Below are positions 1 through 64,000 of a stretch of DNA of 64,000 nt, in pieces. Position 1 is the first letter of the stretch. Every line of letters starts with the position of its first letter. A model generated the notes under the pieces. It searched no databases. It was not told the origin of the DNA and worked only from the letters and a program-made list of their open reading frames with translations. Made by a program: the position numbers and the translations under genes. The stretch covers positions 1,411,121 through 1,475,120 of the forward strand of contig NC_015577.1 in the NCBI RefSeq assembly GCF_000214355.1. The letters run 5' to 3'. This DNA is from Leadbettera azotonutricia ZAS-9 (GTDB taxonomy: Bacteria > Spirochaetota > Spirochaetia > Treponematales > Breznakiellaceae).

Positions 1-371
1 AATGGGGAACTGCGGCGGTGCTGCTGCATATCGTTTACGCCGATGGGGTCCGGGCTGAAGGACAGGAGAAGCAACGGCGGCTTTGTATTACCGACCGGGA
101 CATTGCGGCGGCGGCAGAGCGGGTTTACTTAAAAGCGGTAGTCCGGCGGCTGAGGATACGGAGCATTACGCTGACCCTGGGGGATCTGCGGCCCTTGGGG
201 TGGTCCCCTGATTTATTTGAGATAGCGGAAGATACGAAACAGCGGAAACTACAGGAAGCGGCGGACAAGGTACGGAATAAATACGGGCCTGGTATGCTGA
301 CCACGGCGGCGGTGTATGCGGCTTCACGCAAGGAGCCTGTACTGTCATTGCCGAGTGTTTCAAATGCGTGA
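1..371 (+). CDS. Y-family DNA polymerase (DinB/ImuB/UmuC type), C-terminal part
   Basis: The reading frame is open from the window edge, so only the C-terminal ~120 residues are present. The visible part matches the little-finger (DNA-binding) domain of Y-family translesion polymerases: an acidic/arginine-rich stretch (ITDRDIAAAAERVYLKAV) and a beta-strand followed by LGDLRP, then a helical tail. The catalytic palm lies outside the window, so an active polymerase and a non-catalytic ImuB-like subunit cannot be told apart. The stop overlaps the ATG of the downstream DnaE-type gene by 8 bp, so the two are translationally coupled. The GGG- and CGG-rich codon use matches the phage genes to the right rather than the chromosomal genes beyond 18 kb. 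Confidence 0.75.
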   Translation, partial: WGTAAVLLHIVYADGVRAEGQEKQRRLCITDRDIAAAAERVYLKAVVRRLRIRSITLTLGDLRPLGWSPDLFEIAEDTKQRKLQEAADKVRNKYGPGMLTTAAVYAASRKEPVLSLPSVSNA

Positions 372-3312
372 ACGCCTGGGGCTTTGTTCGGCTTACTCGC
401 TACTCTATGGGGTGCGGCGGCCGGAGGATATGATACAAGCCGCCAAAATCTGCGGAACCGATACCCTTAGTTTTACTGACCGGGATAATCTGTACGGTTT
501 ACCTGTCATTCTGGAAAAATCTAAGGAAATGGGGATACGCCCTATTATCGGTGCTTGCCTGACGGTTCCGGGAAAGGGGGCGGTCTACTGCTTTGTTAAA
601 GACCGGCAAGGGTACTCCCGGCTCTGTGAAATTTTAACTATGAGAAATCGGGATAAGGAAAATTACAAGCCTGTATCATTACTGCGGCAGGATGCTGCCG
701 GGCTTATTTTGGCTTCTTCGGATGAGGTTATTTTGGAAGCGTTGGCGGGCCGCTCTCAATCTTTGTATGCGGCAATTAGCCCCGATTCCCTTGGGGCCAT
801 AGGCCCCAGCCGTAGGCTTGGCGTTCCGCTGGCCTTTCTGGATACTGCCCTGTTTTTGGAAAAAGAAGATTATCCGATTCACCGGGTGCTGCGGGCTATT
901 GATTTGGGTAAAACGGTCGGCAATTTGAGCGAAGGGGATACGGTAAAAAAGGATAGTCATTTGCTCCTTTCTGATTCGGTATTGGCGGGGCGGCTCTCAT
1001 CGTGGCCGGAAGCGGTGAAGGGAACGAAGGAAATTAGCGCGGCTTGCGTTTACCATGAACTATTTGAGGACTGGATTTTTCCGGGGTACACAACGGAAAC
1101 AACACCGGGGGATGAATTATACAAGCGGGTACTGGAAGGGGCGGCGGCCCGGTATGGGGAATTGGGGGATGCTGAATTAGGGCGTATTGATTACGAATTG
1201 GGGATCATCAACAGCAAGGGGTTTGCGCCGTATTTCCTCGTGATGGATGATATTGTCCGTATGGCTTCCCGAACCTGTGGGCGGGGGTCGGGAGCGGCTT
1301 CTATTGTGTCGTATTCATTAGGGATTACCAATGTTGACCCTTTGCGACACCATTTATATTTTGAGCGGTTCTTAAACCCTGCGAGACCTGACCCCCCGGA
1401 TATTGATGTTGATTTTGCATGGGATGAACGGGATGATCTGATTAAACGGGTGATAGAGCGGTTTGGAAAAGATCGCTGCGCCCGTGTTGCCAATCATAAT
1501 ATGTTCAGGCCCCGGTCGGCTTTTCGAGAAGCGGCAAAGGCGTATGGCTTTGGGGACGCTGAAATTTCGCAGATAGAAAAGCAATTGTTTCACTTTGGAG
1601 ATAAGTCGGGTGTGAGTGATCCGCTCTGGTTGGAAATTCTTGATATTGCGAAAAAAATTGAAGGGCTGCCCCGTGGCTTATCCATGCACTGCGGGGGGCT
1701 GGTGATTACCCCGGAACGGATAGACAGGTATGTACCGATAGAAAATTCTTTGGACGGATACCCGCTGTTAAGCTGGGAAAAAGACGGAACAGAAGCGTCC
1801 GGGTTTGTAAAAATTGATCTGCTGGGGAACCGTTCTCTCGCGGTGATCCGGGATGCTCTTTCCAACCTTGAGGAACAGGGGATTTCCATTGACCGGGATA
1901 CCTGGCGGCCTGTTGAGGATGGCCCTACGGTAGCGGCCCTGGCCCGTGGGGATAGCATGGGGGTGTTTTACATTGAGTCTCCGGCTATGCGGCAATTACA
2001 GAAAAAAACCGGGGCGGGGGATTTTGAGCATATTGTTATTCATTCCAGTATTATACGCCCTGCGGCAAATACGTTTATCAATGAGTATGTGCGCAGATTA
2101 AAGGGCGGGGCATGGGAACCGCTTCATCCACGGCTGGCGTACATTCTGGATGAGACCTACGGGATTTTATGTTACCAAGAGGATGTGAGTAAGACGGCGG
2201 TGGCGCTGGCAGGGTTTGACGAAGTTGAAGCGGATAAACTGCGGAAGGTGATTGCAAAAAAGGCAGAGATAAAACTTGCGGCGTATGAAAAACAGTTTTT
2301 TGAGGGGTGCAGGAAAAACGGTGTTACTGAGGATGTAATACAAAAAATATGGGACATGATGTTGAGTTTTGACGGGTATAGTTTTTGTAAGCCCCACTCG
2401 GCTTCGTATGCAATGGTTTCTTTCCAATCGGCTTATTTGCGGGTTCATTTTCCGGCTGAATTTATGGCGGCGGTGTTGTCCAATCAAGGCGGGTATTATA
2501 GGCCCCATGCGTATGTTGCGGAATGCCGCCGTATGCGTTTGCGGGTTCAGGGGCCGGACGTGAATACAAGCCGGTGGCGGTATTACGGAGAACAGGATAC
2601 GGTAGTTGTGGGTTTTATGGCGGTTAAGGGGCTGTCCGCTTCCGGTGGGGAATCGATTATTGCGGAGCGGGAACGGGGTGGCTCTTATAAAAGCCTGGGG
2701 GATTTTGCACGGCGGGTTAAGTTGGGCCGGGATGATATTATTGCCCTTTGCCCTGCGGGGATTTTTGACAATATCGCAGAAGGGCGGGAACGGACATTAC
2801 AAGCGCGAGAACTATTGAAGGCCCATACCGGGGCGGCCCGGAGGGGACAGGATGAATTGTTTGCCGCAGAGGTGGCCCCGGTGTATCGGTTTGGCGGGGG
2901 GGCAGCACTGGCCCCGGCTCCGGTGAAAAAGAAAACGGTCAATGAGGAGTTATGGGAGGAATACCGGGCATTGGGATTCCTGCGGAACCTTCATCCGCTG
3001 GCTTTGTGGAAGGATAAGGTTTTAGCGGTCAAGCGGGTTAAGGCGGTGCATATTGGGGAATACCTGGGGCGGTATGTCTGTTTGGTGGGGTGGCCCATTA
3101 CCCAAAAAGAGGTCTGGACAAAGGACGGTCTTACCATGTCATTTTTAACCTTTGAAGATGAAACGGCTTTGTATGAAACGGTTATTTTCCCTAAGGTCTA
3201 TGATAGGTATGGCAGGTTGTTGTTTGATCAAGTCCCGCTGTTGGTGTATGGGCGGGTGTGTGAGGATAACGGGGCGGTGTCGCTGGAGGTGGAGAAGGTG
3301 GAGGGGATGTGA
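364..3312 (+). CDS. DnaE-type DNA polymerase III alpha subunit (DnaE2/ImuC-like)
   Basis: 982 residues. The order is an N-terminal PHP-like domain (1-270), polymerase core with GRGSGAAS (~307) and PDIDVDF (~345-351, two catalytic aspartates), a third aspartate in VKIDLLG (~484), helix-hairpin-helix (~750-800) and a C-terminal OB-fold (~880-960). The PHP domain begins LGLCSAYSLLYG where active PHP domains have LHxHS, so the first metal-binding histidines are missing. ATG 364 overlaps the upstream Y-family stop; an earlier in-frame codon at 316 would add residues unlike the family. DnaE2-class enzymes work with Y-family partners in error-prone lesion bypass. Codon use is phage-like, suggesting the pair belongs to the mobile element. 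Confidence 0.85.
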   Translation: MRERLGLCSAYSLLYGVRRPEDMIQAAKICGTDTLSFTDRDNLYGLPVILEKSKEMGIRPIIGACLTVPGKGAVYCFVKDRQGYSRLCEILTMRNRDKENYKPVSLLRQDAAGLILASSDEVILEALAGRSQSLYAAISPDSLGAIGPSRRLGVPLAFLDTALFLEKEDYPIHRVLRAIDLGKTVGNLSEGDTVKKDSHLLLSDSVLAGRLSSWPEAVKGTKEISAACVYHELFEDWIFPGYTTETTPGDELYKRVLEGAAARYGELGDAELGRIDYELGIINSKGFAPYFLVMDDIVRMASRTCGRGSGAASIVSYSLGITNVDPLRHHLYFERFLNPARPDPPDIDVDFAWDERDDLIKRVIERFGKDRCARVANHNMFRPRSAFREAAKAYGFGDAEISQIEKQLFHFGDKSGVSDPLWLEILDIAKKIEGLPRGLSMHCGGLVITPERIDRYVPIENSLDGYPLLSWEKDGTEASGFVKIDLLGNRSLAVIRDALSNLEEQGISIDRDTWRPVEDGPTVAALARGDSMGVFYIESPAMRQLQKKTGAGDFEHIVIHSSIIRPAANTFINEYVRRLKGGAWEPLHPRLAYILDETYGILCYQEDVSKTAVALAGFDEVEADKLRKVIAKKAEIKLAAYEKQFFEGCRKNGVTEDVIQKIWDMMLSFDGYSFCKPHSASYAMVSFQSAYLRVHFPAEFMAAVLSNQGGYYRPHAYVAECRRMRLRVQGPDVNTSRWRYYGEQDTVVVGFMAVKGLSASGGESIIAERERGGSYKSLGDFARRVKLGRDDIIALCPAGIFDNIAEGRERTLQARELLKAHTGAARRGQDELFAAEVAPVYRFGGGAALAPAPVKKKTVNEELWEEYRALGFLRNLHPLALWKDKVLAVKRVKAVHIGEYLGRYVCLVGWPITQKEVWTKDGLTMSFLTFEDETALYETVIFPKVYDRYGRLLFDQVPLLVYGRVCEDNGAVSLEVEKVEGM

Positions 3313-3349
3313 GATGTGCTCCTTAAAGAAGAAATTACTCCGATACTGG

Positions 3350-3375
3350 TAGTGTCCCTTACAAGAGGGACACTA
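3350..3375. terminator. Hairpin between the polymerase gene and the DUF262 gene
   Basis: A perfect 10-bp inverted repeat (TAGTGTCCCT at 3350-3359, AGGGACACTA at 3366-3375) with a 6-nt loop lies between two convergent genes. No long T-run follows on either strand, so it may be a weak bidirectional terminator or the remnant end of an inserted segment. Confidence 0.4.
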
Positions 3376-3418
3376 GGCATTTTCGGTACCTGACACCTAT
3401 GCGTTGCCAGAAAAACAA

Positions 3419-5545
3419 TCAGGTTCTTACAAATTTTCCAATTGAGAACGTATTCCACCATTCATTGTAAATATTAACCATTCGTGTAGAGATTGCTCTA
3501 TATAAATTTTGATCATCCTTTTCATTTTTTATTCTATTAGTGATTTCCTTCCAATATTCCCAATCATTATCTAAGACGAATGATATTTGTCGCAAATATT
3601 CTCCCTTCAGCCCATCATCTTGATCATCTAATCGTGCGGCTGGTGACAAAATGTTATTTTCGCTTCGATTTTGGGTTAAAGATAGTGCTCTAAAATTACC
3701 AATTGATGTATTCCATTCTCGTATGCTATCTAAAATTCCTTGTTTATAGTATATCCAACTATCAGGATAGATATGATCCTGATCCCATGGCGAATCAGTA
3801 TCTTCAAGATCGTCTAATTGGTTGAAATCTGAAAATTCTTTATTTATATAATCCCTTTGAGCAAACAATACTAATTTTTTAAGATAGAATATTTTATTAA
3901 TAAACATAGAAAAATAGTTTGAGATTTGTTCATCTGTAAATTTTTTTGAAATATTTTTATAATATTCGACAATTGCCATACCTACTTTAATAGTCCTTGG
4001 TAACTCCCAAATATCATTTTCTTTAGCATAATCAATATCTGTAAAATGTTTCATAACAGTAGTGTTTGCATAATAATCATACAGCATTTCTGGTGCTATG
4101 ACTGGCAATAATGTTTTTCCAAAATACTCATTTAACGGTTTAGTCCAGAAATCAGCAGTAGAATTATGTTCCCAAAAACCTTGAACTGTTTCTTCTTCTC
4201 CTGAGAGCGAAAAATATGAGCAAACCATTAATTTTGCAACACATGGTTTTTTATTTTCATTAGCTATTATAAAATTATTCTTGTATATCCAATAAATCAA
4301 AAATAAAAATAAAGTCTGTGAAGATTTTATAAAATCTTTTACAAGTATAGGAGGAACATTTACACTATCAGTCAACAGAAGTGTGTCAATTGCAACATCA
4401 AATGCCTGTTTAATGGGGCTGGAAATATCGTTGCCAATTAAATCCGTTAGTTTATTTCGAAACCCTTTTCTCTTTAAACGTTCTTGAAATGTTTTTACAT
4501 TCAGTTTTGTATGATATTTTCGATCTGGCTCAAGTTCACTCATAGCAATTCGTGATGCAATATTAATAATTTGAGTGGGAGGAATAAATGATCGACCTAT
4601 TTTCTCAACTAAATCTTTTGTTTGCGGAAACAATGCCTTATATATTGAATAGATTAAGTCATCGCCGCTTAATGATGTACCAGACGAGTTAATTCTTACG
4701 AAAAGCGTTGGATCAGCGCTGTCATCTTCGATATTATCCTCAGTTAATAAAACCTCATCGCCAACTAAGTCGTAATTAATTTTAGTATCTTTAATTTCTA
4801 TTAACTTTTTGCATATGTTTTCAAGTGTCTCATACAAGTTTTTTTCAAGTTTTTCAATAAATTTTTCTTTTGATGAAAAATAATTATATTTTGTTACTAA
4901 ATATTCTGGCAGGAAAGTTCTGCAGTCTTCAATTACAGCATCTGCTATATCACCTGAATTTGACATTTGTTTATAAAATATTTTATCTAAAAAAAATGAA
5001 AGTGGGATTGGATAATATGAATCATACGGAAAGACAGTTTTATTGCTAAAAGTTGTATACCCTTTGCCATTATTATCAGGAAATTGCTCAAATATTTTTA
5101 ATGCACTTCGTTTATCAGCAACACTCAAAATGCCGCGATTTTGGTTAGAATTTTGACGATACCCCCATGGTTGTGAACGTGTGGTAACACGAAAAAGATA
5201 TTTGCGATCTCCTAGATCTGTTGTATCAGGTTTAATATCCAACCAGATAACCGGAAGTGAACCTTTTATAGACCAAGCAGTCATGTTTTCTATAAATGGA
5301 TTATAAAATCCTAATGCAATTGCTGTTGCACGTTGTTGTCCATCCATTAAATAATTTTTATTTTCACCAGCCTTTGAGAACAAAAAAGAGCCAATAGGAA
5401 ATTTGCGTAACAATGAGTCCCATAAATTCTCTATTTGTGCATACTTCCACACGAAACCCCGTTGCATTGAGGGTAACATAACATTTGAATCATCGTTATT
5501 TAATTGCCAATTTGCAATTGTAGTTAATGATAATCTTTCTTCCAT
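3419..5545 (-). CDS. DUF262/DUF1524 protein (GmrSD-like, probable anti-phage nuclease)
   Basis: 708 residues. The N-terminal DUF262 (ParB-like) domain carries DGQQRATAI at ~68, the nucleotide-binding signature. The C-terminal DUF1524 domain carries the HNH-like DQDHIYPDSW at ~587, followed by the family pattern of a conserved Asn/Arg region (SIGNFRALSLTQNRSENN). This two-domain layout is that of the fused type IV restriction enzyme GmrSD and related defence proteins, which cleave modified DNA in an NTP-dependent way. The gene is far more AT-rich than both flanks and points against them, so it looks like inserted defence cargo. An AAAGGAG ribosome-binding site lies just upstream of the ATG. 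Target specificity cannot be read from sequence. Confidence 0.8.
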   Translation of the reverse strand: MEERLSLTTIANWQLNNDDSNVMLPSMQRGFVWKYAQIENLWDSLLRKFPIGSFLFSKAGENKNYLMDGQQRATAIALGFYNPFIENMTAWSIKGSLPVIWLDIKPDTTDLGDRKYLFRVTTRSQPWGYRQNSNQNRGILSVADKRSALKIFEQFPDNNGKGYTTFSNKTVFPYDSYYPIPLSFFLDKIFYKQMSNSGDIADAVIEDCRTFLPEYLVTKYNYFSSKEKFIEKLEKNLYETLENICKKLIEIKDTKINYDLVGDEVLLTEDNIEDDSADPTLFVRINSSGTSLSGDDLIYSIYKALFPQTKDLVEKIGRSFIPPTQIINIASRIAMSELEPDRKYHTKLNVKTFQERLKRKGFRNKLTDLIGNDISSPIKQAFDVAIDTLLLTDSVNVPPILVKDFIKSSQTLFLFLIYWIYKNNFIIANENKKPCVAKLMVCSYFSLSGEEETVQGFWEHNSTADFWTKPLNEYFGKTLLPVIAPEMLYDYYANTTVMKHFTDIDYAKENDIWELPRTIKVGMAIVEYYKNISKKFTDEQISNYFSMFINKIFYLKKLVLFAQRDYINKEFSDFNQLDDLEDTDSPWDQDHIYPDSWIYYKQGILDSIREWNTSIGNFRALSLTQNRSENNILSPAARLDDQDDGLKGEYLRQISFVLDNDWEYWKEITNRIKNEKDDQNLYRAISTRMVNIYNEWWNTFSIGKFVRT

Positions 5546-5973
5546 TTCAACTCCTTTTATCTTACAACCACATTTGGCTATAGCATAAACTCGTGTTTTT
5601 ATTTTGCTAGATATTAGGCCTTTTGTAAATCCGTTCGGTGTTTTTCAAATTTCACTTAACGTATTTTATACAAAATTCGTTTAAGTCTACATCCCTGTTT
5701 GTTATATAAGCGAATGCGTATATCGTCCTTTCTGTAACGCAAATAGCCTGGTATCTTTTTGAGCCTAACTCCTCATCAAAAGCCATAATTTGGGCTTAGG
5801 GCGTTAAAGCTCTTGCCCTAAATTGTACCAGCTATAGAGGGCTTGAAACAAGGGGGGAATCCTGCCTACTGAAGCCATAGCCCATGGCCGCCACACGCAA
5901 TCTGCTTAAAATTCCTCTAAAATATTACCTTTGTGAAATATCCAGTTGTTGAAAGCCGTTTTATCCTGATTTC
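5546..5973. other. Non-coding stretch upstream of the DUF262 gene
   Basis: 428 bp with no convincing gene on either strand. AT-rich on the left, where the minus-strand leader of the DUF262 gene lies (RBS at about 5549-5556). It contains a small inverted repeat, TTAGGGC (5796-5802) and GCCCTAA (5815-5821). The phage gene run starts at its right edge. No clear sigma-70 promoter could be assigned. Confidence 0.5.
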
Positions 5974-6591
5974 ATGGAAAACCAAACAATGGGAACCGCA
6001 GGTTCCTTTCATTCACTGATCTCCCTTGCGGACTTTAAGGAGATCCTCGGCATTGATGACCGGGACGATGCCCTTTCCCGGTACTGTCTTGTAACCGCCA
6101 CCTACAGCATAGAGCAATATTGCAGGCGGCGGCTTCTGATAAGCAAACTGACGGAAATACACGAATATTCGGACGACCCGTTTGTACCGCTGAAGCAGTA
6201 CCCGGTAAGGAAAATTTTAGAGGTCCAAAAACACAGGTCCTGGAAACCCGCTGTGGACATTGATCCTGAACTGTTCCACTGCATACCGCAGTGCGGGGTT
6301 GGGGAGGATATGCCGTTTTGTCTGGAAATTCGGCCGGGAGTGGTTTCGTCACCGTTTTCGGTACGGGTGCGGTATGTGGCGGGGTATAAGCCCACGGATG
6401 CCCCGGCGGACCTGGCTTCGGCTTGCCTTGAACTGGCGGTATGGAACATGGCGCGGTTCCGGGGGAAGAAGATTGGGGTTGTAGGGGGCAGCGTTACGGT
6501 GGGCCAAAGAGCGAACGGGGAGTTTTTGGAAGCGAAGATGCCGGAGCGGGCCAAGGAACTTTTGGAGCCGTACCAGCGGAGGTTGATATGA
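5974..6591 (+). CDS. Phage head-tail connector / gp6-like protein
   Basis: 205 residues. The N-terminal half, with ISLADFKEILGIDD, a helical stretch around an IEQYCRRRL segment and then beta-rich sequence (VRVRYVAGYKP) and ALELAVWN-type helix, resembles the gp6-like head-tail connectors of HK97-type siphophages, which join the portal to the tail. It is the first gene of the co-directional morphogenesis run, and its stop overlaps the next start (ATGA). No clear Shine-Dalgarno precedes ATG 5974; ATG 5989 is an alternative. Function is inferred from weak similarity plus its place immediately before tail genes. Confidence 0.5.
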   Translation: MENQTMGTAGSFHSLISLADFKEILGIDDRDDALSRYCLVTATYSIEQYCRRRLLISKLTEIHEYSDDPFVPLKQYPVRKILEVQKHRSWKPAVDIDPELFHCIPQCGVGEDMPFCLEIRPGVVSSPFSVRVRYVAGYKPTDAPADLASACLELAVWNMARFRGKKIGVVGGSVTVGQRANGEFLEAKMPERAKELLEPYQRRLI

Positions 6592-7016
6592 CGGAGCAAA
6601 AGATACTTGCCGCCTTTGAAAACCTTTTGACCGGGCGGGTTAATGAAATTTTGCAGGGGTGTGAATTTAAGATTGCGCCCGTTGAGTTCGATGCCCCTGC
6701 GGGTGTGGGGGCGGTTGCGCCTGTTCTGCGGCTTACCGAATGTGAGCGGTCGGAGAAAGAACGGATAGTTCGTTTAGACGCTTTTGCTTTGACCGTGAGC
6801 CTGAATGTGCCGGAAACGGCTGACAGTGAGCGGGATGTTTACGCTTATGGGGCGGCGGTTGGGAAGGCGGTAGCGGAAGATTCCACCCTGGGGGGTGTGG
6901 CGGACAGGGCGGTTATTACCGGGAAAAAGTATGTGCCGCCGAAAAAAGCGTATTGCGGGGATGGGTGGGAATTGGTTATTAGCCTACGAGTAATTGTGGA
7001 GGGGATGACGGTATGA
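6588..7016 (+). CDS. Putative phage tail-completion / minor tail protein
   Basis: 142 residues. The start is ATG 6588, overlapping the upstream stop as ATGA. The first half is helical (KILAAFENLLTGRVNEIL), followed by beta-rich segments and a polar C-terminal strand (WELVISLRVIVEGM). Size, alpha/beta make-up and place between connector and presumed tail-tube genes fit a tail-terminator or tail-completion protein. No diagnostic motif is visible, so the call rests on position. The stop overlaps the next start by ATGA. Confidence 0.35.
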   Translation: MTEQKILAAFENLLTGRVNEILQGCEFKIAPVEFDAPAGVGAVAPVLRLTECERSEKERIVRLDAFALTVSLNVPETADSERDVYAYGAAVGKAVAEDSTLGGVADRAVITGKKYVPPKKAYCGDGWELVISLRVIVEGMTV

Positions 7017-7876
7017 GCGTACAAGGCCGTGATTGTTGTATCACCTTGAAAACAGAGTACCGGGAAATGGGGGTGCCTTACTCGGAGGAAACGATTAGGG
7101 AAGCGGTATCGGTTTTGAAGGAAGAAGCGGCTATTGAGGGGGGCGGAAACTGCGGGGGAATACGGCAGAGCCGGGGGGTTACGGGGTGCGTGGTTACGCC
7201 GCTTACCATCGAGAGCGCCCCTTTGATTTTTGTGCTGGCCCTGGGGCGGTCGGGGCTTCCGGCTTTTGTGAGCGGGACACGGGTTTTATACCGGCATAGG
7301 GTAAACCTTTTGGCTATGGAAAGCGGTCTACGGTTCGATTTGATACAAGACCGGGGGCCGGTGCGGACGCTTTATGAAGGGTGCCGGGTTCGGGATTTTG
7401 AACTGCGGATTATGCAAGGCGAAGCGGTAAAACTGAAATTGGATATAGCCGGAAGTATGCCGCCTGTTTCCTACCCTTACCCAGATCGGGCCGCAGTTTA
7501 TGGCGGAGAGCGATTCAAAGAGGACGGGGTTAAGTACCGGATCAACGGAACGGAATATAAAAACATCTACGGGCTGACTATTGCTACCCGGAAGGATGGC
7601 GGAACGCAAACGGAAGTACGGATACACCGGGCCATGAATACCACAACGGAGATCCCTCCGATTATTGAGACCTTGGAAATTACCGCACAACTACTGCATG
7701 ACCATTACGTCCACCGTTTATATGGGGCTTTCCGGCTGAACCTTTCCCGGCTGGTGCTGATGGCTGACGAAACGGCGATCAATGCCGGGGATACGGTTAT
7801 TGGGCCATTGCGGTATTACTGCGCCGGGGATTTTTCCGTTGACGTGTATAACACGGAAGAAGGGATCATCGAATGA
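7013..7876 (+). CDS. Putative phage major tail (tube) protein
   Basis: 287 residues, mostly predicted beta strand, soluble, with no signal peptide. Position after the connector and tail-completion genes, and a length of about 300 residues, suit a tail-tube protein, which forms the hollow tail. It overlaps both neighbours by ATGA, so the run is translationally coupled. An MNTTTEIPPIIETLEIT segment and the C-terminal CAGDFSVDVYNTEEG resemble strands of structural phage proteins only in general character. The assignment is inference from order; no tail-assembly chaperone or tape-measure gene follows as would be usual. Confidence 0.35.
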   Translation: MSVQGRDCCITLKTEYREMGVPYSEETIREAVSVLKEEAAIEGGGNCGGIRQSRGVTGCVVTPLTIESAPLIFVLALGRSGLPAFVSGTRVLYRHRVNLLAMESGLRFDLIQDRGPVRTLYEGCRVRDFELRIMQGEAVKLKLDIAGSMPPVSYPYPDRAAVYGGERFKEDGVKYRINGTEYKNIYGLTIATRKDGGTQTEVRIHRAMNTTTEIPPIIETLEITAQLLHDHYVHRLYGAFRLNLSRLVLMADETAINAGDTVIGPLRYYCAGDFSVDVYNTEEGIIE

Positions 7877-9393
7877 AATTTTATGACATTGATACTGCTT
7901 TAGTTGAAGCCATAGAAAAGGGGGACAGCCCGGTACGGGTGCGGATTAGCCTTGATTGGTCTGGTACAGGTTTTTATGAAACGGTATTTGAGCATGACAT
8001 TATTGAAGCCGTGTTTTACGGGTTAAAGGAAGTGTCCGGGGGGACTACGGCACGGGGGGAAGTGTTACTGGATAACACCTACGGCGGGTATGCTTGCGGG
8101 GGGAATGGTGGGCGGGGTGCCGGGCGGGAGGTACGGATTAGTTTTTCTCTTGGGGAGGGTTTACCCTGGTTCCAGCGATTTGTTTTGTATGTGGACGATA
8201 ACGGGTTCCAGGACATACGGGGGCCGGGACGGCGGCGTACTTTGCGGCTGGGGCTGCGGGACCGCTCGGCCTTGCTGCGGAGAACGGAAAATAGCCGGGA
8301 CTGGACGCATCCGGCGGTATTCACCTACTCGGTTATTTGCGATAAAACACAAGCGGAAAAATCGCTGGTTCATCTTATCGCTCAACGGGCGGGGATAGAA
8401 AGCGGGGATATAGACTGCGCTACTATCCCTATTACTTTACCTTACGTGAAGCTGACTAAAAATATCTGGACTGAACTTTCTGAATTGGCAAAAACCTACC
8501 GGGCGCATTTGGAGTGTGCGCCGGAAAAGCCGCTGGTCTTTGCCCATTCGCCGTATCAACAAGAAACTGAAAATGTCGATGAATCTTCTTACACCTTTTC
8601 CGGGGAGCATATCTTTTACCTGCGGGAAACGGCACGGGCGGAACAGTACCGGAATACGATACGGCTCAAAATAAATATTCCGGTGGCTTTGGAAAAACAG
8701 GAGATATGGCGCTATGACGATCCCCCGGTTTTGTATAATACGGACCTAACGCCGATGTATCCTTTCCGCTCTACGGTGTTGCGGGATATTCAGAATCAAG
8801 GGTATGAAGCGCAGTACCGGATTAAGGATAGTAAAGGCGCAGAACGTCCGGTAATCTACGCCGACCAGATAGACACGTTAGAGGAAGCAACGGAACGGCT
8901 TGACTATGAGGGCGGCCCTTTTGCGTATTCCGCTTATGACGTTACTACCCACCATGATAAGGCGCTTATCACCTTGAATACGGAATTAGAAGCCGCTGGC
9001 GCGGCATTAAATGGGGACTTGCGGCAGGCTTCTATTTATGGGCGGCCTATTGTACTTGACCTAAACCGCTCTTGTTTTTTGCGGGATACGGAAGCTATCG
9101 CCCAATACGGGACGGCGGCTTTGAATGTATCGGGTTCCTATTTTTCGGAAATGGAGGTAAATGGACACCCACACTATGAAGACTGGACTATGCGGGAATT
9201 GGCGGAACGCTTACAGGAACGGCGTGAGTTTACCGTAAAGACCCACCGGGGATTATTCCATGCCCGGATTGGGGCAACGGTAAACATTGAGACTAAAACG
9301 GAAACATTGAAAGGGGCTATTAACGCCTTTTCTTTGCGGTATAGGCGGGATGCCGCTTTTGTGGCGGCTTTTCGGATCGAAGAAATAGTTTAG
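7873..9393 (+). CDS. Putative phage tail / baseplate hub protein
   Basis: 506 residues. It is beta-rich at the N terminus with a glycine-rich patch (YACGGNGGRGAG, ~75-85), then mixed alpha/beta. A central region (ICDKTQAEKSLVHLIAQRAGI) followed by strands resembles the LysM-like and hub domains of distal tail proteins. The gene occupies the slot where tail-tip proteins lie, immediately upstream of lysis-type genes. It starts with ATG 7873, overlapping the upstream stop (ATGA). No enzymatic motif is recognised. Identity as tail hub or a portal-vertex component is inference. Confidence 0.4.
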   Translation: MKFYDIDTALVEAIEKGDSPVRVRISLDWSGTGFYETVFEHDIIEAVFYGLKEVSGGTTARGEVLLDNTYGGYACGGNGGRGAGREVRISFSLGEGLPWFQRFVLYVDDNGFQDIRGPGRRRTLRLGLRDRSALLRRTENSRDWTHPAVFTYSVICDKTQAEKSLVHLIAQRAGIESGDIDCATIPITLPYVKLTKNIWTELSELAKTYRAHLECAPEKPLVFAHSPYQQETENVDESSYTFSGEHIFYLRETARAEQYRNTIRLKINIPVALEKQEIWRYDDPPVLYNTDLTPMYPFRSTVLRDIQNQGYEAQYRIKDSKGAERPVIYADQIDTLEEATERLDYEGGPFAYSAYDVTTHHDKALITLNTELEAAGAALNGDLRQASIYGRPIVLDLNRSCFLRDTEAIAQYGTAALNVSGSYFSEMEVNGHPHYEDWTMRELAERLQERREFTVKTHRGLFHARIGATVNIETKTETLKGAINAFSLRYRRDAAFVAAFRIEEIV

Positions 9394-9402
9394 GGGGATG
9401 GC

Positions 9403-9666
9403 ATGGCGGGTAAACGGAATAGCAATACAGGGGGTAACGGTATGACGGAATCGGACAGGCGGCTTTTGGTTGAGAACACGGCGGAAATGCGGGAACTCAA
9501 GGGGCAGTTGCGGGAATTCAAGGAACACGTCATGGGACGGGTTGAAAAACTGGAAAAGAAGGAGGCGGAACGGAACAAGGAACAGCTTTCGGTGGTGAGC
9601 GTGTTTATTTCTTTGGCGGCGTTGGCGGTGAGTATCATTGTCAATTTCTTTAAGCACAGGGGGTAA
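9403..9666 (+). CDS. Small coiled-coil membrane protein (XhlA/holin-accessory-like)
   Basis: 87 residues. A heptad-patterned coiled coil (residues ~15-60, e.g. VENTAEMRELKGQLREF) leads into one C-terminal transmembrane helix (VVSVFISLAALAVSIIVNFF) and a short basic tail. This is the layout of XhlA-type haemolysin/holin accessory proteins, which sit in the membrane and assist phage lysis. A GGGGGA Shine-Dalgarno at 9393-9398 supports ATG 9403. The next gene in the run encodes a cell-wall peptidase, which fits a lysis role. Confidence 0.55.
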   Translation: MAGKRNSNTGGNGMTESDRRLLVENTAEMRELKGQLREFKEHVMGRVEKLEKKEAERNKEQLSVVSVFISLAALAVSIIVNFFKHRG

Positions 9667-9669
9667 GTA

Positions 9670-10179
9670 ATGGGTATTAAATGGGACGCTATCTTCAAAA
9701 ATGAACAGCGACAGTTTGAAAAAATGTCGGATGCTGAAAAGTATATCTATGCGCTTCTGCTCCAATATGGCAGTCCCTATAAATGGGGACAGGAAAACCC
9801 GGAAGGGGCTGATTGTTCCGGTACGGTATGTCTTGCCTTGTTTATGGCAACAGGGCTTTTGATACGGACTACTGCTGACGATTTATACAAGCGGTTTTTC
9901 ACCGTGAAAGAACCGAAGGCGGGCAGTATACGGGCGGCATTTTTTATTGACGGTAAGACGGGGACAGCCACCCATGTTGCGGGACTGGCTGGTGAGGGGA
10001 TTGCGCTTAACGCACAGGAGCCGGGGGCACGGGTAAAGACCATAAAGGAATTATCTGACTGGTTCTGGCAGCGGGGCAGTTCTACGGCGGTACGGGGGCT
10101 TGATCGGCAAGCCTTTGAACGGCTTGCGGAAAAGGGAAACCAGTACGGACTGGATGAACAGTTGTCTCTTTACTTTTGA
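9670..10179 (+). CDS. NlpC/P60-family cell-wall peptidase (phage lysin or tail lysin)
   Basis: 169 residues. The N-terminal GSPYKWGQENPEGADCSG places the nucleophilic cysteine at ~49 in the family context DCSG, and ATHVAG gives the catalytic histidine at ~101. These enzymes cleave gamma-D-Glu to diamino-acid bonds in peptidoglycan. The protein has no signal peptide, so it needs the neighbouring membrane proteins for export or is carried on the tail. Here it sits between an XhlA-like gene and two membrane proteins, which favours a lysis cassette. Confidence 0.75.
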   Translation: MGIKWDAIFKNEQRQFEKMSDAEKYIYALLLQYGSPYKWGQENPEGADCSGTVCLALFMATGLLIRTTADDLYKRFFTVKEPKAGSIRAAFFIDGKTGTATHVAGLAGEGIALNAQEPGARVKTIKELSDWFWQRGSSTAVRGLDRQAFERLAEKGNQYGLDEQLSLYF

Positions 10180-10190
10180 CGGAGGGGACT

Positions 10191-10451
10191 ATGAGTGATT
10201 CGGACGGGATTCAAATATCTGATAAGGCAAGCTGGGAACATACGAGGCGGGAACTGTGGGCGATTTTGGCGAAGCGGCTTATTGCCCTGCCCTCTAAAAT
10301 GCTCGGCTTCAAGCCGTTCTGTTTGTACCTTGCGACATGGCTTTTAGTGAAGGGGCTTATCCGGGATTGGATTTGGTTTGCGGTAATGGTGATGGTGCTT
10401 TTTGGGATTGTTGGTCTTAAAGTAATTTCCCGATGGAGGAATTTGGAATGA
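10191..10451 (+). CDS. Small membrane protein, holin-like
   Basis: 86 residues with a polar N terminus and two hydrophobic segments (around FCLYLATWLLVKGLI and IWFAVMVMVLFGIVGL) ending in a basic tail. Size and layout fit a class II holin, which controls lysis timing by making membrane lesions. The start ATG 10191 is preceded by GGAGGGG; an upstream in-frame TTG lacks a comparable site. The stop overlaps the next start by ATGA. The holin role is inferred from topology and neighbours. Confidence 0.45.
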   Translation: MSDSDGIQISDKASWEHTRRELWAILAKRLIALPSKMLGFKPFCLYLATWLLVKGLIRDWIWFAVMVMVLFGIVGLKVISRWRNLE

Positions 10452-10735
10452 GGAATTTTTGGAAGGGGGTTTTAACCGGGGCGGCGGGTATGCTGGTTCT
10501 GGTTTTGGTTATTACGGCATTCCGGTTCTTCCATGAGCGGGACCGGAAACTACTTGAATACATGGAGGTTCAGAATGAGATACAGGCGATTGAGGATGAT
10601 TACCGCAACCGTGATCCTTATGAGTTTCTTGAAACTACCCCCGGTGTTCGGGGAGCCGCCGACAGTGCAAGCGAAGAATTCAACCGGAAACGAAATGAGG
10701 CGGTACAGCGAATTAGAGATCGACACGCTGATTGA
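10448..10735 (+). CDS. Rz-like inner-membrane spanin candidate
   Basis: 95 residues. One N-terminal transmembrane helix (GVLTGAAGMLVLVLVITAFRF) is followed by a charged, helical, probably periplasmic domain (HERDRKLLEYMEVQNE). This is the topology of i-spanins (Rz), which bridge inner and outer membranes in the last step of lysis of diderm hosts. GGAGGA at 10435-10440 supports ATG 10448, which overlaps the holin-like stop. The next gene begins inside it in a different frame, as Rz1 does inside Rz in lambdoid phages. Sequence identity to known spanins is not apparent. Confidence 0.4.
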   Translation: MRNFWKGVLTGAAGMLVLVLVITAFRFFHERDRKLLEYMEVQNEIQAIEDDYRNRDPYEFLETTPGVRGAADSASEEFNRKRNEAVQRIRDRHAD

Positions 10736-10976
10736 AGATTTAACAACTGCTGCGGAAGAAGCCATAGAACAGGCGGCGGCGGAAGCGGCTAAGGCTGCAG
10801 CCCTGGCTTCCATTGAACGGGAAAGCAGGGCTATAGCGGAAAGTCATCACTGGCGGGGGAAATACGAAACCGCAAGAAAACAGGGAATTAAAAATGCGGT
10901 GATTACCGGGGTGATTTGTTTATTATCCGGCTTTGCTATCGGAGCCGGGACTATTGCGATTTATGGAGGGCGATAA
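10575..10976 (+). CDS. Protein overlapping the Rz-like gene; exported with C-terminal membrane helix
   Basis: 133 residues, read in another frame across the last 161 bp of the Rz-like gene. GGAGG at 10564-10568 is 6 nt before ATG 10575. The product begins with arginines and a hydrophobic stretch (MITATVILMSFL) like a signal peptide or anchor, then has an alanine-rich coiled coil (EEAIEQAAAEAAKAAAL) and a C-terminal hydrophobic segment (VITGVICLLSGFAIGAGTI). A later start at 10695 would give 93 residues without the N-terminal hydrophobic part. It lacks an Rz1-type lipobox, so an outer spanin role is unproven. Confidence 0.4.
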   Translation: MRYRRLRMITATVILMSFLKLPPVFGEPPTVQAKNSTGNEMRRYSELEIDTLIEDLTTAAEEAIEQAAAEAAKAAALASIERESRAIAESHHWRGKYETARKQGIKNAVITGVICLLSGFAIGAGTIAIYGGR

Positions 10977-11528
10977 ATGAAAGACCGGATTTTGATTAAG
11001 GGAATGGTTACGGTTCAGGTTCTGGATAAGGACGGGAATGTGAAGCGGCGGTCGCCGACATGGTTCGGGCGGCTCTTTCGGATACCGGGGCGGCCTATGC
11101 GTTATCATCACCACAACATCGTTACTCGTGAAGGGGACGCTTTGATTGCCGATGCTTTGCTGGTAAGCCCCAATAAGGCGAAGGTAACGAGTTCAACGGG
11201 GTTTATTCAGGTGGGGACTGGCTGGACCGGGAATAGTACCAAGACTAATACCCGGTGTAATACTGCTACCGGATCAATGAAAGCCCTTGATTCGGGGTAT
11301 CCGGCATTAAAGGCGGCCTGGGGCAGTGTTGGGGATACGACCCTGATTTACCGGGCAACCTTTGCGGCGGGGACGCTCAACGTCAACGGGATAAATGAAG
11401 CCTGTTTACTGAATGGCAATGCGGGTTCTTCTAACTGTCTGGCCTACGCACAAATTACCCCGGTGGTCAATGTAACATCCAGCGATACATTACAAATACA
11501 ATGGGAAATAACGATACTCGGCCAATGA
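10977..11528 (+). CDS. Putative phage tail or receptor-binding structural protein
   Basis: 183 residues, with ATG directly after the previous stop. The N-terminal ~45 residues contain a DKDGNVKRR turn and a basic patch. The rest is Thr/Ser/Gly/Asn-rich and beta-strand-like (SSTGFIQVGTGWTGNSTKTN; ITPVVNVTSSDTLQIQWEIT), as in tail-fibre or appendage proteins. The final residues overlap the start of the next, larger fibre-like gene by ATGA. No family could be named. Position between lysis genes and a repeat-containing fibre protein supports a surface appendage. Confidence 0.35.
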   Translation: MKDRILIKGMVTVQVLDKDGNVKRRSPTWFGRLFRIPGRPMRYHHHNIVTREGDALIADALLVSPNKAKVTSSTGFIQVGTGWTGNSTKTNTRCNTATGSMKALDSGYPALKAAWGSVGDTTLIYRATFAAGTLNVNGINEACLLNGNAGSSNCLAYAQITPVVNVTSSDTLQIQWEITILGQ

Positions 11529-13321
11529 CCTTCCGGCAGTCCCTGGGGGACTTTCCGCTTACGGTAGACCTGGGGCGGGAAGTTCCTGATTGGGGGCTTA
11601 CCCGGTGGGGAAAAGCGGGATCGGTTCCCCCGCTCCGCTTTAGGCCGCTTGATGATGGGGAGGGGTTCTCCCTGCGGGGGGACAGGCGGCAACTCCTCTA
11701 CCGGGGAGGGAAGCGAAGCCATAGGTTTACTATCCTGGGTGGGGATCGCTTTGAATACGATTGCATTCTGAATAGGGAGCCGGAGAGTAATACTGTTTGC
11801 CTTACAATGGACGGGGCGGAAAACTATGACTTTTTCCGGCAGCCTGATTTTGTCCGTGATCCGTTTTTGAAAGGCAGTTACGCCGTTTACAAAAGGGAAA
11901 CGCTTATAGGGGAAGGAACCGGGAAGCTCTGCCATATTCACCGCCCGAAAATTATTGATAGTCGGGGGCGGTGGGTTTGGGGAGAATTGTCCATTGCCGG
12001 GAATAGGCTTTGTATTACCATACCGGAAACGTGGCTTGCGGACGCAAAGTACCCAGTGATTGTTGATCCGATAATCGGGACTAATACTATCGGGAGCCAA
12101 ATAACCGGGCCTGATCCGAATAATGGTAGATATGATCGCCCTATACTTGATGGTGAAATGGCATTAAATCAATATCTGGTTAATCAAAGCGGGGGCGGTA
12201 ATTGCAGGGCCTATGTGTATGATTATTGGGATGAATCTGAAACGTGTATGCCTGGCCTCTATACGGATAATAATACAAAACCGTATCTACGGAAGTCGAG
12301 AAATGAACGAGATATAACACCACGGGGCGGATGGTGTTCAAATACTTTTAGTATTGACGGCTCTTTAGCGGTGGGTTCTTATGTCTGGTTTGGGGTAAAG
12401 TCCTCATGGTTTACTACCCGATTCGATTACGGCGGCAAGTGTTGGAAGTTTTGGCCTGATTATGATAGTTACCCGGAAGATTATGATGAAGAATTACCAC
12501 CGCCGGTTATTGAACTTAACCAATGGGCTACCTACTGCACTATTAAATGGAGTTGGTATTTTGAGTATACCGCAATACAGGCGCAGAACTATACCCGGAC
12601 GCTGACCCAAGGGGTAAAACTAACCGATGCCCGGAAACTAACGGCGAACTATAAAAAGACTTTAACAATGAACGGGCAGAATGGTACGGCTTTGGGACAT
12701 GGGTCAAGTTATATCAGAAAGCATACGGCGCAAGTGAAGGGGACGGATACTACGCCCTGGCTGCGGGGAATGTACCGGAGTATTAGAGAAACATTACGGG
12801 TACTTACGCCGTTGGGTTATTGCCGGGACGTGTACCGATCCCTGTTGGAGACGGCTCGTTCATCGGCGGCGGCGAACCGGAGTATGGGGAACAACCGGAG
12901 CATTGGAACAACGGCGGGAAGCAATGACGGGATTAGCCGGAGCCGGGGGATTTTCCGGGCTTTGCCTGAAACTGCTAAAACTGTGGATGGGGTGGTTTCT
13001 TTTATAGGATTGCTACGGCGGCTTATTGAACAGGCAGGGGCAACGGATAACGCCGGAAAATTGAGCATGTATATTCGGGGCTTGTATGAACAGGCGGGGA
13101 ACTATGCGGGGACGGTTCATCAAGGGGAATACTACCGGGAAGCCTTTGACATAGCCGGGTCAACCGGGCTTCCCCTGCGGAGCTTGGGGGTATTTATAAA
13201 ACTGGTAACGGTGGGGCTGGTGCGGGATTATCTTTTGCGGCGGTTCCTGAAAAGCAATGAGGAAATTGTGTTGAAGTCTGCGGTATGCCGGAACTTGGAA
13301 ATTGAAAGCCGGATACATTAG
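11525..13321 (+). CDS. Repeat-containing phage tail-fibre-like protein
   Basis: 598 residues from ATG 11525, which overlaps the upstream stop. The N-terminal ~180 residues form a beta-rich domain ending in ITIPETWLADAKYPVIVDP, a phrase typical of extracellular and tail-fibre proteins. The middle is Trp/Tyr-rich. From ~360 to ~560 the protein is built of degenerate modules containing Y/F-R-x-L/I-x-E-T/Q-A (for example YRSIRETLRV, YRSLLETARS, FRALPETAKT, LRRLIEQAGA, IRGLYEQAGN). It probably forms a host-contacting appendage. No enzymatic motif was seen. Confidence 0.5.
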   Translation: MTFRQSLGDFPLTVDLGREVPDWGLTRWGKAGSVPPLRFRPLDDGEGFSLRGDRRQLLYRGGKRSHRFTILGGDRFEYDCILNREPESNTVCLTMDGAENYDFFRQPDFVRDPFLKGSYAVYKRETLIGEGTGKLCHIHRPKIIDSRGRWVWGELSIAGNRLCITIPETWLADAKYPVIVDPIIGTNTIGSQITGPDPNNGRYDRPILDGEMALNQYLVNQSGGGNCRAYVYDYWDESETCMPGLYTDNNTKPYLRKSRNERDITPRGGWCSNTFSIDGSLAVGSYVWFGVKSSWFTTRFDYGGKCWKFWPDYDSYPEDYDEELPPPVIELNQWATYCTIKWSWYFEYTAIQAQNYTRTLTQGVKLTDARKLTANYKKTLTMNGQNGTALGHGSSYIRKHTAQVKGTDTTPWLRGMYRSIRETLRVLTPLGYCRDVYRSLLETARSSAAANRSMGNNRSIGTTAGSNDGISRSRGIFRALPETAKTVDGVVSFIGLLRRLIEQAGATDNAGKLSMYIRGLYEQAGNYAGTVHQGEYYREAFDIAGSTGLPLRSLGVFIKLVTVGLVRDYLLRRFLKSNEEIVLKSAVCRNLEIESRIH

Positions 13322-13343
13322 GAATTTGGAGAGGGGAATTAGG

Positions 13344-13634
13344 ATGAATAAAATTTATCGGGGGCAAAGTGCATTACGGATTACGGTTAAGACCTTTACG
13401 GATTTGGAGGGGATAGAGGGGGCGGTTATTAAGTACCGGAAACCTGACGGTTCTACGGGGGAGTTTGCGGCGGGGGTTGGGGACATGGCGAAGGGGGTTA
13501 TTTTCCATGAGGTTATTGAGGGGGAGATAGACCGGGCGGGATGGTGGACGTTCTGGGCTTTTATCACCTTTGGGGACGGGAGGACTGCCGCCGGGGGAGC
13601 AGCGAAGGTCTTTATCTGGACGGAAGGTAAATAG
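13344..13634 (+). CDS. Small beta-sandwich-type phage appendage protein
   Basis: 96 residues. The segment VIKYRKPDGSTGEFAAGV followed by a strand-rich remainder ending in AGWWTFWAFITFGDG resembles the short BppU-N/Ig-like modules found with phage tail appendages. Start ATG 13344 follows GGAGAGGGG. It ends the co-directional morphogenesis run; about 190 bp without a gene follow. The fold assignment is by pattern only. Confidence 0.45.
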   Translation: MNKIYRGQSALRITVKTFTDLEGIEGAVIKYRKPDGSTGEFAAGVGDMAKGVIFHEVIEGEIDRAGWWTFWAFITFGDGRTAAGGAAKVFIWTEGK

Positions 13635-13820
13635 TGTTGCTGTTTATTTTATTTTTGTTTATATGGTTCCTCTGTGATGTTCCCACGTTAAACGCACGGA
13701 GGGCGTTTGGGGAACATATTGATTTGAGGGCGCGGGCGCCGCCCTTGCGGGGCGTGTGGTAGTTTTCATTGTTGCTGTTTTAATTTTTCTCGTTTGGTTT
13801 TTTGTCGGGGGGAGAGGTGT
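13635..13820 (+). other. Non-coding gap with a two-stem hairpin
   Basis: 186 bp. It holds a stem-loop with an outer stem TGTTCCC (13678-13684) / GGGAACA (13710-13716) and an inner stem AAACGC (13690-13695) / GCGTTT (13703-13708), then a GC-rich patch near 13727-13757. It may be a transcript boundary after the morphogenesis genes, but no T-run follows the stem. Confidence 0.4.
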
Positions 13821-14174
13821 ATGCGCTGGAAAGACCCGGTTGATCGGTATAAGTATCAAGTGCGGAAACAACAGAAGGCGTTAGAGGAATTTGCCGCCCA
13901 TGAAATTGAGTGGGCGGATGACCTTTTGATGTGGTATCGGCTTAAAAAAATTGATATGCCCGATGACGAATACCGGGCGGCGGCGTTCTTCAAGAACCAT
14001 GAGTATTTACACAAGCCGGGGTCGCTGACGCTCCTTTTCTCGATGTACCAGCGGTGCATGGATGAATTGCCGGAACCGACACCGGAGCTTGCGTTTGATC
14101 TGTTGGCGTTCAGGTACAAGATGTACGCGAAGGCTTTATTGCAGGGAGGGTATGACGTATGGCAGAACCAGTAG
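13821..14174 (+). CDS. Hypothetical protein preceding the phage helicase
   Basis: 117 residues, highly charged and helical (KYQVRKQQKALEEFAAHEIEW), no signal peptide or membrane segment. Start ATG 13821 follows GGGGGGAGAGG. It overlaps the helicase gene by 16 bp, so the two are probably translated together and may act together in replication. No known family is recognised. Confidence 0.5.
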   Translation: MRWKDPVDRYKYQVRKQQKALEEFAAHEIEWADDLLMWYRLKKIDMPDDEYRAAAFFKNHEYLHKPGSLTLLFSMYQRCMDELPEPTPELAFDLLAFRYKMYAKALLQGGYDVWQNQ

Positions 14175-15553
14175 GGGATGAATCGATTTATTATAGGCTG
14201 AAAGAGCTTAAAGAGGGGACAATCCAGTATACCGATACCAGTAACGCTTTGCGTCTGGTGCGGGAGCATGGGAAGGACATCCGGTATAATGCGGCATGGA
14301 AAAAATGGGTGGTGTGGACCGATAACCATTGGCAGATTGACGAGGGGTTCTTGATCCATGACAAGGGGCTGGCGGTTATCCACAGTATTTATGACCAAAT
14401 GCTTAAAACTGACGATTACCGGGATAGGATGGAGATTGAAAAATACGCCTTGCAGAGTGAAGCCCTGCGGCGGCGTAAGGCGTTTATTGAATCGGCATCG
14501 CTGATGAAGGAGATGAACATTACCAGTACGGATGTTGATAAAGACCCGTGGCTGTTCAACGTGGAGAACGGGACTATTGATCTGCGGAAGAATGAATTCC
14601 GGGAACACCGCCGGGAGGATATGATTACCAAGATTGCCCAGGTGCATTATGACGAAAAAGCGGATTGCCCGGTCTGGAAGCAGTTTATCCGGGAGGTTAT
14701 GGACTACAAGGGCGAACTGATCGAATTTCTCCAGCGGGCGGCGGGATGGGCTTTGACGGGGGATACCTCGGAACAGACCATGTTTATTTTGTTCGGCTCC
14801 GGTGCGAATGGGAAAAGCACGTTTTTGAATGTGCTGATGAAACTCCTGGGGGATTATGCGATTGCGGCTTCCACGGAAACGTTTATGAAAAGGAGCGGGG
14901 ACCAGATTAGCAATGATATTGCACGGCTGCGGGGAACCCGGTTTGTGGTAACTTCCGAAGCGGAACAGGGGAAGCGGCTTTCGGAACCCTTGATTAAGCA
15001 GATTACCGGGACGGATGCTATGACCGCCCGCTTTCTGTACGGGGAGTATTTTGAATTTATTCCGACCTTTAAAATTTTTATGGCAAGTAACCACAAGCCG
15101 ATGATCAAGGGGACGGATAACGGGATTTGGCGGCGGATTAAGCTGATCCCCTTTATTACGACCATTGCGCCGGAGAAACAGGACAAACATCTGGAACAGA
15201 AACTGATGGAGGAGGGGCCGGGGATTTTGAACTGGCTTATTGCGGGGTGCCAATACTGGTTTAAGACGGGGCTTGCGGCCCCGGCGGTTGTCACTTCCGC
15301 TACGGAGGAGTACCGCAGTGAAATGGATGTGCTGGGGGCGTTTATAAAAGAGTGCTGTATCCAGTCGCCGGGGGTTTCTGTCCAGGCACGGGAACTGTTC
15401 AAGGCGTACCAGGAATGGTGTGAGGAAAACAATGAACGAGCCTTTAGTGAGCGGTTCATGGCTATGCGGCTGAAGGAAATGGGGCTTGAGAAGTGGCGGA
15501 CGGCGGAGGCCCGGTTCTGGCGGGGGATTATGCTTAAAGCGGAGTTGTCGTAG
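14159..15553 (+). CDS. P4/D5-type phage DNA helicase (primase C-terminal family)
   Basis: 464 residues. A D5_N-like region (~60-190, including DPWLFNVENGTIDLR) precedes an SF3 helicase domain with Walker A GSGANGKST (~213-221) and the downstream ITGTDAMTARFLYGEYF, FMASNHKP and NGIWRRIKLIPF motifs typical of P4-family primase-helicases. Full members usually add an N-terminal primase domain and reach 700-900 residues; here it is missing, so the protein is probably a replicative helicase that needs a separate primase. It is the last gene before a strong terminator. Confidence 0.85.
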   Translation: MAEPVGDESIYYRLKELKEGTIQYTDTSNALRLVREHGKDIRYNAAWKKWVVWTDNHWQIDEGFLIHDKGLAVIHSIYDQMLKTDDYRDRMEIEKYALQSEALRRRKAFIESASLMKEMNITSTDVDKDPWLFNVENGTIDLRKNEFREHRREDMITKIAQVHYDEKADCPVWKQFIREVMDYKGELIEFLQRAAGWALTGDTSEQTMFILFGSGANGKSTFLNVLMKLLGDYAIAASTETFMKRSGDQISNDIARLRGTRFVVTSEAEQGKRLSEPLIKQITGTDAMTARFLYGEYFEFIPTFKIFMASNHKPMIKGTDNGIWRRIKLIPFITTIAPEKQDKHLEQKLMEEGPGILNWLIAGCQYWFKTGLAAPAVVTSATEEYRSEMDVLGAFIKECCIQSPGVSVQARELFKAYQEWCEENNERAFSERFMAMRLKEMGLEKWRTAEARFWRGIMLKAELS

Positions 15554-15631
15554 TTCCTGCGTTTCCCCCCTGCCCCCTTTGCTGTGGGCCGTGAAGACAT
15601 GGCGGTATAAAAATAGGCGTTTTTTGTGTGC

Positions 15632-15669
15632 GCTCTGTTGCTATTGAGTAGGCAGCAGAGCCTTTTTTT
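15632..15669 (+). terminator. Intrinsic terminator after the phage helicase gene
   Basis: A 10-bp stem with one G-U pair (GCTCTGTTGC at 15632-15641, GCAGCAGAGC at 15652-15661), a 10-nt loop and a following run of eight T. It closes transcription of the phage run about 80 bp after the helicase stop. Confidence 0.85.
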
Positions 15670-15970
15670 TATACGAAAATAAGCGGTTTTTGCTTCGTGT
15701 TTTTCGTTTTGACAGGATTTTGAATTTGACTTACACAAAAACGGGCAATTTAAGCGGGCGCGCGCTCCCCCCTTGGCTAAAAAAAATATCCGGCTTTGGC
15801 ATGAAAAAATGTCGCTTGCGCCGACACATTGACGGGTTATTCATCGGCTATGCGTCATTGAAATTCGGCGGTTTTGTAGTAATCGGGCGTGATTTATCTT
15901 TAGCGTTCCTTATATAATATTTTTCTTGACGCTTCTGTCATTTAAAAAAGAATACATATTACCTTGTAAT
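15670..15970. other. AT-rich non-coding stretch with a possible promoter
   Basis: About 300 bp without a convincing gene. It contains TATAAT at 15913-15918, with TGATTT 17 bp upstream as a weak -35, pointing toward the GC-rich hairpin zone. This could drive the structured region to its right; the -35 match is poor. Confidence 0.3.
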
Positions 15971-16459
15971 CCCTTGGAAAAATGTTCTAAATTGAAAACA
16001 CCATGTCAATCTGACATTGGGGAAAATCGGGGGGGGGGGGGGGGGTGGTTTTTCACCAGGCCCCCCGAAGGGGGGCGGGGACGGCGGCTTGGGTTCATCA
16101 GTCCGCCGCCCCGAAGGGGGGCGGGCGGTTCACCCATCGGCGGCGGCGGCGTTGGGGGTATCGGCCCGCCCTCCCCGCAGGGGTGGGCGGGTGTTACGGA
16201 GGGACCAGGCTTCATCACCCAACATCGGCCCCGGTTCGGGGGAGAAGGCGGCGGTCAGGGAATTGGGGATGATGGTTTCCGCTGTAAACTTTTGCCGCCT
16301 ACCCGGAGGACCGCAGGGCCGGAGGGGGGGCGGTTATTGCCGATGAAGGTAACGGTCTGCCCTCTGGGGAACTTTTTACCAGCCGATAAATGCGCCGCAC
16401 TATAGCCGACAACGTTGCCGCTGACAACCCGCCGCATTGCGGCGGGTGAGTATTTTTTT
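15971..16459 (+). ncRNA. Candidate structured RNA A (hairpin-rich, ends at a terminator)
   Basis: About 490 bp without a plausible protein. It holds a run of 17 G at 16029-16045 and several strong hairpins: a 7-bp stem at 16060-16076 with a GAA tip; a long GC stem around 16103-16127, also with a GAA tip; a 7+4-bp stem at 16165-16191 (CCCGCCC paired with GGGCGGG, GCA tip); and a 9-bp stem at 16427-16447 that is part of a terminator. Repeated CCCC-GAA-GGGG or CCCC-GCA-GGGG tips suggest a shared structural module. Calling it an RNA is inference from folding potential. Confidence 0.35.
16427..16459 (+). terminator. Intrinsic terminator closing candidate RNA A
   Basis: A perfect 9-bp stem (ACCCGCCGC at 16427-16435, GCGGCGGGT at 16439-16447) with an ATT triloop, followed by GAG, then TATTTTTTT (7 T at 16453-16459). 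Good geometry for Rho-independent termination on the plus strand. Confidence 0.75.
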
Positions 16460-16555
16460 GGGGGGCGGGCGTAGCCGGGCGGAGCCCCCCCCACATACGC
16501 TACCTTATTGCGGGGGGGGTGTGGGGGGGGCAGAGCGAACCCCCCAAAAAAATAC
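16450..16555. repeat. Nested 106-bp palindrome
   Basis: Outer perfect 16-bp inverted repeat: positions 16450-16465 (GTATTTTTTTGGGGGG) and 16540-16555. Inside it is a second perfect 12-bp pair, GCCCCCCCCACA (16484-16495) and TGTGGGGGGGGC (16520-16531). The left outer arm overlaps the T-run of the preceding terminator. It could be a cruciform, a bidirectional terminator or the trace of a small inserted element. Confidence 0.65.
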
Positions 16556-16559
16556 GAAT

Positions 16560-17390
16560 ATGAGTGATGAGTGGCGGGGGCCGAGAGGCCCCTGCCCGAA
16601 GAACGAAAACCAGGGGCTTACAAAGTTCGCTGTGCTTTTTCTAACTACCTCTTTGCTTTAGGACTTAAAGGGGACGGGCTTTGTCTTACGCTGATACTGG
16701 TGGGGTAGATAAAGTTTGCTGACTGGGTGTTGGAGAAATGCTTTTATACGGGGTATTCGGGCGGCGTGTGCGCCGCTGTTTATAGGCTTTAGCACGGATA
16801 CGGCATGGAGGGGGGCCGTGAGGATAGGCCCCCCGGAATGTCCCCGTTGGCATGGAAGCCAACGGGGAATTGGGTTTAATGCTTGTGGGGATGATTGCCG
16901 AATTGCGGCAGTTGGGGAATGAAGGCCCCGGTTTGCGAAGGGATCAGGCGGAAAAGCCGGGGTGCCGGTGGTACCCGGAGAAGCGCAGCGCCGGAGGGGG
17001 CCATCGGCCAGGATACGGCTTTAGGCGGCCCGGAGTTGCCCCATGCGGTCTAGTCCCCATGAGGGCTAGGCGGTATGGGGCAATGGGAGGGCCGCTGTTT
17101 GTATGCCCCGGCTTTGGAGGACAGCGGGTAAATGCTTCAAAATGGGGGTTGTGGCTTCCGCTGGCAATCTTCGGATTTTGCTTCACTTGCCGACTAATGC
17201 GCCGCTTGCCCCGAAGGGGATAGCGGCGGTTATTGGGGTTTAAGGCATCGGGCGGCCCGGAACGGGACATGACCAACTGAACGGAGCGACCAAAGGGAGC
17301 GGAGAGAGGGCGGGGATGAACCGTGGAGGGCTGCCCTTGGGACGGCGGCATACAATGATTTGAAAAAAACCCGGAGGGTTTTTGACTATT
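16560..17390 (+). ncRNA. Candidate long structured RNA B (about 800 nt)
   Basis: No convincing protein; an open frame at 16852-17223 has unusual composition and its ATG lies in a hairpin loop. Stems include 16573-16596 (10 bp, GAGA loop), 16761-16776 (6 bp), 16810-16834 (8 bp), 16841-16868 (11 bp perfect), 16896-16910 (5 bp), 17036-17083 (9 bp enclosing a 7-bp inner stem), 17092-17127 (7 bp) and 17201-17227 (6+4 bp, CCCC-GAA-GGGG tip). The series ends at an intrinsic terminator at 17365. This density of consecutive, mostly perfect stems resembles large phage-encoded RNAs such as GOLLD or ROOL in character, not in sequence. Confidence 0.4.
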
Positions 17391-17397
17391 TTTTTCT
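17365..17397 (+). terminator. Intrinsic terminator closing candidate RNA B
   Basis: AAAAACCC (17365-17372), GGA loop, GGGTTTTT (17376-17383), then GACTATTTTTTTC. The arms are A- and T-rich, so it could act in both directions. Confidence 0.65.
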
Positions 17398-17775
17398 TCG
17401 GGTTGGGGATAGGATGAAAGCGGCGGAAGTGGGCTTTATAAAATGACCTTTTTTATATTGGGAATGGGGCGGTTGTCGTTGAATATCGCAAAATGTATGC
17501 AGTTGTGTATGCAACAAAGGGTCAATCTTTATCGTAAACCATCGCAAGATATTTCATGTAGGCTATTGACTAATTCTATATCCTGTAATAAGATAAGAGC
17601 ATAAATCGTCATTTATAAAAGAATATCTTTGTTTGATACCTACTTATATTATAAGGAATTACTAATCAATAACCCTTAATGGGCGCTCCAGGTTCACTAG
17701 CCCGTCCGGTCCGCCCGGGGCATGACTTATTTCTTGCTTCGCAGTATAATAGAACCTATTATAGCAAGGAGAATT
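17398..17775. other. Non-coding stretch at the right edge of the mobile element
   Basis: About 380 bp with no convincing gene. Composition changes here from the GC-hairpin zone to AT-rich sequence. The minus strand at 17662-17730 is an open segment ending in LERPLRVID and a stop, possibly the tail of a decayed gene. The right part carries the promoter of the next gene: TATAAT at 17745-17750. Confidence 0.4.
17722..17750 (+). promoter_or_regulatory. Sigma-70-type promoter candidate for the 17,776 gene
   Basis: Perfect -10 TATAAT at 17745-17750, with ATGACT at 17722-17727 as -35 and a 17-bp spacer. It lies 25 bp upstream of the ATG, which has AAGGAG before it. Confidence 0.5.
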
Positions 17776-18171
17776 ATGCCCGGCAAAGAAATGTCCAAGA
17801 TCCTCAAAAATGCTGCCCCCATCCCTGCCGAGGAGATACCGCGGCTTTTTGAGCTGCTCCTCGAAACCCGCAAAGAATCGGAACATACCAAAAGGGAAAT
17901 CAAGCGCTACGATTCCATGAAAGAGGCCATGATCCAGGAGATCACGGGGAAGTACAGTTTTTACGAATTCTTTTTCAGCCGCCTCTTTGCCGAGCGCCAG
18001 GAAGCAATAAAGAAAGATTTTGAAATTATCGATAAAGGCATGAAGGAAAACAACTCGGAGCTCATCCAGGCAGGTGTTTCGGGCCTCTCTCAGGTGGTGG
18101 CTTCAAGCCCCTTCTCCGACCTCGAAAAGCTCCGCCGCATGATTGGGAATATTGAAACGCAGATTAGTTAA
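17776..18171 (+). CDS. Hypothetical helical protein
   Basis: 131 residues, charged and almost wholly helical (FELLLETRKESEHTKREIKR; FFSRLFAERQEAIKKDFEII), without signal peptide or membrane segment. Start ATG 17776 is preceded by CAAGGAG at about 17766, with a TATAAT promoter upstream. It ends 13 bp before the GH127 gene and may be co-transcribed with it. Codon use is GGC/CGC-rich like the chromosome. No family recognised. Confidence 0.6.
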   Translation: MPGKEMSKILKNAAPIPAEEIPRLFELLLETRKESEHTKREIKRYDSMKEAMIQEITGKYSFYEFFFSRLFAERQEAIKKDFEIIDKGMKENNSELIQAGVSGLSQVVASSPFSDLEKLRRMIGNIETQIS

Positions 18172-18184
18172 AGCAGGGTTAACT

Positions 18185-20170
18185 ATGGATAATTCACAGT
18201 TCACAATGCCGGTCTCGCTTGGAAACGTAGAGATCAGCGATAAATTCTGGAGTCCTTTCATGGAAAGGGTGCGCACCGAGGTAATACCCTACCAGTGGCA
18301 GGCGCTGAACGACAAGGTAGAGGGGGCGGAGCCCAGCTTCTGCATACGCAATTTCAAGGTTGCCGCCATGATGACCCATCCCGAGCTTGACTATGGGTTT
18401 GACAAGGCCATAGGATTCGGGGGCATGGTCTTTCAGGATTCGGATCTTGCCAAGTGGATTGAGGCCGCTGCCTATTCTCTGGTGTGGCGCCCTGATCCGG
18501 TTCTGGAAAAGGAAACCGACGATACTATCGACATTATCTGCAGTGCCCAGCAGCCCGATGGCTACCTTGATACTTATTATATAATTAAGGGCCTTGATAA
18601 GCGTTTTTCCAATTTGAAAGATAACCACGAACTCTATTGCCTCGGGCACTTTACTGAAGCCGCTGTCGCTTATTTCGAAGCGACAGGCAAGCGTAAAATG
18701 ATGGATGCCTTTATCCGCTATATTGACTGCGTGGATCGCCATATCGGGAAAGAGGAGGGGAAGCTTCACGGCTATCCGGGACATGAAATCCTTGAGCTCG
18801 CCCTGGTGCGTCTTTATGATGTAACCAAGGATGAAAAGCACCTCAAGCTGGCCCGCTATTTTATAGACCAGCGGGGGCAATCTCCCCTCTATTTTGAAGA
18901 AGAGACAAAACGCAATGGCAATGAATTCTACTGGAAAGACAGTTACGTAAAATACCAGTATTACCAGGCAGGAAAGCCCGTACGGGACCAGCATATTGCC
19001 GAAGGCCACGCAGTCCGCGCAGTGTACCTCTATTCTGGCATGGCCGATATTGCCCGCCTTACAGGGGATGATACCCTTATAAAATCTTGCAGCGACCTCT
19101 GGGAAAATATTACGCAAAAACAGATGTACATTACAGGCGGCATAGGACAATCCGCTTATGGCGAAGCCTTCTCCTATGATTACGATCTTCCCAACGACAC
19201 TGTCTATGCTGAAACCTGCGCTTCCATTGGGCTTGCCTTTTTTGCCCGCCGCATGCTTTCCATCGCCCCCAAAGGCAGCTTTGCCGATGTCCTCGAAACA
19301 GCCCTTTACAACGGCATTATAAGCGGCATGTCCCTGGACGGCAAAAGTTTCTTTTATGTAAATCCCCTCGAAGTGATCCCCGAGGCAAATGAAAAAGACA
19401 GGATTAGGCGCCATGTCAAAGGCGTAAGGCAGAAGTGGTTTGCCTGCGCCTGCTGCCCCCCTAACCTGGCGCGCATTATTTCTTCCCTGGGGTCTTATAT
19501 CTATTCAGTCAAGGACAACGCCCTCTACACCCATCTTTTCATAGGTAGTACCGCAAAGGCCCAGCTTTCGGGCAAAGAAGTTACGGTAAAGCTTGAAACA
19601 TCCTATCCTTGGGAAGAAAAAGTCCGCGTTGATTTCCAAGTCCCAGGGGAAGGGGCGAAGTTCGATTATGCCTTCCGCCTTCCCGGCTGGTGCAGATCCT
19701 GTTCAGTGGAGCTTAACGGCGCAAAAGCAGATTACAAAAAAGCCGATGGTTATGCGATCATAAGCAGGGAATGGAAATCAGGCGACAGCCTTTCCATTGT
19801 GTTTGATATGCCCGTCAATTTTGTCGAGGCAAACCCCAAAGTCCGTGAAAATTCCGGCAAGCTTGCGATTACCCGGGGACCGGTGGTGTACTGTCTTGAA
19901 GAAGTTGATAACGGGAAGGAACTTTTTAAAATTCACGCAGATCTTGAAAATGGAAAGCCTCATAATCTTAAAACTGCATGGGAGAAAGATCTCCTCAGCG
20001 GTATTGTGACCCTTTCCTTTACAGGCAAAAAAGAAAAAGACTGGCCAAGCGATGCCCTCTACCGGCCTGTCGCCCCTGCTGCCCTGGAGGACAAGCTTAT
20101 CAAGTGCATCCCTTACTATGCATGGACAAACCGCAATCCTGGCGAAATGACCGTGTGGATGAATAAATGA
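18185..20170 (+). CDS. GH127 beta-L-arabinofuranosidase
   Basis: 661 residues, near the 658 of the characterised HypBA1. The family's catalytic set is visible. YGEAFSYDYDL gives the acid/base glutamate, ETCASIG the Zn-binding Glu and Cys 16-18 residues later, and CACCPPN (~421-427) the Cys pair that includes the nucleophile. The N-terminal (alpha/alpha)6 barrel is followed by two beta-sandwich domains. The enzyme releases L-arabinofuranose from plant cell-wall glycans. No signal peptide is seen, so it acts on imported oligosaccharides in the cytoplasm. Start ATG 18185 was chosen because the conserved FTMPVSLGNVEISDKFW begins soon after it. Confidence 0.88.
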   Translation: MDNSQFTMPVSLGNVEISDKFWSPFMERVRTEVIPYQWQALNDKVEGAEPSFCIRNFKVAAMMTHPELDYGFDKAIGFGGMVFQDSDLAKWIEAAAYSLVWRPDPVLEKETDDTIDIICSAQQPDGYLDTYYIIKGLDKRFSNLKDNHELYCLGHFTEAAVAYFEATGKRKMMDAFIRYIDCVDRHIGKEEGKLHGYPGHEILELALVRLYDVTKDEKHLKLARYFIDQRGQSPLYFEEETKRNGNEFYWKDSYVKYQYYQAGKPVRDQHIAEGHAVRAVYLYSGMADIARLTGDDTLIKSCSDLWENITQKQMYITGGIGQSAYGEAFSYDYDLPNDTVYAETCASIGLAFFARRMLSIAPKGSFADVLETALYNGIISGMSLDGKSFFYVNPLEVIPEANEKDRIRRHVKGVRQKWFACACCPPNLARIISSLGSYIYSVKDNALYTHLFIGSTAKAQLSGKEVTVKLETSYPWEEKVRVDFQVPGEGAKFDYAFRLPGWCRSCSVELNGAKADYKKADGYAIISREWKSGDSLSIVFDMPVNFVEANPKVRENSGKLAITRGPVVYCLEEVDNGKELFKIHADLENGKPHNLKTAWEKDLLSGIVTLSFTGKKEKDWPSDALYRPVAPAALEDKLIKCIPYYAWTNRNPGEMTVWMNK

Positions 20171-20197
20171 TGGCGTGATTGTTTCTTTGGCAGGCAG

Positions 20198-20290
20198 ATC
20201 CCTTAGTCGGGCAACCCGGATTCGAACCGGGGACCCCAAGTCCCCCAGACTTGTACGCTAACCAACTGCGCTATTACCCGTCTAAGGGAT
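20198..20290 (-). repeat. 9-bp inverted repeat flanking the tRNA gene
   Basis: ATCCCTTAG at 20198-20206 and CTAAGGGAT at 20282-20290 are perfect inverted copies that bracket the tRNA. In the precursor they would extend the acceptor stem by 9 bp, with a single base between helix and repeat on one side. Confidence 0.7.
20207..20280 (-). tRNA. tRNA-Pro (anticodon GGG)
   Basis: On the minus strand a full cloverleaf forms: acceptor CGGGTAA/TTGCCCG (one G-U pair), D-stem GCGC/GCGT, anticodon stem CAAGT/ACTTG enclosing the loop CTGGGGG (anticodon GGG), a 5-nt variable loop, and T-stem CCCGG/CCGGG around TTCGAAT. The discriminator is A, as usual for tRNA-Pro. The CCA end is not encoded, so it must be added after processing. 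Confidence 0.93.
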
Positions 20291-20351
20291 TGTCCGTCAA
20301 AAATGGTTTTATTAACTTACTTCATGTTCAATTTTGTGTCAATATATCCAT

Positions 20352-21446
20352 ATGCCGTCTCAGATACTCCATACCCTTTTTGGGGAAGATGTGATAGCCG
20401 AGATATACCGGCGCCTGGTTCCCCGTTTTGGGCTTGTGGCCGCAAAAGCCCTGGAAAAGATAAGCCAGAACTACCTCCAGCCGTTTTTCCTGGGCTGCCA
20501 GGGGCCGGACATCTTTTACCATAGCCAGATGACCAGGCCGGTGGGCCTTGAGTACGGCACTCTTTTGCACCGCCGGGGCGCCGGCATCTTCACCGCAGGG
20601 CTTCTCAAAATGGGCCTCCCTGACCCTGCCCCCGACGAAGAGGACATACGGCTCCACCGCAGGGAGAAAGGCATCAACGCCCTGGGGGCCTATGCTTTGG
20701 GCTTCATGACCCATGCCCTGCTGGATCGGGCCTGCCATCCCTACATCGTCTACAAGTCCGGATGGGTTTCCCCCCGGAGGCCGGAAACCCTCCGCTACGC
20801 CAAGGCCCATGCTTTTTTTGAGAGGATTATAGATGCGCTCATGCTTAAAATAGCGAGAGGCCAGGAAACCTCTTCATGGGATCAGGAAAAGGCATTGGCG
20901 GAAGTATGCGAAAACCCTCCCCTGGGCCTGAAGGAGCTTCTGGCCAGGGCGCTTGTCCTTGCCTTCCCCGAGAGGGCAGGCAGGGATGCAAAACTGGCCA
21001 GCCGCATAGACAACACCTTTGCCGACTGTGCAGGGTTTTACCGGCTCACAGCCCCGTCAAAAACCATGCCCGGGGCAGGGGAGGCCCTGCACCCGGAACT
21101 TCTCGGGCTGATTTACCCTGTGGAGCTTCCGGAGGATATAGATTTTCTCAATTTAAAGCACGAAGCCTGGTTCTATCCCACGCCCCGTGGGCTGGAGTAT
21201 CAAAGCTCATTCCCCGAAATTTACAGCAGCGCCGTAGAAACTGCCACTGATTCCATTGCCCCGGTAATAACCAAATACCTTGCCTCGGGCATCTTCCCCA
21301 TCCTGGAGGCTGCCCAAGCCATAGGCAATGGCGGCCTTTCCATCCACGATGAATCCGGCAAGCCCTGCGCGCCTACGCGAGCAGCGCCCCTGCCGCTTGA
21401 CAGGGTGCTGGAACAGCAGGCCCGGATTAGAGGCATGCCTGCATGA
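20352..21446 (+). CDS. Putative zinc-dependent phospholipase C-like protein
   Basis: 364 residues, helical. FLGCQGPDIFYHSQ (~37-50) and FMTHALLDRACHPYIVY (~117-133) place histidines and aspartates in the spacing of the zinc-dependent phospholipase C / S1-P1 nuclease-like family found in spirochaetes and Firmicutes. No signal peptide, so a cytoplasmic location is likely. Start ATG 20352 was preferred to an upstream in-frame codon because the conserved part starts at SQILHTLFGEDV. It is convergent with gpmI, one base apart. Substrate unknown. Confidence 0.5.
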   Translation: MPSQILHTLFGEDVIAEIYRRLVPRFGLVAAKALEKISQNYLQPFFLGCQGPDIFYHSQMTRPVGLEYGTLLHRRGAGIFTAGLLKMGLPDPAPDEEDIRLHRREKGINALGAYALGFMTHALLDRACHPYIVYKSGWVSPRRPETLRYAKAHAFFERIIDALMLKIARGQETSSWDQEKALAEVCENPPLGLKELLARALVLAFPERAGRDAKLASRIDNTFADCAGFYRLTAPSKTMPGAGEALHPELLGLIYPVELPEDIDFLNLKHEAWFYPTPRGLEYQSSFPEIYSSAVETATDSIAPVITKYLASGIFPILEAAQAIGNGGLSIHDESGKPCAPTRAAPLPLDRVLEQQARIRGMPA

Positions 21447-21447
21447 A

Positions 21448-23130
21448 TCACATCTTCAGTACAGATCTGTCGTAATCTACCGGGGGGATAAATCCCAACA
21501 ATTGTATGCAAGTCGCAGCAATACTGCTAATCCCCAGGCCCTCGTTAAGATCGCCTTCGCCTGCTTTGTGGGGGTACTCGTTCCCGCCGGCAGGATCGTA
21601 AATAATGCAGGGGACAGGGTTGAGGCTGTGGCTGGTTTTGGCTTTTGGAGTTCCGTCAGGCTTGAGTGAAACTGCGCCGGTCTTTTTGTCGTGCTCGTAC
21701 ATATCGTCGGAGTTGCCGTGGTCGGCAGTGATGACCAGGACACCACCTGCTCCTTCCACTACTTTGGCGATGCGGCCAATTTGGAGGTCCATGGCTTCCA
21801 TGGAGCAGACAACAGCCTGGTATACGCCGGTGTGGCCCACCATGTCGCCGTTAGGAAAGTTGAGGCGTATAAAGTCATACTTGCCCGAAGGGATGGCTTC
21901 CATCACCTGGTCGGCAATGTCGGCGCACTTCATCCAGGGGCGCTGCTCAAAGGGAACCACGTCGCTTTTGATTTCCACAAAGTCTTCGAGCTTCTCGTCG
22001 AATTTGCCTGTGCGGTTTCCGTTGAAGAAGTAGGTTACATGCCCGTACTTCTGGGTTTCGGAGATGGCAAGGGTGCGTACGCCGGAGGCTGCCAAGTATT
22101 CGCCCATGGTCTTGTCGATGGAGGGCGGGCTCACCAGGTAGCGCTTGGGCACATGGGCGTCGCCGTCGTATTCCATCATACCTGCATAACAGACCTTGGG
22201 CCTGCGGCCCCGGTCGAACTTGTCGAACTTTTCTTCTTCGAAGGCGGCGGTGATTTCAAGGGACCTGTCGCCCCGGAAGTTGAAGTAGACCACCGAGTCG
22301 CCGTCCTCGATAGCGCCAATGGGGGCCGGAGTACCGGTTGGACCGTTTTCGGCGACCACGAATTCTTTGAGATCCTGATCGATGATGCCGGGGATTTCCT
22401 TGCGGTAGGTTTCCACCGCTTCCCTGGCGTTTTTGAACTGCCGGCCTTCGCCGTGGACATGCACTGCCCAGCCCCGTTCTACCATTGACCAGTCAGCGCC
22501 GTAGCGATCCATGGTGATCCACATGCGTCCGCCGCCTGACGCGATCCTGGCGTCAAAGCTGCCATCGCTCTGCTCTTTGAGGAAGGCTTCGAAGGGGTCG
22601 ATGTATTCCAGGGCCGAGGTCTCGCCTACGTCCCGCCCGTCAAAGAGGGTATGAATCCTCACCTTTTTGACGCCTTCTTTTTTAGCCTGTTTGATCATGG
22701 CCTTGAGGTGGTCAAGGTGGCTGTGCACATTACCATCAGAAAATAAGCCGATGAAGTGAACGGCGCCGCCGGACTTTTTGGCGTTCTCTACGATTTCTTT
22801 CCATGCCTGGCCCTGGAACATGGCCCCTGTCTCTATGGATTTGGAAACCAGAGCCGCGCCCTGGTTAAAAACCCTGCCGCATCCCATGGCGTTATGCCCT
22901 ACCTCGCTGTTGCCCATATCGTCGTCGGAAGGGAGGCCCACCGCTTTGCCGTGGGCCTTGAGCTTTGTATGGGGGCTTTTCGCGGTAATGGCGTCCAGAT
23001 GATTCATCTTGGAATCCGCCACCGCATCCCCTTCTTTATACTTGCCGTAGCCCACGCCGTCCATGATCACCAGGACTACGGGGCCCTTCCGTTTTTTCCA
23101 ATTGGGGTTTTTCTTTAGTGCTTCCACCAT
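21448..23130 (-). CDS. gpmI: 2,3-bisphosphoglycerate-independent phosphoglycerate mutase
   Basis: 560 residues, an alkaline-phosphatase superfamily enzyme interconverting 3- and 2-phosphoglycerate in glycolysis with two Mn ions. VIMDGVGYG near the N terminus, NSEVGHNAMG (the phosphorylated serine region) and ITADHGNSDDMYE near the C terminus are the metal-binding and catalytic landmarks. The length is slightly above the usual 510-550. An AGGAG site precedes the ATG. A GC-rich hairpin (23,147-23,166) separates it from the upstream isomerase gene. Confidence 0.95.
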   Translation of the reverse strand: MVEALKKNPNWKKRKGPVVLVIMDGVGYGKYKEGDAVADSKMNHLDAITAKSPHTKLKAHGKAVGLPSDDDMGNSEVGHNAMGCGRVFNQGAALVSKSIETGAMFQGQAWKEIVENAKKSGGAVHFIGLFSDGNVHSHLDHLKAMIKQAKKEGVKKVRIHTLFDGRDVGETSALEYIDPFEAFLKEQSDGSFDARIASGGGRMWITMDRYGADWSMVERGWAVHVHGEGRQFKNAREAVETYRKEIPGIIDQDLKEFVVAENGPTGTPAPIGAIEDGDSVVYFNFRGDRSLEITAAFEEEKFDKFDRGRRPKVCYAGMMEYDGDAHVPKRYLVSPPSIDKTMGEYLAASGVRTLAISETQKYGHVTYFFNGNRTGKFDEKLEDFVEIKSDVVPFEQRPWMKCADIADQVMEAIPSGKYDFIRLNFPNGDMVGHTGVYQAVVCSMEAMDLQIGRIAKVVEGAGGVLVITADHGNSDDMYEHDKKTGAVSLKPDGTPKAKTSHSLNPVPCIIYDPAGGNEYPHKAGEGDLNEGLGISSIAATCIQLLGFIPPVDYDRSVLKM

Positions 23131-23146
23131 GAGAGCTCCTTATTCG

Positions 23147-23166
23147 GGGCCGCCCTGGGGCGGCCC
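23147..23166 (-). terminator. GC-rich intercistronic hairpin between the isomerase gene and gpmI
   Basis: Perfect 9-bp arms GGGCCGCCC (23147-23155) and GGGCGGCCC (23158-23166). On the minus strand there is no T-run after it, so partial termination or RNA processing between the two genes is more likely than full termination. Confidence 0.5.
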
Positions 23167-23193
23167 TTTTCAACATTTGATATCAGAAACAGA

Positions 23194-24690
23194 TCAGGCG
23201 AAGGGATTCTCGGTCTTGTAGAGAGTTCCTTTGGGCTGGTTATACGCAATGTCCGGCACGCCGAGGTAGTCAAAGACCGTGAAAAGGGCTTTGCCGAATT
23301 TGCCGAAGGCCACTGCCCCATGGTGGGGATAGTGCTTGGCAATAAGCACATGCCTGTAGAAACGGCCCATTTCGGGGATTGCAAAAACGCCGATGCCGCC
23401 GAATGAACGGGTAGCCACGGGAAGCACTTCGCCCTGGGCGATATAAGCCTGGAGCGAACCGTCGGGGCCTCCATGAAGCCTGTAGAACGTGATCTCCCCG
23501 GCGGCAATGTCCCCTTCGAGGGTGCCGCGTGTAAAGTCGGGCTTCTTGCCTCCTTCCAGGGTCCGGTTCTGAATAAGCTGGAATTTGAGGGCCGTGTTCT
23601 TTTCTTTCTTGAGCTTGCAGATGGGGGTGTTCCCGCAGTGGAAACCCATGAACACATCCTGGATGGTGTACTTTTTGTACTTGGGTTTGATGTCTGAAGT
23701 GTAGAGATCCAAAGGCACCGAGTTGTTGATGTCCAGAAGGGTCACCGCGTCGCCAGTGATGCAGGCGCCGATGTATTCCGAGAGCGCGCCGTAGATATCC
23801 ACTTCGCAGCTTACGGGGATGCCTCGGGACGCGAGGCGGCTGTTCACATAGCAGGGCACAAAGCCGAATTCGCTGGGGAAGGCCGGCCAGCACTTGTCGG
23901 CAAAGGCCACATAGTCCCGTGCGCCCTTGTGGGCTTCTGCCCAGTCAAGGAGGGTCAATTCAAACTGGGCAAGCTTGGGGAGGAGGTCGGGGTACTGGCT
24001 TCCTGCGCCAAGTTCCTTGGCCATGTCTTTGGCAACCGCGTCGATGCGCTTGTCGCCCTTGTGATTGCGGAAGCTCACCAAAAGATCCAGCTCCGAGTTT
24101 TCTTCTATTTCCACGCCAATGTCGTAGAGGCCCTTGATGGGGGCATTGCAGGCAAAGAAGTCCTGGGGCCTGGGGCCGAAGGTGATGATCTTGAGGCGGG
24201 AAATGCCGATGAGAGCCCGGGCCACAGGGACAAAGTCCCCGATCATGGCGGCGATACCTTTAGGGTCGCCCACGGGGTACTCGGGGATAACTGCCTTGAG
24301 CTTGCGCAGCCCGAGATTGTAGGAGCAGTTGAGCATGCCGCAGTAGGCGTCGCCCCGCCCGTTGATAAGATCCTTGCCGGTGTCTTCGGCAGCGGCGGCG
24401 TACAGCACCGGGCCCTTGAACCATTGGGCAATGAGGGTCTCGGGGGTCTCGGGGCCGAAGTTCCCCAGGAATACCACCAGGGCATTGCAGCCCGCTTTGG
24501 TAACTTCCTCCACCGCTTTTACGGCGTCTTTTTCATTCTCTACCGTAGTCTTGGCTTCGAAAATAGAAACGCCTTTTTTGGTACAGGCCGAAACCACCGC
24601 CTTCCTGCGGGTTTCGGAAAGCGAAAGGACGAAGCAGTCGCGGGATACAGCAATGATCCCCAGCTTCACATCAGGAATATTCTGGCTCAT
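23194..24690 (-). CDS. L-fucose/L-arabinose isomerase family protein
   Basis: 498 residues. Start KLGIIAVSRDCFVLSLSETRR is typical of the N-terminal domain of the fucose/arabinose isomerase superfamily, and PVSCEVDIYGALSEYIG contains the Glu and Asp of the metal site seen in that family. The C-terminal part forms the isomerase domain with RSFGGIGVFAIPEMGR. The sugar could be L-fucose, D-arabinose or another deoxy sugar. A promoter (TTGACA-N17-CACAAT) and RBS AGAGAGG precede it, so it can be expressed apart from the upstream hydrolase gene. Confidence 0.75.
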   Translation of the reverse strand: MSQNIPDVKLGIIAVSRDCFVLSLSETRRKAVVSACTKKGVSIFEAKTTVENEKDAVKAVEEVTKAGCNALVVFLGNFGPETPETLIAQWFKGPVLYAAAAEDTGKDLINGRGDAYCGMLNCSYNLGLRKLKAVIPEYPVGDPKGIAAMIGDFVPVARALIGISRLKIITFGPRPQDFFACNAPIKGLYDIGVEIEENSELDLLVSFRNHKGDKRIDAVAKDMAKELGAGSQYPDLLPKLAQFELTLLDWAEAHKGARDYVAFADKCWPAFPSEFGFVPCYVNSRLASRGIPVSCEVDIYGALSEYIGACITGDAVTLLDINNSVPLDLYTSDIKPKYKKYTIQDVFMGFHCGNTPICKLKKEKNTALKFQLIQNRTLEGGKKPDFTRGTLEGDIAAGEITFYRLHGGPDGSLQAYIAQGEVLPVATRSFGGIGVFAIPEMGRFYRHVLIAKHYPHHGAVAFGKFGKALFTVFDYLGVPDIAYNQPKGTLYKTENPFA

Positions 24691-24722
24691 AGTAACCTCT
24701 CTTGTAAGAATAGAATTTCTCT

Positions 24723-24751
24723 ATTGTGGGCCTGTACTCGGTTTATGTCAA
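24723..24751 (-). promoter_or_regulatory. Promoter of the fucose-isomerase-like gene
   Basis: On the minus strand TTGACA (complement of 24746-24751), 17-bp spacer, CACAAT (complement of 24723-24728). It overlaps the 3' end of the hydrolase gene. Confidence 0.6.
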
Positions 24752-25627
24752 GTTTCCGCAGTAAAGCCTTTCGGAGACAAAGTTGATGATAGCTTCCATG
24801 GTCTTCTCATATTGATCGCCCAGCACGATGTGGCTTGAGTCCTCAATAATCACGGTGCGGCAGTCCGGTATGAGGACGCTCATCTCCTGGGTGCAGGCAA
24901 TGGGAGTAACCCAGTCCTGCCTGCCCCCGATGAGGAGGCAGGGGCAGCTTATTTTGCAAAGCTCCTTGTCAAAGTCAAAGCTTTGAAGATCCCCGCCAAA
25001 ACCGCGGTTCAGGGCCTTGTACGAAAGCACGGCCCTTCCCATGGCTTCGTTAAAAGCAGGGATGTTCACAGGCTTCAGGGTATACATGTTTGCAAAGAGT
25101 TTGTAATAGGCAAGGTACGTTTCGTTGTCCGGGAATTTCCCGGGCCAGAGATATTTCTCAGCCATGGCGATCTGATCGGGGCTTCCCCGCTTTTTGAGCT
25201 CTTCCCTGGCCCTTTCAAAAGCCCGGTGATTGGAGGTGGTAGTAAGAAGCATGAGTGCCGAAGCGCTTTGCGGATATGCGATGCCATAAGCCTGGGCTAC
25301 TATGCCCCCGTAGGACTGTCCGAAGACAGCTATCCTTTCAAGCCCCAAGTAGATTCGCAACGCTTCGATGTCCAGCACATTCTGTTTGACAGTATAAGTG
25401 CTATCGTCAGGATAATCGCTGCGCCCGCTTCCCCTGAAATCTATGTACACAAGCTGCATATACTTTGTGAGAGGATCGAGTGCAGGTTTGTAAGAGCTGT
25501 GATCGTCGCCGGGCCCGCCATGGAGTATGAAGCACACAGGCTTGCGCTTCATGGCATTGCCCTCGGGTTCCAGCTCCTTGCCGTCCACATCGAAAAATAG
25601 TTTGATGCCATTTACCCTGGCGTACAT
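24743..25627 (-). CDS. Alpha/beta hydrolase, proline iminopeptidase-like
   Basis: 294 residues. The oxyanion motif HGGPGDDHSSY (~35) and nucleophile GQSYGG (~104), with Asp in GGRQDWVTP (~235) and His in DSSHIVL (~266), complete the alpha/beta-hydrolase triad. HGGPG is characteristic of proline iminopeptidases and relatives, which remove N-terminal proline or act on small amides and esters. It begins immediately after the carB stop (TAA then ATG), so it is the third gene of the carAB operon. No functional link to pyrimidine synthesis is known to me. Confidence 0.75.
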   Translation of the reverse strand: MYARVNGIKLFFDVDGKELEPEGNAMKRKPVCFILHGGPGDDHSSYKPALDPLTKYMQLVYIDFRGSGRSDYPDDSTYTVKQNVLDIEALRIYLGLERIAVFGQSYGGIVAQAYGIAYPQSASALMLLTTTSNHRAFERAREELKKRGSPDQIAMAEKYLWPGKFPDNETYLAYYKLFANMYTLKPVNIPAFNEAMGRAVLSYKALNRGFGGDLQSFDFDKELCKISCPCLLIGGRQDWVTPIACTQEMSVLIPDCRTVIIEDSSHIVLGDQYEKTMEAIINFVSERLYCGNLT

Positions 25628-28600
25628 TTAGCGGTATTCCTCCCAGGCTTTGATTTCCAGTGCCCCGGGAGAGCCGCCCTTGTCCTTGGCGTACACCATG
25701 GCGTCGATGAATTCCCTGGCTACCTTGATATTGGTAAAGAGGGGGATGTCGAAATCCACCGCCATGCGCCTGATGATATAATCGTTCTTGAGTTCAGTTT
25801 CCTTGTTGTTTTTTGGAATATTGATGATCATGTCAAGTTCCCTGCGCTTGATGAACCCCGCGATATTGGGCTCCTTCGATTCCAGGGGCCAGTTGAGGGC
25901 TTTGATGGGGACCCCGTTGGAGGCAAGGAATTTCGCGGTGCCCCTTGAACCGTAAAGCTCATAATCCATATCGGCCAGTTTCTTTGCAGAGTCGAGGAAG
26001 TCGATTTTGTCTTCGATGGGCCCTGTGGAGAGGAGTATGCGCTTTTTGGGAATGCGATAGCCCACCGACAGCAATGCTTTTAGGAAGGCATCGCCAATCT
26101 CGCTGCCTATGCAGCCCACTTCGCCGGTGGAGGCCATCTCAACGCCCGTAACCGGATCAGCGCCGTGGAGCCGGGAGAAGCTGAACTGGGCCGCCTTGAC
26201 CCCCACCCAGGGAAGATCCAACGCAGACGAAACATTTTTTTCGACCTTCTCGTCCAGCATGGCCCTCACTGCCATGTCTATCATGTTCACCCTGCTGATC
26301 TTGGAACAGAAGGGGAAGCTCCGGCTTGCCCTGAGGTTGCATTCGATGACCCGCACCCTGTTGCGCTGGGCCAGGAACTGGATATTGAAAGGCCCGGTAA
26401 TGTCCAGCGCCGCGCAGATGCGCTCGGCAATAGTGCGTATCTTCCTGATGGTTTCGATGTAGAGCCTTTGTGCAGGCAGCACCACTGTGGCGTCCCCAGA
26501 GTGCACGCCGGCGTTCTCGATATGCTCCGTGATGGCGTGGAAGAGTATTTCGCCCCTCTGGGCAACAGCGTCAATTTCTATCTCCTTGGAATTCTCGATG
26601 AACTTGGAGATGACCACGGGGTGTTCAGGGGAAACATCCGCGGCTAGGCCGAGGAAGGTCTCAAGGCTTTCGTCGTCCCATGCCACATTCATGGCAGCCC
26701 CAGAAAGCACGTAGCTGGGCCGTATCAAAACAGGATAACCAACCGTGGCTGCAAAATCTTTTGCCGAAGCAAGGTCGGTAAGCTCTTTCCACTCAGGCTG
26801 CTCTATTTTGAGTTTGTCCAGGAGAGCGGAGAATTTATTCCTGTCTTCCGCCATGTCGATGGATTTGGGTGTAGTACCGTAGATCACCGCGCCTGAAGAG
26901 TAAAGCTTGGTAGCCAGGTTGTTTGGGATCTGCCCGCCCATGCTCAGTATGATCCCGTCGGGCCTTTCTCTCTCGTAGATATCCAGAATGCGCTCCAGGG
27001 TAAGCTCCTCAAAGTAGAGCCTGTCGCACATGTCATAATCAGTGGACACGGTTTCGGGATTGCAGTTCACCATGATGGAATAACGCCCCAGCCTGCGCGC
27101 GGTATCCACCGCGTTGACACAGCACCAGTCGAATTCCACGCTGCTCCCGATCCTATACGCCCCCGACCCCAGCACCATGACACCCCGGGCGGAAGGCGCC
27201 ACATCATCGGCGTTCCCCGCTCCTCCTGCGCCGTAGGTCATGTAGAGGTAGTTGGTCTTGGCCGGGTATTCGGCAGCCAGGGTGTCAATCTGCTTGACCG
27301 CCGGCCTGATGCGGTACTCTTCCCGCAGGGATCGCACGTCCCCTTCCTTCATGCCCACAAACTCGCCGATACGGGCGTCGCTAAACCCTAAGCGCTTGGC
27401 CCGGGCCAGGAGATCTTTGGGAATTAACCACGAAGGACTCGAAGGGGGGGAGGGGGAAGCAATCTTTTTCTCTCCCTTTCTTTCCTTGTTTGCCTTTGTG
27501 TCCTTTGCGGTTATAAACTCTTCTTTCTCTTTTTTAACCAGCTCCCGTAACTCAGTTTCTGTCTGCAAAGCGTTTGCGATTTTGTAGAGGAACCATTTGT
27601 CGATCTTGGTAAGCTTGTAGATCTTGTCTACGCTCCAGCCTTCCTGGAGAGCCCGGTAGATGATAAAGATGCGCCGGTCTGTGGGCTTTTGCAGCGCGTC
27701 CCGTATATTGCTCCTGCCGTTCCCGCAGAAGTTGTCATCCCCGGCAAGGCCAGGCGCGCCGATGCCGGTCATGCGGAGGGCTTTTTGCAGGGCTTCTTCG
27801 AAAGTGCGGCCTATGGACATGACTTCGCCGACAGACTTCATTTCGGAACCGATGCGCACGTCAACGTTTTTGAATTTGGCCAGATCCCAGCGTGGCACTT
27901 TTACTACTATATAATCCAGGGCAGGCTCAAAGCAGGACTTGGTAACCCTGGTGATACGGTTCTCGATATCAATAAGCGAATAGCCAAGGGCAAGTTTCGC
28001 GGCCACAAAGGCAAGAGGGTAGCCTGTGGCCTTGGAAGCCAAGGCTGAAGACCGGGAAAGCCGGGCGTTCACTTCGATGATGCGGTAATCCTCGGAAAAG
28101 GGATCAAGGGCATACTGGATATTGCATTCGCCGATGATGCCCAGGTGGCGTATGACCTCGATGCCTATGCGCCTGAGCTTATGGTACTCGGAATCAGTGA
28201 GGGTCTGGGACGGGGCAACTACAATGCTTTCCCCTGTGTGAATGCCGAGGGGATCGAAGTTTTCCATATTGCAAACAGTGATGCAATTATCGAAACGATC
28301 CCGCACCACTTCGTACTCGATTTCCTTCCAGCCCCCGAGCCATTCCTCCACCAGCACCTGGGGCGCGGAACCAATTTCATTGGTTCTGGCAAAGGCCCTG
28401 TCGCAGCGGCGACGTATGTCCCCTTCGTTGCGGCAAATGCCCGAACCTGAACCGCCCAGGGCGTAGGCAACCCGGACCATCACAGGGTAGCCGATTTTTT
28501 TTGCTGCCTCCGCCGCCCCATCGGTTCCGCTCTTTGCATCCACAGCAATGCTGCGCGGCGTCTTGGCCCCTATCTCATTGAGCCTCTCCACGAAGAGCTC

Positions 28601-28984
28601 CCGATCCTCTGTATCTTCAATAGCCTTGACCGGGGTGCCCAGCACCTTGACGCCGTATTTGTAGAGGGTTCCGTCCCTGTCCAGGGCAACCCCGCAGTTG
28701 AGGGCCGTCTGCCCCCCGAAGGAGAGGAGGAGACCGTCGGGCTTTTCCTTTTCGATAACCTGCCGCACATACTCGGGGGTCACCGGCAGAAAGTAGGTGG
28801 CGTCAGCCATGCCTTCGCTGGTCTGGATGGTGGCAATATTAGGATTGATGAGGACCGTCTTGATCCCTTCTTCCCTCAAAGCCTTGAGGGCCTGGGACCC
28901 GGAGTAATCGAACTCCCCGGCCTGGCCAATCTTTAATCCCCCTGAACCGAGGACCAGCACTTTCTTAACGTTTTCTTTCGTCAT
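25628..28984 (-). CDS. carB: Carbamoyl-phosphate synthase large subunit
   Basis: 1118 residues against ~1070 in most bacteria. Two ATP-grasp halves are present (first beginning KKVLVLGSGGLKIGQAGEFD, second with VMVLGSGAYRIGSSVEFDW) and a C-terminal MGS-like regulatory domain (FLASNGVPIKALNWP). It makes carbamoyl phosphate from glutamine-derived ammonia, bicarbonate and 2 ATP for pyrimidine and arginine synthesis. The excess length is partly explained by an 87-bp in-frame insertion in the middle (27,426-27,512). The start is 9 bp after carA. The central joint and both halves are otherwise well conserved. Confidence 0.96.
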   Translation of the reverse strand: MTKENVKKVLVLGSGGLKIGQAGEFDYSGSQALKALREEGIKTVLINPNIATIQTSEGMADATYFLPVTPEYVRQVIEKEKPDGLLLSFGGQTALNCGVALDRDGTLYKYGVKVLGTPVKAIEDTEDRELFVERLNEIGAKTPRSIAVDAKSGTDGAAEAAKKIGYPVMVRVAYALGGSGSGICRNEGDIRRRCDRAFARTNEIGSAPQVLVEEWLGGWKEIEYEVVRDRFDNCITVCNMENFDPLGIHTGESIVVAPSQTLTDSEYHKLRRIGIEVIRHLGIIGECNIQYALDPFSEDYRIIEVNARLSRSSALASKATGYPLAFVAAKLALGYSLIDIENRITRVTKSCFEPALDYIVVKVPRWDLAKFKNVDVRIGSEMKSVGEVMSIGRTFEEALQKALRMTGIGAPGLAGDDNFCGNGRSNIRDALQKPTDRRIFIIYRALQEGWSVDKIYKLTKIDKWFLYKIANALQTETELRELVKKEKEEFITAKDTKANKERKGEKKIASPSPPSSPSWLIPKDLLARAKRLGFSDARIGEFVGMKEGDVRSLREEYRIRPAVKQIDTLAAEYPAKTNYLYMTYGAGGAGNADDVAPSARGVMVLGSGAYRIGSSVEFDWCCVNAVDTARRLGRYSIMVNCNPETVSTDYDMCDRLYFEELTLERILDIYERERPDGIILSMGGQIPNNLATKLYSSGAVIYGTTPKSIDMAEDRNKFSALLDKLKIEQPEWKELTDLASAKDFAATVGYPVLIRPSYVLSGAAMNVAWDDESLETFLGLAADVSPEHPVVISKFIENSKEIEIDAVAQRGEILFHAITEHIENAGVHSGDATVVLPAQRLYIETIRKIRTIAERICAALDITGPFNIQFLAQRNRVRVIECNLRASRSFPFCSKISRVNMIDMAVRAMLDEKVEKNVSSALDLPWVGVKAAQFSFSRLHGADPVTGVEMASTGEVGCIGSEIGDAFLKALLSVGYRIPKKRILLSTGPIEDKIDFLDSAKKLADMDYELYGSRGTAKFLASNGVPIKALNWPLESKEPNIAGFIKRRELDMIINIPKNNKETELKNDYIIRRMAVDFDIPLFTNIKVAREFIDAMVYAKDKGGSPGALEIKAWEEYR
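27426..27512. repeat. MITE-like repeat inserted in frame in carB
   Basis: The 87 bp are bounded by imperfect inverted ends: AACCACGAAGGACTC (27426-27440) and GTGTCCTTTGCGGTT (27498-27512), matching at 12 of 15 positions. AACCACGAAGGAC-type ends resemble a dispersed repeat seen in many bacteria. In the protein it produces a Lys/Glu/Ser/Pro-rich stretch of 29 residues (about 491-519) within the helical oligomerisation region, absent from typical CarB. Confidence 0.65.
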
Positions 28985-28993
28985 ATATATTCC

Positions 28994-30160
28994 CTATTTC
29001 CTGTTTTCCCGGACTTGTTCCAGGAACCTGTCGATCAAGAATTCCGTATCCCTCGGGCCGGGGCAGCCCTCGGGGTGGAACTGGACTGCCGAGAAGGGGT
29101 GGCGGGTAGAGCGTATGCCTTCGATGGTGTTGTCATTGGCATTGATAAACCAGGGCTCCCAGCCCTTGGGGAGGGTCTCGCCCCGCACGGCATAGCCGTG
29201 GTTCTGGCTCGTAATGTAACAGCGGCTCGTGCCTGCCTCGACGCAGGGCTGGTTCTGGCCCCGGTGGCCGTAAGGGAGTTTGTAGGTGTCGCCACCGGCG
29301 GCGAGGGCCATGATCTGGTTGCCCAGGCAGATGCCGAAGATGGGCTTCTTCAGATCGAAGGCCCGGCGCACCATGGCAATGGTCCTGCCGCAGGCCTTGG
29401 GGTCCCCAGGGCCGTTGGAGAGGAAGAGGCCATCGTATTCAATGCCCTTCAGATCGTGGTTCCAGGGGAGGCGCATAACCTCCACATTCCGGGCCAAAAG
29501 GCAGCGAAGTATGTTGGCCTTGGCCCCGCAGTCGATAAGGGCGATTTTTAGGAGCGGGTCTTTATCAGCGTTCTTTGCAGCGCCTTTGCCGCCGGCAATA
29601 CCGGCAGCAAGGGGGGTATAAGTCACTATTTCGGGATGGGAAACATCCGCCACAGGGTTTGCGGCGATCCCCGAATCCATGGTCACGTCCCTGCTGCCCT
29701 CCACAAGGATCTTTCCCCTCATGACCCCGTGCTCCCTGAGCCGCTCCGTGAGGGCTCTGGTGTCTATGCCCCAGATGCCGGGGACGTTGTTTTTATCGAG
29801 CCATGCGGAGAGGGTCGCGCCCGAGGCAAAGTGGCTGGGCTCCTCGCAGGCCTCGGCCACTACAAAGCCTGAGACCTGCACCATGGGGGATTCAAAGTGA
29901 ACCGGTATGCCCTGGCTGTCCAGGAAGGGCTCGCCTGTCTTGGGTTTGAGAGGCACTCCGTAATTGCCTACCAGGGGATAGGTGGAAACCAGGATCTGCC
30001 CCCTAAAGCTGGGGTCTGTCAGGGACTGGGGGTACCCGGCCATGCCGGTGGTGAAAACCACTTCCCCTGCCTGGGACCGGGGCCTGCCGAAGGACCAGCC
30101 CGCATATTCGGAGCCGTCTTCCAGGACGAGGCGGGCTGATTTAAGGGTCTTTTGTTTCAT
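28994..30160 (-). CDS. carA: Carbamoyl-phosphate synthase small subunit
   Basis: 388 residues. The N-terminal domain (residues 8-150) has GYPQSLTDPSFRGQI; the C-terminal class I glutaminase domain has the catalytic cysteine in GICLGNQIMALA, the HRGQNQP motif and the His/Glu in QFHPEGCPGP. It hydrolyses glutamine and channels ammonia to CarB. It heads the carA-carB-hydrolase operon. No pyrimidine-responsive attenuator is visible in the 238-bp region upstream. Confidence 0.96.
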   Translation of the reverse strand: MKQKTLKSARLVLEDGSEYAGWSFGRPRSQAGEVVFTTGMAGYPQSLTDPSFRGQILVSTYPLVGNYGVPLKPKTGEPFLDSQGIPVHFESPMVQVSGFVVAEACEEPSHFASGATLSAWLDKNNVPGIWGIDTRALTERLREHGVMRGKILVEGSRDVTMDSGIAANPVADVSHPEIVTYTPLAAGIAGGKGAAKNADKDPLLKIALIDCGAKANILRCLLARNVEVMRLPWNHDLKGIEYDGLFLSNGPGDPKACGRTIAMVRRAFDLKKPIFGICLGNQIMALAAGGDTYKLPYGHRGQNQPCVEAGTSRCYITSQNHGYAVRGETLPKGWEPWFINANDNTIEGIRSTRHPFSAVQFHPEGCPGPRDTEFLIDRFLEQVRENRK

Positions 30161-30398
30161 GCCTAGAATTTACTGTTTTTTTATAAAACAATCAAGTCAT
30201 GGAACAAAATTAGGAATAGAAAATTAAAAAAGGAGTGAATTTTGGGCTTTAATATATGCATAATATGGTAAAAGTTGATATTCATATCTTTGATCTTGGC
30301 AATTACAAAAAAAAGTGAAAAAATTTAACGAAAACAGTTGACGATCGGGGGGGAAATTCATTATTTTTTAGGTAATAAATCACCAAGGAGAAACCAAA
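30161..30398. other. Divergent intergenic region carA / 30,399 gene
   Basis: 238 bp, AT-rich. It contains a plus-strand promoter candidate (TTGACG at 30338-30343, 18-bp spacer, TATTTT at 30362-30367) and AAGGAG before the 30,399 ATG. The minus-strand leader of carA has no recognisable PyrR site or attenuator hairpin. Confidence 0.45.
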
Positions 30399-30890
30399 AT
30401 GGTAGATAAAGAATTCATCAACGTGATTCCGTCGGATGTGCTGGAGGAAGTCCAGGACATGATTCAAGAAATTTCCGGCAAGTTGGAGCCTTATGTAATG
30501 GCCCTGACGCCTTCTGAACGGCGGAAAATGCCAAAGATGGGGCGGAAATCCCTCAGTTTTGTGGAGAAGGCCGAGGAATATGCGCGGAAAAACCCAAATA
30601 TGTGCCCGGGCTTTCTGACCACCGAAACCTTTGAGGCGGTATTTTCCACTGCCCATGAACTGTGGAAATTCACGAATTCCGTGAAGCAGCTTACGGACAA
30701 TCTTCAGGACACGGAATTAGCCGCCGGAAGCAAAGCCTATCTTTCGGCGCTGGATTTTTACAAATCCGTGAAGATCGCCGCAATGCGGGATATACCAGGG
30801 GCCAAAGCCATCTACGAGGAACTAAGGAGCCGCTTCCCCCACCGCAAGCATCGGGAAGAAGAAGGGGAAACAAAGGCCCAGGGCCAGTGA
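30399..30890 (+). CDS. Conserved hypothetical protein
   Basis: 163 residues, helical and acidic at the N terminus (VLEEVQDMIQEISGKLEPYV), with a basic C-terminal tail (RFPHRKHREEEGE). No signal peptide or membrane helix. It has its own promoter and a clear AAGGAG site 10 bp upstream. Followed by hairpins at 30,913-30,941 and then the 21-bp repeat tract. No named family is recognised; the helical profile suggests a structural or nucleoid-binding role but nothing specific can be said. Confidence 0.6.
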   Translation: MVDKEFINVIPSDVLEEVQDMIQEISGKLEPYVMALTPSERRKMPKMGRKSLSFVEKAEEYARKNPNMCPGFLTTETFEAVFSTAHELWKFTNSVKQLTDNLQDTELAAGSKAYLSALDFYKSVKIAAMRDIPGAKAIYEELRSRFPHRKHREEEGETKAQGQ

Positions 30891-30912
30891 TTGAAAGACG
30901 CCACTCTGCATC

Positions 30913-30941
30913 GGGGCGAAAGCCCCGGCCTTTCTAGGCCC
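30913..30941 (+). terminator. Double hairpin after the 30,399 gene
   Basis: GGGGC-GAAA-GCCCC (30913-30926), a GNRA-tetraloop stem, is followed directly by GGCC-TTTCTA-GGCC (about 30927-30940). Runs of T follow at 30953. Probably ends the transcript. Confidence 0.5.
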
Positions 30942-30954
30942 AAACCCGAAGCTT

Positions 30955-31311
30955 TTTTCTGAAACCATTATGTTCTGAGCCAGAAGGTATGGAATTTTTT
31001 CTCCAGTGCCTGGATGTTTTTCCCGAGAGCTTCTGTTTTTTGCGCAAGGTTCCACGATCTTTTCTTCAGCCTTGAGCTATTTTTCTCGTGGTTTTATGCT
31101 TTTTGCACGAGCGCCAAGGATTTTTTCTTGGTACTTGAGGTGTTTCTCTCAGGTCCCTGAGCTTTTTGTCCGAGCCTTCGTGTTTTTTACAAGGATATTG
31201 GAGTGTTTTGCCAGGATGGTCAGGCTTTTTTGGAGAATGATTGTGTTGCTAGCCAGGATGTCAGGAATTTTAGCTCAGGTGTCCGCATTTTTTACAAGGA
31301 AGGGATCCACC
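30955..31311 (+). repeat. 17 tandem degenerate 21-bp repeats
   Basis: Seventeen consecutive 21-bp units fill this tract. In one frame each reads F/L-S/A-R/Q-x-x-x-hydrophobic, for example FSRELLF, FARAPRI, FTRILEC, FARMVRL. The DNA units start with TTT in most copies. The frame is broken by TGA in the second unit (30976), and from GTG 31006 it could encode a 128-residue hydrophobic peptide to 31392. Whether it is translated is unknown; no ribosome-binding site precedes the GTG. Confidence 0.7.
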
Positions 31312-31419
31312 GGAAGGAAGATCTTGTCCCATAATTCACCGCGTATTTGCCAAAGTTCCCTAATGATGTTTGCCACCGTTTTCCTCGGCTAGGATCGTCC
31401 TGCCATTTAGCGGCATTTA

Positions 31420-32367
31420 TCACGAGAAGCTCAAAACCGCGGCTCCCAGGAGGGCTGCGTTGTAACCCAGGAGGCTTGGCTCCACGCTGAGGCGGGGGTT
31501 GGCGTTTTGGTAGACATGGGTTTTAAGGGTTTCTTCCAGGGATGGCCAAAAGAGGTCGAAGCCCAGGGAGACACCGCCGCCGATTACAACCTTGTCGGGG
31601 CTTAAGAGATTGACTGCTGCCCCGATTGCACGGCCCAGGTAAAGGCCCTCCAGTTTGTAGGCGTCTATGGCTGTCTGGTCTCCGGCGCGGGCCAGGGCAT
31701 CGATGGCTTTGGCATCGGGAGGTTGCTTCCCTGGCTGGGCCCTTCCCCCCAGGGAGATGTAGTTTTTTGCCAGCCCCTGGCCTGACGCGTGCACCTCGGC
31801 GCAGCCCTGATGGCCTGCCTTGCATAACCGGGCGCCGGGGCCTTCTTCAACAATGATATGGCCTATCTCCCCGGCATTCCCCGAGCCCCCCCGGTAGGGC
31901 TTCCCGCCGGCAAAGACGCAGCCTCCAATGCCATTGGACACGGTGATCCAGACAAAGTGATCTATCCCCTTGCAGCAGCCGAGCCGGTATTCGGCCAGGG
32001 CGCAGGCCCGCACATCGTTATCAAGTTTTACGGGGAGGCCGAATTCTTTTTCCATGATTGAGGCAAAGGGCAGATCCCGTATGCCCGAAAAACTCGACTC
32101 CACCCAAATGCCTTTTTCCGGGTCCGCAAGGCCTGGTATGGTGGCCCCCATCACTTGGGGTTTCAAATTGGGGTTGGCTTCCAGCAAGGCGTGGGCTGCG
32201 GTCTTTACATCGGCAACCACTCCCCGGGGGCTTAGTTCGGACCAGTGGTGCTTTTTTGAACAGAGAATCTCCCCCGAGGAATCGACCAGCCCTACAAGGA
32301 ACTTCGAGCCTCCCATGTCTACTGCCAGGGAAAGGGCTTCGCCCGGCTTGCCATCAGGTCGGCTCAG
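31420..32367 (-). CDS. ROK-family sugar kinase, probable CTG start
   Basis: 315 residues if translation begins at the CTG (complement of 32365-32367); the first ATG (32316) would give 298 and cut the first beta strand before MGGSK. In frame between the upstream TGA and that ATG there is no ATG, GTG or TTG. The CTG overlaps the TGA of the upstream gene (CTGA) and has GGAG 7 nt before it, so coupled initiation fits. VDMGGSKFLVGLVD is the ATP-binding strand, LDNDVRACALAE holds the catalytic Asp, and LCKAGHQGCAE is a variant of the ROK zinc motif with one Cys replaced. It phosphorylates a hexose or derivative, last step of a five-gene cassette. Confidence 0.8.
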   Translation of the reverse strand: MSRPDGKPGEALSLAVDMGGSKFLVGLVDSSGEILCSKKHHWSELSPRGVVADVKTAAHALLEANPNLKPQVMGATIPGLADPEKGIWVESSFSGIRDLPFASIMEKEFGLPVKLDNDVRACALAEYRLGCCKGIDHFVWITVSNGIGGCVFAGGKPYRGGSGNAGEIGHIIVEEGPGARLCKAGHQGCAEVHASGQGLAKNYISLGGRAQPGKQPPDAKAIDALARAGDQTAIDAYKLEGLYLGRAIGAAVNLLSPDKVVIGGGVSLGFDLFWPSLEETLKTHVYQNANPRLSVEPSLLGYNAALLGAAVLSFS

Positions 32368-33464
32368 TTTTGGTCTCCATAATATTCATCATAGCGGGAA
32401 AGGATCTGATCCCGGGAGGCAGTGCCGGTGGCTCCGATTACCTGGATGGTGATGGAGGCTGTCAGGTTGCCTACAAAGGCTGCTTCAACCGGAGTGCCGC
32501 CCCGGCACAAGGTGGTAACTATCCCCGAGCTGCATGCATCCCCTGCGCCAACTATGTCGATCTCGCCGTGCTGGGGGATGGTGGGGACAAGGAAGGGCTT
32601 TCCGTCATCGCCTTTTACCAGCACCCCTTTTTCGCCGCAGGAGATGAAAACTTCCTTGCGGGAATTCTTTGAAAGCCCTAAAAGGCATTCCCCGGTTTCC
32701 TCAAGGCTGGGCGTCGAACCGCCGGGGCTCCCCGAGGGACTTCCGGCGAAACTCCCTGCGGCAGGCCCGCGAAAGAGTTTCTCCGCTTCAAGGTTGTTGC
32801 ACTTGATGGCCATGTTCCGGAAGGCGCTGATGAAGGCCCGGGAATCCGCATACATAACGAGGCTGGGGAACTGCTCCGCGATTTTGGCAAGCTCCCCCCG
32901 CACCGCCGGGGTAATGACCCCGTAGATTTCACCCACCAGCTGATCCAGGGCGATGATGGCGTCTACCTTCGGGGCAATTTCCCAAAGGGACGCGATGATA
33001 CGCTTTTCAATGTCGGCGGGGGTGGGGAGGACATTTTTATGATCCAGGCGGTTGCTTTCTTCGAGGAACTTTTTGCCGCCAGGCCCCTGGCTGCGGAAGA
33101 CCGGCTTGGTATAGGTGGGAGTTTGCACTTCGCCGCTTGTTATAAGGGAATCCATGTTTACCCCCATGGATGAAAGGCAGCGCCGCAGCTCAAAGCCTTC
33201 GCCGTCGTCGCCGGTAAAGCCCAGGGCAAAGAGCCTGCCCACATCCAGGGCTGCAAGATTCGACAGGACCGTGCCTGACGCCCCTGCGTAAACTCGCTTC
33301 TGCACTACCTGGTATGCGGTAAGCCCGGTCTCCACCGAAGGCTCGTCAAGACTTCGATCGATTTCGAGCCATTTGTCCAGGAAGAAGTCCCCCGCTACAG
33401 CGATCTTCAAATCCGGGAAACCGTCAAGCAGTTCCTTAAGTCTGTTTCTGCTAACCAGCGCCAT
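32364..33464 (-). CDS. PfkB-family carbohydrate kinase (RfaE1-like)
   Basis: 366 residues. The N-terminal KIAVAGDFFLDKW with VYAGASGTVLSNLAALD fits the substrate-binding lid of ribokinase-type enzymes, and DIVGAGDACSSGIV (~300) is the PfkB anion-hole signature with the catalytic Asp. The start resembles HldE/RfaE1 heptose kinases, which act on a heptose 7-phosphate. A Gly/Ser/Pro-rich insert (~238-256) is unusual. It lies 9 bp downstream of a GmhA-like isomerase gene and overlaps the ROK gene, supporting a shared sugar-phosphate pathway. Confidence 0.82.
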   Translation of the reverse strand: MALVSRNRLKELLDGFPDLKIAVAGDFFLDKWLEIDRSLDEPSVETGLTAYQVVQKRVYAGASGTVLSNLAALDVGRLFALGFTGDDGEGFELRRCLSSMGVNMDSLITSGEVQTPTYTKPVFRSQGPGGKKFLEESNRLDHKNVLPTPADIEKRIIASLWEIAPKVDAIIALDQLVGEIYGVITPAVRGELAKIAEQFPSLVMYADSRAFISAFRNMAIKCNNLEAEKLFRGPAAGSFAGSPSGSPGGSTPSLEETGECLLGLSKNSRKEVFISCGEKGVLVKGDDGKPFLVPTIPQHGEIDIVGAGDACSSGIVTTLCRGGTPVEAAFVGNLTASITIQVIGATGTASRDQILSRYDEYYGDQN

Positions 33465-33473
33465 GGCTTTTTC

Positions 33474-34052
33474 CTACAATCCCAGAACTTTCGGATGTTC
33501 TTTGAAGTAGCAGACGATCATATGGAGAATGACCAGGTGTATGTCTTCGATCTGCTCATAGGTTTTAAGCCGGGCTACCATGCATGCATCGGCCAGGGCT
33601 TTTATCTTGCCGCCGTCAAATCCTGAAAGGGCGATGATCTTCCCTTTTCTTGTTTTGGCATACTCGCAGGCTTTGACAATGTCCGGCGAATTTCCCGAGG
33701 CGCTGATGACAATAAGGATGTCCCCTTCGTTCATCAGGTTGGTCAGCTGGAAGCTGAAGATTTCGTCAAAGGCGATGTCGTTTCCCAGGGCGGTTATCTT
33801 TTCCACATTGTCGCAGACTGAGATGATCCTGAAGCGCCGCTTGCCCGACTTAAAGTCAACGGCGTTCTTGCCGAAGTCGCATACAAAGTGATTGGCGGAG
33901 CCGGCGCTGCCGCCGTTGCCGGCGATGAATATCTGCCCATCCTTTTTGTAGATATCCGCGATGAGGGCTATGATCTTTTCAAATTGATCAGCTTCAAAAT
34001 TCTTCATCGCCTCCATCACGCCGTTGCTGTAATTGTCCAGAAATGTTTTCAT
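33474..34052 (-). CDS. SIS-domain phosphosugar isomerase (GmhA-like)
   Basis: 192 residues, the size of GmhA sedoheptulose-7-phosphate isomerases. IFIAGNGGSAGSANHF (~41-56) and ISASGNSPDIVKACEYA (~115) are the SIS phosphosugar-binding signatures. GmhA makes D-glycero-D-manno-heptose 7-phosphate at the start of ADP-heptose synthesis. The next gene encodes an RfaE1-like kinase and the cluster begins with a HAD phosphatase, the same three activities as the heptose route. No heptosyltransferase or nucleotidyltransferase gene is visible nearby. Confidence 0.8.
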   Translation of the reverse strand: MKTFLDNYSNGVMEAMKNFEADQFEKIIALIADIYKKDGQIFIAGNGGSAGSANHFVCDFGKNAVDFKSGKRRFRIISVCDNVEKITALGNDIAFDEIFSFQLTNLMNEGDILIVISASGNSPDIVKACEYAKTRKGKIIALSGFDGGKIKALADACMVARLKTYEQIEDIHLVILHMIVCYFKEHPKVLGL

Positions 34053-34061
34053 GCTTTTCCC

Positions 34062-35039
34062 CTATTTAAAGTTTTTTCCTGCAGCGAGCAGTTTTGCGGC
34101 CAGGGCCGGGACTGTGTCGCCGTGGTTTCCCTGCACATAATAGCCTTCGCCGCCGTCCGCCACGGTCCGTGCCATGATGGTCTTCCAGGGCCGGAAGTAG
34201 TAGCGCGCATCGGTCTTGGGTGGCGCCTCGTTGATGTCCAGCCCTTCCAGGGCGTGGAGGTCAAAGACGGCGGTGGTAAAGTGGTTTATGGACCGCCCTT
34301 CCTGGCGCGCCACATTGCGGGCCATTGCCAGGGCTTTAAGGTATACCTCGGGGCCGATGACGGCGGAACCGAAGTTGAGGAAGACCCCGTTCTCAAGGTT
34401 CTCCACGGTCTTTGCGTAAATGAGAAAATCCGTATAGCTTGCCTTGCCTATGGCAGCTCCGTCGCAGTTGGGGTGCTCATGGACTATGTCGCAGCCCACC
34501 CCCACATGAACCGTAACCGGCACCTGCATGCGGTAGCCCCCCGCGCAGAGGCTGTGCTGCCGGTAGGGGAATTTGTTTTCTTCTATGTACTTTCCTATAG
34601 CCTCGCCAAAACCAAGGCCCTCGGCAGCGCCCTGGTTGACCGCCTCATTGTGGTGGGCGTCCTCGGTCCAGAGCCCGAACTGGCCTTCGCTGATATAGCG
34701 GGCAACGCTTTCCGTGGTGGCTCCGATTTCGGCAAATTCGAAATCGTGGATCGATCCTGCCCCGTTCAGGGCAAAATGGGTGATTAAGCCCTTTTCCATG
34801 AGCCGCAGGAGGTAAGGCGCAGTCCCTGCCCGGATCACATGGGCGCCCATCATCATCAGCACAGCCGCCCCTTTTTCCCGGGCCGCGATGATCCTGTCCG
34901 ACAGAAGGTCGATGGTGGGGTGCCTAAAGCCAATCTTGTGGGTATCGGGATCGAGGATAGCGGAGAGATCCAGGTCGTGGACCCGCTGCGACAGGGGGAG
35001 CATCCTGAGCCGGGACCGGTCGAACTGTTCAAAGGGCAT
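34062..35039 (-). CDS. Conserved protein of unknown function in the sugar-phosphate cassette
   Basis: 325 residues, cytoplasmic, no membrane segments. MMMGAHVIRAGTAPYLLRL (~61-79) and THFALNGAGSIHDFEF (~88-103) form a Rossmann-like pattern that faintly recalls the deoxyhypusine-synthase fold, and the protein has many His/Asp residues (TEDAHHNEAVNQG; VGCDIVHEHPNCDG). I do not recognise its reaction. It overlaps the upstream HAD gene by 11 bp and precedes the SIS gene by 9 bp. It is the only cassette member without an obvious sugar-phosphate role and therefore the likely source of chemical novelty. Confidence 0.6.
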   Translation of the reverse strand: MPFEQFDRSRLRMLPLSQRVHDLDLSAILDPDTHKIGFRHPTIDLLSDRIIAAREKGAAVLMMMGAHVIRAGTAPYLLRLMEKGLITHFALNGAGSIHDFEFAEIGATTESVARYISEGQFGLWTEDAHHNEAVNQGAAEGLGFGEAIGKYIEENKFPYRQHSLCAGGYRMQVPVTVHVGVGCDIVHEHPNCDGAAIGKASYTDFLIYAKTVENLENGVFLNFGSAVIGPEVYLKALAMARNVARQEGRSINHFTTAVFDLHALEGLDINEAPPKTDARYYFRPWKTIMARTVADGGEGYYVQGNHGDTVPALAAKLLAAGKNFK

Positions 35040-35871
35040 GGGCCGCCCCTTCGTTTTTTTCGAAAAGATAGGCTATCAGCTTTTCGGTTTCTGTAAAGTC
35101 GGGGATGATGATGTCGGCCCCGGAAGACGTAAGCCTGTTCCGCTTCCACTGGTCCACGCCGGTACGCTGCACCTCGTCGGTGGCGACCCCGCAGGCAAAG
35201 CCCCCGACGCTCTTGATGTTTTCGATTTCCACGTAGCCGTCGCCGAACCCAATCAGCTCCTTTCCGCTGAGCTGGTGTTCCTTGATGATGCGATCGATGA
35301 CCATCTTTTTTGAAAAGGACTTGTAATCATCCTGGGCGCCGTAGACCCCGGCAAAATAGGGAGTAACCCCCAGGAGCGAAGCTTCCTGCTTGACATAGAC
35401 CTCGTCAGTGCCACTGGCAAGATACAGGGTAAGCCCCCGCTTTTTAAGGGCTTCAAGGAAGGCAAAACTGCCGGGTACCACATGGTTGATTGCGGCGCCG
35501 GGATCCTTCTCAAGTTCCGCAATGCGGCCCGCAATCCGCAATCCCAGGCGGCGGTGGTATTCAGCCTTGTATGCCAGGGGCTCCAGCGCTTTCCCCCCAA
35601 GCTTGGCAATACGCTCCGAAAGCTCCATGCACTGGTAAATGGTCTGCTTCCCCGTAAGGACGTAGACAAAATCCCGCACCTCTTCGGCTATGTCCTCCCG
35701 TGAACGCTTCGCCGCTCCAGGGCATGCGGCCATTTCATCGGTGAAATAGGGGATCATAATCTGCTGCCAGCCTTCGCGGATAAGGCTGATGGTCCCGTCA
35801 AAATCAAAAATCGCAAAACGAAAGCTGCCCCTGGCAGCCTCCGGGTTCACTACTTCAATCATAAACGGCAT
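35029..35871 (-). CDS. HAD-superfamily phosphatase
   Basis: 280 residues. FAIFDFDGTISL (~19) supplies the nucleophilic DxD motif I, LYLASGT (~151) motif II, a lysine in SKKMVIDRI motif III, and GFGDGYVEIE (~212) motif IV. It has a helical cap domain of about 100 residues between motif I and II. It probably removes a phosphate from a sugar or sugar-acid bisphosphate. First gene of the leftward cassette, sharing a 90-bp divergent promoter region with the ABC transporter operon. Confidence 0.78.
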   Translation of the reverse strand: MPFMIEVVNPEAARGSFRFAIFDFDGTISLIREGWQQIMIPYFTDEMAACPGAAKRSREDIAEEVRDFVYVLTGKQTIYQCMELSERIAKLGGKALEPLAYKAEYHRRLGLRIAGRIAELEKDPGAAINHVVPGSFAFLEALKKRGLTLYLASGTDEVYVKQEASLLGVTPYFAGVYGAQDDYKSFSKKMVIDRIIKEHQLSGKELIGFGDGYVEIENIKSVGGFACGVATDEVQRTGVDQWKRNRLTSSGADIIIPDFTETEKLIAYLFEKNEGAAHAL

Positions 35872-35905
35872 AGTAGCACGGACAGGGGATTTATAACAAT
35901 AACTA

Positions 35906-35935
35906 TTGACACTTTGCAGGATCGCTCAATATACT
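35906..35935 (+). promoter_or_regulatory. Promoter of the ribose-type ABC transporter operon
   Basis: TTGACA at 35906-35911 and TATACT at 35930-35935 with an 18-bp spacer, about 35 bp upstream of the start. GGAGGA at 35961-35966 is the ribosome-binding site. The HAD gene starts 35 bp to the left on the other strand, so the two directions share control elements here. Confidence 0.75.
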
Positions 35936-35970
35936 GTTGTATAGAGATAATAATTCTTATGGAGGAATTT

Positions 35971-36975
35971 ATGAAGAAACTGATCGCAGTATTTTTTGTC
36001 CTCGCGGCTGTTACGGGCATGCTTTTTGCCAATGGCGGCTCCCAGTCCAAAAAGCCCTTGATCGGGGTCGTTACCCCCGCTGCCGACCACGGCTTTACCG
36101 GTGAATCGATCCGGCACGGCGAAGCGGAAACCAAGCTCCTTGCCGAAAAGAACGGCTGGGATTACCGCTACCTCACTGCCAACGAGTCCGGCGAGCAGAA
36201 CAATGCCGTTGATACCCTCATCGGCCTTAAGCCCGCGGTAATCATCCTCTGGCCCGTCAACGGGGATGAACTCCGCAGCGCAGCCCAGAAGATCGTTGAC
36301 GCCAAGATCCCCCTCATCATCTATGACCGCTTTATCACCGGCTTTAAAGGCCAGGCCGCGGACATCTCCGGCGACAATGTCACCATCGGCGAGCAGATGG
36401 GAAGGTACTTCAACAAGTATTTCGCCTCCCAGGCTGGAGCCGGAACAATCAACTATCTGGAGTTCCTGGGCGACAGCTCTACAGTTCCCAAGGAAAGGGC
36501 CGACGGCTTTAAATCCACAGCCAACAAAAACTTCACCATTGTGCAGTCCTTTGTGACCGACTGGAGTTCCCAGAAAGCCCAGGAGCAGCTTGAAACATTC
36601 CTGAACACCGCTTCGCGGGATCAGGTTGAATCCCTTCAGGCTATCTATACCGATGACGATGAAGAAGTCATCGGCATTGTGAACGCCATCAAGAATTACC
36701 GGGGCCCCGCAAAGCTCAACATCAAGCTGATCAGCGGCGTTGGCGGCAGGCGGGAAAATATGCCCCTCTTTGAAACTTCCGGCCTCCAGGGCGTGGACTT
36801 CCTGACCTACTGGTTCTCCCCTTCCTTTATCCGGGATGCCATCGATCTGGGCGCCGACATTATCCAGGGCAAGACTCCTCCCAAGGATGTCAAAATCGGT
36901 ACCAAAGAAATTGACAAGTCCAATTACAAGGCCCACATTGACAGTGCAGAGTATAAGACTCGTTACAGCCTCTAA
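35971..36975 (+). CDS. Sugar ABC transporter substrate-binding protein (RbsB type)
   Basis: 334 residues. MKKLIAVFFVLAAVTGMLFA is a signal peptide, ending before NGGSQ. The mature protein starts PLIGVVTPAADHGFTGE, the family's opening beta strand, and is a periplasmic-binding-protein type I fold (LacI-like) of the ribose/galactose class. Start ATG 35971 was chosen over ATG 35959 because GGAGGA is correctly placed for it. It is separated from the ATPase gene by a strong hairpin terminator, which would keep the binding protein in excess. Ligand unknown; the divergent cassette suggests a hexose or heptose-like sugar. Confidence 0.88.
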   Translation: MKKLIAVFFVLAAVTGMLFANGGSQSKKPLIGVVTPAADHGFTGESIRHGEAETKLLAEKNGWDYRYLTANESGEQNNAVDTLIGLKPAVIILWPVNGDELRSAAQKIVDAKIPLIIYDRFITGFKGQAADISGDNVTIGEQMGRYFNKYFASQAGAGTINYLEFLGDSSTVPKERADGFKSTANKNFTIVQSFVTDWSSQKAQEQLETFLNTASRDQVESLQAIYTDDDEEVIGIVNAIKNYRGPAKLNIKLISGVGGRRENMPLFETSGLQGVDFLTYWFSPSFIRDAIDLGADIIQGKTPPKDVKIGTKEIDKSNYKAHIDSAEYKTRYSL

Positions 36976-37001
36976 ACGTATTCGCATCTAGGTTTGTAAT
37001 T

Positions 37002-37049
37002 AAAAAGCTGCCTGAACGGAATGTCATAAATTTCCTCAGGCAGCTTTTT
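37002..37049 (+). terminator. Intra-operon intrinsic terminator/attenuator
   Basis: A perfect 14-bp stem, AAAAAGCTGCCTGA (37002-37015) and TCAGGCAGCTTTTT (37036-37049), with a 20-nt loop and the T-run built into the stem. It lies between the binding protein gene and the ATPase gene. No obvious promoter follows it, so partial read-through is expected. Confidence 0.85.
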
Positions 37050-37080
37050 GCATAATAGCTCATTAGCGCGGGGTGTTTGA

Positions 37081-38580
37081 ATGATCCTGGAAATGAAAAG
37101 CATTTCAAAATCCTTCGGGCCCGTAAATGCCCTTAAAGATGTTTCCTTTACGGTAACTCCCGGTGAAATCCACGGTTTGTTGGGGGAGAACGGCGCAGGC
37201 AAGACCACGCTGATGAATATCCTTGCCGGAACCTTTTCCCAGGATGAAGGGCAAATCGTGATCGACGGGAACGCCGTCCATGCCATGACGCCCCGCAAAT
37301 CAAATGAGATGAAGATACGGTTCATCCACCAGGAACTCTCCCTCTGCAACGATCTCCGGGTCTATCAGAATATGTTCCTTGGCGCTGAATATGCCAGGGC
37401 CGGATTCATCAACAAAAAAGATGAAATCAAACGGGCGCAGGAAGTGCTTGATTATATGAATACCGGGATTGATGCGACCCTTCCGGTGGCTGCCCTTGAA
37501 ACGGCAAAGAAGCAGCTTATCGAAATTGCCCATGCCCTGCTTTTCAAGTCTGAGCTTATCATCATGGATGAGCCTACCACGGCGCTGAATTCCCACGAAA
37601 TAGAGAACCTCTTTGTCATCATGAACCAGCTGAAAAAGGAGGGTGTAAGCTTTATCTACATCTCCCACAAGATGCCCGAGGTCTTTCAGATTTGCGATAA
37701 ATACACGGTTCTCCGGGACGGCGCTTTTATCCAGTCCGGGAACATTAAAGATATCGATGAGCACCAGGCGACCGAGCTCCTTATCGGAAAGACCTTTGTC
37801 GCCACAAACCTGAAAGAAGGCCAGGCTTCCCAGGTACATGACGAAATGGTGCTCAAGGCGGATAGAATTTCAGGCGGTACTTTCGAGGATATTTCCTTTG
37901 AACTGCACCGGGGCGAGGTGATTGTGATCACCGGACTCCAGGGTTCAGGCACTGACGAGCTTGCTACCGCGCTCTTCGGGGCAAGCCCCATAAAGAGCGG
38001 GATTGTCTCGACAGCCCGGGGGAAGCTTGAAACCAAATCGATAAAGAAAGTCATGCAGAGCGGGATCGCCATGGTGCCGAGGAACCGGAAAGAACGGGGC
38101 ATAATACCCCATCTGAGCATCAGGCAGAATAACTCCCTGGCATACTTTGTGGCAAAGCACAAAAAACTTTTCGTTTCCCAAAAGGAAGAGCACCAGCGCT
38201 ATATGGCAAACAAGGACAAGATGGATATAAGGGCAGGGAGCGATTTGGATCCTGTCACATCCCTTTCTGGGGGCAACCAGCAGAAACTTATTTTGAGCAA
38301 ATGGCTGGAAATCGGGGCCGATGTCTACATCATGGATAACCCGACCCAGGGTATTGATGTGGGCTCCAAATACGCGATCTACAAACTGGTCAACAACATG
38401 GCAAAGGACGGCAAAGCAGTTCTGATGTTCAGCACCGAATTTCCCGAAATCCTTCAGGTGGCGGATCGCTGCATTGTTATGTATAAAGGCAAAATCAATA
38501 TAGTCCTTGAGAGACAGGATATTTCAGAAGTCAATATCATGGCTCATTCAACAGGCGCCACCACGGAGAAGCAAAAATGA
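37081..38580 (+). CDS. Sugar ABC transporter ATP-binding protein (RbsA type, fused)
   Basis: 499 residues with two nucleotide-binding domains. The first has Walker A GENGAGKTT (~38-46) and Walker B IIMDEPTT (~160), but a degenerate signature (ETAKKQLIEIAHAL). The second has a degenerate Walker A (GLQGSGTDE) and a good LSGGNQQK signature (~397). This asymmetric arrangement is normal for RbsA/MglA-class importers of pentoses and hexoses. The stop overlaps the permease start by 4 bp. Confidence 0.92.
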   Translation: MILEMKSISKSFGPVNALKDVSFTVTPGEIHGLLGENGAGKTTLMNILAGTFSQDEGQIVIDGNAVHAMTPRKSNEMKIRFIHQELSLCNDLRVYQNMFLGAEYARAGFINKKDEIKRAQEVLDYMNTGIDATLPVAALETAKKQLIEIAHALLFKSELIIMDEPTTALNSHEIENLFVIMNQLKKEGVSFIYISHKMPEVFQICDKYTVLRDGAFIQSGNIKDIDEHQATELLIGKTFVATNLKEGQASQVHDEMVLKADRISGGTFEDISFELHRGEVIVITGLQGSGTDELATALFGASPIKSGIVSTARGKLETKSIKKVMQSGIAMVPRNRKERGIIPHLSIRQNNSLAYFVAKHKKLFVSQKEEHQRYMANKDKMDIRAGSDLDPVTSLSGGNQQKLILSKWLEIGADVYIMDNPTQGIDVGSKYAIYKLVNNMAKDGKAVLMFSTEFPEILQVADRCIVMYKGKINIVLERQDISEVNIMAHSTGATTEKQK

Positions 38581-39548
38581 GAATAGCACTTTTTGGACAA
38601 AAGAACGCGAAACAAACATGGCAGTATATCACCACGGAAAACAGCCACTGGCTCAGTTTTATTGTCCTGGTGATTGTAGCGGTTGTGGTAAACCCTTCGT
38701 TCCTGTCATGGAACAACCTGAGCAATCAGTTCATTCAGGGTTCTATAGTCGGCATCTGCGCCATGGGCATGAGCCTGATCATTTCCGCGGGGATGATAGA
38801 CCTTACTGTTGGTTCCGCAGTGGCCTTCCTTTCCGGTATGGGTGTTTCCGTATTGAACAGGACAGGAAGCATTGCCCTCTGCCTCCTTTTCTGCCTCGGC
38901 GCCGGGTTTCTTATCGGGCTTATTAATGGCGTGCTGGTTACCAAGGGCCGCATAGCGCCTTTCATCGTAACCCTTGCGTCCATGTCGGCATGGCGTTCGG
39001 TGATCAACCAGCTCGGCCAGGGCGGCCCCTTTACGGTGAATCTCGATATCTACGAATCTTTTCGCCTGGTTTCTGCGGGCCGCATCCTTGGGGTGCCCAC
39101 CCTGATGATCTTCTTCATCGTGATTACCATCATAACCAGCATTATCATGACAAAGACTAAATTCGGAACCTATGTATATGCCATTGGTTCCAATGAACTT
39201 GCGGCCCGGCTTTCGGGTATTTCTGTTGATCGCATAAAGGCGACTATCTTTATCTACGCGGGGACCCTCTACGGCCTGGCCGGCTTCCTTCTGGCAAGCC
39301 GCCTTTCTGCCATACAGGCTGCCAGCGCCGGCATGGCCTATGAAATGGATGCAATCGCCGCAGTGGCAATCGGTGGCACTTCCATGTCCGGGGGCAGGGG
39401 CAAAATAATCGGGACCTTCCTCGGTGTATTGATGCTCCGCATCATCAGCACTGTGCTGATCATGGCCCGGGTGCCGCCATTCCTCAACGGCCTTGTGCAG
39501 GGGATCATCATCATCATCGCGGTTTTGGCGCAGAACAGAAAGAAGTAG
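38577..39548 (+). CDS. Sugar ABC transporter permease (RbsC type)
   Basis: 323 residues with about 8-9 hydrophobic segments, including FIVLVIVAVVVNPSF and IGTFLGVLMLRIISTVL. GTSMSGGRGKIIGTFLG near the C terminus and VGSAVAFLSGMGVSVL are conserved in branched-chain/ribose-type permeases. Translation is coupled to the ATPase gene by an ATGA overlap. One permease gene is present, so it likely works as a homodimer. Confidence 0.9.
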   Translation: MRIALFGQKNAKQTWQYITTENSHWLSFIVLVIVAVVVNPSFLSWNNLSNQFIQGSIVGICAMGMSLIISAGMIDLTVGSAVAFLSGMGVSVLNRTGSIALCLLFCLGAGFLIGLINGVLVTKGRIAPFIVTLASMSAWRSVINQLGQGGPFTVNLDIYESFRLVSAGRILGVPTLMIFFIVITIITSIIMTKTKFGTYVYAIGSNELAARLSGISVDRIKATIFIYAGTLYGLAGFLLASRLSAIQAASAGMAYEMDAIAAVAIGGTSMSGGRGKIIGTFLGVLMLRIISTVLIMARVPPFLNGLVQGIIIIIAVLAQNRKK

Positions 39549-39552
39549 CGCC

Positions 39553-40641
39553 ATGAGCAGCATTAAGGTTGGCATCGCCGGCGCCGGGAGCATGGCCCCC
39601 TACCATTACGACGGCTTTACCCGTGCAGGGGCGGAAGTTATCGCCGTGGCTGATATGGACATCAGCAGGGCCGAGGCTTTTGGGAAGGGACGGGGCATAA
39701 AGCGTTTTTACAAGGATCTTTCTTCGATGCTTGCCGGTTCCCCGGAGCTGGATGCTGTCTCGGTGATTACGCCGAACAAGTTTCACAAGGCTCTGGTTGT
39801 CGAAGCCCTGGAGAATGGCAGGCATGTATACTGCGAAAAGCCTCCGGCCCTGAATGCTGCCGAAGCGCAGGCTATGCTGGATGCTGCAAAAAAATCGGGC
39901 AAAACCCTGATGTTCAATTTCAACAACAGGGCCCGCCCCGAGTCCGGGGCAATGAAGCGGTATATCGATGAGGGCAGGGTTGGGAAGATCAATTCGGCCC
40001 AGGCATTCTGGATAAGGCGGACAGGGGTTCCCAGGTTCGGCGGCTGGTTCACCACCAAGGCCCTTTCCGGAGGCGGCGCGCTTATCGATCTGCCCCATAT
40101 GCTGGATCTGGCCCTCCACTTTATGGACTTTCCCGAACCGGATTATCTCCTGGGAACTACTTATAACGACTTTATGAATAACAGAGCCTTTAAAGGTCAA
40201 TTTGGCATCCCCGGCCCTACAGAGAGCACCGGCGATGTGGAGACTTCCTGCCATGCCATGGTTACTTTCAAGACCGGGCAGTCCCTTATGATCCGCAGTT
40301 CCTGGGCCGAAATGGTCGAGAGAGAAATGGTTTCCGTCACCTTCCAGGGGCAAAAGGCAGGGGGCAAGGTGGAGCGCCTTTTCGGCATCGACGGCCGGGA
40401 TGAAACCAGTATTGATAGCTGCCGACTCTTTGCAGAGGAATACGGCAATCAGGTTGACCTGGTGATAAAAACCGAAAAAGATGAATCCATGGGCCGCATC
40501 GGAAATGCCATGAATTTTATTGATGCCCTGGCGGGCAGGGCCAAGCCTCTGAATACCCCGGAGCAGGCCCTTATCCTGATGAAGATCATCGACGCTCTGT
40601 ATGAGAGCGCATCAACAGGAAAACCTGTCAAAATAGCCTAA
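39553..40641 (+). CDS. GFO/IDH/MocA-family oxidoreductase
   Basis: 362 residues. An NAD(P)-binding Rossmann fold (KVGIAGAGSMAPYHYDGF) is followed by CEKPPALN (~94), the EKP motif of the family, and a C-terminal alpha/beta sugar-binding domain. These enzymes oxidise or epimerise sugars and inositols using a bound or free NAD(P). ATG 39553 is 4 bp after the permease stop; in-frame upstream codons lie inside the permease gene. It closes the transporter operon and may make the first internal conversion of the imported sugar. Confidence 0.85.
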   Translation: MSSIKVGIAGAGSMAPYHYDGFTRAGAEVIAVADMDISRAEAFGKGRGIKRFYKDLSSMLAGSPELDAVSVITPNKFHKALVVEALENGRHVYCEKPPALNAAEAQAMLDAAKKSGKTLMFNFNNRARPESGAMKRYIDEGRVGKINSAQAFWIRRTGVPRFGGWFTTKALSGGGALIDLPHMLDLALHFMDFPEPDYLLGTTYNDFMNNRAFKGQFGIPGPTESTGDVETSCHAMVTFKTGQSLMIRSSWAEMVEREMVSVTFQGQKAGGKVERLFGIDGRDETSIDSCRLFAEEYGNQVDLVIKTEKDESMGRIGNAMNFIDALAGRAKPLNTPEQALILMKIIDALYESASTGKPVKIA

Positions 40642-40662
40642 GTGCAATCCTGCGCCCGGAGC

Positions 40663-41862
40663 CTAAAGCCTCTTCGCAATGGCGTCCACGAATTCCCAGG
40701 AGTCCAGGGCCTTTGCCGGGGCAGGCTCTGCAAGGCGGGCCAGGTCGCCTGTCATTTCCCCGTCTTCAATTGACCTGAGTGTTGCTTCTTCGAGTTTTTT
40801 CGCGAAGCCGCCGAGAGCCGGGGTGTTATCCAGTTCGGCCCGTTTTGCCAAAGCCCCTGTCCATGCGAAGATCAGGGCCACAGGGTTGGTGCTGGTTTTT
40901 TCGCCTTTCTGCCAGCGGTAGTAATGCTGCTGTACCGTGCCGTGGGCGGCCTCGTATTCCACAGCCCCCGAGGGGGAAACGAGGACACTGGTCATCATGG
41001 CAAGGCTGCCCGAAGCGCTGGCTATCATGTCGCTCATCACGTCGCCGTCATAATTCTTGCATGCCCAGAGAAAGCCCCCTTCGCCCTTGACCACCCGTGC
41101 CACTGCATCATCGATAAGGGTGTAAAAGTACGTTACCCCCGCAGCATCGCACTTGGCTTTAAATTCTTTTTCATAAATCCCGTTGAAGAGTTCTTTGAAA
41201 CGTCCGTCATAGGTTTTGGAGATAGTATCTTTAGTGGCAAACCAGACCGGAAGCTTTTGATCAATGGCATACAGGAAGCAGGCCCTGGCAAAACTCCTGA
41301 TGGATTCATCCATGTTGTGCATGCCCTGCACTACGCCGGGTCCTTTCATGTCCATGACAGTAACACGCTTTTCGGCGCTTCCGTCATCAGGGGTATAGAC
41401 CAGCTCTACCTTGCCGGCGCTGGGTATGTACATCTCAGCGTTTTTATACACATCCCCATACGCATGGCGGCCGATGACGATGGGCTTCTTCCAGACAGAA
41501 ACCGAAGGCTTCACGCATGAAACCGCAATGGGCTTGCGGAACACAGTGCCGTCCAAAATGGAACGTATGGTAGCATTTGGGCTGGGGTGCAGGCTCTTAA
41601 GGCTATATTCCTTTTGCCTTGCCGCATTGCTTGTGATGGTGGCGCACTTCACTCCAACACCCAGCCGCTGTATGGCCCTGGCAGATTCGGCAGTTACTGC
41701 GTCATTGGTGGCATCCCGGTTCTCAAGCCCCAAATCATAATATTCAGTTTTAAGATCGACAAAAGGAAAGAGGAGCTTTTCCTTAACCAAAGCCCAAAGC
41801 ACCCTGGTCATCTCGTCCCCATCAATTTCCACAATGGGGTTTTTCATTAAAATCTTTTCCAT
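40663..41862 (-). CDS. icd: Isocitrate dehydrogenase, NADP-type, eukaryote-like subfamily
   Basis: 399 residues from the chosen ATG at 41862. [16 protein letters not shown] at the N terminus, [15 protein letters not shown], and the substrate-binding [12 protein letters not shown] mark the homodimeric IDH subfamily shared with eukaryotic IDH1/2 rather than the E. coli type. It decarboxylates isocitrate to 2-oxoglutarate, generating NADPH. Alternative starts are 41847 and 41901; no good ribosome-binding site decides between them. Convergent with the dehydrogenase gene, 21 bp apart. Confidence 0.93.
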
Positions 41863-41920
41863 AATTGACATACTATAGCAGGAAATCCGATTTGACAGCA
41901 AGGGAACATGCCTCGGCCCT

Positions 41921-42235
41921 TTAGGGCGAGTTTGTTGATTCTTTGCGGTTTAGGATCAAGGTGTTCAGCGTCTGTTCGATTGAGCCTGGGAGCCTGATGG
42001 TTTTTAGCCTGGATTTTTCGCCCGCCGTGAGAGTCACATCCTTTTTGGCAAGGCCCAGGCTTTTGGCGAGGAAACTTCGGAGTTCCTCATTGGCTTTGCC
42101 GTCTTCAGGAGCAGCGGCGATTTTTACCTTGAGGCGGCCTTCCTTGACTTCCCCCAGTTGGGATTTGGACGAGCTCGGGACTGCCTTGATAGAAAGGTAG
42201 AGCCATTCGCCCTCGGCACGGTATGGATTATTCAT
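41921..42235 (-). CDS. DUF167/YggU-family protein
   Basis: 104 residues. [20 protein letters not shown] followed by [18 protein letters not shown] is the hallmark of the UPF0235 (YggU) family. Biochemical function is unknown; members bind nucleic acid or partner with ribosome-linked proteins in some genomes. Its ATG overlaps the stop of the upstream gene (8 bp). Confidence 0.88.
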
Positions 42236-42824
42236 ATTTTGCGTTCTTCTTTTTGTCCGGTTTATATGCGGGGAGCCATACAGGGGCGCCGATTTCCCAT
42301 TCCCAGGAATAGGGGGCTTCGCCTGTGCTTAAAGGCTTCATGCTGAGGTTGGCAATCGAGGCCGCCCTGAAGGATATCCCCGGTGCGCTTGGCAGTTCCC
42401 TGGACAGGGCCCTATCGACAGCAGCCGCTTCCGGGGTAATGAGCGCGGCGCAAAGGCAAAGGGTATTGAAACCGTATATGACTTTTTTATTCACTGGAGG
42501 CAGCTTTTCTGCACCTTCGAAAGGTTTTGAGAAACCAAGCTTTATGCCGAAAAACCTGAAAGCATCGATTCCTGGGCTTTGGGCAAGGGCTGTCCCGGTA
42601 CTGTAAAATTTGCCATCCCTTTCGTTTTGGATGCTCAGCCCCCGCAGCTTATGGGCTGCGTCCTTAAGCTCTTCCCGCGTAAAAGGCCCGGATACCTGGG
42701 CCAGGGGTATGGCGCCGGGGAAGGACCATGCGCCGGGGAGGCCCGACGCAAAGAGGCTGCGGCAGTACGCGCGAAGGGCTTTGCTGCAGTCCCTGTGGGG
42801 GATGAGGATGAGGAAACGAAGCAT
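42228..42824 (-). CDS. Hypothetical protein
   Basis: 198 residues from ATG 42824; a TTG seven codons upstream is an alternative. Starts with a hydrophobic strand (LRFLILIPHRDCSKALRAYC) and has an alpha/beta profile without signal peptide. The opening resembles RNA-ligase-like 2H phosphoesterases in general pattern only; the two HxT/S motifs that would confirm this were not found. Coupled to the DUF167 gene downstream. Confidence 0.5.
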   Translation of the reverse strand: MLRFLILIPHRDCSKALRAYCRSLFASGLPGAWSFPGAIPLAQVSGPFTREELKDAAHKLRGLSIQNERDGKFYSTGTALAQSPGIDAFRFFGIKLGFSKPFEGAEKLPPVNKKVIYGFNTLCLCAALITPEAAAVDRALSRELPSAPGISFRAASIANLSMKPLSTGEAPYSWEWEIGAPVWLPAYKPDKKKNAKYE

Positions 42825-42838
42825 AGACTTCTGCGGAG

Positions 42839-42867
42839 TGGTCAAAATTCCTTTTCCATGCTATAAT
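42839..42867 (+). promoter_or_regulatory. Promoter of the 42,893 gene
   Basis: TGGTCA (42839-42844), 17-bp spacer, TATAAT (42862-42867). AAAGGAAAA lies just before the ATG at 42893. Confidence 0.6.
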
Positions 42868-42892
42868 TATAAATAAAAACAAAGGAAAAGCA

Positions 42893-43708
42893 ATGAAATT
42901 TAAGACTAAGCAGCTGGCTGACCGGCTGGTATCGATTATTTCCGAATGGCCTGGGGTGGAATGCATTTCCCTCAACGAGGCCGCTCTGCCCGATACGCTG
43001 GACCCCTATTTTGCGCTTATTTTGGATATTTACTGCAGCGGCCCCATACCGTCTATAGAAAAACGCACCAAACTATTTGGCGATGATGTGGCTGCCTTTG
43101 AGACATCCAGTGTGGGCTCCGCTGGTGCCCAGGGGGAGGACGCCGCCAGGGAGGGCAAGGATCGTTTCCTTGTTGGGGATCTTCCGGTGAGGCTGGAATA
43201 TAAATCCGTCAAATTGATAGAGGAATTGGTTTCCATTGCGGACAGCCGCCTTGAATTTCTCTGGCTCGTTAAGGATTCGGGCACTTATGGTTTTTACCGC
43301 CTCCTCAACGGGGATCTGCTTTTTTCCCGCAATGACTGGATACAGTCCCTGCGCAAAAGGCTTGGTTCTATGGGCGATGAATTCTGGCTGCGCATGAGGA
43401 ATGCCCATGAATCCAAGATGGAGCATTTCTTAAGTGATCTCGGGGCAGCGGTTTTTCAGGGGGATGATTTTTACTACCTTATCTCTGCCGCAGGTTTTAT
43501 CAAGTCTGCTTGCCTGACCTTGTTCTGCATTAACCGCCGTTTTGAGCCTTCCCACAGGGCTTATTACAAGCAAGTACTAGAACTGCCTGAGCTGCCGGAA
43601 TCTTTTGGAGCTCAGCTTGAGAACTTTTTACGGCCCGATTCTGAAACGACTATGGATAGAACGTTTGCCCTGGCAAAGATCATAGCCCGGGGGATTGTGG
43701 CGTTGTGA
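42893..43708 (+). CDS. Hypothetical protein, possible nucleotidyltransferase-like
   Basis: 271 residues, cytoplasmic. GVECISLNEAALPDTLDPYF followed by ALILDIYCSGPIPS contains acidic residues spaced like those in some DUF4037-type nucleotidyltransferases, but no GS-x10-DxD motif is seen, so this is a weak suggestion. It is followed by the lipoprotein-metallopeptidase gene with a GTGA overlap, so the two are translationally coupled and probably work together. Confidence 0.5.
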   Translation: MKFKTKQLADRLVSIISEWPGVECISLNEAALPDTLDPYFALILDIYCSGPIPSIEKRTKLFGDDVAAFETSSVGSAGAQGEDAAREGKDRFLVGDLPVRLEYKSVKLIEELVSIADSRLEFLWLVKDSGTYGFYRLLNGDLLFSRNDWIQSLRKRLGSMGDEFWLRMRNAHESKMEHFLSDLGAAVFQGDDFYYLISAAGFIKSACLTLFCINRRFEPSHRAYYKQVLELPELPESFGAQLENFLRPDSETTMDRTFALAKIIARGIVAL

Positions 43709-45387
43709 AGCCTTTTCTGGCATTGGCAGGGGCTTTCGTCCTGCTTGCCTCCTGTTCCTATAAAGAAGCGGCGGTTTTCCCTTTTGCGTCCGACGGGGAC
43801 GTTGCAATCTATGGGCTTTCCAAAAATGCTGCCCAGGGCTTCCTTGCCCTTTCAGGGGATGGCAAGCTCGAATATGTCTTTGACGGCCCCTTGAAAATCC
43901 CCGATGACGCTTCCATTGAAATTGATTATTCCTTTAGCCCGTCACAATCAGATGATGCTACGCCTGGGCAGATAGTCCTCAGCCTGGGGGAAAATTCCTG
44001 GGAATTGCCCTGGAGTTTTTCATTCCTCGGGTTTGCGGAAAGTCCTGACGAACTGCGTTATGTGATCCCTGTTCCCCCTTTGAGCCTTGACAGATTAAGC
44101 ATAGCTTTTATTCCTGCCGAAAAAAGCGAAAACAAAAACGCTCCCCGGCTTCGGATACATGCCATGGCCCTTGCAAGGCGCTGGTTCGGGTATTCCCGGG
44201 AAGATGCCCTTGCACCTGTGGCCGCAAGCCCTTTTGTTTATATGAAAAACGCTTCCCTTTATATCGATCCCCCTCAAGCCTTCCGCATCAAGGGCAAAGC
44301 CGAACTGCTCATTGATGGCCCCGGCGAGTTTCCCGGGGGGCTTAAAATAGAAGGAGGGAACGAGGGTCCGGGGTATTTCAGGATGGAAGCGTCCAATCCG
44401 GCAGTGAAATTTACTGTTCCTGATGTTTTTATCGGCTCAGGATCTTTTCCCCTTATGATTGACAGTATTACTGCCGGCAGTGACATTAAAAGTGTTAAAT
44501 TGCTTCCCGCTCCGCAAAGGCCTTTTCCCGAGCCTATCCCCGCTGATCCTGGTTTGATCCTTGCCTGGCCTAAAGAAGCCTTCAGAGATCCCCGTTTGGA
44601 AGTCTTCCGCTGGGAAGGGTTTCCCCAGGTGCTGATTTTTGATATGGCTGATTATGATGTGCAGGATCGCTTTCTTAAGCGGCTGGCTTTTTTTGTGGAA
44701 AAAGCAGGGTTCAGAGGCCGCCTGGCAAAGGATGAAGAAATCGCTAACCTTCATGGCTGGAATGCCCATGATTACCGTGCCTCTGCATTGGCCGGTTTTT
44801 TTGAAGCTGCCAGAAAAACTGATTTTCCCCTCCTTAAAGAAGAAAAAGAACTTGAATCAATTTTATTGGCTGCAGGAATACTGCGAAAAAGCAGCAATGG
44901 CGCTATCGAAGAAGGGGAGGGCGCCATAGTTTCCGTTTCCCAGGAATCGAAAGGTTACCTTCGCACTCTTTTTATGGTTCATGAAAGTTTTCACGGCCTT
45001 TATTTTATAGACAGCGATTTCCGTAATTACTCACGGCAGCGCTGGGAGGCTCTTCCTCAAGTGCCTAAGCGTTTTATTCTTTCTTATTTTGGGTATCAGG
45101 CTTATGACACAAGGGATACGGATCTGGTAATAAATGAATTTATGGCCCATATACTGCAGCAGCCCGTATCCCAGGCTGCTAAATATTTTGGGGAATCCCT
45201 GGCTGGCCGTATTAACGAATCCGAATGGCGTAGGTCTGTGCTGCCTGCCAAAGACGAGGCAAGCGGGACATGGCCTGAATTAGCGGAAGCCTTTACCCAA
45301 GAAGCCCAGGCGTTTTCGTCTTATGTGAATCGCCGTTTCGGCCTTGCAGCAGGCAGGGTAAGAAAAGTTTCGATACGGTTCGACTAA
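43705..45387 (+). CDS. Lipoprotein with a zinc-metallopeptidase-like HExxH motif
   Basis: 560 residues beginning at GTG 43705. MKPFLALAGAFVLLASC is a lipoprotein signal with Cys 17 as the lipidation site. MVHESFHGLYFID (~430-442) contains HESFH, which fits the HExxH zinc-binding motif of gluzincin-type peptidases, with acidic residues further along (DTDLVINEF). The N-terminal ~400 residues are beta-rich. It is likely anchored in a membrane on the periplasmic face. No characterised family is recognised; the protease call depends on one motif. Confidence 0.55.
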   Translation: MKPFLALAGAFVLLASCSYKEAAVFPFASDGDVAIYGLSKNAAQGFLALSGDGKLEYVFDGPLKIPDDASIEIDYSFSPSQSDDATPGQIVLSLGENSWELPWSFSFLGFAESPDELRYVIPVPPLSLDRLSIAFIPAEKSENKNAPRLRIHAMALARRWFGYSREDALAPVAASPFVYMKNASLYIDPPQAFRIKGKAELLIDGPGEFPGGLKIEGGNEGPGYFRMEASNPAVKFTVPDVFIGSGSFPLMIDSITAGSDIKSVKLLPAPQRPFPEPIPADPGLILAWPKEAFRDPRLEVFRWEGFPQVLIFDMADYDVQDRFLKRLAFFVEKAGFRGRLAKDEEIANLHGWNAHDYRASALAGFFEAARKTDFPLLKEEKELESILLAAGILRKSSNGAIEEGEGAIVSVSQESKGYLRTLFMVHESFHGLYFIDSDFRNYSRQRWEALPQVPKRFILSYFGYQAYDTRDTDLVINEFMAHILQQPVSQAAKYFGESLAGRINESEWRRSVLPAKDEASGTWPELAEAFTQEAQAFSSYVNRRFGLAAGRVRKVSIRFD

Positions 45388-46001
45388 ATATCAATTTTGA
45401 AATTGACACGCTTTCTGTTGGGATCGATATAGGTATTGATCCCCGCATTGAAGAGCCTTTCGGCTTCGAGGGTAGTGGGTGGCCCATGGCCCGGAAGGAC
45501 TGTATAATCCCCGGGGAGGGAAAGGATCTTGTGCCTCAGGGCAGTTATCTGGTTGGCGGCAGCATAGGTACTGGCAGTGCGGCCTACAAGCCCTGCGCTT
45601 AAGGCATCGCCTGTAAACAAGAGATGTTCAATGCTAAATACCGCCGAATCAGCGGAATGTCCGGGGACTGAAATGACCTCGATATTGAAGCCCCCTATTT
45701 CTATTTTATCCCCATCACGAACCAGGATAGTCTGTTGGTCCCGTATCAGGGGGTTTACGCTGTAAATATCCACATCGTAAATACGCTTCAAAGTCCTTAA
45801 GCCATGCACATGGTTCAGGTGATCATGGGTGATAAGGACCCCTTTAAGGGTATATTCATTGTCTTCTATGTACTTGAGTATGGTTTCGTTCATGCTGCCG
45901 GGATCAACAATGATTGCTTCTTTTGTTTTGTCATTGTCTTCGGTTCCCAGCACATAGGCATTGGAAAAACCAAAAGTGCAGTAATGGAAATAGAGCTTCA
46001 A
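45384..46001 (-). CDS. Metallo-beta-lactamase-fold hydrolase (glyoxalase II-like)
   Basis: 205 residues. LITHDHLNHVHG (~57) is the metal motif; the usual HxHxDH reads HDHLNH, with Asp replaced by Asn. VPGHSADS, FTGDAL and LPGHGPPT supply the remaining metal-binding His/Asp positions. The family hydrolyses thioesters, lactones or phosphodiesters. Its stop overlaps the convergent lipoprotein gene by 4 bp and its start overlaps the pentapeptide-gene stop. Confidence 0.8.
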   Translation of the reverse strand: MKLYFHYCTFGFSNAYVLGTEDNDKTKEAIIVDPGSMNETILKYIEDNEYTLKGVLITHDHLNHVHGLRTLKRIYDVDIYSVNPLIRDQQTILVRDGDKIEIGGFNIEVISVPGHSADSAVFSIEHLLFTGDALSAGLVGRTASTYAAANQITALRHKILSLPGDYTVLPGHGPPTTLEAERLFNAGINTYIDPNRKRVNFKIDI

Positions 46002-46609
46002 TCCATTTCCTCCATTTCAAAAACAGCTTCCGCAGAATTGGAAGCCTTGAAAGAAACCTCTTCCTGTTTGGCATTGATAAAATTGGTGCGCTTGAGATTG
46101 CAATTTTTAAAATCTGTTTTAAGGATGCTGGAACCTATGAAGCGGCTGTTGTAGAGGTTCGTGCCGTTAAAGGTGGAATCTGTAATGGTTGTGCCGCCGT
46201 AATTGATGTGCACCAGTTCCGAACCTTCAAAATTGCATTCCTGAATGCTGGCCCCGGCAAAGGAAAGGAATTGAAAATCGCCCTTGGAAAAGTCGCAGGC
46301 TATGAGGGTAGAAAAATCGAAAAAACTCATGCGCATCATTGCGCCGGTAAAGAGGCACATGGAGAAAATAGCCCCTGTGAAATTGCAGCCATAAAATTGC
46401 CTCTGGGAAAAATCCACGCTGTCAAAATGCAGACCCTGGGCATTGAGATCCTTGATAGCCTTCCGTTCGGCTATGTACTCCGCGATACGGCGGGTCTCGG
46501 CTTCGGGATCAGCCGAATGGATTGCGCAGAGTGCCGACCCTGAAATAGCCGGCCTTCCGCAGCCTGCCGCACAGGAGGTTATGGTAAACATAATTAAAGC
46601 ATAGCACAT
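45998..46609 (-). CDS. Pentapeptide-repeat protein, possible lipoprotein
   Basis: 203 residues. From ~59 to ~190 the sequence follows the pentapeptide pattern A/C/S/T/V-D/N-L/F-x-x (for example CNFTG, CDFSK, CNFEG, TDFKN, CNLKR), forming a right-handed quadrilateral beta helix. The N terminus (MCYALIMFTITSCAAGCG) has a weak lipobox ITSC and may be exported. Function of such proteins is varied; a gyrase-mimic role is known for other subfamilies. Overlaps the metallo-hydrolase gene by 4 bp. Confidence 0.8.
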   Translation of the reverse strand: MCYALIMFTITSCAAGCGRPAISGSALCAIHSADPEAETRRIAEYIAERKAIKDLNAQGLHFDSVDFSQRQFYGCNFTGAIFSMCLFTGAMMRMSFFDFSTLIACDFSKGDFQFLSFAGASIQECNFEGSELVHINYGGTTITDSTFNGTNLYNSRFIGSSILKTDFKNCNLKRTNFINAKQEEVSFKASNSAEAVFEMEEMD

Positions 46610-46619
46610 TTTTCTTATA

Positions 46620-46649
46620 TTGAGTAGGGAGGGTTTTTGATAGTATGAT
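46620..46649 (+). promoter_or_regulatory. Promoter giving a probably leaderless transcript
   Basis: TTGAGT (46620-46625), 18-bp spacer, TATGAT (46644-46649). The ATG of the next gene is at 46655, only 5 bp after the -10, so transcription likely starts at or one base from the A of the start codon; no Shine-Dalgarno exists. Confidence 0.5.
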
Positions 46650-46654
46650 AAACC

Positions 46655-46951
46655 ATGTGCTGGTACTGCGGATCGCCGATTAAAGACGCTGAACCCCTGG
46701 GCCGTTCCCTGCTCTGTCCTGAATGCGGGAAGGATCTGCGTTCATGCAGGAACTGCCGCCATTATCTTCCCGGGGTAAGCAGGGATTGCAATGAATCCCA
46801 GGCGGATGTCCCTTCAGACAGGGACAGAGCCAATTTTTGCGACTGGTTCAGCCTGAACCCCAAATTCCGCGAAGCCTCAGCAGGGCAAAAAGCCCAGGCA
46901 GCAGGGGGCAAGTTGGCTGCCAAATCTGCTTTTGAAGATCTTTTCAAATAA
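46655..46951 (+). CDS. Small zinc-ribbon protein
   Basis: 98 residues. Two CxxC pairs near the N terminus (MCWYCGSPI, LCPECGKDL) and a third cysteine cluster (SCRNCRHYLPG, then CNES, FCDWF) suggest one or two zinc-ribbon-type domains. The C-terminal half is Ala/Lys-rich. It lies upstream of rsgA and mutS2 on the same strand, starting 15 bp before the rsgA start. Family members of this layout are common in treponemes; function unknown. Confidence 0.65.
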   Translation: MCWYCGSPIKDAEPLGRSLLCPECGKDLRSCRNCRHYLPGVSRDCNESQADVPSDRDRANFCDWFSLNPKFREASAGQKAQAAGGKLAAKSAFEDLFK

Positions 46952-46966
46952 TATGGATAATCCAAA

Positions 46967-47884
46967 TTGAAGGCCCTGGTTGTCCGGGGTTCCCGGAATT
47001 TATTTACCCTCAGGACCGATGAGGGCGAAACGGAGTGCAGGATTAAAGGGAAGATATTAAAAGCGGTCGAAGGATATTACAATCCCCTGGCCCCCGGCGA
47101 CATTGTCGAGGTTGAGGAGGGGCAAATCATTGGCCTTGAGAAGCGGCGCAACGGTTTTGCCCGGTTCAACCAGAAGGGGCAGTCGCCCCAGCTTCTGGCA
47201 GCCAATGTGGACATTGTCCTCTGTGTCACTACCCCTGTGTCGCCCCCCTTCAGGCCCCGCTTCCTTGACCGCATATTGCTCCAGGCCGATTACGCGGGCA
47301 TCCCGGCGGCTCTTGTGATCAACAAATACGACCTGGCCGATGAAGATCCTGATACCGAGGAAAGGCTTGAAGATTTTATACGCATAGGCATTCCGGTCTT
47401 CCGTGTTTCAGCCCGTACCGGAATGGGGCTTGAAGAATTCAGGGATTTTATAAAGGGGAAATTTTCAGTCCTCGTAGGCCAGTCCGGTGTGGGGAAGTCG
47501 AGCCTCGTTAAAACCCTGATCCCCGATTTGGAAATAAGGACCGGCGCCCTGAATGAAAAGTACAACCGGGGAAACCACACTACCACCCAGCCTGTTCTGC
47601 TGGATGTCCCCGGCCTCGCCGGCGCCCGCATCATCGACACTCCGGGCATACGCCGTTTTGCCCCCGAGCGCATTCCCCCTGAAGATGTTATACTTTATAT
47701 GAAGGAGTTCGCCCCTCTGGCAGGGAAGTGCAGCTATGGCCTTTCCTGTTCCCATGAGACAGAGCCGGGCTGCAAAATTATGGAGGCTGTCCATGCAGGG
47801 GTGATCCACGAGGACAGGTATGAAAGCTTTCTCCGCATCAAAGACGAGATGGCAGGAGTGGAAGCGTACCCGGATTATGATTGA
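46967..47884 (+). CDS. rsgA: Ribosome small-subunit-dependent GTPase
   Basis: 305 residues, TTG start at 46967. An N-terminal OB-fold precedes a circularly permuted GTPase in which the NKYD motif (G4, ~107) comes before GQSGVGKSS (G1, ~171) and DTPGIRRF (G3, ~224). The C-terminal zinc site is made by CSYGLSCSHETEPGC (~266-280). It checks 30S subunit maturation using GTP hydrolysis. No ATG in frame fits the conserved MKALVVRGSRN start. Followed 6 bp later by mutS2. Confidence 0.94.
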   Translation: MKALVVRGSRNLFTLRTDEGETECRIKGKILKAVEGYYNPLAPGDIVEVEEGQIIGLEKRRNGFARFNQKGQSPQLLAANVDIVLCVTTPVSPPFRPRFLDRILLQADYAGIPAALVINKYDLADEDPDTEERLEDFIRIGIPVFRVSARTGMGLEEFRDFIKGKFSVLVGQSGVGKSSLVKTLIPDLEIRTGALNEKYNRGNHTTTQPVLLDVPGLAGARIIDTPGIRRFAPERIPPEDVILYMKEFAPLAGKCSYGLSCSHETEPGCKIMEAVHAGVIHEDRYESFLRIKDEMAGVEAYPDYD

Positions 47885-47890
47885 ACAAAG

Positions 47891-50296
47891 ATGAACGAAA
47901 AAACAGTAAAACTGCTGGAATTTGACGCCATACGCGGCAGGGTTGCGGTCTGCGCGCTAAGCGAAGAAGCTTCGAATTGCATTCTCGCTGATGTCCCAAA
48001 ACTTGACGAGGAAGAAACTCAGACGCTCAAGGGCCTGGTCTCGGCTGCCCTGGACAGGATCAACGAAATTGACAGCGAAAAGCGCGACAGTATTCCTGAT
48101 ATTTCCGGCATTATCCCCAAGCTCAATGTGGAAGGCACTATTCTTGAAATTGACGAAGCCTATGCCCTGGGCCTCTTTATCGAGAGGGGGGAAGCTCTAA
48201 AAGCCTGGTTGGGAAAAACCGGGGCAGAAACGCCATTAACACCATTACTGTTAGATTTGCCTGACTGCGTTTCTGTATCGACAGAAATATTCAGAATCCT
48301 CGATAAAGAGGGGAAGCTCAGGGACTTGAGCGAATTCAGGGACATCAGGCGGAGAATACAGGCCCTGGCAAAGGATCTTGAAACCGCTGGGATGAAGTAC
48401 ACAGGCAATGATGAAACCCGCCGCATGCTCCAATCGGGCGTGCCTTCACAGCGGGATGGCCGTATGGTGCTTGCGGTTAAGGCAAATTACAGAGGGCGCA
48501 TCAAAGGCATTGTCCACGAGGTTTCTTCTACGGGTCAAACCCTTTTTGTGGAGCCCGAAGAAGTAGTAGAAAAAAACAACGAGCTCCTTATTGAAAACCG
48601 CAGGCTGGATGCGGAAATACGCCGTGTCCTTCGGGAGATGACAGGCCGCATCTTAGCCTCCCATACCCAGATCGCAAAATTCCACGAAGGCATAGTGCAT
48701 TTGGAAACCCTTCGGGCCCGGGCCCGTTATGGTTTTGAGACCCGGGGGAAATTTGCAGCCCTGGATCGTGACGGGGCTCTGATCCTGAAAAAAGCCAGGC
48801 ATCCCTTGTTGGGCGCCAAAGCGGTTCCCCTGGATTTTGCCATGAACGGAAACACCAGGACCGTGATTGTTACCGGCCCCAACACGGGGGGCAAGACCGT
48901 AGCCCTTAAAACCGCAGGCCTCCTTGCTCTGATGAACCAGTTCGGCCTTCCCCTGCCCATAGACGAAGGCAGCTGTCTTCCCATATTCGACGGAGTCTAT
49001 GCCGACATAGGGGACGAACAATCCATTAGCCAATCCCTTTCCACCTTTTCCTCCCACATGACCAATATTGCAAGTATCTGCTCCAGAGCAGGGGAAAGAT
49101 CCCTGGTGCTCCTGGACGAGCTTGGTTCAGGCACAGACCCCGAGGAGGGGAGCGCCATTGCCATGGCTATTCTGGATCACCTTATCGAAAAGCGCTCCAG
49201 GCTCATTGCCACCACCCATCACGGCATACTTAAAAATTACGGCTATACCCGGAAAGGGGTGCAAAACGCCTCCATGGAATTTGACGGCAAAACCCTTTCC
49301 CCCACCTTCAGAATCGTTATGGGCATACCCGGTGAAAGCAGGGCAGTGGATATAGCAGCCAGGAACGGCCTCGGCGCCGATATAGTCGCCAAGGCCCGCA
49401 CGTACCTTGCCGAAGAACAGGCTGATATAAGCGTTTTGATTAACGGCCTCCGCGAAAAGCACCGGGAGTTGGACGCAGCAACCGAAGCAGGAAAAGCCGA
49501 AGAGCAGAGGCTCCGGGAAGAACGCCGCAAGGCGGATCTCAAGGAACTGAGACTCAGGCAAAAAGAATTGCACTTAAAAACAGAAGGCGCAGGCAGCCTC
49601 CGTCATTTACTTGGAGAAAGTCGCAAGCAGCTTGAAAATCTTGTGCGGGAAATAAAAGAAGGGGAAATCACCCGGGATAAGACCCTCAAAGTGAAAGAAT
49701 TCCTCTCCGATCTTGAAGCTTCGGTAAAAGCTGAAAATGTCGATCTTGAAAAAGAAGAAAGTGATCTCGCCGAGGAACGCCGCCGCCTGGAAGATGAAGC
49801 CGACCCGGCAGGATCAGGGAGCGGTGGATATTCCGGTAACCCGCAGCTCATCCTCGAACCCGGCGCCTGGGTCAAGGCAGGGAGCAGGGGCGGCAGGGGG
49901 CGCATTATCAGGACAGACAAAAAAGGCTTCTGGATAGTGGAGCTTGGGGCGCTTAAGATGAGCTTCGCCGAAAAAGATCTTGTCCCCATTCCGCCGCCGA
50001 AAGATGAGATAAAGCCTCTTATTTCTGCAGCGGACCTTGCGCCTTCCTCCCCTGTTCAAATGGAAATCAACTTGCGGGGCATGCGGCTCGATGAAGCCCT
50101 TGAAGCCTTGCGGCAGCAAGTTGACGCCGCAGTCCTTTCGGGGCTCCATGAATTCTCCGTGGTCCATGGGAAGGGCGACGGCATACTCCAGAAGGGTGTC
50201 CACGATTATCTCCGCAGGGAAAAGTCTGTGGCGGATTATTATTTCTCCAGGCCCGAGATGGGAGGCTTTGGAAGGACTGAGGTAATATTGAAATAG
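47891..50296 (+). CDS. mutS2: DNA mismatch-type ATPase/endonuclease MutS2
   Basis: 801 residues, usual size. The ATPase has Walker A GPNTGGKT (~331-338), DELGSGTDP and the TTHHGILKNYGY motif. A coiled coil spans ~510-650. The C-terminal Smr nuclease domain starts at EINLRGMRLDEALEAL (~722) and contains HGKGDGIL (~758). MutS2 acts on recombination intermediates or on collided ribosomes and does not do classical mismatch repair. Located 6 bp after rsgA, pointing to a shared transcript. Confidence 0.95.
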   Translation: MNEKTVKLLEFDAIRGRVAVCALSEEASNCILADVPKLDEEETQTLKGLVSAALDRINEIDSEKRDSIPDISGIIPKLNVEGTILEIDEAYALGLFIERGEALKAWLGKTGAETPLTPLLLDLPDCVSVSTEIFRILDKEGKLRDLSEFRDIRRRIQALAKDLETAGMKYTGNDETRRMLQSGVPSQRDGRMVLAVKANYRGRIKGIVHEVSSTGQTLFVEPEEVVEKNNELLIENRRLDAEIRRVLREMTGRILASHTQIAKFHEGIVHLETLRARARYGFETRGKFAALDRDGALILKKARHPLLGAKAVPLDFAMNGNTRTVIVTGPNTGGKTVALKTAGLLALMNQFGLPLPIDEGSCLPIFDGVYADIGDEQSISQSLSTFSSHMTNIASICSRAGERSLVLLDELGSGTDPEEGSAIAMAILDHLIEKRSRLIATTHHGILKNYGYTRKGVQNASMEFDGKTLSPTFRIVMGIPGESRAVDIAARNGLGADIVAKARTYLAEEQADISVLINGLREKHRELDAATEAGKAEEQRLREERRKADLKELRLRQKELHLKTEGAGSLRHLLGESRKQLENLVREIKEGEITRDKTLKVKEFLSDLEASVKAENVDLEKEESDLAEERRRLEDEADPAGSGSGGYSGNPQLILEPGAWVKAGSRGGRGRIIRTDKKGFWIVELGALKMSFAEKDLVPIPPPKDEIKPLISAADLAPSSPVQMEINLRGMRLDEALEALRQQVDAAVLSGLHEFSVVHGKGDGILQKGVHDYLRREKSVADYYFSRPEMGGFGRTEVILK

Positions 50297-50304
50297 GGGG
50301 ATAT

Positions 50305-51729
50305 ATGGCAAAGATTGCGTTTATCGGGGCAGGCAGTATAGTATTCTGCAAAACCCTGCTCAATGATTTAATGGCAACTCCGGTACTCAAGGGATCTCAG
50401 TTTTCCCTTATGGGGCCTACTCTTTGGAAGCTTGAAAAAATGAAGATTTATGCGGATCAGATAATTTCCAAAAACCATCTGGACGCTTATATAAGCTGCA
50501 CTACTGACAGGCGCGAAGCCCTTAAGGATGCCGACTATGTGATCCTCATGTTCCAGATAGGCGGCAATGACGCTTTCCGTTTTGATTATGAAATCCCCCT
50601 CAAATACGGGGTAGATCAGTGCATTGGCGATTCCATGGGGCCAGGCGGAGTATTCCGTTGTTTGCGTACTGCGCCGGTGCTCATTGGTATTGGAAATGAT
50701 ATTGCCGAGCTTTGTCCCGGCGCAGTAGTTCTCAATTATGTGAACCCTATGGGCGCAGTCTGCACTACAGCTGCGCGTGCCGCGTCCATGACTATGGTGG
50801 GCCTCTGCCACGGGGTGCAGACTACGCTGGACCTTGTTGCAGGATATACCAATGTCAAGAAGGCAGAGATCGATTATCTCTGCGCCGGGATCAACCACAT
50901 GGCCTGGTTCCTCAAACTGGAAAAAGACGGAAAGGATCTCTATCCTTTGCTCAAGGCCAATATGGAAAAACCTGAGTACTATAAAAACGAAAAGGTGCGG
51001 GGGGAGGTGATGCGCCAGTGCGGATATTTCATGACCGAGTCCACAGGCCACTTAAGCGAATACCTCCCCTGGTTCCGCAAAAGCAGGGAATGTCTTGATC
51101 GCTATTGCGATGAGCCTGCATTTGGAGGCGAAAGCGGTGCTTCTTATCATTTTGGAATAATGATAGCAGAGAAGTTCCGCAATACCGATGTGCTTGCCAT
51201 AGAGAGCGGCGAGCTTGAGCCCCGCAGCAAAGAGTATTGCTCCTATATTATCGAAGCCATTGAAACAGGCATTCCCTTCAGGTTCAACGGCAATGTGCCC
51301 AACCGGGGGCATATCACTAATCTTCCTGCAAACGCAACAGTGGAGGTTCCTGTCTATGCAGACCGTGAAGGGCTCCATCCATTTGTTGTAGGGGATCTTC
51401 CCCCGCATCTTGCCGCAATGAACATGAGCAACCTTTCGGTGCAGGGCCTTGCAGCCGACGCCGCTATAAAGGGCGATCCTGAATTGGCTTTCTGGGCAAT
51501 CGCCATGGATCCCCTCACTTCAGCAGTGCTGGATCTTAAAAGGATACGGGACATGGTACATGAAATGTTCGAAGCCGAAACCAAATGGCTGCCCCAGTTT
51601 AAGGGCAAGGGTCTCAGGAAAACTGAGCATATCGATGTTCCGAAGGGTACTGTGGGTGTTCCGGTGCCTGTTGATCCGGCCCTGGCTATCAACAGCAGGT
51701 TCGGCAAATTGGGCAGCGCAGAAATATAA
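50305..51729 (+). CDS. melA: GH4 alpha-galactosidase (MelA-like)
   Basis: 474 residues. The NAD-binding Rossmann motif KIAFIGAGSIVFCKTL is at the N terminus; LCHGVQTT (~167) and AGINHMAWF (~196) supply the conserved Cys and His that bind Mn. CHGVQ and INHMA resemble MelA rather than GH4 glucosidases (CDN type). GH4 enzymes use NAD and Mn in an oxidation-elimination mechanism; this one is likely cytoplasmic and acts on an alpha-galactoside or uronide. It starts 8 bp after mutS2, with GGGGG before the ATG. Confidence 0.85.
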   Translation: MAKIAFIGAGSIVFCKTLLNDLMATPVLKGSQFSLMGPTLWKLEKMKIYADQIISKNHLDAYISCTTDRREALKDADYVILMFQIGGNDAFRFDYEIPLKYGVDQCIGDSMGPGGVFRCLRTAPVLIGIGNDIAELCPGAVVLNYVNPMGAVCTTAARAASMTMVGLCHGVQTTLDLVAGYTNVKKAEIDYLCAGINHMAWFLKLEKDGKDLYPLLKANMEKPEYYKNEKVRGEVMRQCGYFMTESTGHLSEYLPWFRKSRECLDRYCDEPAFGGESGASYHFGIMIAEKFRNTDVLAIESGELEPRSKEYCSYIIEAIETGIPFRFNGNVPNRGHITNLPANATVEVPVYADREGLHPFVVGDLPPHLAAMNMSNLSVQGLAADAAIKGDPELAFWAIAMDPLTSAVLDLKRIRDMVHEMFEAETKWLPQFKGKGLRKTEHIDVPKGTVGVPVPVDPALAINSRFGKLGSAEI

Positions 51730-51750
51730 TTCTTTCAATATAGGAGAAAA

Positions 51751-52215
51751 ATGATGAAGAACCACATTGATTTTAAGGATTTCCTTCAGATTGCCATTAT
51801 CGTGAAGGATATCGAAAAGGCTGCCAAGGTCTGGGCGGACATACTTCATGTTCCGGTACCGGAAATCCGCATTGACAAACCAAGTGAAAATCCTGATTTA
51901 ACCTATCGGGGTAAAAAGGCTTTTTATGGATTAAAGTTGGCAGTGATTATGTCTAAAGAACGAGGCATTATGATCGAACTCCACGAACCTCTGGAGGGAG
52001 AAAGTACCTTTAAGGAATTCCAGAACAAGCATGGGAATGGAGTGCATCATTTAGGCTTTGTGGTAGGGCCAGACCGGCGGGACGCAGTGGTTGGGGAATT
52101 TGAAGAGATGGGCTACCCCATCCGTACCTTGGGCTATTATCCTGGCGGAAGCTGGACCATTATCGACGCAGAAGATGATCTTGGGGTTAATCTCAATATC
52201 AAACCCTTTGCCTAA
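51751..52215 (+). CDS. VOC-superfamily metalloenzyme (glyoxalase I / epimerase-like)
   Basis: 154 residues, two betaalphabetabetabeta modules. FLQIAIIVKDIEKAAKVWAD is the first and GNGVHHLGFVVGPDRRDAV the second, with His/Glu ligands typical of vicinal-oxygen-chelate enzymes. Closest in style to methylmalonyl-CoA epimerase-like proteins. A GGAGAAAA site precedes the ATG. It lies after the GH4 gene and convergent to the lacI-type regulator, so a role in sugar metabolism is possible but unproven. Confidence 0.8.
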   Translation: MMKNHIDFKDFLQIAIIVKDIEKAAKVWADILHVPVPEIRIDKPSENPDLTYRGKKAFYGLKLAVIMSKERGIMIELHEPLEGESTFKEFQNKHGNGVHHLGFVVGPDRRDAVVGEFEEMGYPIRTLGYYPGGSWTIIDAEDDLGVNLNIKPFA

Positions 52216-52242
52216 ACGAATGCGGCCGGCAAAGCAATGATC

Positions 52243-53325
52243 TTACCAGTCCACCAGTATCCAGTCGTCGGGGGCATTCTTGACGGTGGAACGGCGGACC
52301 ACCAGTTTCGGTTCAAGTTCAATCGCAGTTCCCTCAGAACTGATTTCTTTTTCCCCTTCAATTTGGGCCAGGAGCAGTTCTGCTGCGTTTTTCCCCATGC
52401 GGTACTTTTGAACATGGATGGTAGAGAGGGATGGCTCCAGGACACTGGAAATGAATACATCGTCGTAGCCAATTATTTTGACATCTTCGGGGATGCGTTT
52501 GCCAGCCTCGGAAAGAGCCTTCATTGCCCCCACAGACATCTGATCATTTGCGACAAAAACCCCATCCAAATCCGGCATTTTGCGGAGCAGATCCTTCATG
52601 GCGAGATAGCCGCTTTTATGGGTATAGTCGCCCCTGGCTATCATACTGTTATCATCTACCTCGAAGCCATGATTTTTCATGACTTTTTTGTACCCATTCA
52701 CCCTGTCTTGGACTATGGTGACAAAAAACGGGCCCGTGATATGGCCGATTCTGCGACAGCCGGTTTCTATCAGGTGATTTACCGCCATTTTGGCGCCGGT
52801 TTCTGAATCCGCAAAGACTGAGTCAATGCCGTATTTGCTTATGTTTTTTTCTATGCACACAAAACCGGTGCTCCTCCTGAAAGAGGGGAGGCTCATGATA
52901 TCCCGGATTATGCCTGCTTCTATTTCTTCTGGTACTGTGGAAGCGAAAACAATTCCGTCCATGCGATCCCTGATAAGACCGTCAATACTTTCCTGAAATT
53001 TCTTAATACCTCCAAGGCTGTCGTGGCTCCCTTCGTTGTCCATAATATTAAGCCGGTAGCCCCTGGTATTGAGAACGTCGTACATACCCTTGAGGACGTA
53101 GGGATAAAAAAGGCCGCAGAGGTCAGCGGTGATGATCCCAATGGTTTTGGTATGCTTTATTTTCATTTTTTGGGCTATGGGATTGGCAGTATATTTTAGT
53201 TCCTGTACCGCCGCATTTACCCGTCTTGCCAAGTCGTCACTGACAAACTTGTTTTTGTTTATTACATTGGAGACTGTGGAGATTGATACCCCTGCCCGTT
53301 TTGCTACATCATGAATGGTGATCAT
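52243..53325 (-). CDS. LacI-family transcriptional repressor
   Basis: 360 residues. TIHDVAKRAGVSISTVSNVI (~3-22) is the LacI helix-turn-helix, then a hinge (ANPIAQKMK) and a periplasmic-binding-protein-like effector domain. The downstream-most gene of a four-gene operon for sugar isomerisation. Its probable operators are palindromes at 57,000 and 57,204 in the divergent promoter region, so it likely represses both its own operon and the ABC transporter, with a pathway sugar or sugar phosphate as inducer. Confidence 0.9.
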   Translation of the reverse strand: MITIHDVAKRAGVSISTVSNVINKNKFVSDDLARRVNAAVQELKYTANPIAQKMKIKHTKTIGIITADLCGLFYPYVLKGMYDVLNTRGYRLNIMDNEGSHDSLGGIKKFQESIDGLIRDRMDGIVFASTVPEEIEAGIIRDIMSLPSFRRSTGFVCIEKNISKYGIDSVFADSETGAKMAVNHLIETGCRRIGHITGPFFVTIVQDRVNGYKKVMKNHGFEVDDNSMIARGDYTHKSGYLAMKDLLRKMPDLDGVFVANDQMSVGAMKALSEAGKRIPEDVKIIGYDDVFISSVLEPSLSTIHVQKYRMGKNAAELLLAQIEGEKEISSEGTAIELEPKLVVRRSTVKNAPDDWILVDW

Positions 53326-53334
53326 AGAATTAAT

Positions 53335-54219
53335 CTACCTGTATTTTTCTGCTGTATCAACTACCGCCTTATCCAGTATATCTCTCAGATATATGCTATT
53401 GTCATGTAAAATAGTGCGCCAACGATCAGCCTCCCCGCTTTTTGGAGCAGAATGCCAGAACTCTGCAACATAGCGCCTGCACCCCTCACGCCATGCGGCA
53501 GCTATGGCTTCTCCGAAATTAACATGGCCCTCGCCATAGGGGACTTCCCGGTAGATCCCGGGCTTTGATTCTTTAAGGTGCAGGGCTGCAAGATGACCTG
53601 AGGCTTTTTCAATATCTCCGGGCACTGTTGTACCATATAGCAGGGCCGCATTGGTGATGTTTCCTGTATCAGGATAAACCTGCAAATAGGGGGAGGGGAA
53701 TTTTTTTACCCAATTCATGGCTTTTTCCACCGTATCAATAAAAGGGGTTTCCATAGTTTCAAAGGCCAGTATAACCCCTTCGCGGGCAGCTAAATGAACA
53801 GACTTTTCAAGATTTTCGGCAAAGAATTTCTTGGTTTCCTCTGTGGATTTCTTGTAGTACACATCGTAGCCCGCAATCTGAATGATGCGTACTCCCAGCC
53901 GTGCAGCCAGCGTGAGGGCCCGCTCCATAATGGAAAGGCTTTTACCTCTTGTTTCAGCGTCAGGATCGCCCATGGGAAACTTGCGGTGGCCGCTCAGGCA
54001 GATTGATTTGACGGGGATGCCCGATTCTTCTGCAGCACGGTTAATGGCGCTGATTTCATCCTTTCCCCATTCCAGGCGAGCGAGCTTTTCATCAGTTTCA
54101 TCAATGGAAAGTTCAAGGTAATCAAAACTCGCATTCCCTGTTTCCTGCAGCTTTTCCTCAATGCTTAATGAGCCGGGCATGCTTTTTTCGTAAAGCCCCA
54201 GCTGGTATGGTTTCATCAT
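53335..54219 (-). CDS. L-xylulose/L-ribulose-5-phosphate 3-epimerase (UlaE/SgbU type)
   Basis: 294 residues. Start YQLGLYEKSMPGSLSIEEKL with YLELSIDETDEKL, then AFETMETPFIDTVEKAM and VYPDTGNITNAAL, are conserved in the UlaE/SgbU xylose-isomerase-like TIM-barrel family; Glu/Asp/His metal ligands occur at these places. Converts L-xylulose 5-phosphate to L-ribulose 5-phosphate or a comparable epimerisation. The ATG overlaps the kinase stop (TAATG). Fits a pathway kinase-then-epimerase. Confidence 0.83.
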   Translation of the reverse strand: MMKPYQLGLYEKSMPGSLSIEEKLQETGNASFDYLELSIDETDEKLARLEWGKDEISAINRAAEESGIPVKSICLSGHRKFPMGDPDAETRGKSLSIMERALTLAARLGVRIIQIAGYDVYYKKSTEETKKFFAENLEKSVHLAAREGVILAFETMETPFIDTVEKAMNWVKKFPSPYLQVYPDTGNITNAALLYGTTVPGDIEKASGHLAALHLKESKPGIYREVPYGEGHVNFGEAIAAAWREGCRRYVAEFWHSAPKSGEADRWRTILHDNSIYLRDILDKAVVDTAEKYR

Positions 54220-55730
54220 TAAACCTCGAACTTTTCCCAGACTTGATCCAGGGCATCGCAGGTTTTCGTATAGGTTTCATATTTTTTTCGGTATACGGCG
54301 AAGGCGTCGGGGTTAGGTTTGACAGGCGGGGAAATCCTCACCATGGCTTCTGTAGCTTCTGCATAATCTTTGAAGATTCCCGCAGAGACTGCTGCAGCCA
54401 TGCCCGCCCCCATAGCCCCCAGCTCTTTTACGGAGCTTACTGTTTCTATGGGCAGCTCCAGCACATCGGCAAAAATCTGCACCCACAGTTTTGAATTGGC
54501 GGCCCCGCCGGCGAGGCGAACCGCCTCGGGCTTTTTGCGCACAGAAAGCAATTTATCAATATGATGCTTGGCAGAAAAAGCCGCTCCCTCGTAGAGGGAT
54601 CTCAGCATGTGGTATTTGGTGTGATAGCTTGTAAGGCCGATAAAGCTTGCCTTTGCCAGAGCATGACGATTGGAACCGTAGAGGAAGGGGAGGAAATAAA
54701 CATCGCATGCCTCGGGGGCAATCAGTGCTGCCTGTTCATCGAGCCAGGAGTAGAGCTTTTTCCCCGCAGGTACTTCTTCATGTTCAAAGATGTTTTTGAT
54801 GAGCCACTCAAGATTTCCAACCCCTGTGGCGCTGGACTCTTCCAAAAGATACCAGCCCGGCATCGCATAAAGTGAATTCATGGCGATACAGGTTCCGGTT
54901 ATCGGCGCGGGGGCGATGAATTCGTTGATGCTCCAGGTACCGGTTATAGTGCAGAACTGTTCCGATTTGGTGATGGACATGGCAATGGCGCAGGAATCTA
55001 TGTCGAACATTCCCCCCGCAACCGGGGTCCCCTCTGCAAGGCCTGTAATCCCGGCGGCTTCTGCGCTCAGCTTCCCGCAGGGGTCTGCCGAATACCTAAC
55101 GGGGGGCAGCATTGCATAGGCCTCGCCTATCCCAAAAGCCTCCAGCATGTCCTTGTCGATTTTAGCATCCCTCACATTCATAAGGCCGGAGCCTGAAATA
55201 TTGGTTGCCTCGCTAAAGGCTTCGCCTGTCAGCCTGAAGCGCACATAGTCGGTTACCGAAAACGCCCACTGGATTGATTCATAGACTTGGGGCTCATGAT
55301 CCTTTATCCATGCCAGAAGGGAAACAGGCTGGCATGGCATGATCTGCTGGCAGAGCCTTGGGTAGAGTTTTTCAAAAGTTCCTTCCCGCTTCCATTTTTC
55401 AGGATACTGCCAGGCCCGGTTGTCAGTGGAGATAATGCCGTTGTACGCAGGCTTTCCGTTTTTCCCCCAGGGGTAGAGCCCTTTGCCGTGGCCGCATACG
55501 CCTATCCCGATTACGGATTCCGGAGCTGTCCCTGAATCAAAAAGTACCTGGCGTATACAGGCGCAGTTCTGCTCCCAGAGTTCATCCATATCCCGTTCGG
55601 TGTATCCCGGCTTGGGGGTAAGCACCGCTGTCTGCCGGGAAGCCACTGCAATTTCTTTGCCTGCTGCGGTAAAAAGCCCTGCCTTGATCACCGTGCCGCC
55701 GTTATCAAGGCCAAGAACATATCTTTCCAT
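54219..55730 (-). CDS. FGGY-family carbohydrate kinase (xylulose/L-xylulose kinase-like)
   Basis: 503 residues. LGLDNGGTVIKAGLF (~7-20) is the ATP-phosphate motif and RLAGGAANSKLWVQIFADVL (~397-416) the FGGY C-terminal signature; the catalytic Asp follows in MFDIDSCAIAM. It phosphorylates a ketose, probably the product of the upstream cupin isomerase. Operon context with a UlaE-type epimerase suggests L-xylulose or a similar ketopentose. Confidence 0.87.
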   Translation of the reverse strand: MERYVLGLDNGGTVIKAGLFTAAGKEIAVASRQTAVLTPKPGYTERDMDELWEQNCACIRQVLFDSGTAPESVIGIGVCGHGKGLYPWGKNGKPAYNGIISTDNRAWQYPEKWKREGTFEKLYPRLCQQIMPCQPVSLLAWIKDHEPQVYESIQWAFSVTDYVRFRLTGEAFSEATNISGSGLMNVRDAKIDKDMLEAFGIGEAYAMLPPVRYSADPCGKLSAEAAGITGLAEGTPVAGGMFDIDSCAIAMSITKSEQFCTITGTWSINEFIAPAPITGTCIAMNSLYAMPGWYLLEESSATGVGNLEWLIKNIFEHEEVPAGKKLYSWLDEQAALIAPEACDVYFLPFLYGSNRHALAKASFIGLTSYHTKYHMLRSLYEGAAFSAKHHIDKLLSVRKKPEAVRLAGGAANSKLWVQIFADVLELPIETVSSVKELGAMGAGMAAAVSAGIFKDYAEATEAMVRISPPVKPNPDAFAVYRKKYETYTKTCDALDQVWEKFEV

Positions 55731-55739
55731 AAGGATATC

Positions 55740-56957
55740 TTACCGCAATTCAGCGGGAACTGTCTTGGGCATTTCAGGATTATTGGGTCCAAAATGCTTA
55801 AGCAGCACCAAGGTCTCCACCGGGCTCTGGTTCACGATTGTTACGCCCTGCTTCGCCGTTCCCTCAGCCACAAAAAATTCATCGCTGCTCTGCTGCCCAA
55901 AACGAAGGAGTGTAGGGGCCTCGCAGAAATGCTTGCCAAATAGGCCATGGCCCTGAATGCAGATTGTTCCGTATGCTGCGGCGTCCTTGACGCTTACAGT
56001 CTGCCCCGGCTCAACGGTAAGTTCTTTGGCGCAAACATAGTCATTGGCATAGGATACCCATTTTTCCGTGTAAGCCTTGTCGGAATGGGTAATGACGGGC
56101 GGCCGGTAATAATGCTTTTTGTAATTGGGATCGATGTTCTTTTCCCAATCCAAAAGATTGAAGATATATTCGATATCGTTCTTTTTTTCTGGCGGGCACT
56201 CGGCAACCAGGAATTCCCTGGGGTATATCTCCCCTGAAACCACATTTTCCTGCACCGAGTTCACGTCGGAATTCCACTGGGGCTCATAAGTCAGCACCGA
56301 CGCCGGAGCATGGATCACCCCCGGAGGCGTATACCATCCAGTGCCAAGCTCCACCCGGTACGCCCGGGAAAGCTCGGTGATGCGGGTGTCGCCCTTATTG
56401 TAATCCCTGAGACGCTGCTTCACTTCTTCGGGCTTTGTGTCAGGGTCAAACCCAAAGTAGGTGGCGTTGAATTCCCCGGTGTAGTTATTGAGCTGCCTGG
56501 GGAAATAGTAGGATTCAGGCTTCCCCAGCTTGCCCACCCGTTTGGCATCCTCGAACATGAGGTGCACATGGTGGAACAGTGGGTTGAGAAAATCGAAGAA
56601 CTTTGAATACATGGGCCAGCCGCCGTATTTTTTCATCAGCTCTTCGCCGACAATCTGGGCGCCCAAGGTATCGATAGCCTCTTTAAGGCTGAATTTTTCG
56701 CTATTTTCGTAGCTGACTGCCACATAGCTCATGCCCTCGTCGGCCGCCGCCAATGGCCCGTTCTGCGCCGCTATAGTAGAAGAGAACCACCGTTCTTTGA
56801 TGGACCCCCGTTCCAGCCCCAGGGCATAGTAATCATCCGGGTGCAGCTTGAGCCTGCGCCCCGCTTTCCCGAAAGGCCTGGGCACAAAAACCGGGTTCAG
56901 CCGGAAAATGCCGCCGCCTTGCTCAAAAGTTTTCTCGATTAACGGTCTGTTTGACAT
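55740..56957 (-). CDS. Cupin sugar isomerase-like protein (mannose-6-phosphate/lyxose isomerase type)
   Basis: 405 residues from ATG 56957, preceded by GGGGG; an upstream TTG is an alternative. Two cupin domains: one with FFHHVHLMFED (metal ligands His, His), YTPPGVIHAPAS and EPQWNSD, the other with CIQGHGLFGKHF and FFVAEGTAKQGVTI. Resembles bacterial cupin-type aldose-ketose isomerases. First gene of the leftward operon with kinase and epimerase, so it likely makes a ketose from the imported sugar. Specificity uncertain. Confidence 0.65.
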   Translation of the reverse strand: MSNRPLIEKTFEQGGGIFRLNPVFVPRPFGKAGRRLKLHPDDYYALGLERGSIKERWFSSTIAAQNGPLAAADEGMSYVAVSYENSEKFSLKEAIDTLGAQIVGEELMKKYGGWPMYSKFFDFLNPLFHHVHLMFEDAKRVGKLGKPESYYFPRQLNNYTGEFNATYFGFDPDTKPEEVKQRLRDYNKGDTRITELSRAYRVELGTGWYTPPGVIHAPASVLTYEPQWNSDVNSVQENVVSGEIYPREFLVAECPPEKKNDIEYIFNLLDWEKNIDPNYKKHYYRPPVITHSDKAYTEKWVSYANDYVCAKELTVEPGQTVSVKDAAAYGTICIQGHGLFGKHFCEAPTLLRFGQQSSDEFFVAEGTAKQGVTIVNQSPVETLVLLKHFGPNNPEMPKTVPAELR

Positions 56958-57237
56958 AGTATACCCCCTCAATCTCTTGGTTGCCTTAGAAAGATATAGA
57001 AAAACGTTTTTTTATAAGATTTATAATTAAAACTTCATAATTATATACTATAGCGTTATTTAAGATAAAATGTCAACAAATACCAGTTAAAAGTTAAATA
57101 AATCTCTAAAATAAGTAGATATAAAATAAGAAAATGGAAAATAATAATTTTTTTCTATTTTTTTGTTGACAGCTATTTGGTTCTATGATACTATTTATTA
57201 GAGAAACGTTTTTTCAATTATTATAGGAGGAGAGGGT
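56958..57237. promoter_or_regulatory. Divergent regulatory region with two LacI-type operators
   Basis: About 280 bp, very AT-rich. Operator 1 is the palindrome AAAAACGTTTTT (57000-57011), 43 bp upstream of the cupin gene start; operator 2 contains AAACGTTT (57204-57211) just after the -10 of the plus-strand promoter. Both share the CG-centred palindrome typical for LacI-family sites. A looped repressor complex could control both directions. Confidence 0.7.
57166..57194 (+). promoter_or_regulatory. Promoter of the AT-rich ABC transporter operon
   Basis: TTGACA (57166-57171), 17-bp spacer, TACTAT (57189-57194). The palindromic operator at 57204-57211 lies over the start point, and GGAGGAGAGG precedes ATG 57238. 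Confidence 0.75.
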
Positions 57238-58569
57238 ATGAAAAAGTATATCTGTCTTTTTGGGTGTTTCGTGGTTCTTGGTCTCTTTGCTACCTGTAGC
57301 AAAGGAAACAAGTCTCCTGATAACTCTGAATCTGTCCCGGTAGGGGTCATTTCTGGCGATGCGGCCTTTGCGAATGCTGCAAGCCTTTCCGGTGAAATTA
57401 CTGTGTGGAACTGGGATGTGGAGATGTGGAAGCGGGTTATTATACCACCCTTTAATGCGGTTTATCCAAATATAAAAGTAAATTTGGTGAATATTCCCAG
57501 CGATGAGTTGAAAGTTAAATTACTGGCAGCTCTGGCTTCCGGGTCTGGTGCCCCTGATGTTGCTACTCTACAGGGTGATGATATTGTACAATTTATTGAT
57601 AATGGTGGTTTGCTTGATCTTACGGATAGAATAGCTCCGGTAAAGGATGGTTTTCCAGCTTATAAAATTGTGAATGATTCGGATGCTAAGGGTAGAATTT
57701 ATGGGGTACCAATGGATGCAGGTCCGGTGGCTATGTTCTATCGTACTGATTTATTTGCAAAGGTGGGTGTTATTTCTCCTCCTGAAACATGGGAAGAATG
57801 GCTTGAAGTGGGAGCAAAGCTGAAGAGTCAGGGATTATATCTTCATCGGGCTACCTCAACCGGGGATGGGGAATTTACCCGGATGTTGGTTCAACAACAA
57901 GGAGGTAGCTTCTTTGATGCTAAAGGAAATGCAACCGTTGATACTCCGGAGCTTTTTAAAGCTCTGGAACTCCAGAAGAAGCTGGTTACTTCTGGAGTTG
58001 GGGTCGATGCATCAAGTTGGACTCCAGATTACAATGATTTAATGCAAGGCAACCAATTGGCTACTCATATAGGTGCTGCTTGGTATATGAATGCAATGAT
58101 GGGTTCTTGGCCTAATACGCCAAAATCCTGGCGTTTGGCCCCTATGCCCTATTTTGCAGGTTCCAAACCTGCATCCTCCAACAATGGCGGGTCGGAGCTT
58201 GTTATTCCCGAGCAGAGTAAAAATAAGGAACTGGCTTGGGCTTTTGTTAATTTTCGCTGTTCTACAGTACAAGGTCGTGTAGCTATAACACAAGAACTTG
58301 GAGAGTTTGGTTGTTATATGCCAGCTTATGAAGATCCAAAATTAATGAATGCTACTATCGATTTTTTTGGGGATCAGAAGGTATTTCAGTTTTTTGCCTC
58401 CCAGACAGGACGGGTTCCTACTAATTTTGTTATAACCTCGGCATTCTCCGAAGTTCTGAATATGATTGGTGCCAACAGTGGTTCTATCATTACGGGTAGG
58501 GTGCCTTTGGAAAAGGGAATTGCTGATATGCAGACCCAGGCAACTGCTATTGTTGCTAAATATAGATAA
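57238..58569 (+). CDS. Sugar ABC transporter substrate-binding lipoprotein (family 1)
   Basis: 443 residues. A signal peptide with Cys at 20 in FATCSKG (loose spirochaete lipobox) is followed by the family 1 solute-binding fold: GEITVWNWDVEMWKRV, LASGSGAPDVATLQGDDIVQ and YGVPMDAGPVAMFYRTDLF are typical. Binds an oligo- or monosaccharide and delivers it to two permeases downstream. Strongly AT-rich compared with the divergent operon to the left, suggesting different ancestry. No ATPase gene is included in this operon within the window. Confidence 0.9.
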   Translation: MKKYICLFGCFVVLGLFATCSKGNKSPDNSESVPVGVISGDAAFANAASLSGEITVWNWDVEMWKRVIIPPFNAVYPNIKVNLVNIPSDELKVKLLAALASGSGAPDVATLQGDDIVQFIDNGGLLDLTDRIAPVKDGFPAYKIVNDSDAKGRIYGVPMDAGPVAMFYRTDLFAKVGVISPPETWEEWLEVGAKLKSQGLYLHRATSTGDGEFTRMLVQQQGGSFFDAKGNATVDTPELFKALELQKKLVTSGVGVDASSWTPDYNDLMQGNQLATHIGAAWYMNAMMGSWPNTPKSWRLAPMPYFAGSKPASSNNGGSELVIPEQSKNKELAWAFVNFRCSTVQGRVAITQELGEFGCYMPAYEDPKLMNATIDFFGDQKVFQFFASQTGRVPTNFVITSAFSEVLNMIGANSGSIITGRVPLEKGIADMQTQATAIVAKYR

Positions 58570-58583
58570 TTAAGCATGAATAA

Positions 58584-58612
58584 CAGGGGGAAGAAATATT
58601 TCTTTACCCCTG
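58584..58612 (+). terminator. Palindromic hairpin between binding-protein and permease genes
   Basis: CAGGGG (58584-58589) pairs with CCCCTG (58607-58612), and AAGAAA (58591-58596) with TTTCTT (58599-58604), around a two-base tip. No T-run follows. Probably protects the upstream mRNA from decay and/or partly terminates, keeping the binding protein in excess. Confidence 0.6.
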
Positions 58613-58639
58613 CTATTGTCACTTTGGCAACAAAAAACG

Positions 58640-59551
58640 ATGAGGCGAAATAAAGTGAAGGGAAATTTTCCAATAAAACAGATTTTGAAAAATAGGAATG
58701 CATATATTTTTATTTCCCCATTCTTTATTTTATATGGATTATTTGGATTATATCCTACGTTTTTTGCTTTGTTCATGAGTCTGAGCAGGTATTCACCGTC
58801 GAAAGGTTTTCAGCGATTTGTAGGTTTTGGTAATTATATCAATATTATTAAAGATCCTTTATTCTGGACCAGTTTTAAGAATACCCTTTGGTTTATAGTT
58901 TTAAATGTTCCAGTTCAGATATTTTTTGCCCTTTGTCTTGCAGCATTATTTAATGTACCTAAAATCAGGGGTCGCAAAATATTTCAGCTTGCTTTTCTAC
59001 TTCCTTATGTTACTTCCTCAGTAGCTTATAGTATTGTGTTTAAAGTCCTTTTTGATTCTCGTATTGGACTTTTTAATGGAGTATTGAATAAGCTTGGGCT
59101 TCCTTCCATACCTTGGATCACCGATCCGAATTGGACAAAAATCACTGTTAGTATTATTGTAATATGGGCTTGGGTTGGTTATGATATGCTTATCATGCTA
59201 GGTGGGCTGCAAAATATAGATCCTGAACTTTATGAAGCTGCACGTATAGATGGTGCTTCAGGAATCCAGTCCTATTTCCATATAACTATACCTCTTATGC
59301 GTCCGGTAATTTATTTTGTTACTACTACTAGTACCATAGGTACCTTTAATATGTTTAATGAACCATTTATTCTTTTTGGCTATACAGGAGGGGTTAGTAA
59401 TGCTGCCTTAACCATGAATATGTATCTTTATAGCCAAAGCTTCCAAAGTTTTCAATTATCTATTGGTGCAGCAATGTCTTTCATTATTTTTTTATTTATT
59501 ATGATTTTTAGTATGCCACAGGTTAGTAGTACTTTCAAATCAAATCTTTAA
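58640..59551 (+). CDS. Sugar ABC transporter permease (MalF/UgpA type)
   Basis: 303 residues from ATG 58640; GTG 58655, preceded by GAGGCG, is an alternative. Six hydrophobic segments starting with AYIFISPFFILYGLFGLYP; the EAA loop reads EAARIDGASGIQSYFHITIP. Inner-membrane component of a carbohydrate importer. The partner is the second permease gene 16 bp downstream. Confidence 0.88.
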   Translation: MRRNKVKGNFPIKQILKNRNAYIFISPFFILYGLFGLYPTFFALFMSLSRYSPSKGFQRFVGFGNYINIIKDPLFWTSFKNTLWFIVLNVPVQIFFALCLAALFNVPKIRGRKIFQLAFLLPYVTSSVAYSIVFKVLFDSRIGLFNGVLNKLGLPSIPWITDPNWTKITVSIIVIWAWVGYDMLIMLGGLQNIDPELYEAARIDGASGIQSYFHITIPLMRPVIYFVTTTSTIGTFNMFNEPFILFGYTGGVSNAALTMNMYLYSQSFQSFQLSIGAAMSFIIFLFIMIFSMPQVSSTFKSNL

Positions 59552-59567
59552 AGGAGGGTAGTTTATC

Positions 59568-60420
59568 ATGGCTAGGGGAAATTTAGATGAATTGAAACAA
59601 AAAATGAAGAGTCTTTTTTCTTTATTTTGTTATAATTGGTCTCGCCTTCTTGATGCTCTTCCCCTTCTGGTTCATGTTTATTGGTGGTTTTAGGGTAACC
59701 AATCAGATAGCTAGTACCCATTTTTCATTTCTTCCTGAAAATGGTTTTAGATATCTAAGTAATTTCAATAAATTATTTTTTGATTCTATGTTTCCCAGAG
59801 CCTTTTTAAATACTGTTTTTGTGTCAGTATTAAAAACTATAGGTGGATTGTTCTTTGCCAGTATGGCAGGTTTTGCCTTTGAGAAATTTGATTTCCCAGG
59901 CAGAAGGATGCTTTTTTATTTTGTTGTTGCTACCATGATGATCCCAATTACTGTAACTATGGTTCCTTTATATGTCCAGATGAGTAAAATGGGTTGGATT
60001 AATACTTTTTTTCCTCTTGTTTTCCCAGGGATGATTTCAGCTTATGGAATATTTATTATGAGACAATATATCCAGGGAGTTCCTAACGAAGTTATTTATT
60101 ATTCAAAAATAGATGGATGCGGTGATTTTCGTACTTTCATTTTTATTATACTGCCCATGGTACAACCTGGTCTAGTAGTTTTGAGTATTATTCTCTTTAT
60201 GACTTCATGGAACGACTTTATGTGGCCTATGATTATTTTGAATGACGAGAAATTGTATACCATAACTGTAACCCTTCGACTCTTTCAAAGTGCTTTTCAC
60301 TTTGTTGATTATGGGACTATTTTAGGTGGTTCCTTTATAAGTGCTCTACCAATGATTATTATCTTTATTTTATTACGGGAACGTCTGCTTACCGGTCTTG
60401 TGGCTGGGAGTGTTAAATAA
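59568..60420 (+). CDS. Sugar ABC transporter permease (MalG type) with an apparent frameshift
   Basis: ATG 59568 has AGGAGG at 59552-59557, but its frame (MARGNLDELKQKMKS) soon reaches a stop, while the permease body is in another frame. Dropping one base from the T-run at 59614-59619 joins them into a ~283-residue protein reading LFFLYFVIIGLAFLMLFPFW through the junction, as the family requires for helix 1. The remaining part has six hydrophobic segments and an EAA-like loop KIDGCGDFRTFIFIILP. It may be a sequencing error, programmed slippage or a real mutation. Confidence 0.75.
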
Positions 60421-60476
60421 ATGCGGGATCATAATTGTATTCCACATAATCTTTAATTAAGGAAGGTAATTTTTTT

Positions 60477-61619
60477 ATGAGTTCTTTTAAACGTGTTAAG
60501 GCGGCATTGATTGGTTGTGGAGTAATAAGTAGGACTTATTTTAAGAATCTTACGACAAAATTTCATGTAATAGAATTAATTGGTTGTGCTGATATAATTC
60601 CTGAGAAAGCAAGGCTATGTGCAGATGAATTTGGTCTTAAGGCTATGACGGTAGAAGAGATATACAACGACCCATCAATTGAAATCGTTATAAATACTAC
60701 TTTTCCTCTTGCTCATTACAATGTTACTAAAGCAGCCCTTTTAGCAGGTAAAAACGTATATACTGAAAAAATGATGGCTGTTGAATATTCTTTGGGAGAA
60801 GAATTGGTAAAATTATCAAATGATAAAGGGCTATTATTTACTACCGCCCCCGATACTTTTTTAGGTGGTGGGTGGCAAACGGTTCGCAACATTATTGATA
60901 TTGGATGGATAGGAAAGCCCGTTGGGGTAAATGCGATTTGTATCCGTAGTTATGAAGATTATGGCTCAGTTTATAGTAAAACTAAGCATTTTGTTTTTGG
61001 GTATGGAAGCGGTATACCTTTTGACATGGGTGGTTATTATATGCATGCCATGATAAATTTATTGGGACCTATCTCTAGAGTAACTGGTTTTGCTCAAATT
61101 CGTGAGCCAATACGGAAATATACAAATCCCAGGCACCCTAAATTTGGAGAAACTTTCGAACTGGATTCTACAAATTCCATGACTGCTACCCTGGAATTTA
61201 AAAATGGAACTCTTGCAAATCTTTTGATCACAAGTGCATCCTTTGGTTTTGAAAAGCCGGTTTTTGAAATTTATGGTACAGAAGGCGCTTTAATATTATT
61301 TGATCCCAATGATTTTAGTGGGGAGATAAAATTAAGGCGTAATACGATGTCAGAATATAATATTATTTCTAGTATATTCCCTTATAATGATGATAATCGT
61401 GGTATTGGCGTAGCGGATATGGCTTATGCCTTGTTAGAAAATCGAAAACCCCGTGTGGATGCATCATTGGGTTTACATGCTCTTGAAGCTATGCATGGTG
61501 TGGTTGGATGTGCGAAGGATAATTTGACACATATCATGAAAACTACAGTTGAAAGACCAGAGCCATTACCTTTAATTCATGCAGATGGTGAAACTTATGA
61601 GAATATTTTACGATCATAA
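60477..61619 (+). CDS. GFO/IDH/MocA-family oxidoreductase
   Basis: 380 residues. KAALIGCGVISRTYFKNL is the NAD(P)-binding motif, and YTEKMMAVEYS takes the place of the family EKP motif with the proline changed to methionine. The C-terminal domain contains FDMGGYYMHAMINLLGPI. It may oxidise or epimerise the imported sugar. RBS GGAAGG upstream. Third catabolic gene group in the AT-rich operon. Confidence 0.82.
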   Translation: MSSFKRVKAALIGCGVISRTYFKNLTTKFHVIELIGCADIIPEKARLCADEFGLKAMTVEEIYNDPSIEIVINTTFPLAHYNVTKAALLAGKNVYTEKMMAVEYSLGEELVKLSNDKGLLFTTAPDTFLGGGWQTVRNIIDIGWIGKPVGVNAICIRSYEDYGSVYSKTKHFVFGYGSGIPFDMGGYYMHAMINLLGPISRVTGFAQIREPIRKYTNPRHPKFGETFELDSTNSMTATLEFKNGTLANLLITSASFGFEKPVFEIYGTEGALILFDPNDFSGEIKLRRNTMSEYNIISSIFPYNDDNRGIGVADMAYALLENRKPRVDASLGLHALEAMHGVVGCAKDNLTHIMKTTVERPEPLPLIHADGETYENILRS

Positions 61620-61649
61620 TAATAATTACGACAAAAGAGGTTAAATAAT

Positions 61650-62438
61650 ATGAAAAAGGGATTTCAAATGTTTACAGTCCGAGAGCTTTTGACTGATAAA
61701 CAATCGATGTTTACCGTGTTTAAAAAAGTCAGGGAAATAGGATATGATACAATTCAGGGATATCTATTACCATTTATTACTTTAAAAGAATACAAAGAGT
61801 TAACTGATACTATTGGTTTTGAGAATTGTTCATTAGATGCAAGTTTTGAAGCAATGCGTTCGGATCCGAAAGTAATTAATCAAATTATTAATGATGCATC
61901 ATTTTTAGGGGTTGATCAAATTTCTATTGGCACCTTGCCAATGGAATATAGGGAAAATGAAAGTGGCTTTAGGAAATATGCACAGGAAATTAATGTTATT
62001 GCTAAAAATTTAAAAAAAGAAGGTAAGAAATTACTTTATCATCCTCATGCCTTAGAGTTTTTTTCATTTGGTGGTGGTTTTAAAGGAATAGATATTATTT
62101 TGGAGGAAACTGATCCAGAAGGTTTTTGGTTCTGCCTTGATACTCATTGGCTTGTTGGTGGTGGTGTGAACATAGTAGATTGGCTTTATAAGGTGAAAGG
62201 TCGTATGAAAACTATACATTATAAGGATTATGCAATTATAGGTGGTGCAATTAAAATTGAAGAAATACATAAACGTTTTGCGGAGGTTGGAGAGGGGAAT
62301 ATAGATTGGGAAAAAATTATTGCCGCAAGTAAAGATATTGGTATCGAATATGCGATTGTAGAACAGGATATTTGTCCAGGGAATCCATTAGATAGTTTGA
62401 AAACTAGTTTTAATAACATGATAAAATTTCATGTTTAG
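61650..62438 (+). CDS. Sugar-phosphate isomerase/epimerase-type TIM-barrel protein
   Basis: 262 residues. FQMFTVRELLTDKQSMF, LLYHPHALEF, FWFCLDTHWLVGGGV and KTIHYKDYAII place the Glu, Asp, His and Glu metal ligands of the xylose-isomerase-like AP-endonuclease-2 family. Likely an epimerase or isomerase for a sugar or inositol-like acid. The next gene is a paralogue with the same motifs. Confidence 0.82.
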   Translation: MKKGFQMFTVRELLTDKQSMFTVFKKVREIGYDTIQGYLLPFITLKEYKELTDTIGFENCSLDASFEAMRSDPKVINQIINDASFLGVDQISIGTLPMEYRENESGFRKYAQEINVIAKNLKKEGKKLLYHPHALEFFSFGGGFKGIDIILEETDPEGFWFCLDTHWLVGGGVNIVDWLYKVKGRMKTIHYKDYAIIGGAIKIEEIHKRFAEVGEGNIDWEKIIAASKDIGIEYAIVEQDICPGNPLDSLKTSFNNMIKFHV

Positions 62439-62460
62439 TTTTTGTAAAGGATGAAAAATT

Positions 62461-63276
62461 ATGAAAAAGAGTTTAGGTATTCAAATGTATTCAATGCGCA
62501 AAAAACTTGCTGAGGTTAATGATCCTAGAATTGTTTTTAGGAAAATAAAAGAAGCAGGATATGATTCTGTTCAAGGTGATCCAAGTCATGGTATGACTCC
62601 CAAACAATACAAAAATGCTCTTTCTGATATTGGGTTGTTTCCATTAGTGTATCCTGCATATATAGGAGGGGCAGAAGGGGGAATATTAGGTATTTTACAA
62701 AATCCTGATTTTGTTATCAAAGGAGCGAATGCATTTGAAGTAAAAATAGTAGAAGTAGCGACAATACTTAGCGAATATCGTGGATCTGAAGATGATTTTG
62801 CTCGTTTTGCCGGATTGATGAATTTGGCAGCTCGACCGCTTGCAAAAGAGGGAATTAAATTATTATATCATAATCATGCATTGGAATTTCATAGATTTCC
62901 AAGTGGTAAAACAGGGCTTGATGTCTTAGTCAATGAGACTGATCCTGAATTGGTTGAATTTTGTCTTGATATTCATTGGATGCAGGCAGGAGGTGTTGAT
63001 TCAGCTTTATGGATTAGGAAGCTGAGTGGTCGTATGTCGCTGATTCATTACAAAGATTATGGTATTGAATTAAATGTTCAAAATGCTGGTATCGCACCAA
63101 AGACTTATGAAGCTGTGGGTGAAGGAAATATAAACTGGGGGCCTATTGCAGAGGCAAGTCGTGATGCAAATATTATACATTATGTTGTTGAGCAAGATGA
63201 TAGTAACCGAGATATTTATGATTGTATAACATCCAGTGCAAAATATATTCGGAATACACTTGACTTAATTGATTAA
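62461..63276 (+). CDS. Sugar-phosphate isomerase/epimerase-type TIM-barrel protein, paralogue
   Basis: 271 residues, 22 bp after its paralogue. LGIQMYSMRKKLAEV, LLYHNHALEF, FCLDIHWMQAGGVD and SLIHYKDYGI match the upstream copy, so a tandem duplication is likely. Divergence is strongest around the first metal-site loop (residues 60-110), implying different substrates or sequential steps. Confidence 0.82.
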   Translation: MKKSLGIQMYSMRKKLAEVNDPRIVFRKIKEAGYDSVQGDPSHGMTPKQYKNALSDIGLFPLVYPAYIGGAEGGILGILQNPDFVIKGANAFEVKIVEVATILSEYRGSEDDFARFAGLMNLAARPLAKEGIKLLYHNHALEFHRFPSGKTGLDVLVNETDPELVEFCLDIHWMQAGGVDSALWIRKLSGRMSLIHYKDYGIELNVQNAGIAPKTYEAVGEGNINWGPIAEASRDANIIHYVVEQDDSNRDIYDCITSSAKYIRNTLDLID

Positions 63277-63326
63277 TTTCTATAATATGTATTTTTAGTA
63301 TAATGATATTAAATGGGGGTTATAGT

Positions 63327-64000
63327 ATGGAACTAAAATCGTTAACTGATTGTTTTTCTTTAAATAATGGTGTTTCAATTCCATGTATAGGTTTTGGTAC
63401 TTGGCAAACACCTGATGGTGATGTCACTGTTAATGCAGTTAAATCAGCAATTGATGCAGGATATCGCCATATTGATACAGCGGCGGTTTATGGGAATGAA
63501 ATTAGTGTCGGTAAAGGCATTAAGGCAAGCGGTATTAATAGAGAAAAAATTTTTGTAACAAGTAAGCTTTTTAATACTGAACATACATATGAGCGAACTA
63601 AGGTTGCTTTTAATAAATCCTTAAAAGATTTACAGCTTGATTATCTTGATCTTTATCTTATCCATTGGCCAAATCCAGTAGATTTTCGTAATAAATGGGC
63701 TGAATCTAATGTAGAAACATGGAAAGCATTTGAAGAATTTTATAATGAAGGTCGTGTCCGTGCGATAGGGGTAAGTAACTTTCATGCTCATCATTTAGAT
63801 GCTTTAACTAAATCTGTTAAGATTATGCCAATGGTTAACCAGCTCCGGTTGTGTCCAGGTGATATTAAGGGTGAGGTAGTAAAAGCCAGTAAGGAACGTG
63901 GTTTATTCATAGAAGCTTATAGTCCGTTAGGAGGAAGTGGCGAAGGTAGTCTTTTAAAAGCACCTCTCCTAATTGAACTTGCGAAAAAATATAATAAATC
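63327..64000 (+). CDS. Aldo/keto reductase, N-terminal part (cut by the window end)
   Basis: About 224 residues are present; the frame is open to the end. IPCIGFGTWQTP, AGYRHIDTAAVYGNE (catalytic Asp and Tyr), VTSKLFN (catalytic Lys), LYLIHWPNP (His), IGVSNFHAHHL and IEAYSPLGG are the family motifs in order. An NADPH-dependent reductase of aldoses or ketones. ATG 63327 follows GGGGG; TATAAT at about 63299-63304 may give it its own promoter. Same operon direction and composition as the upstream genes. Confidence 0.88.
   Translation, partial: MELKSLTDCFSLNNGVSIPCIGFGTWQTPDGDVTVNAVKSAIDAGYRHIDTAAVYGNEISVGKGIKASGINREKIFVTSKLFNTEHTYERTKVAFNKSLKDLQLDYLDLYLIHWPNPVDFRNKWAESNVETWKAFEEFYNEGRVRAIGVSNFHAHHLDALTKSVKIMPMVNQLRLCPGDIKGEVVKASKERGLFIEAYSPLGGSGEGSLLKAPLLIELAKKYNK

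Follow-up and report, generated by a model that had tools for sequence, protein, structure and literature searches.

In the 64,000-nt stretch of DNA analysed here (the window), which is part of the chromosome of Leadbettera azotonutricia ZAS-9 (Breznakiellaceae; 3,855,671 bp, single contig), a hairpin-rich block forms the final element of a tailed prophage, immediately 3′ of a primase-helicase gene (Table 1). An integrase, a terminase large subunit, a portal protein and more phage-type genes are found 5′ of the block, and the integrase, terminase and portal lie within the same element, showing that the block is phage-encoded. The first host genes follow from ~17722, downstream of the block. 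The only tRNA gene of the window (Pro) is on the opposite strand, ~2.8 kb downstream of the block and past host genes. When an attachment repeat was sought for the prophage, the top shared 12-mers were at chance level. The prophage is seemingly interrupted between its head and connector genes (window −10733 to 5545, i.e., G000:C1:1400387-1416665); judged by eye, the intervening genes resemble a restriction-modification set, genes for DUF262-type proteins and DNA polymerase genes.

Table 1. Features at the end of the prophage and parts of the putative RNA (window positions).
Feature	Position	Strand	Remarks
Phage primase-helicase gene	14159–15553	+	D5_N, Pox_D5-like; PHROG DNA primase; gene preceding the RNA in relatives
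AT-rich gap	15554–15960	.	Conserved GC-rich motif 15747–15776; candidate replication origin or operator region
Terminator-like hairpin with T8, end of primase operon	15632–15669	+	Second prophage of ZAS-9 has one too
Promoter-like site TTGACG, 16 nt, AAGAAT	15926–15953	+	Consensus match only; could start the RNA
Putative large structured noncoding RNA gene	15960–17395	+	Ends approximate
5′ domain hairpin, 16164–16176 with 16180–16192, U-U mismatch, then conserved GTGTTACGGAGG strand	16164–16203	+	Covariation, 13 sequences
Helix 16247–16266 with 16406–16422, closing second 5′ subdomain that holds GCCGCCTACCCGGAGG...GGGCGGTTATTG hairpin	16247–16422	+	3 compensatory cells
Central module M2: hairpin 16427–16447; helix 16450–16465 with 16540–16555 (U7/A7, G6/C6); inner hairpins	16427–16555	+	
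Hairpin with conserved CGAGAG loop	16573–16596	+	Stem compensated in L059, L049
Hairpin CCCCGTTGGC / GCCAACGGGG	16842–16867	+	Compensated in relatives
Highly conserved 3′ domain (model R1)	16947–17120	+	Closing helix 16953–16962 with 17106–17115
Arms of 3′ domain	16964–17008, 17024–17096, 17035–17084	+	Model R1
3′ hairpin with CCCCGAAGGGG tip	17191–17232	+	Kept in relatives
Terminator-like hairpin AAAAACCC GGA GGGTTTTT with T7	17365–17395	+	Probable RNA end

The original prediction described dense stems between the end of the phage and the chromosome, a repeated hairpin tip and the lack of a good protein, all of which held on inspection. The stems are present at that place, and the tip CCCCGAAGGGG occurs three times (16062–16073, 16108–16119 and 17208–17219). 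The block contains only short open reading frames, and no Pfam family matched the three longest of them. Codon-type conservation, which had been named as evidence for a hidden protein, was not seen in the 3′ domain, where indel lengths among homologues are almost never divisible by 3 and the substitutions are distributed across all three phases. Thus, with short reading frames, no Pfam match and indels that break the frame, a protein-coding origin was rejected, and the 1.4 kb block is non-coding. The 5′ end of the RNA region contains a 17-G tract (16029–16045), which is missing in the second prophage of ZAS-9 and is possibly length-variable.

Compared with dinucleotide shuffles, the predicted fold of 15980–16462 gave z = −3.2, with 1 of 100 shuffles as good, and that of 16556–17396 gave z = −8.0, with none of 20 shuffles as good. 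In 300-nt windows along this copy, z was only −0.5 to −1.6, measured against shuffles that hold composition inexactly. Because these local values are weak, we take covariation, rather than folding energy, as the decisive evidence.

A block occupies the same place in a second ZAS-9 prophage, with 88% and 79% identity in two stretches, compared with 75% for the stretch containing the neighbouring primase. Primase homologues occur in 28 of 150 genomes of the family, and the DNA 3′ of 20 of them was compared. One of these loci ended early at a contig edge; in the remaining ones, an AT-rich gap precedes a GC-rich block (partial in L054, where the contig ends), with block lengths in uncut relatives of 0.7 to ~2.5 kb (for L049 a value of 3.5 kb was obtained, which is probably too high). 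Of the 21 loci, 17–18 are recognisable against the window copy or the common module, either by sequence or with a covariance model, while L061, L064, L066 and L067 are tied in only through position and short motifs judged by eye.

In the alignment, a 5′ domain (hairpin plus GTTTTACGGAGG) is followed by a central module and the 3′ domains. The central module of many relatives, M1, consists of an A7-hairpin-U7 and then CCCTCCCCC...GGGGGAGGG around GAGCCGT, and it is replaced by M2 in the window copy and in L059 and L049. In one phage, the 5′ hairpin is present three times in tandem. Within M1 of L051 and L052 lies an insertion whose ends form a perfect inverted repeat (TTTTTTCCACTGTCCCAGCG / CGCTGGGACAGTGGAAAAAA), suggesting that the RNA grows by insertion of whole hairpins.

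A covariance model of M1 (R2) found matches in 25 of 200 Breznakiellaceae genomes, spanning 17 genera. Samples of the order (294 genomes, 15 positives) and of the phylum (393 genomes, 2 positives) gave positives in Breznakiellaceae and no match outside this family. The 3′ domain model of the window copy (R1) recovered eight loci in five genomes. Named matches are Treponema or Spirochaetia assemblies, which we take as termite-derived from their isolate names, and a single bin labelled Bacteroidales, probably through misbinning. Matches in IMG/VR are limited to two proviruses, 650716099 (apparently of ZAS-9) and 650716102 (apparently of ZAS-2); the former carries the same primase and RNA motifs, and a core-motif scan of that collection found nothing further. 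In a blastn search of phage GenBank records, neither the window RNA nor an M1 region gave a match. To date, the family is known only from prophages of termite-gut spirochetes (Breznakiellaceae).

Two further copies were observed. A third ZAS-9 copy (L113 5650–8100, G000:C1 ~2085650–2088100) keeps the gap motif; neither a primase nor another phage gene was found near it, and it is probably a prophage remnant. On the reverse strand of L114 (genome G105), at ~3000–4200, a truncated copy starts just 3′ of the apparent end of a tmRNA gene; the tmRNA 3′ end is a typical prophage attachment site. A search of the ZAS-9 genome for dispersed copies of the block found matches confined to phage-type loci, and a dispersed repeat was rejected.

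The original prediction proposed that compensatory changes in the stems of homologues would support a functional RNA, and such changes were found. In the model-fitted alignment of M1, 19 of 43 pairs show changes on both sides, with 71 compensatory cells compared with 18.4 after shuffling and 6–29 with the pairing partners slid. Because an alignment fitted to the model leans towards its structure, the analysis was repeated blind to structure: 28 loci were aligned by sequence only with MAFFT, and covariation was scored with an R-scape-like script of ours against substitutions simulated along the tree; the covariation null is thus our own implementation. In this repeat, 14 of 144,453 column pairs reached E ≤ 0.05. 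Most of these belong to a pair of nested helices: one is a local hairpin, and the other (GGTGGTTTATGGACGG with CCGTCCATAAACCACC) is long-range and surrounds the entire M1 domain; a few are adjacent or non-complementary and were excluded from the support.

The window copy has no M1, in which covariation is strongest, and its own centre was compared in three phages only (the window copy, L059 and L049). The consensus fold of this type has 39 compensatory cells (8–15 when slid) and 50 broken cells (61–79 when slid), with the hairpins at 16573–16596 and 16842–16867 as examples of compensation. In the 5′ hairpin, a U-U mismatch is retained inside a stem whose pairs interchange freely. Since MAFFT misplaced the arms of this hairpin, they were aligned by a set pattern, which left out 4 of 17 sequences. 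The 3′ domain shows 7 compensations compared with 0–3 when slid, its conservation being too high for many changes. A consensus structure that covaries beyond a tree-based null, as expected of a new RNA family, was thus found for M1, and the window type rests on fewer sequences.

These results bear on the reading of the block as a functionless pile-up of mobile hairpin elements or a degenerate coding sequence. Whole hairpins are indeed inserted, duplicated and swapped among relatives, and block lengths vary. However, such a pile-up accounts neither for compensatory change across helices nor for the same post-primase position in relatives of many genera, nor for a block identity that exceeds that of the adjoining coding stretch. 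The frame-breaking indels and the absence of dispersed copies in the own genome argue against it as well, and we regard it as extremely improbable. The compensatory changes, together with the absence of codon-type conservation, instead support the large structured RNA that had been predicted, and we are highly confident that the block is a functional structured RNA.

Three observations point to the plus-strand RNA as the functional form. First, G·U pairs greatly outnumber A·C pairs in the consensus helices (123:19 and 185:17), a ratio in which G·U is favoured because folding was predicted for the plus strand. Second, the plus strand folds more stably than the minus strand (−381 vs. −284 and −107 vs. 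−86 kcal/mol). Third, a U·G pair is conserved at one position in 28 of 30 sequences. The same evidence bears on the possibility that the hairpins act as DNA, e.g., as single-strand initiation sites or cruciforms of a phage origin, with no RNA involved. While many near-perfect palindromes adjoining a primase gene and AT-rich DNA with many repeats would fit this possibility, long-range covarying helices that enclose whole domains, U·G pairs conserved on one strand, the strong folding asymmetry and conserved unpaired stretches would not, making it very unlikely.

Two intrinsic terminators, dividing the region into separate transcripts of ~500 and ~800 nt, had also been predicted. Both terminator-like sites, at 16427 and 17365, exist, and an A7-hairpin-U7 is found at the equivalent place of the former in relatives. 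However, in the site at 16427–16459, the U7 that follows the hairpin pairs with an A7 ~90 nt downstream (at 16545, in the long helix of M2), and one relative shows compensation in this helix, suggesting that the central site is probably an internal helix. In relatives, moreover, the equivalent hairpin lies inside a long-range helix that covaries and so links the sequence on either side of this hairpin. Five terminator-like sites were found compared with 4.1 expected by chance, and the promoter and terminator matches are within what chance would allow. Since the U-run appears to be paired across the supposed end and a helix spans the equivalent hairpin in relatives, one RNA of ~1.4 kb is more likely than two transcripts, and termination at both sites to give two separate RNAs seems quite unlikely.

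At the sequence level, we regard the homology, the non-coding nature, the covarying stems including long-range helices, the plus-strand bias and the swapping of modules as established. The ~1.4 kb block is very probably one large folded noncoding RNA of an undescribed family, whose size and setting can be compared with those of the phage RNAs GOLLD and ROOL. The fuller reading, a single ~1.4 kb plus-strand noncoding RNA that belongs to a new modular prophage family located after the primase, with its mechanism left as probable, is likely.

Comparison with known families agreed with the earlier statement that the block has no sequence likeness to GOLLD or ROOL. A search of the window and its relatives with Rfam 15, at gathering and permissive thresholds, returned only tRNA and chance matches; the GOLLD, ROOL, OLE, group I intron and group II intron models all gave no match. 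A literature search with incomplete journal coverage found neither this RNA nor anything similar. OLE is a chromosomal RNA of Gram-positive bacteria, ~600 nt in length; the new RNA is likewise large, ornate, conserved and noncoding, whereas it is prophage-borne and without an Rfam match to OLE.

GOLLD is a very large, modular RNA with many stems, found in prophages and phages, whose 3′ part is better conserved and whose 5′ part is variable (PMC12286853). As recently shown, both GOLLD and ROOL assemble into homo-oligomeric cages made of RNA only (PMC12286853). While the new RNA is also phage-encoded, very large, many-stemmed and modular, it differs from GOLLD in being larger (~1.4 kb here and up to ~2.5 kb in relatives), in being known only in Breznakiellaceae and in lying outside a tRNA array, after a primase gene. 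Like the new RNA, ROOL is a large ornate prophage RNA; the new RNA is about twice as long and has another gene neighbourhood. The new RNA thus works at most like GOLLD and ROOL and is a member of neither.

The terminator of the upstream operon and the promoter-like and terminator-like sites of Table 1 lead us to propose that the RNA has its own transcription unit. Transcription would start at a promoter in the AT-rich gap beyond the primase operon, and the plus-strand transcript would end near 17395 as one molecule. As has been suggested for GOLLD and ROOL, this RNA may then work in trans while the phage passes through its cycle, in the form of a folded RNA or an RNP particle, and it may be stable, abundant and self-associating via its many arms. 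Such a particle-like mode of action, proposed by analogy, is tentative.

Its main rival is a role in phage replication, in which the RNA would be made from or across an origin in the gap and would control or prime replication with the primase-helicase, as plasmid replication RNAs do. An iteron-type origin would show AT-rich DNA with a recurring motif next to a replication gene; over the 21-locus set, TGTCAT/ATGACA repeats number 46 compared with 3.1 expected and are present in 13 of the 21 gaps. Yet these repeats could be operators, exact TGTCAT copies are missing in 8 of the 21 loci, and the window's own gap has one. In addition, the third ZAS-9 copy keeps gap and RNA without a primase, though it may be a remnant. 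As in replication RNAs such as ARRPOF and ColE1 RNA II, a structured RNA here lies beside an origin-like region and a replication gene, whereas the new RNA is far larger than these and matches no Rfam family. We therefore consider a replication role unlikely, and prefer, tentatively, the particle-like action.

Only a handful of structured RNAs of very large size are known from bacteria, and little is understood of what they do biochemically. In its boldest form, which we put forward more tentatively still, our proposal is that this is a third great class of ornate phage RNA beside GOLLD and ROOL, with exchangeable modules, forming an RNA-only or RNP particle and encoded beside the phage origin. 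If true, this class would be confined to phages of termite-gut spirochetes and would rank with the largest structured noncoding RNAs that bacteria have apart from rRNA. A family that is larger than GOLLD and ROOL, unrelated to them and placed in another phylum and another gene context would suggest that giant phage RNAs have evolved repeatedly. The swapping of modules, seen in the exchange of M1 and M2 and in the tandem 5′ hairpins, offers a natural experiment on the evolution of giant RNAs, and copies in two complete genomes, apparently those of the cultured termite spirochetes ZAS-9 and ZAS-2, make direct testing possible.
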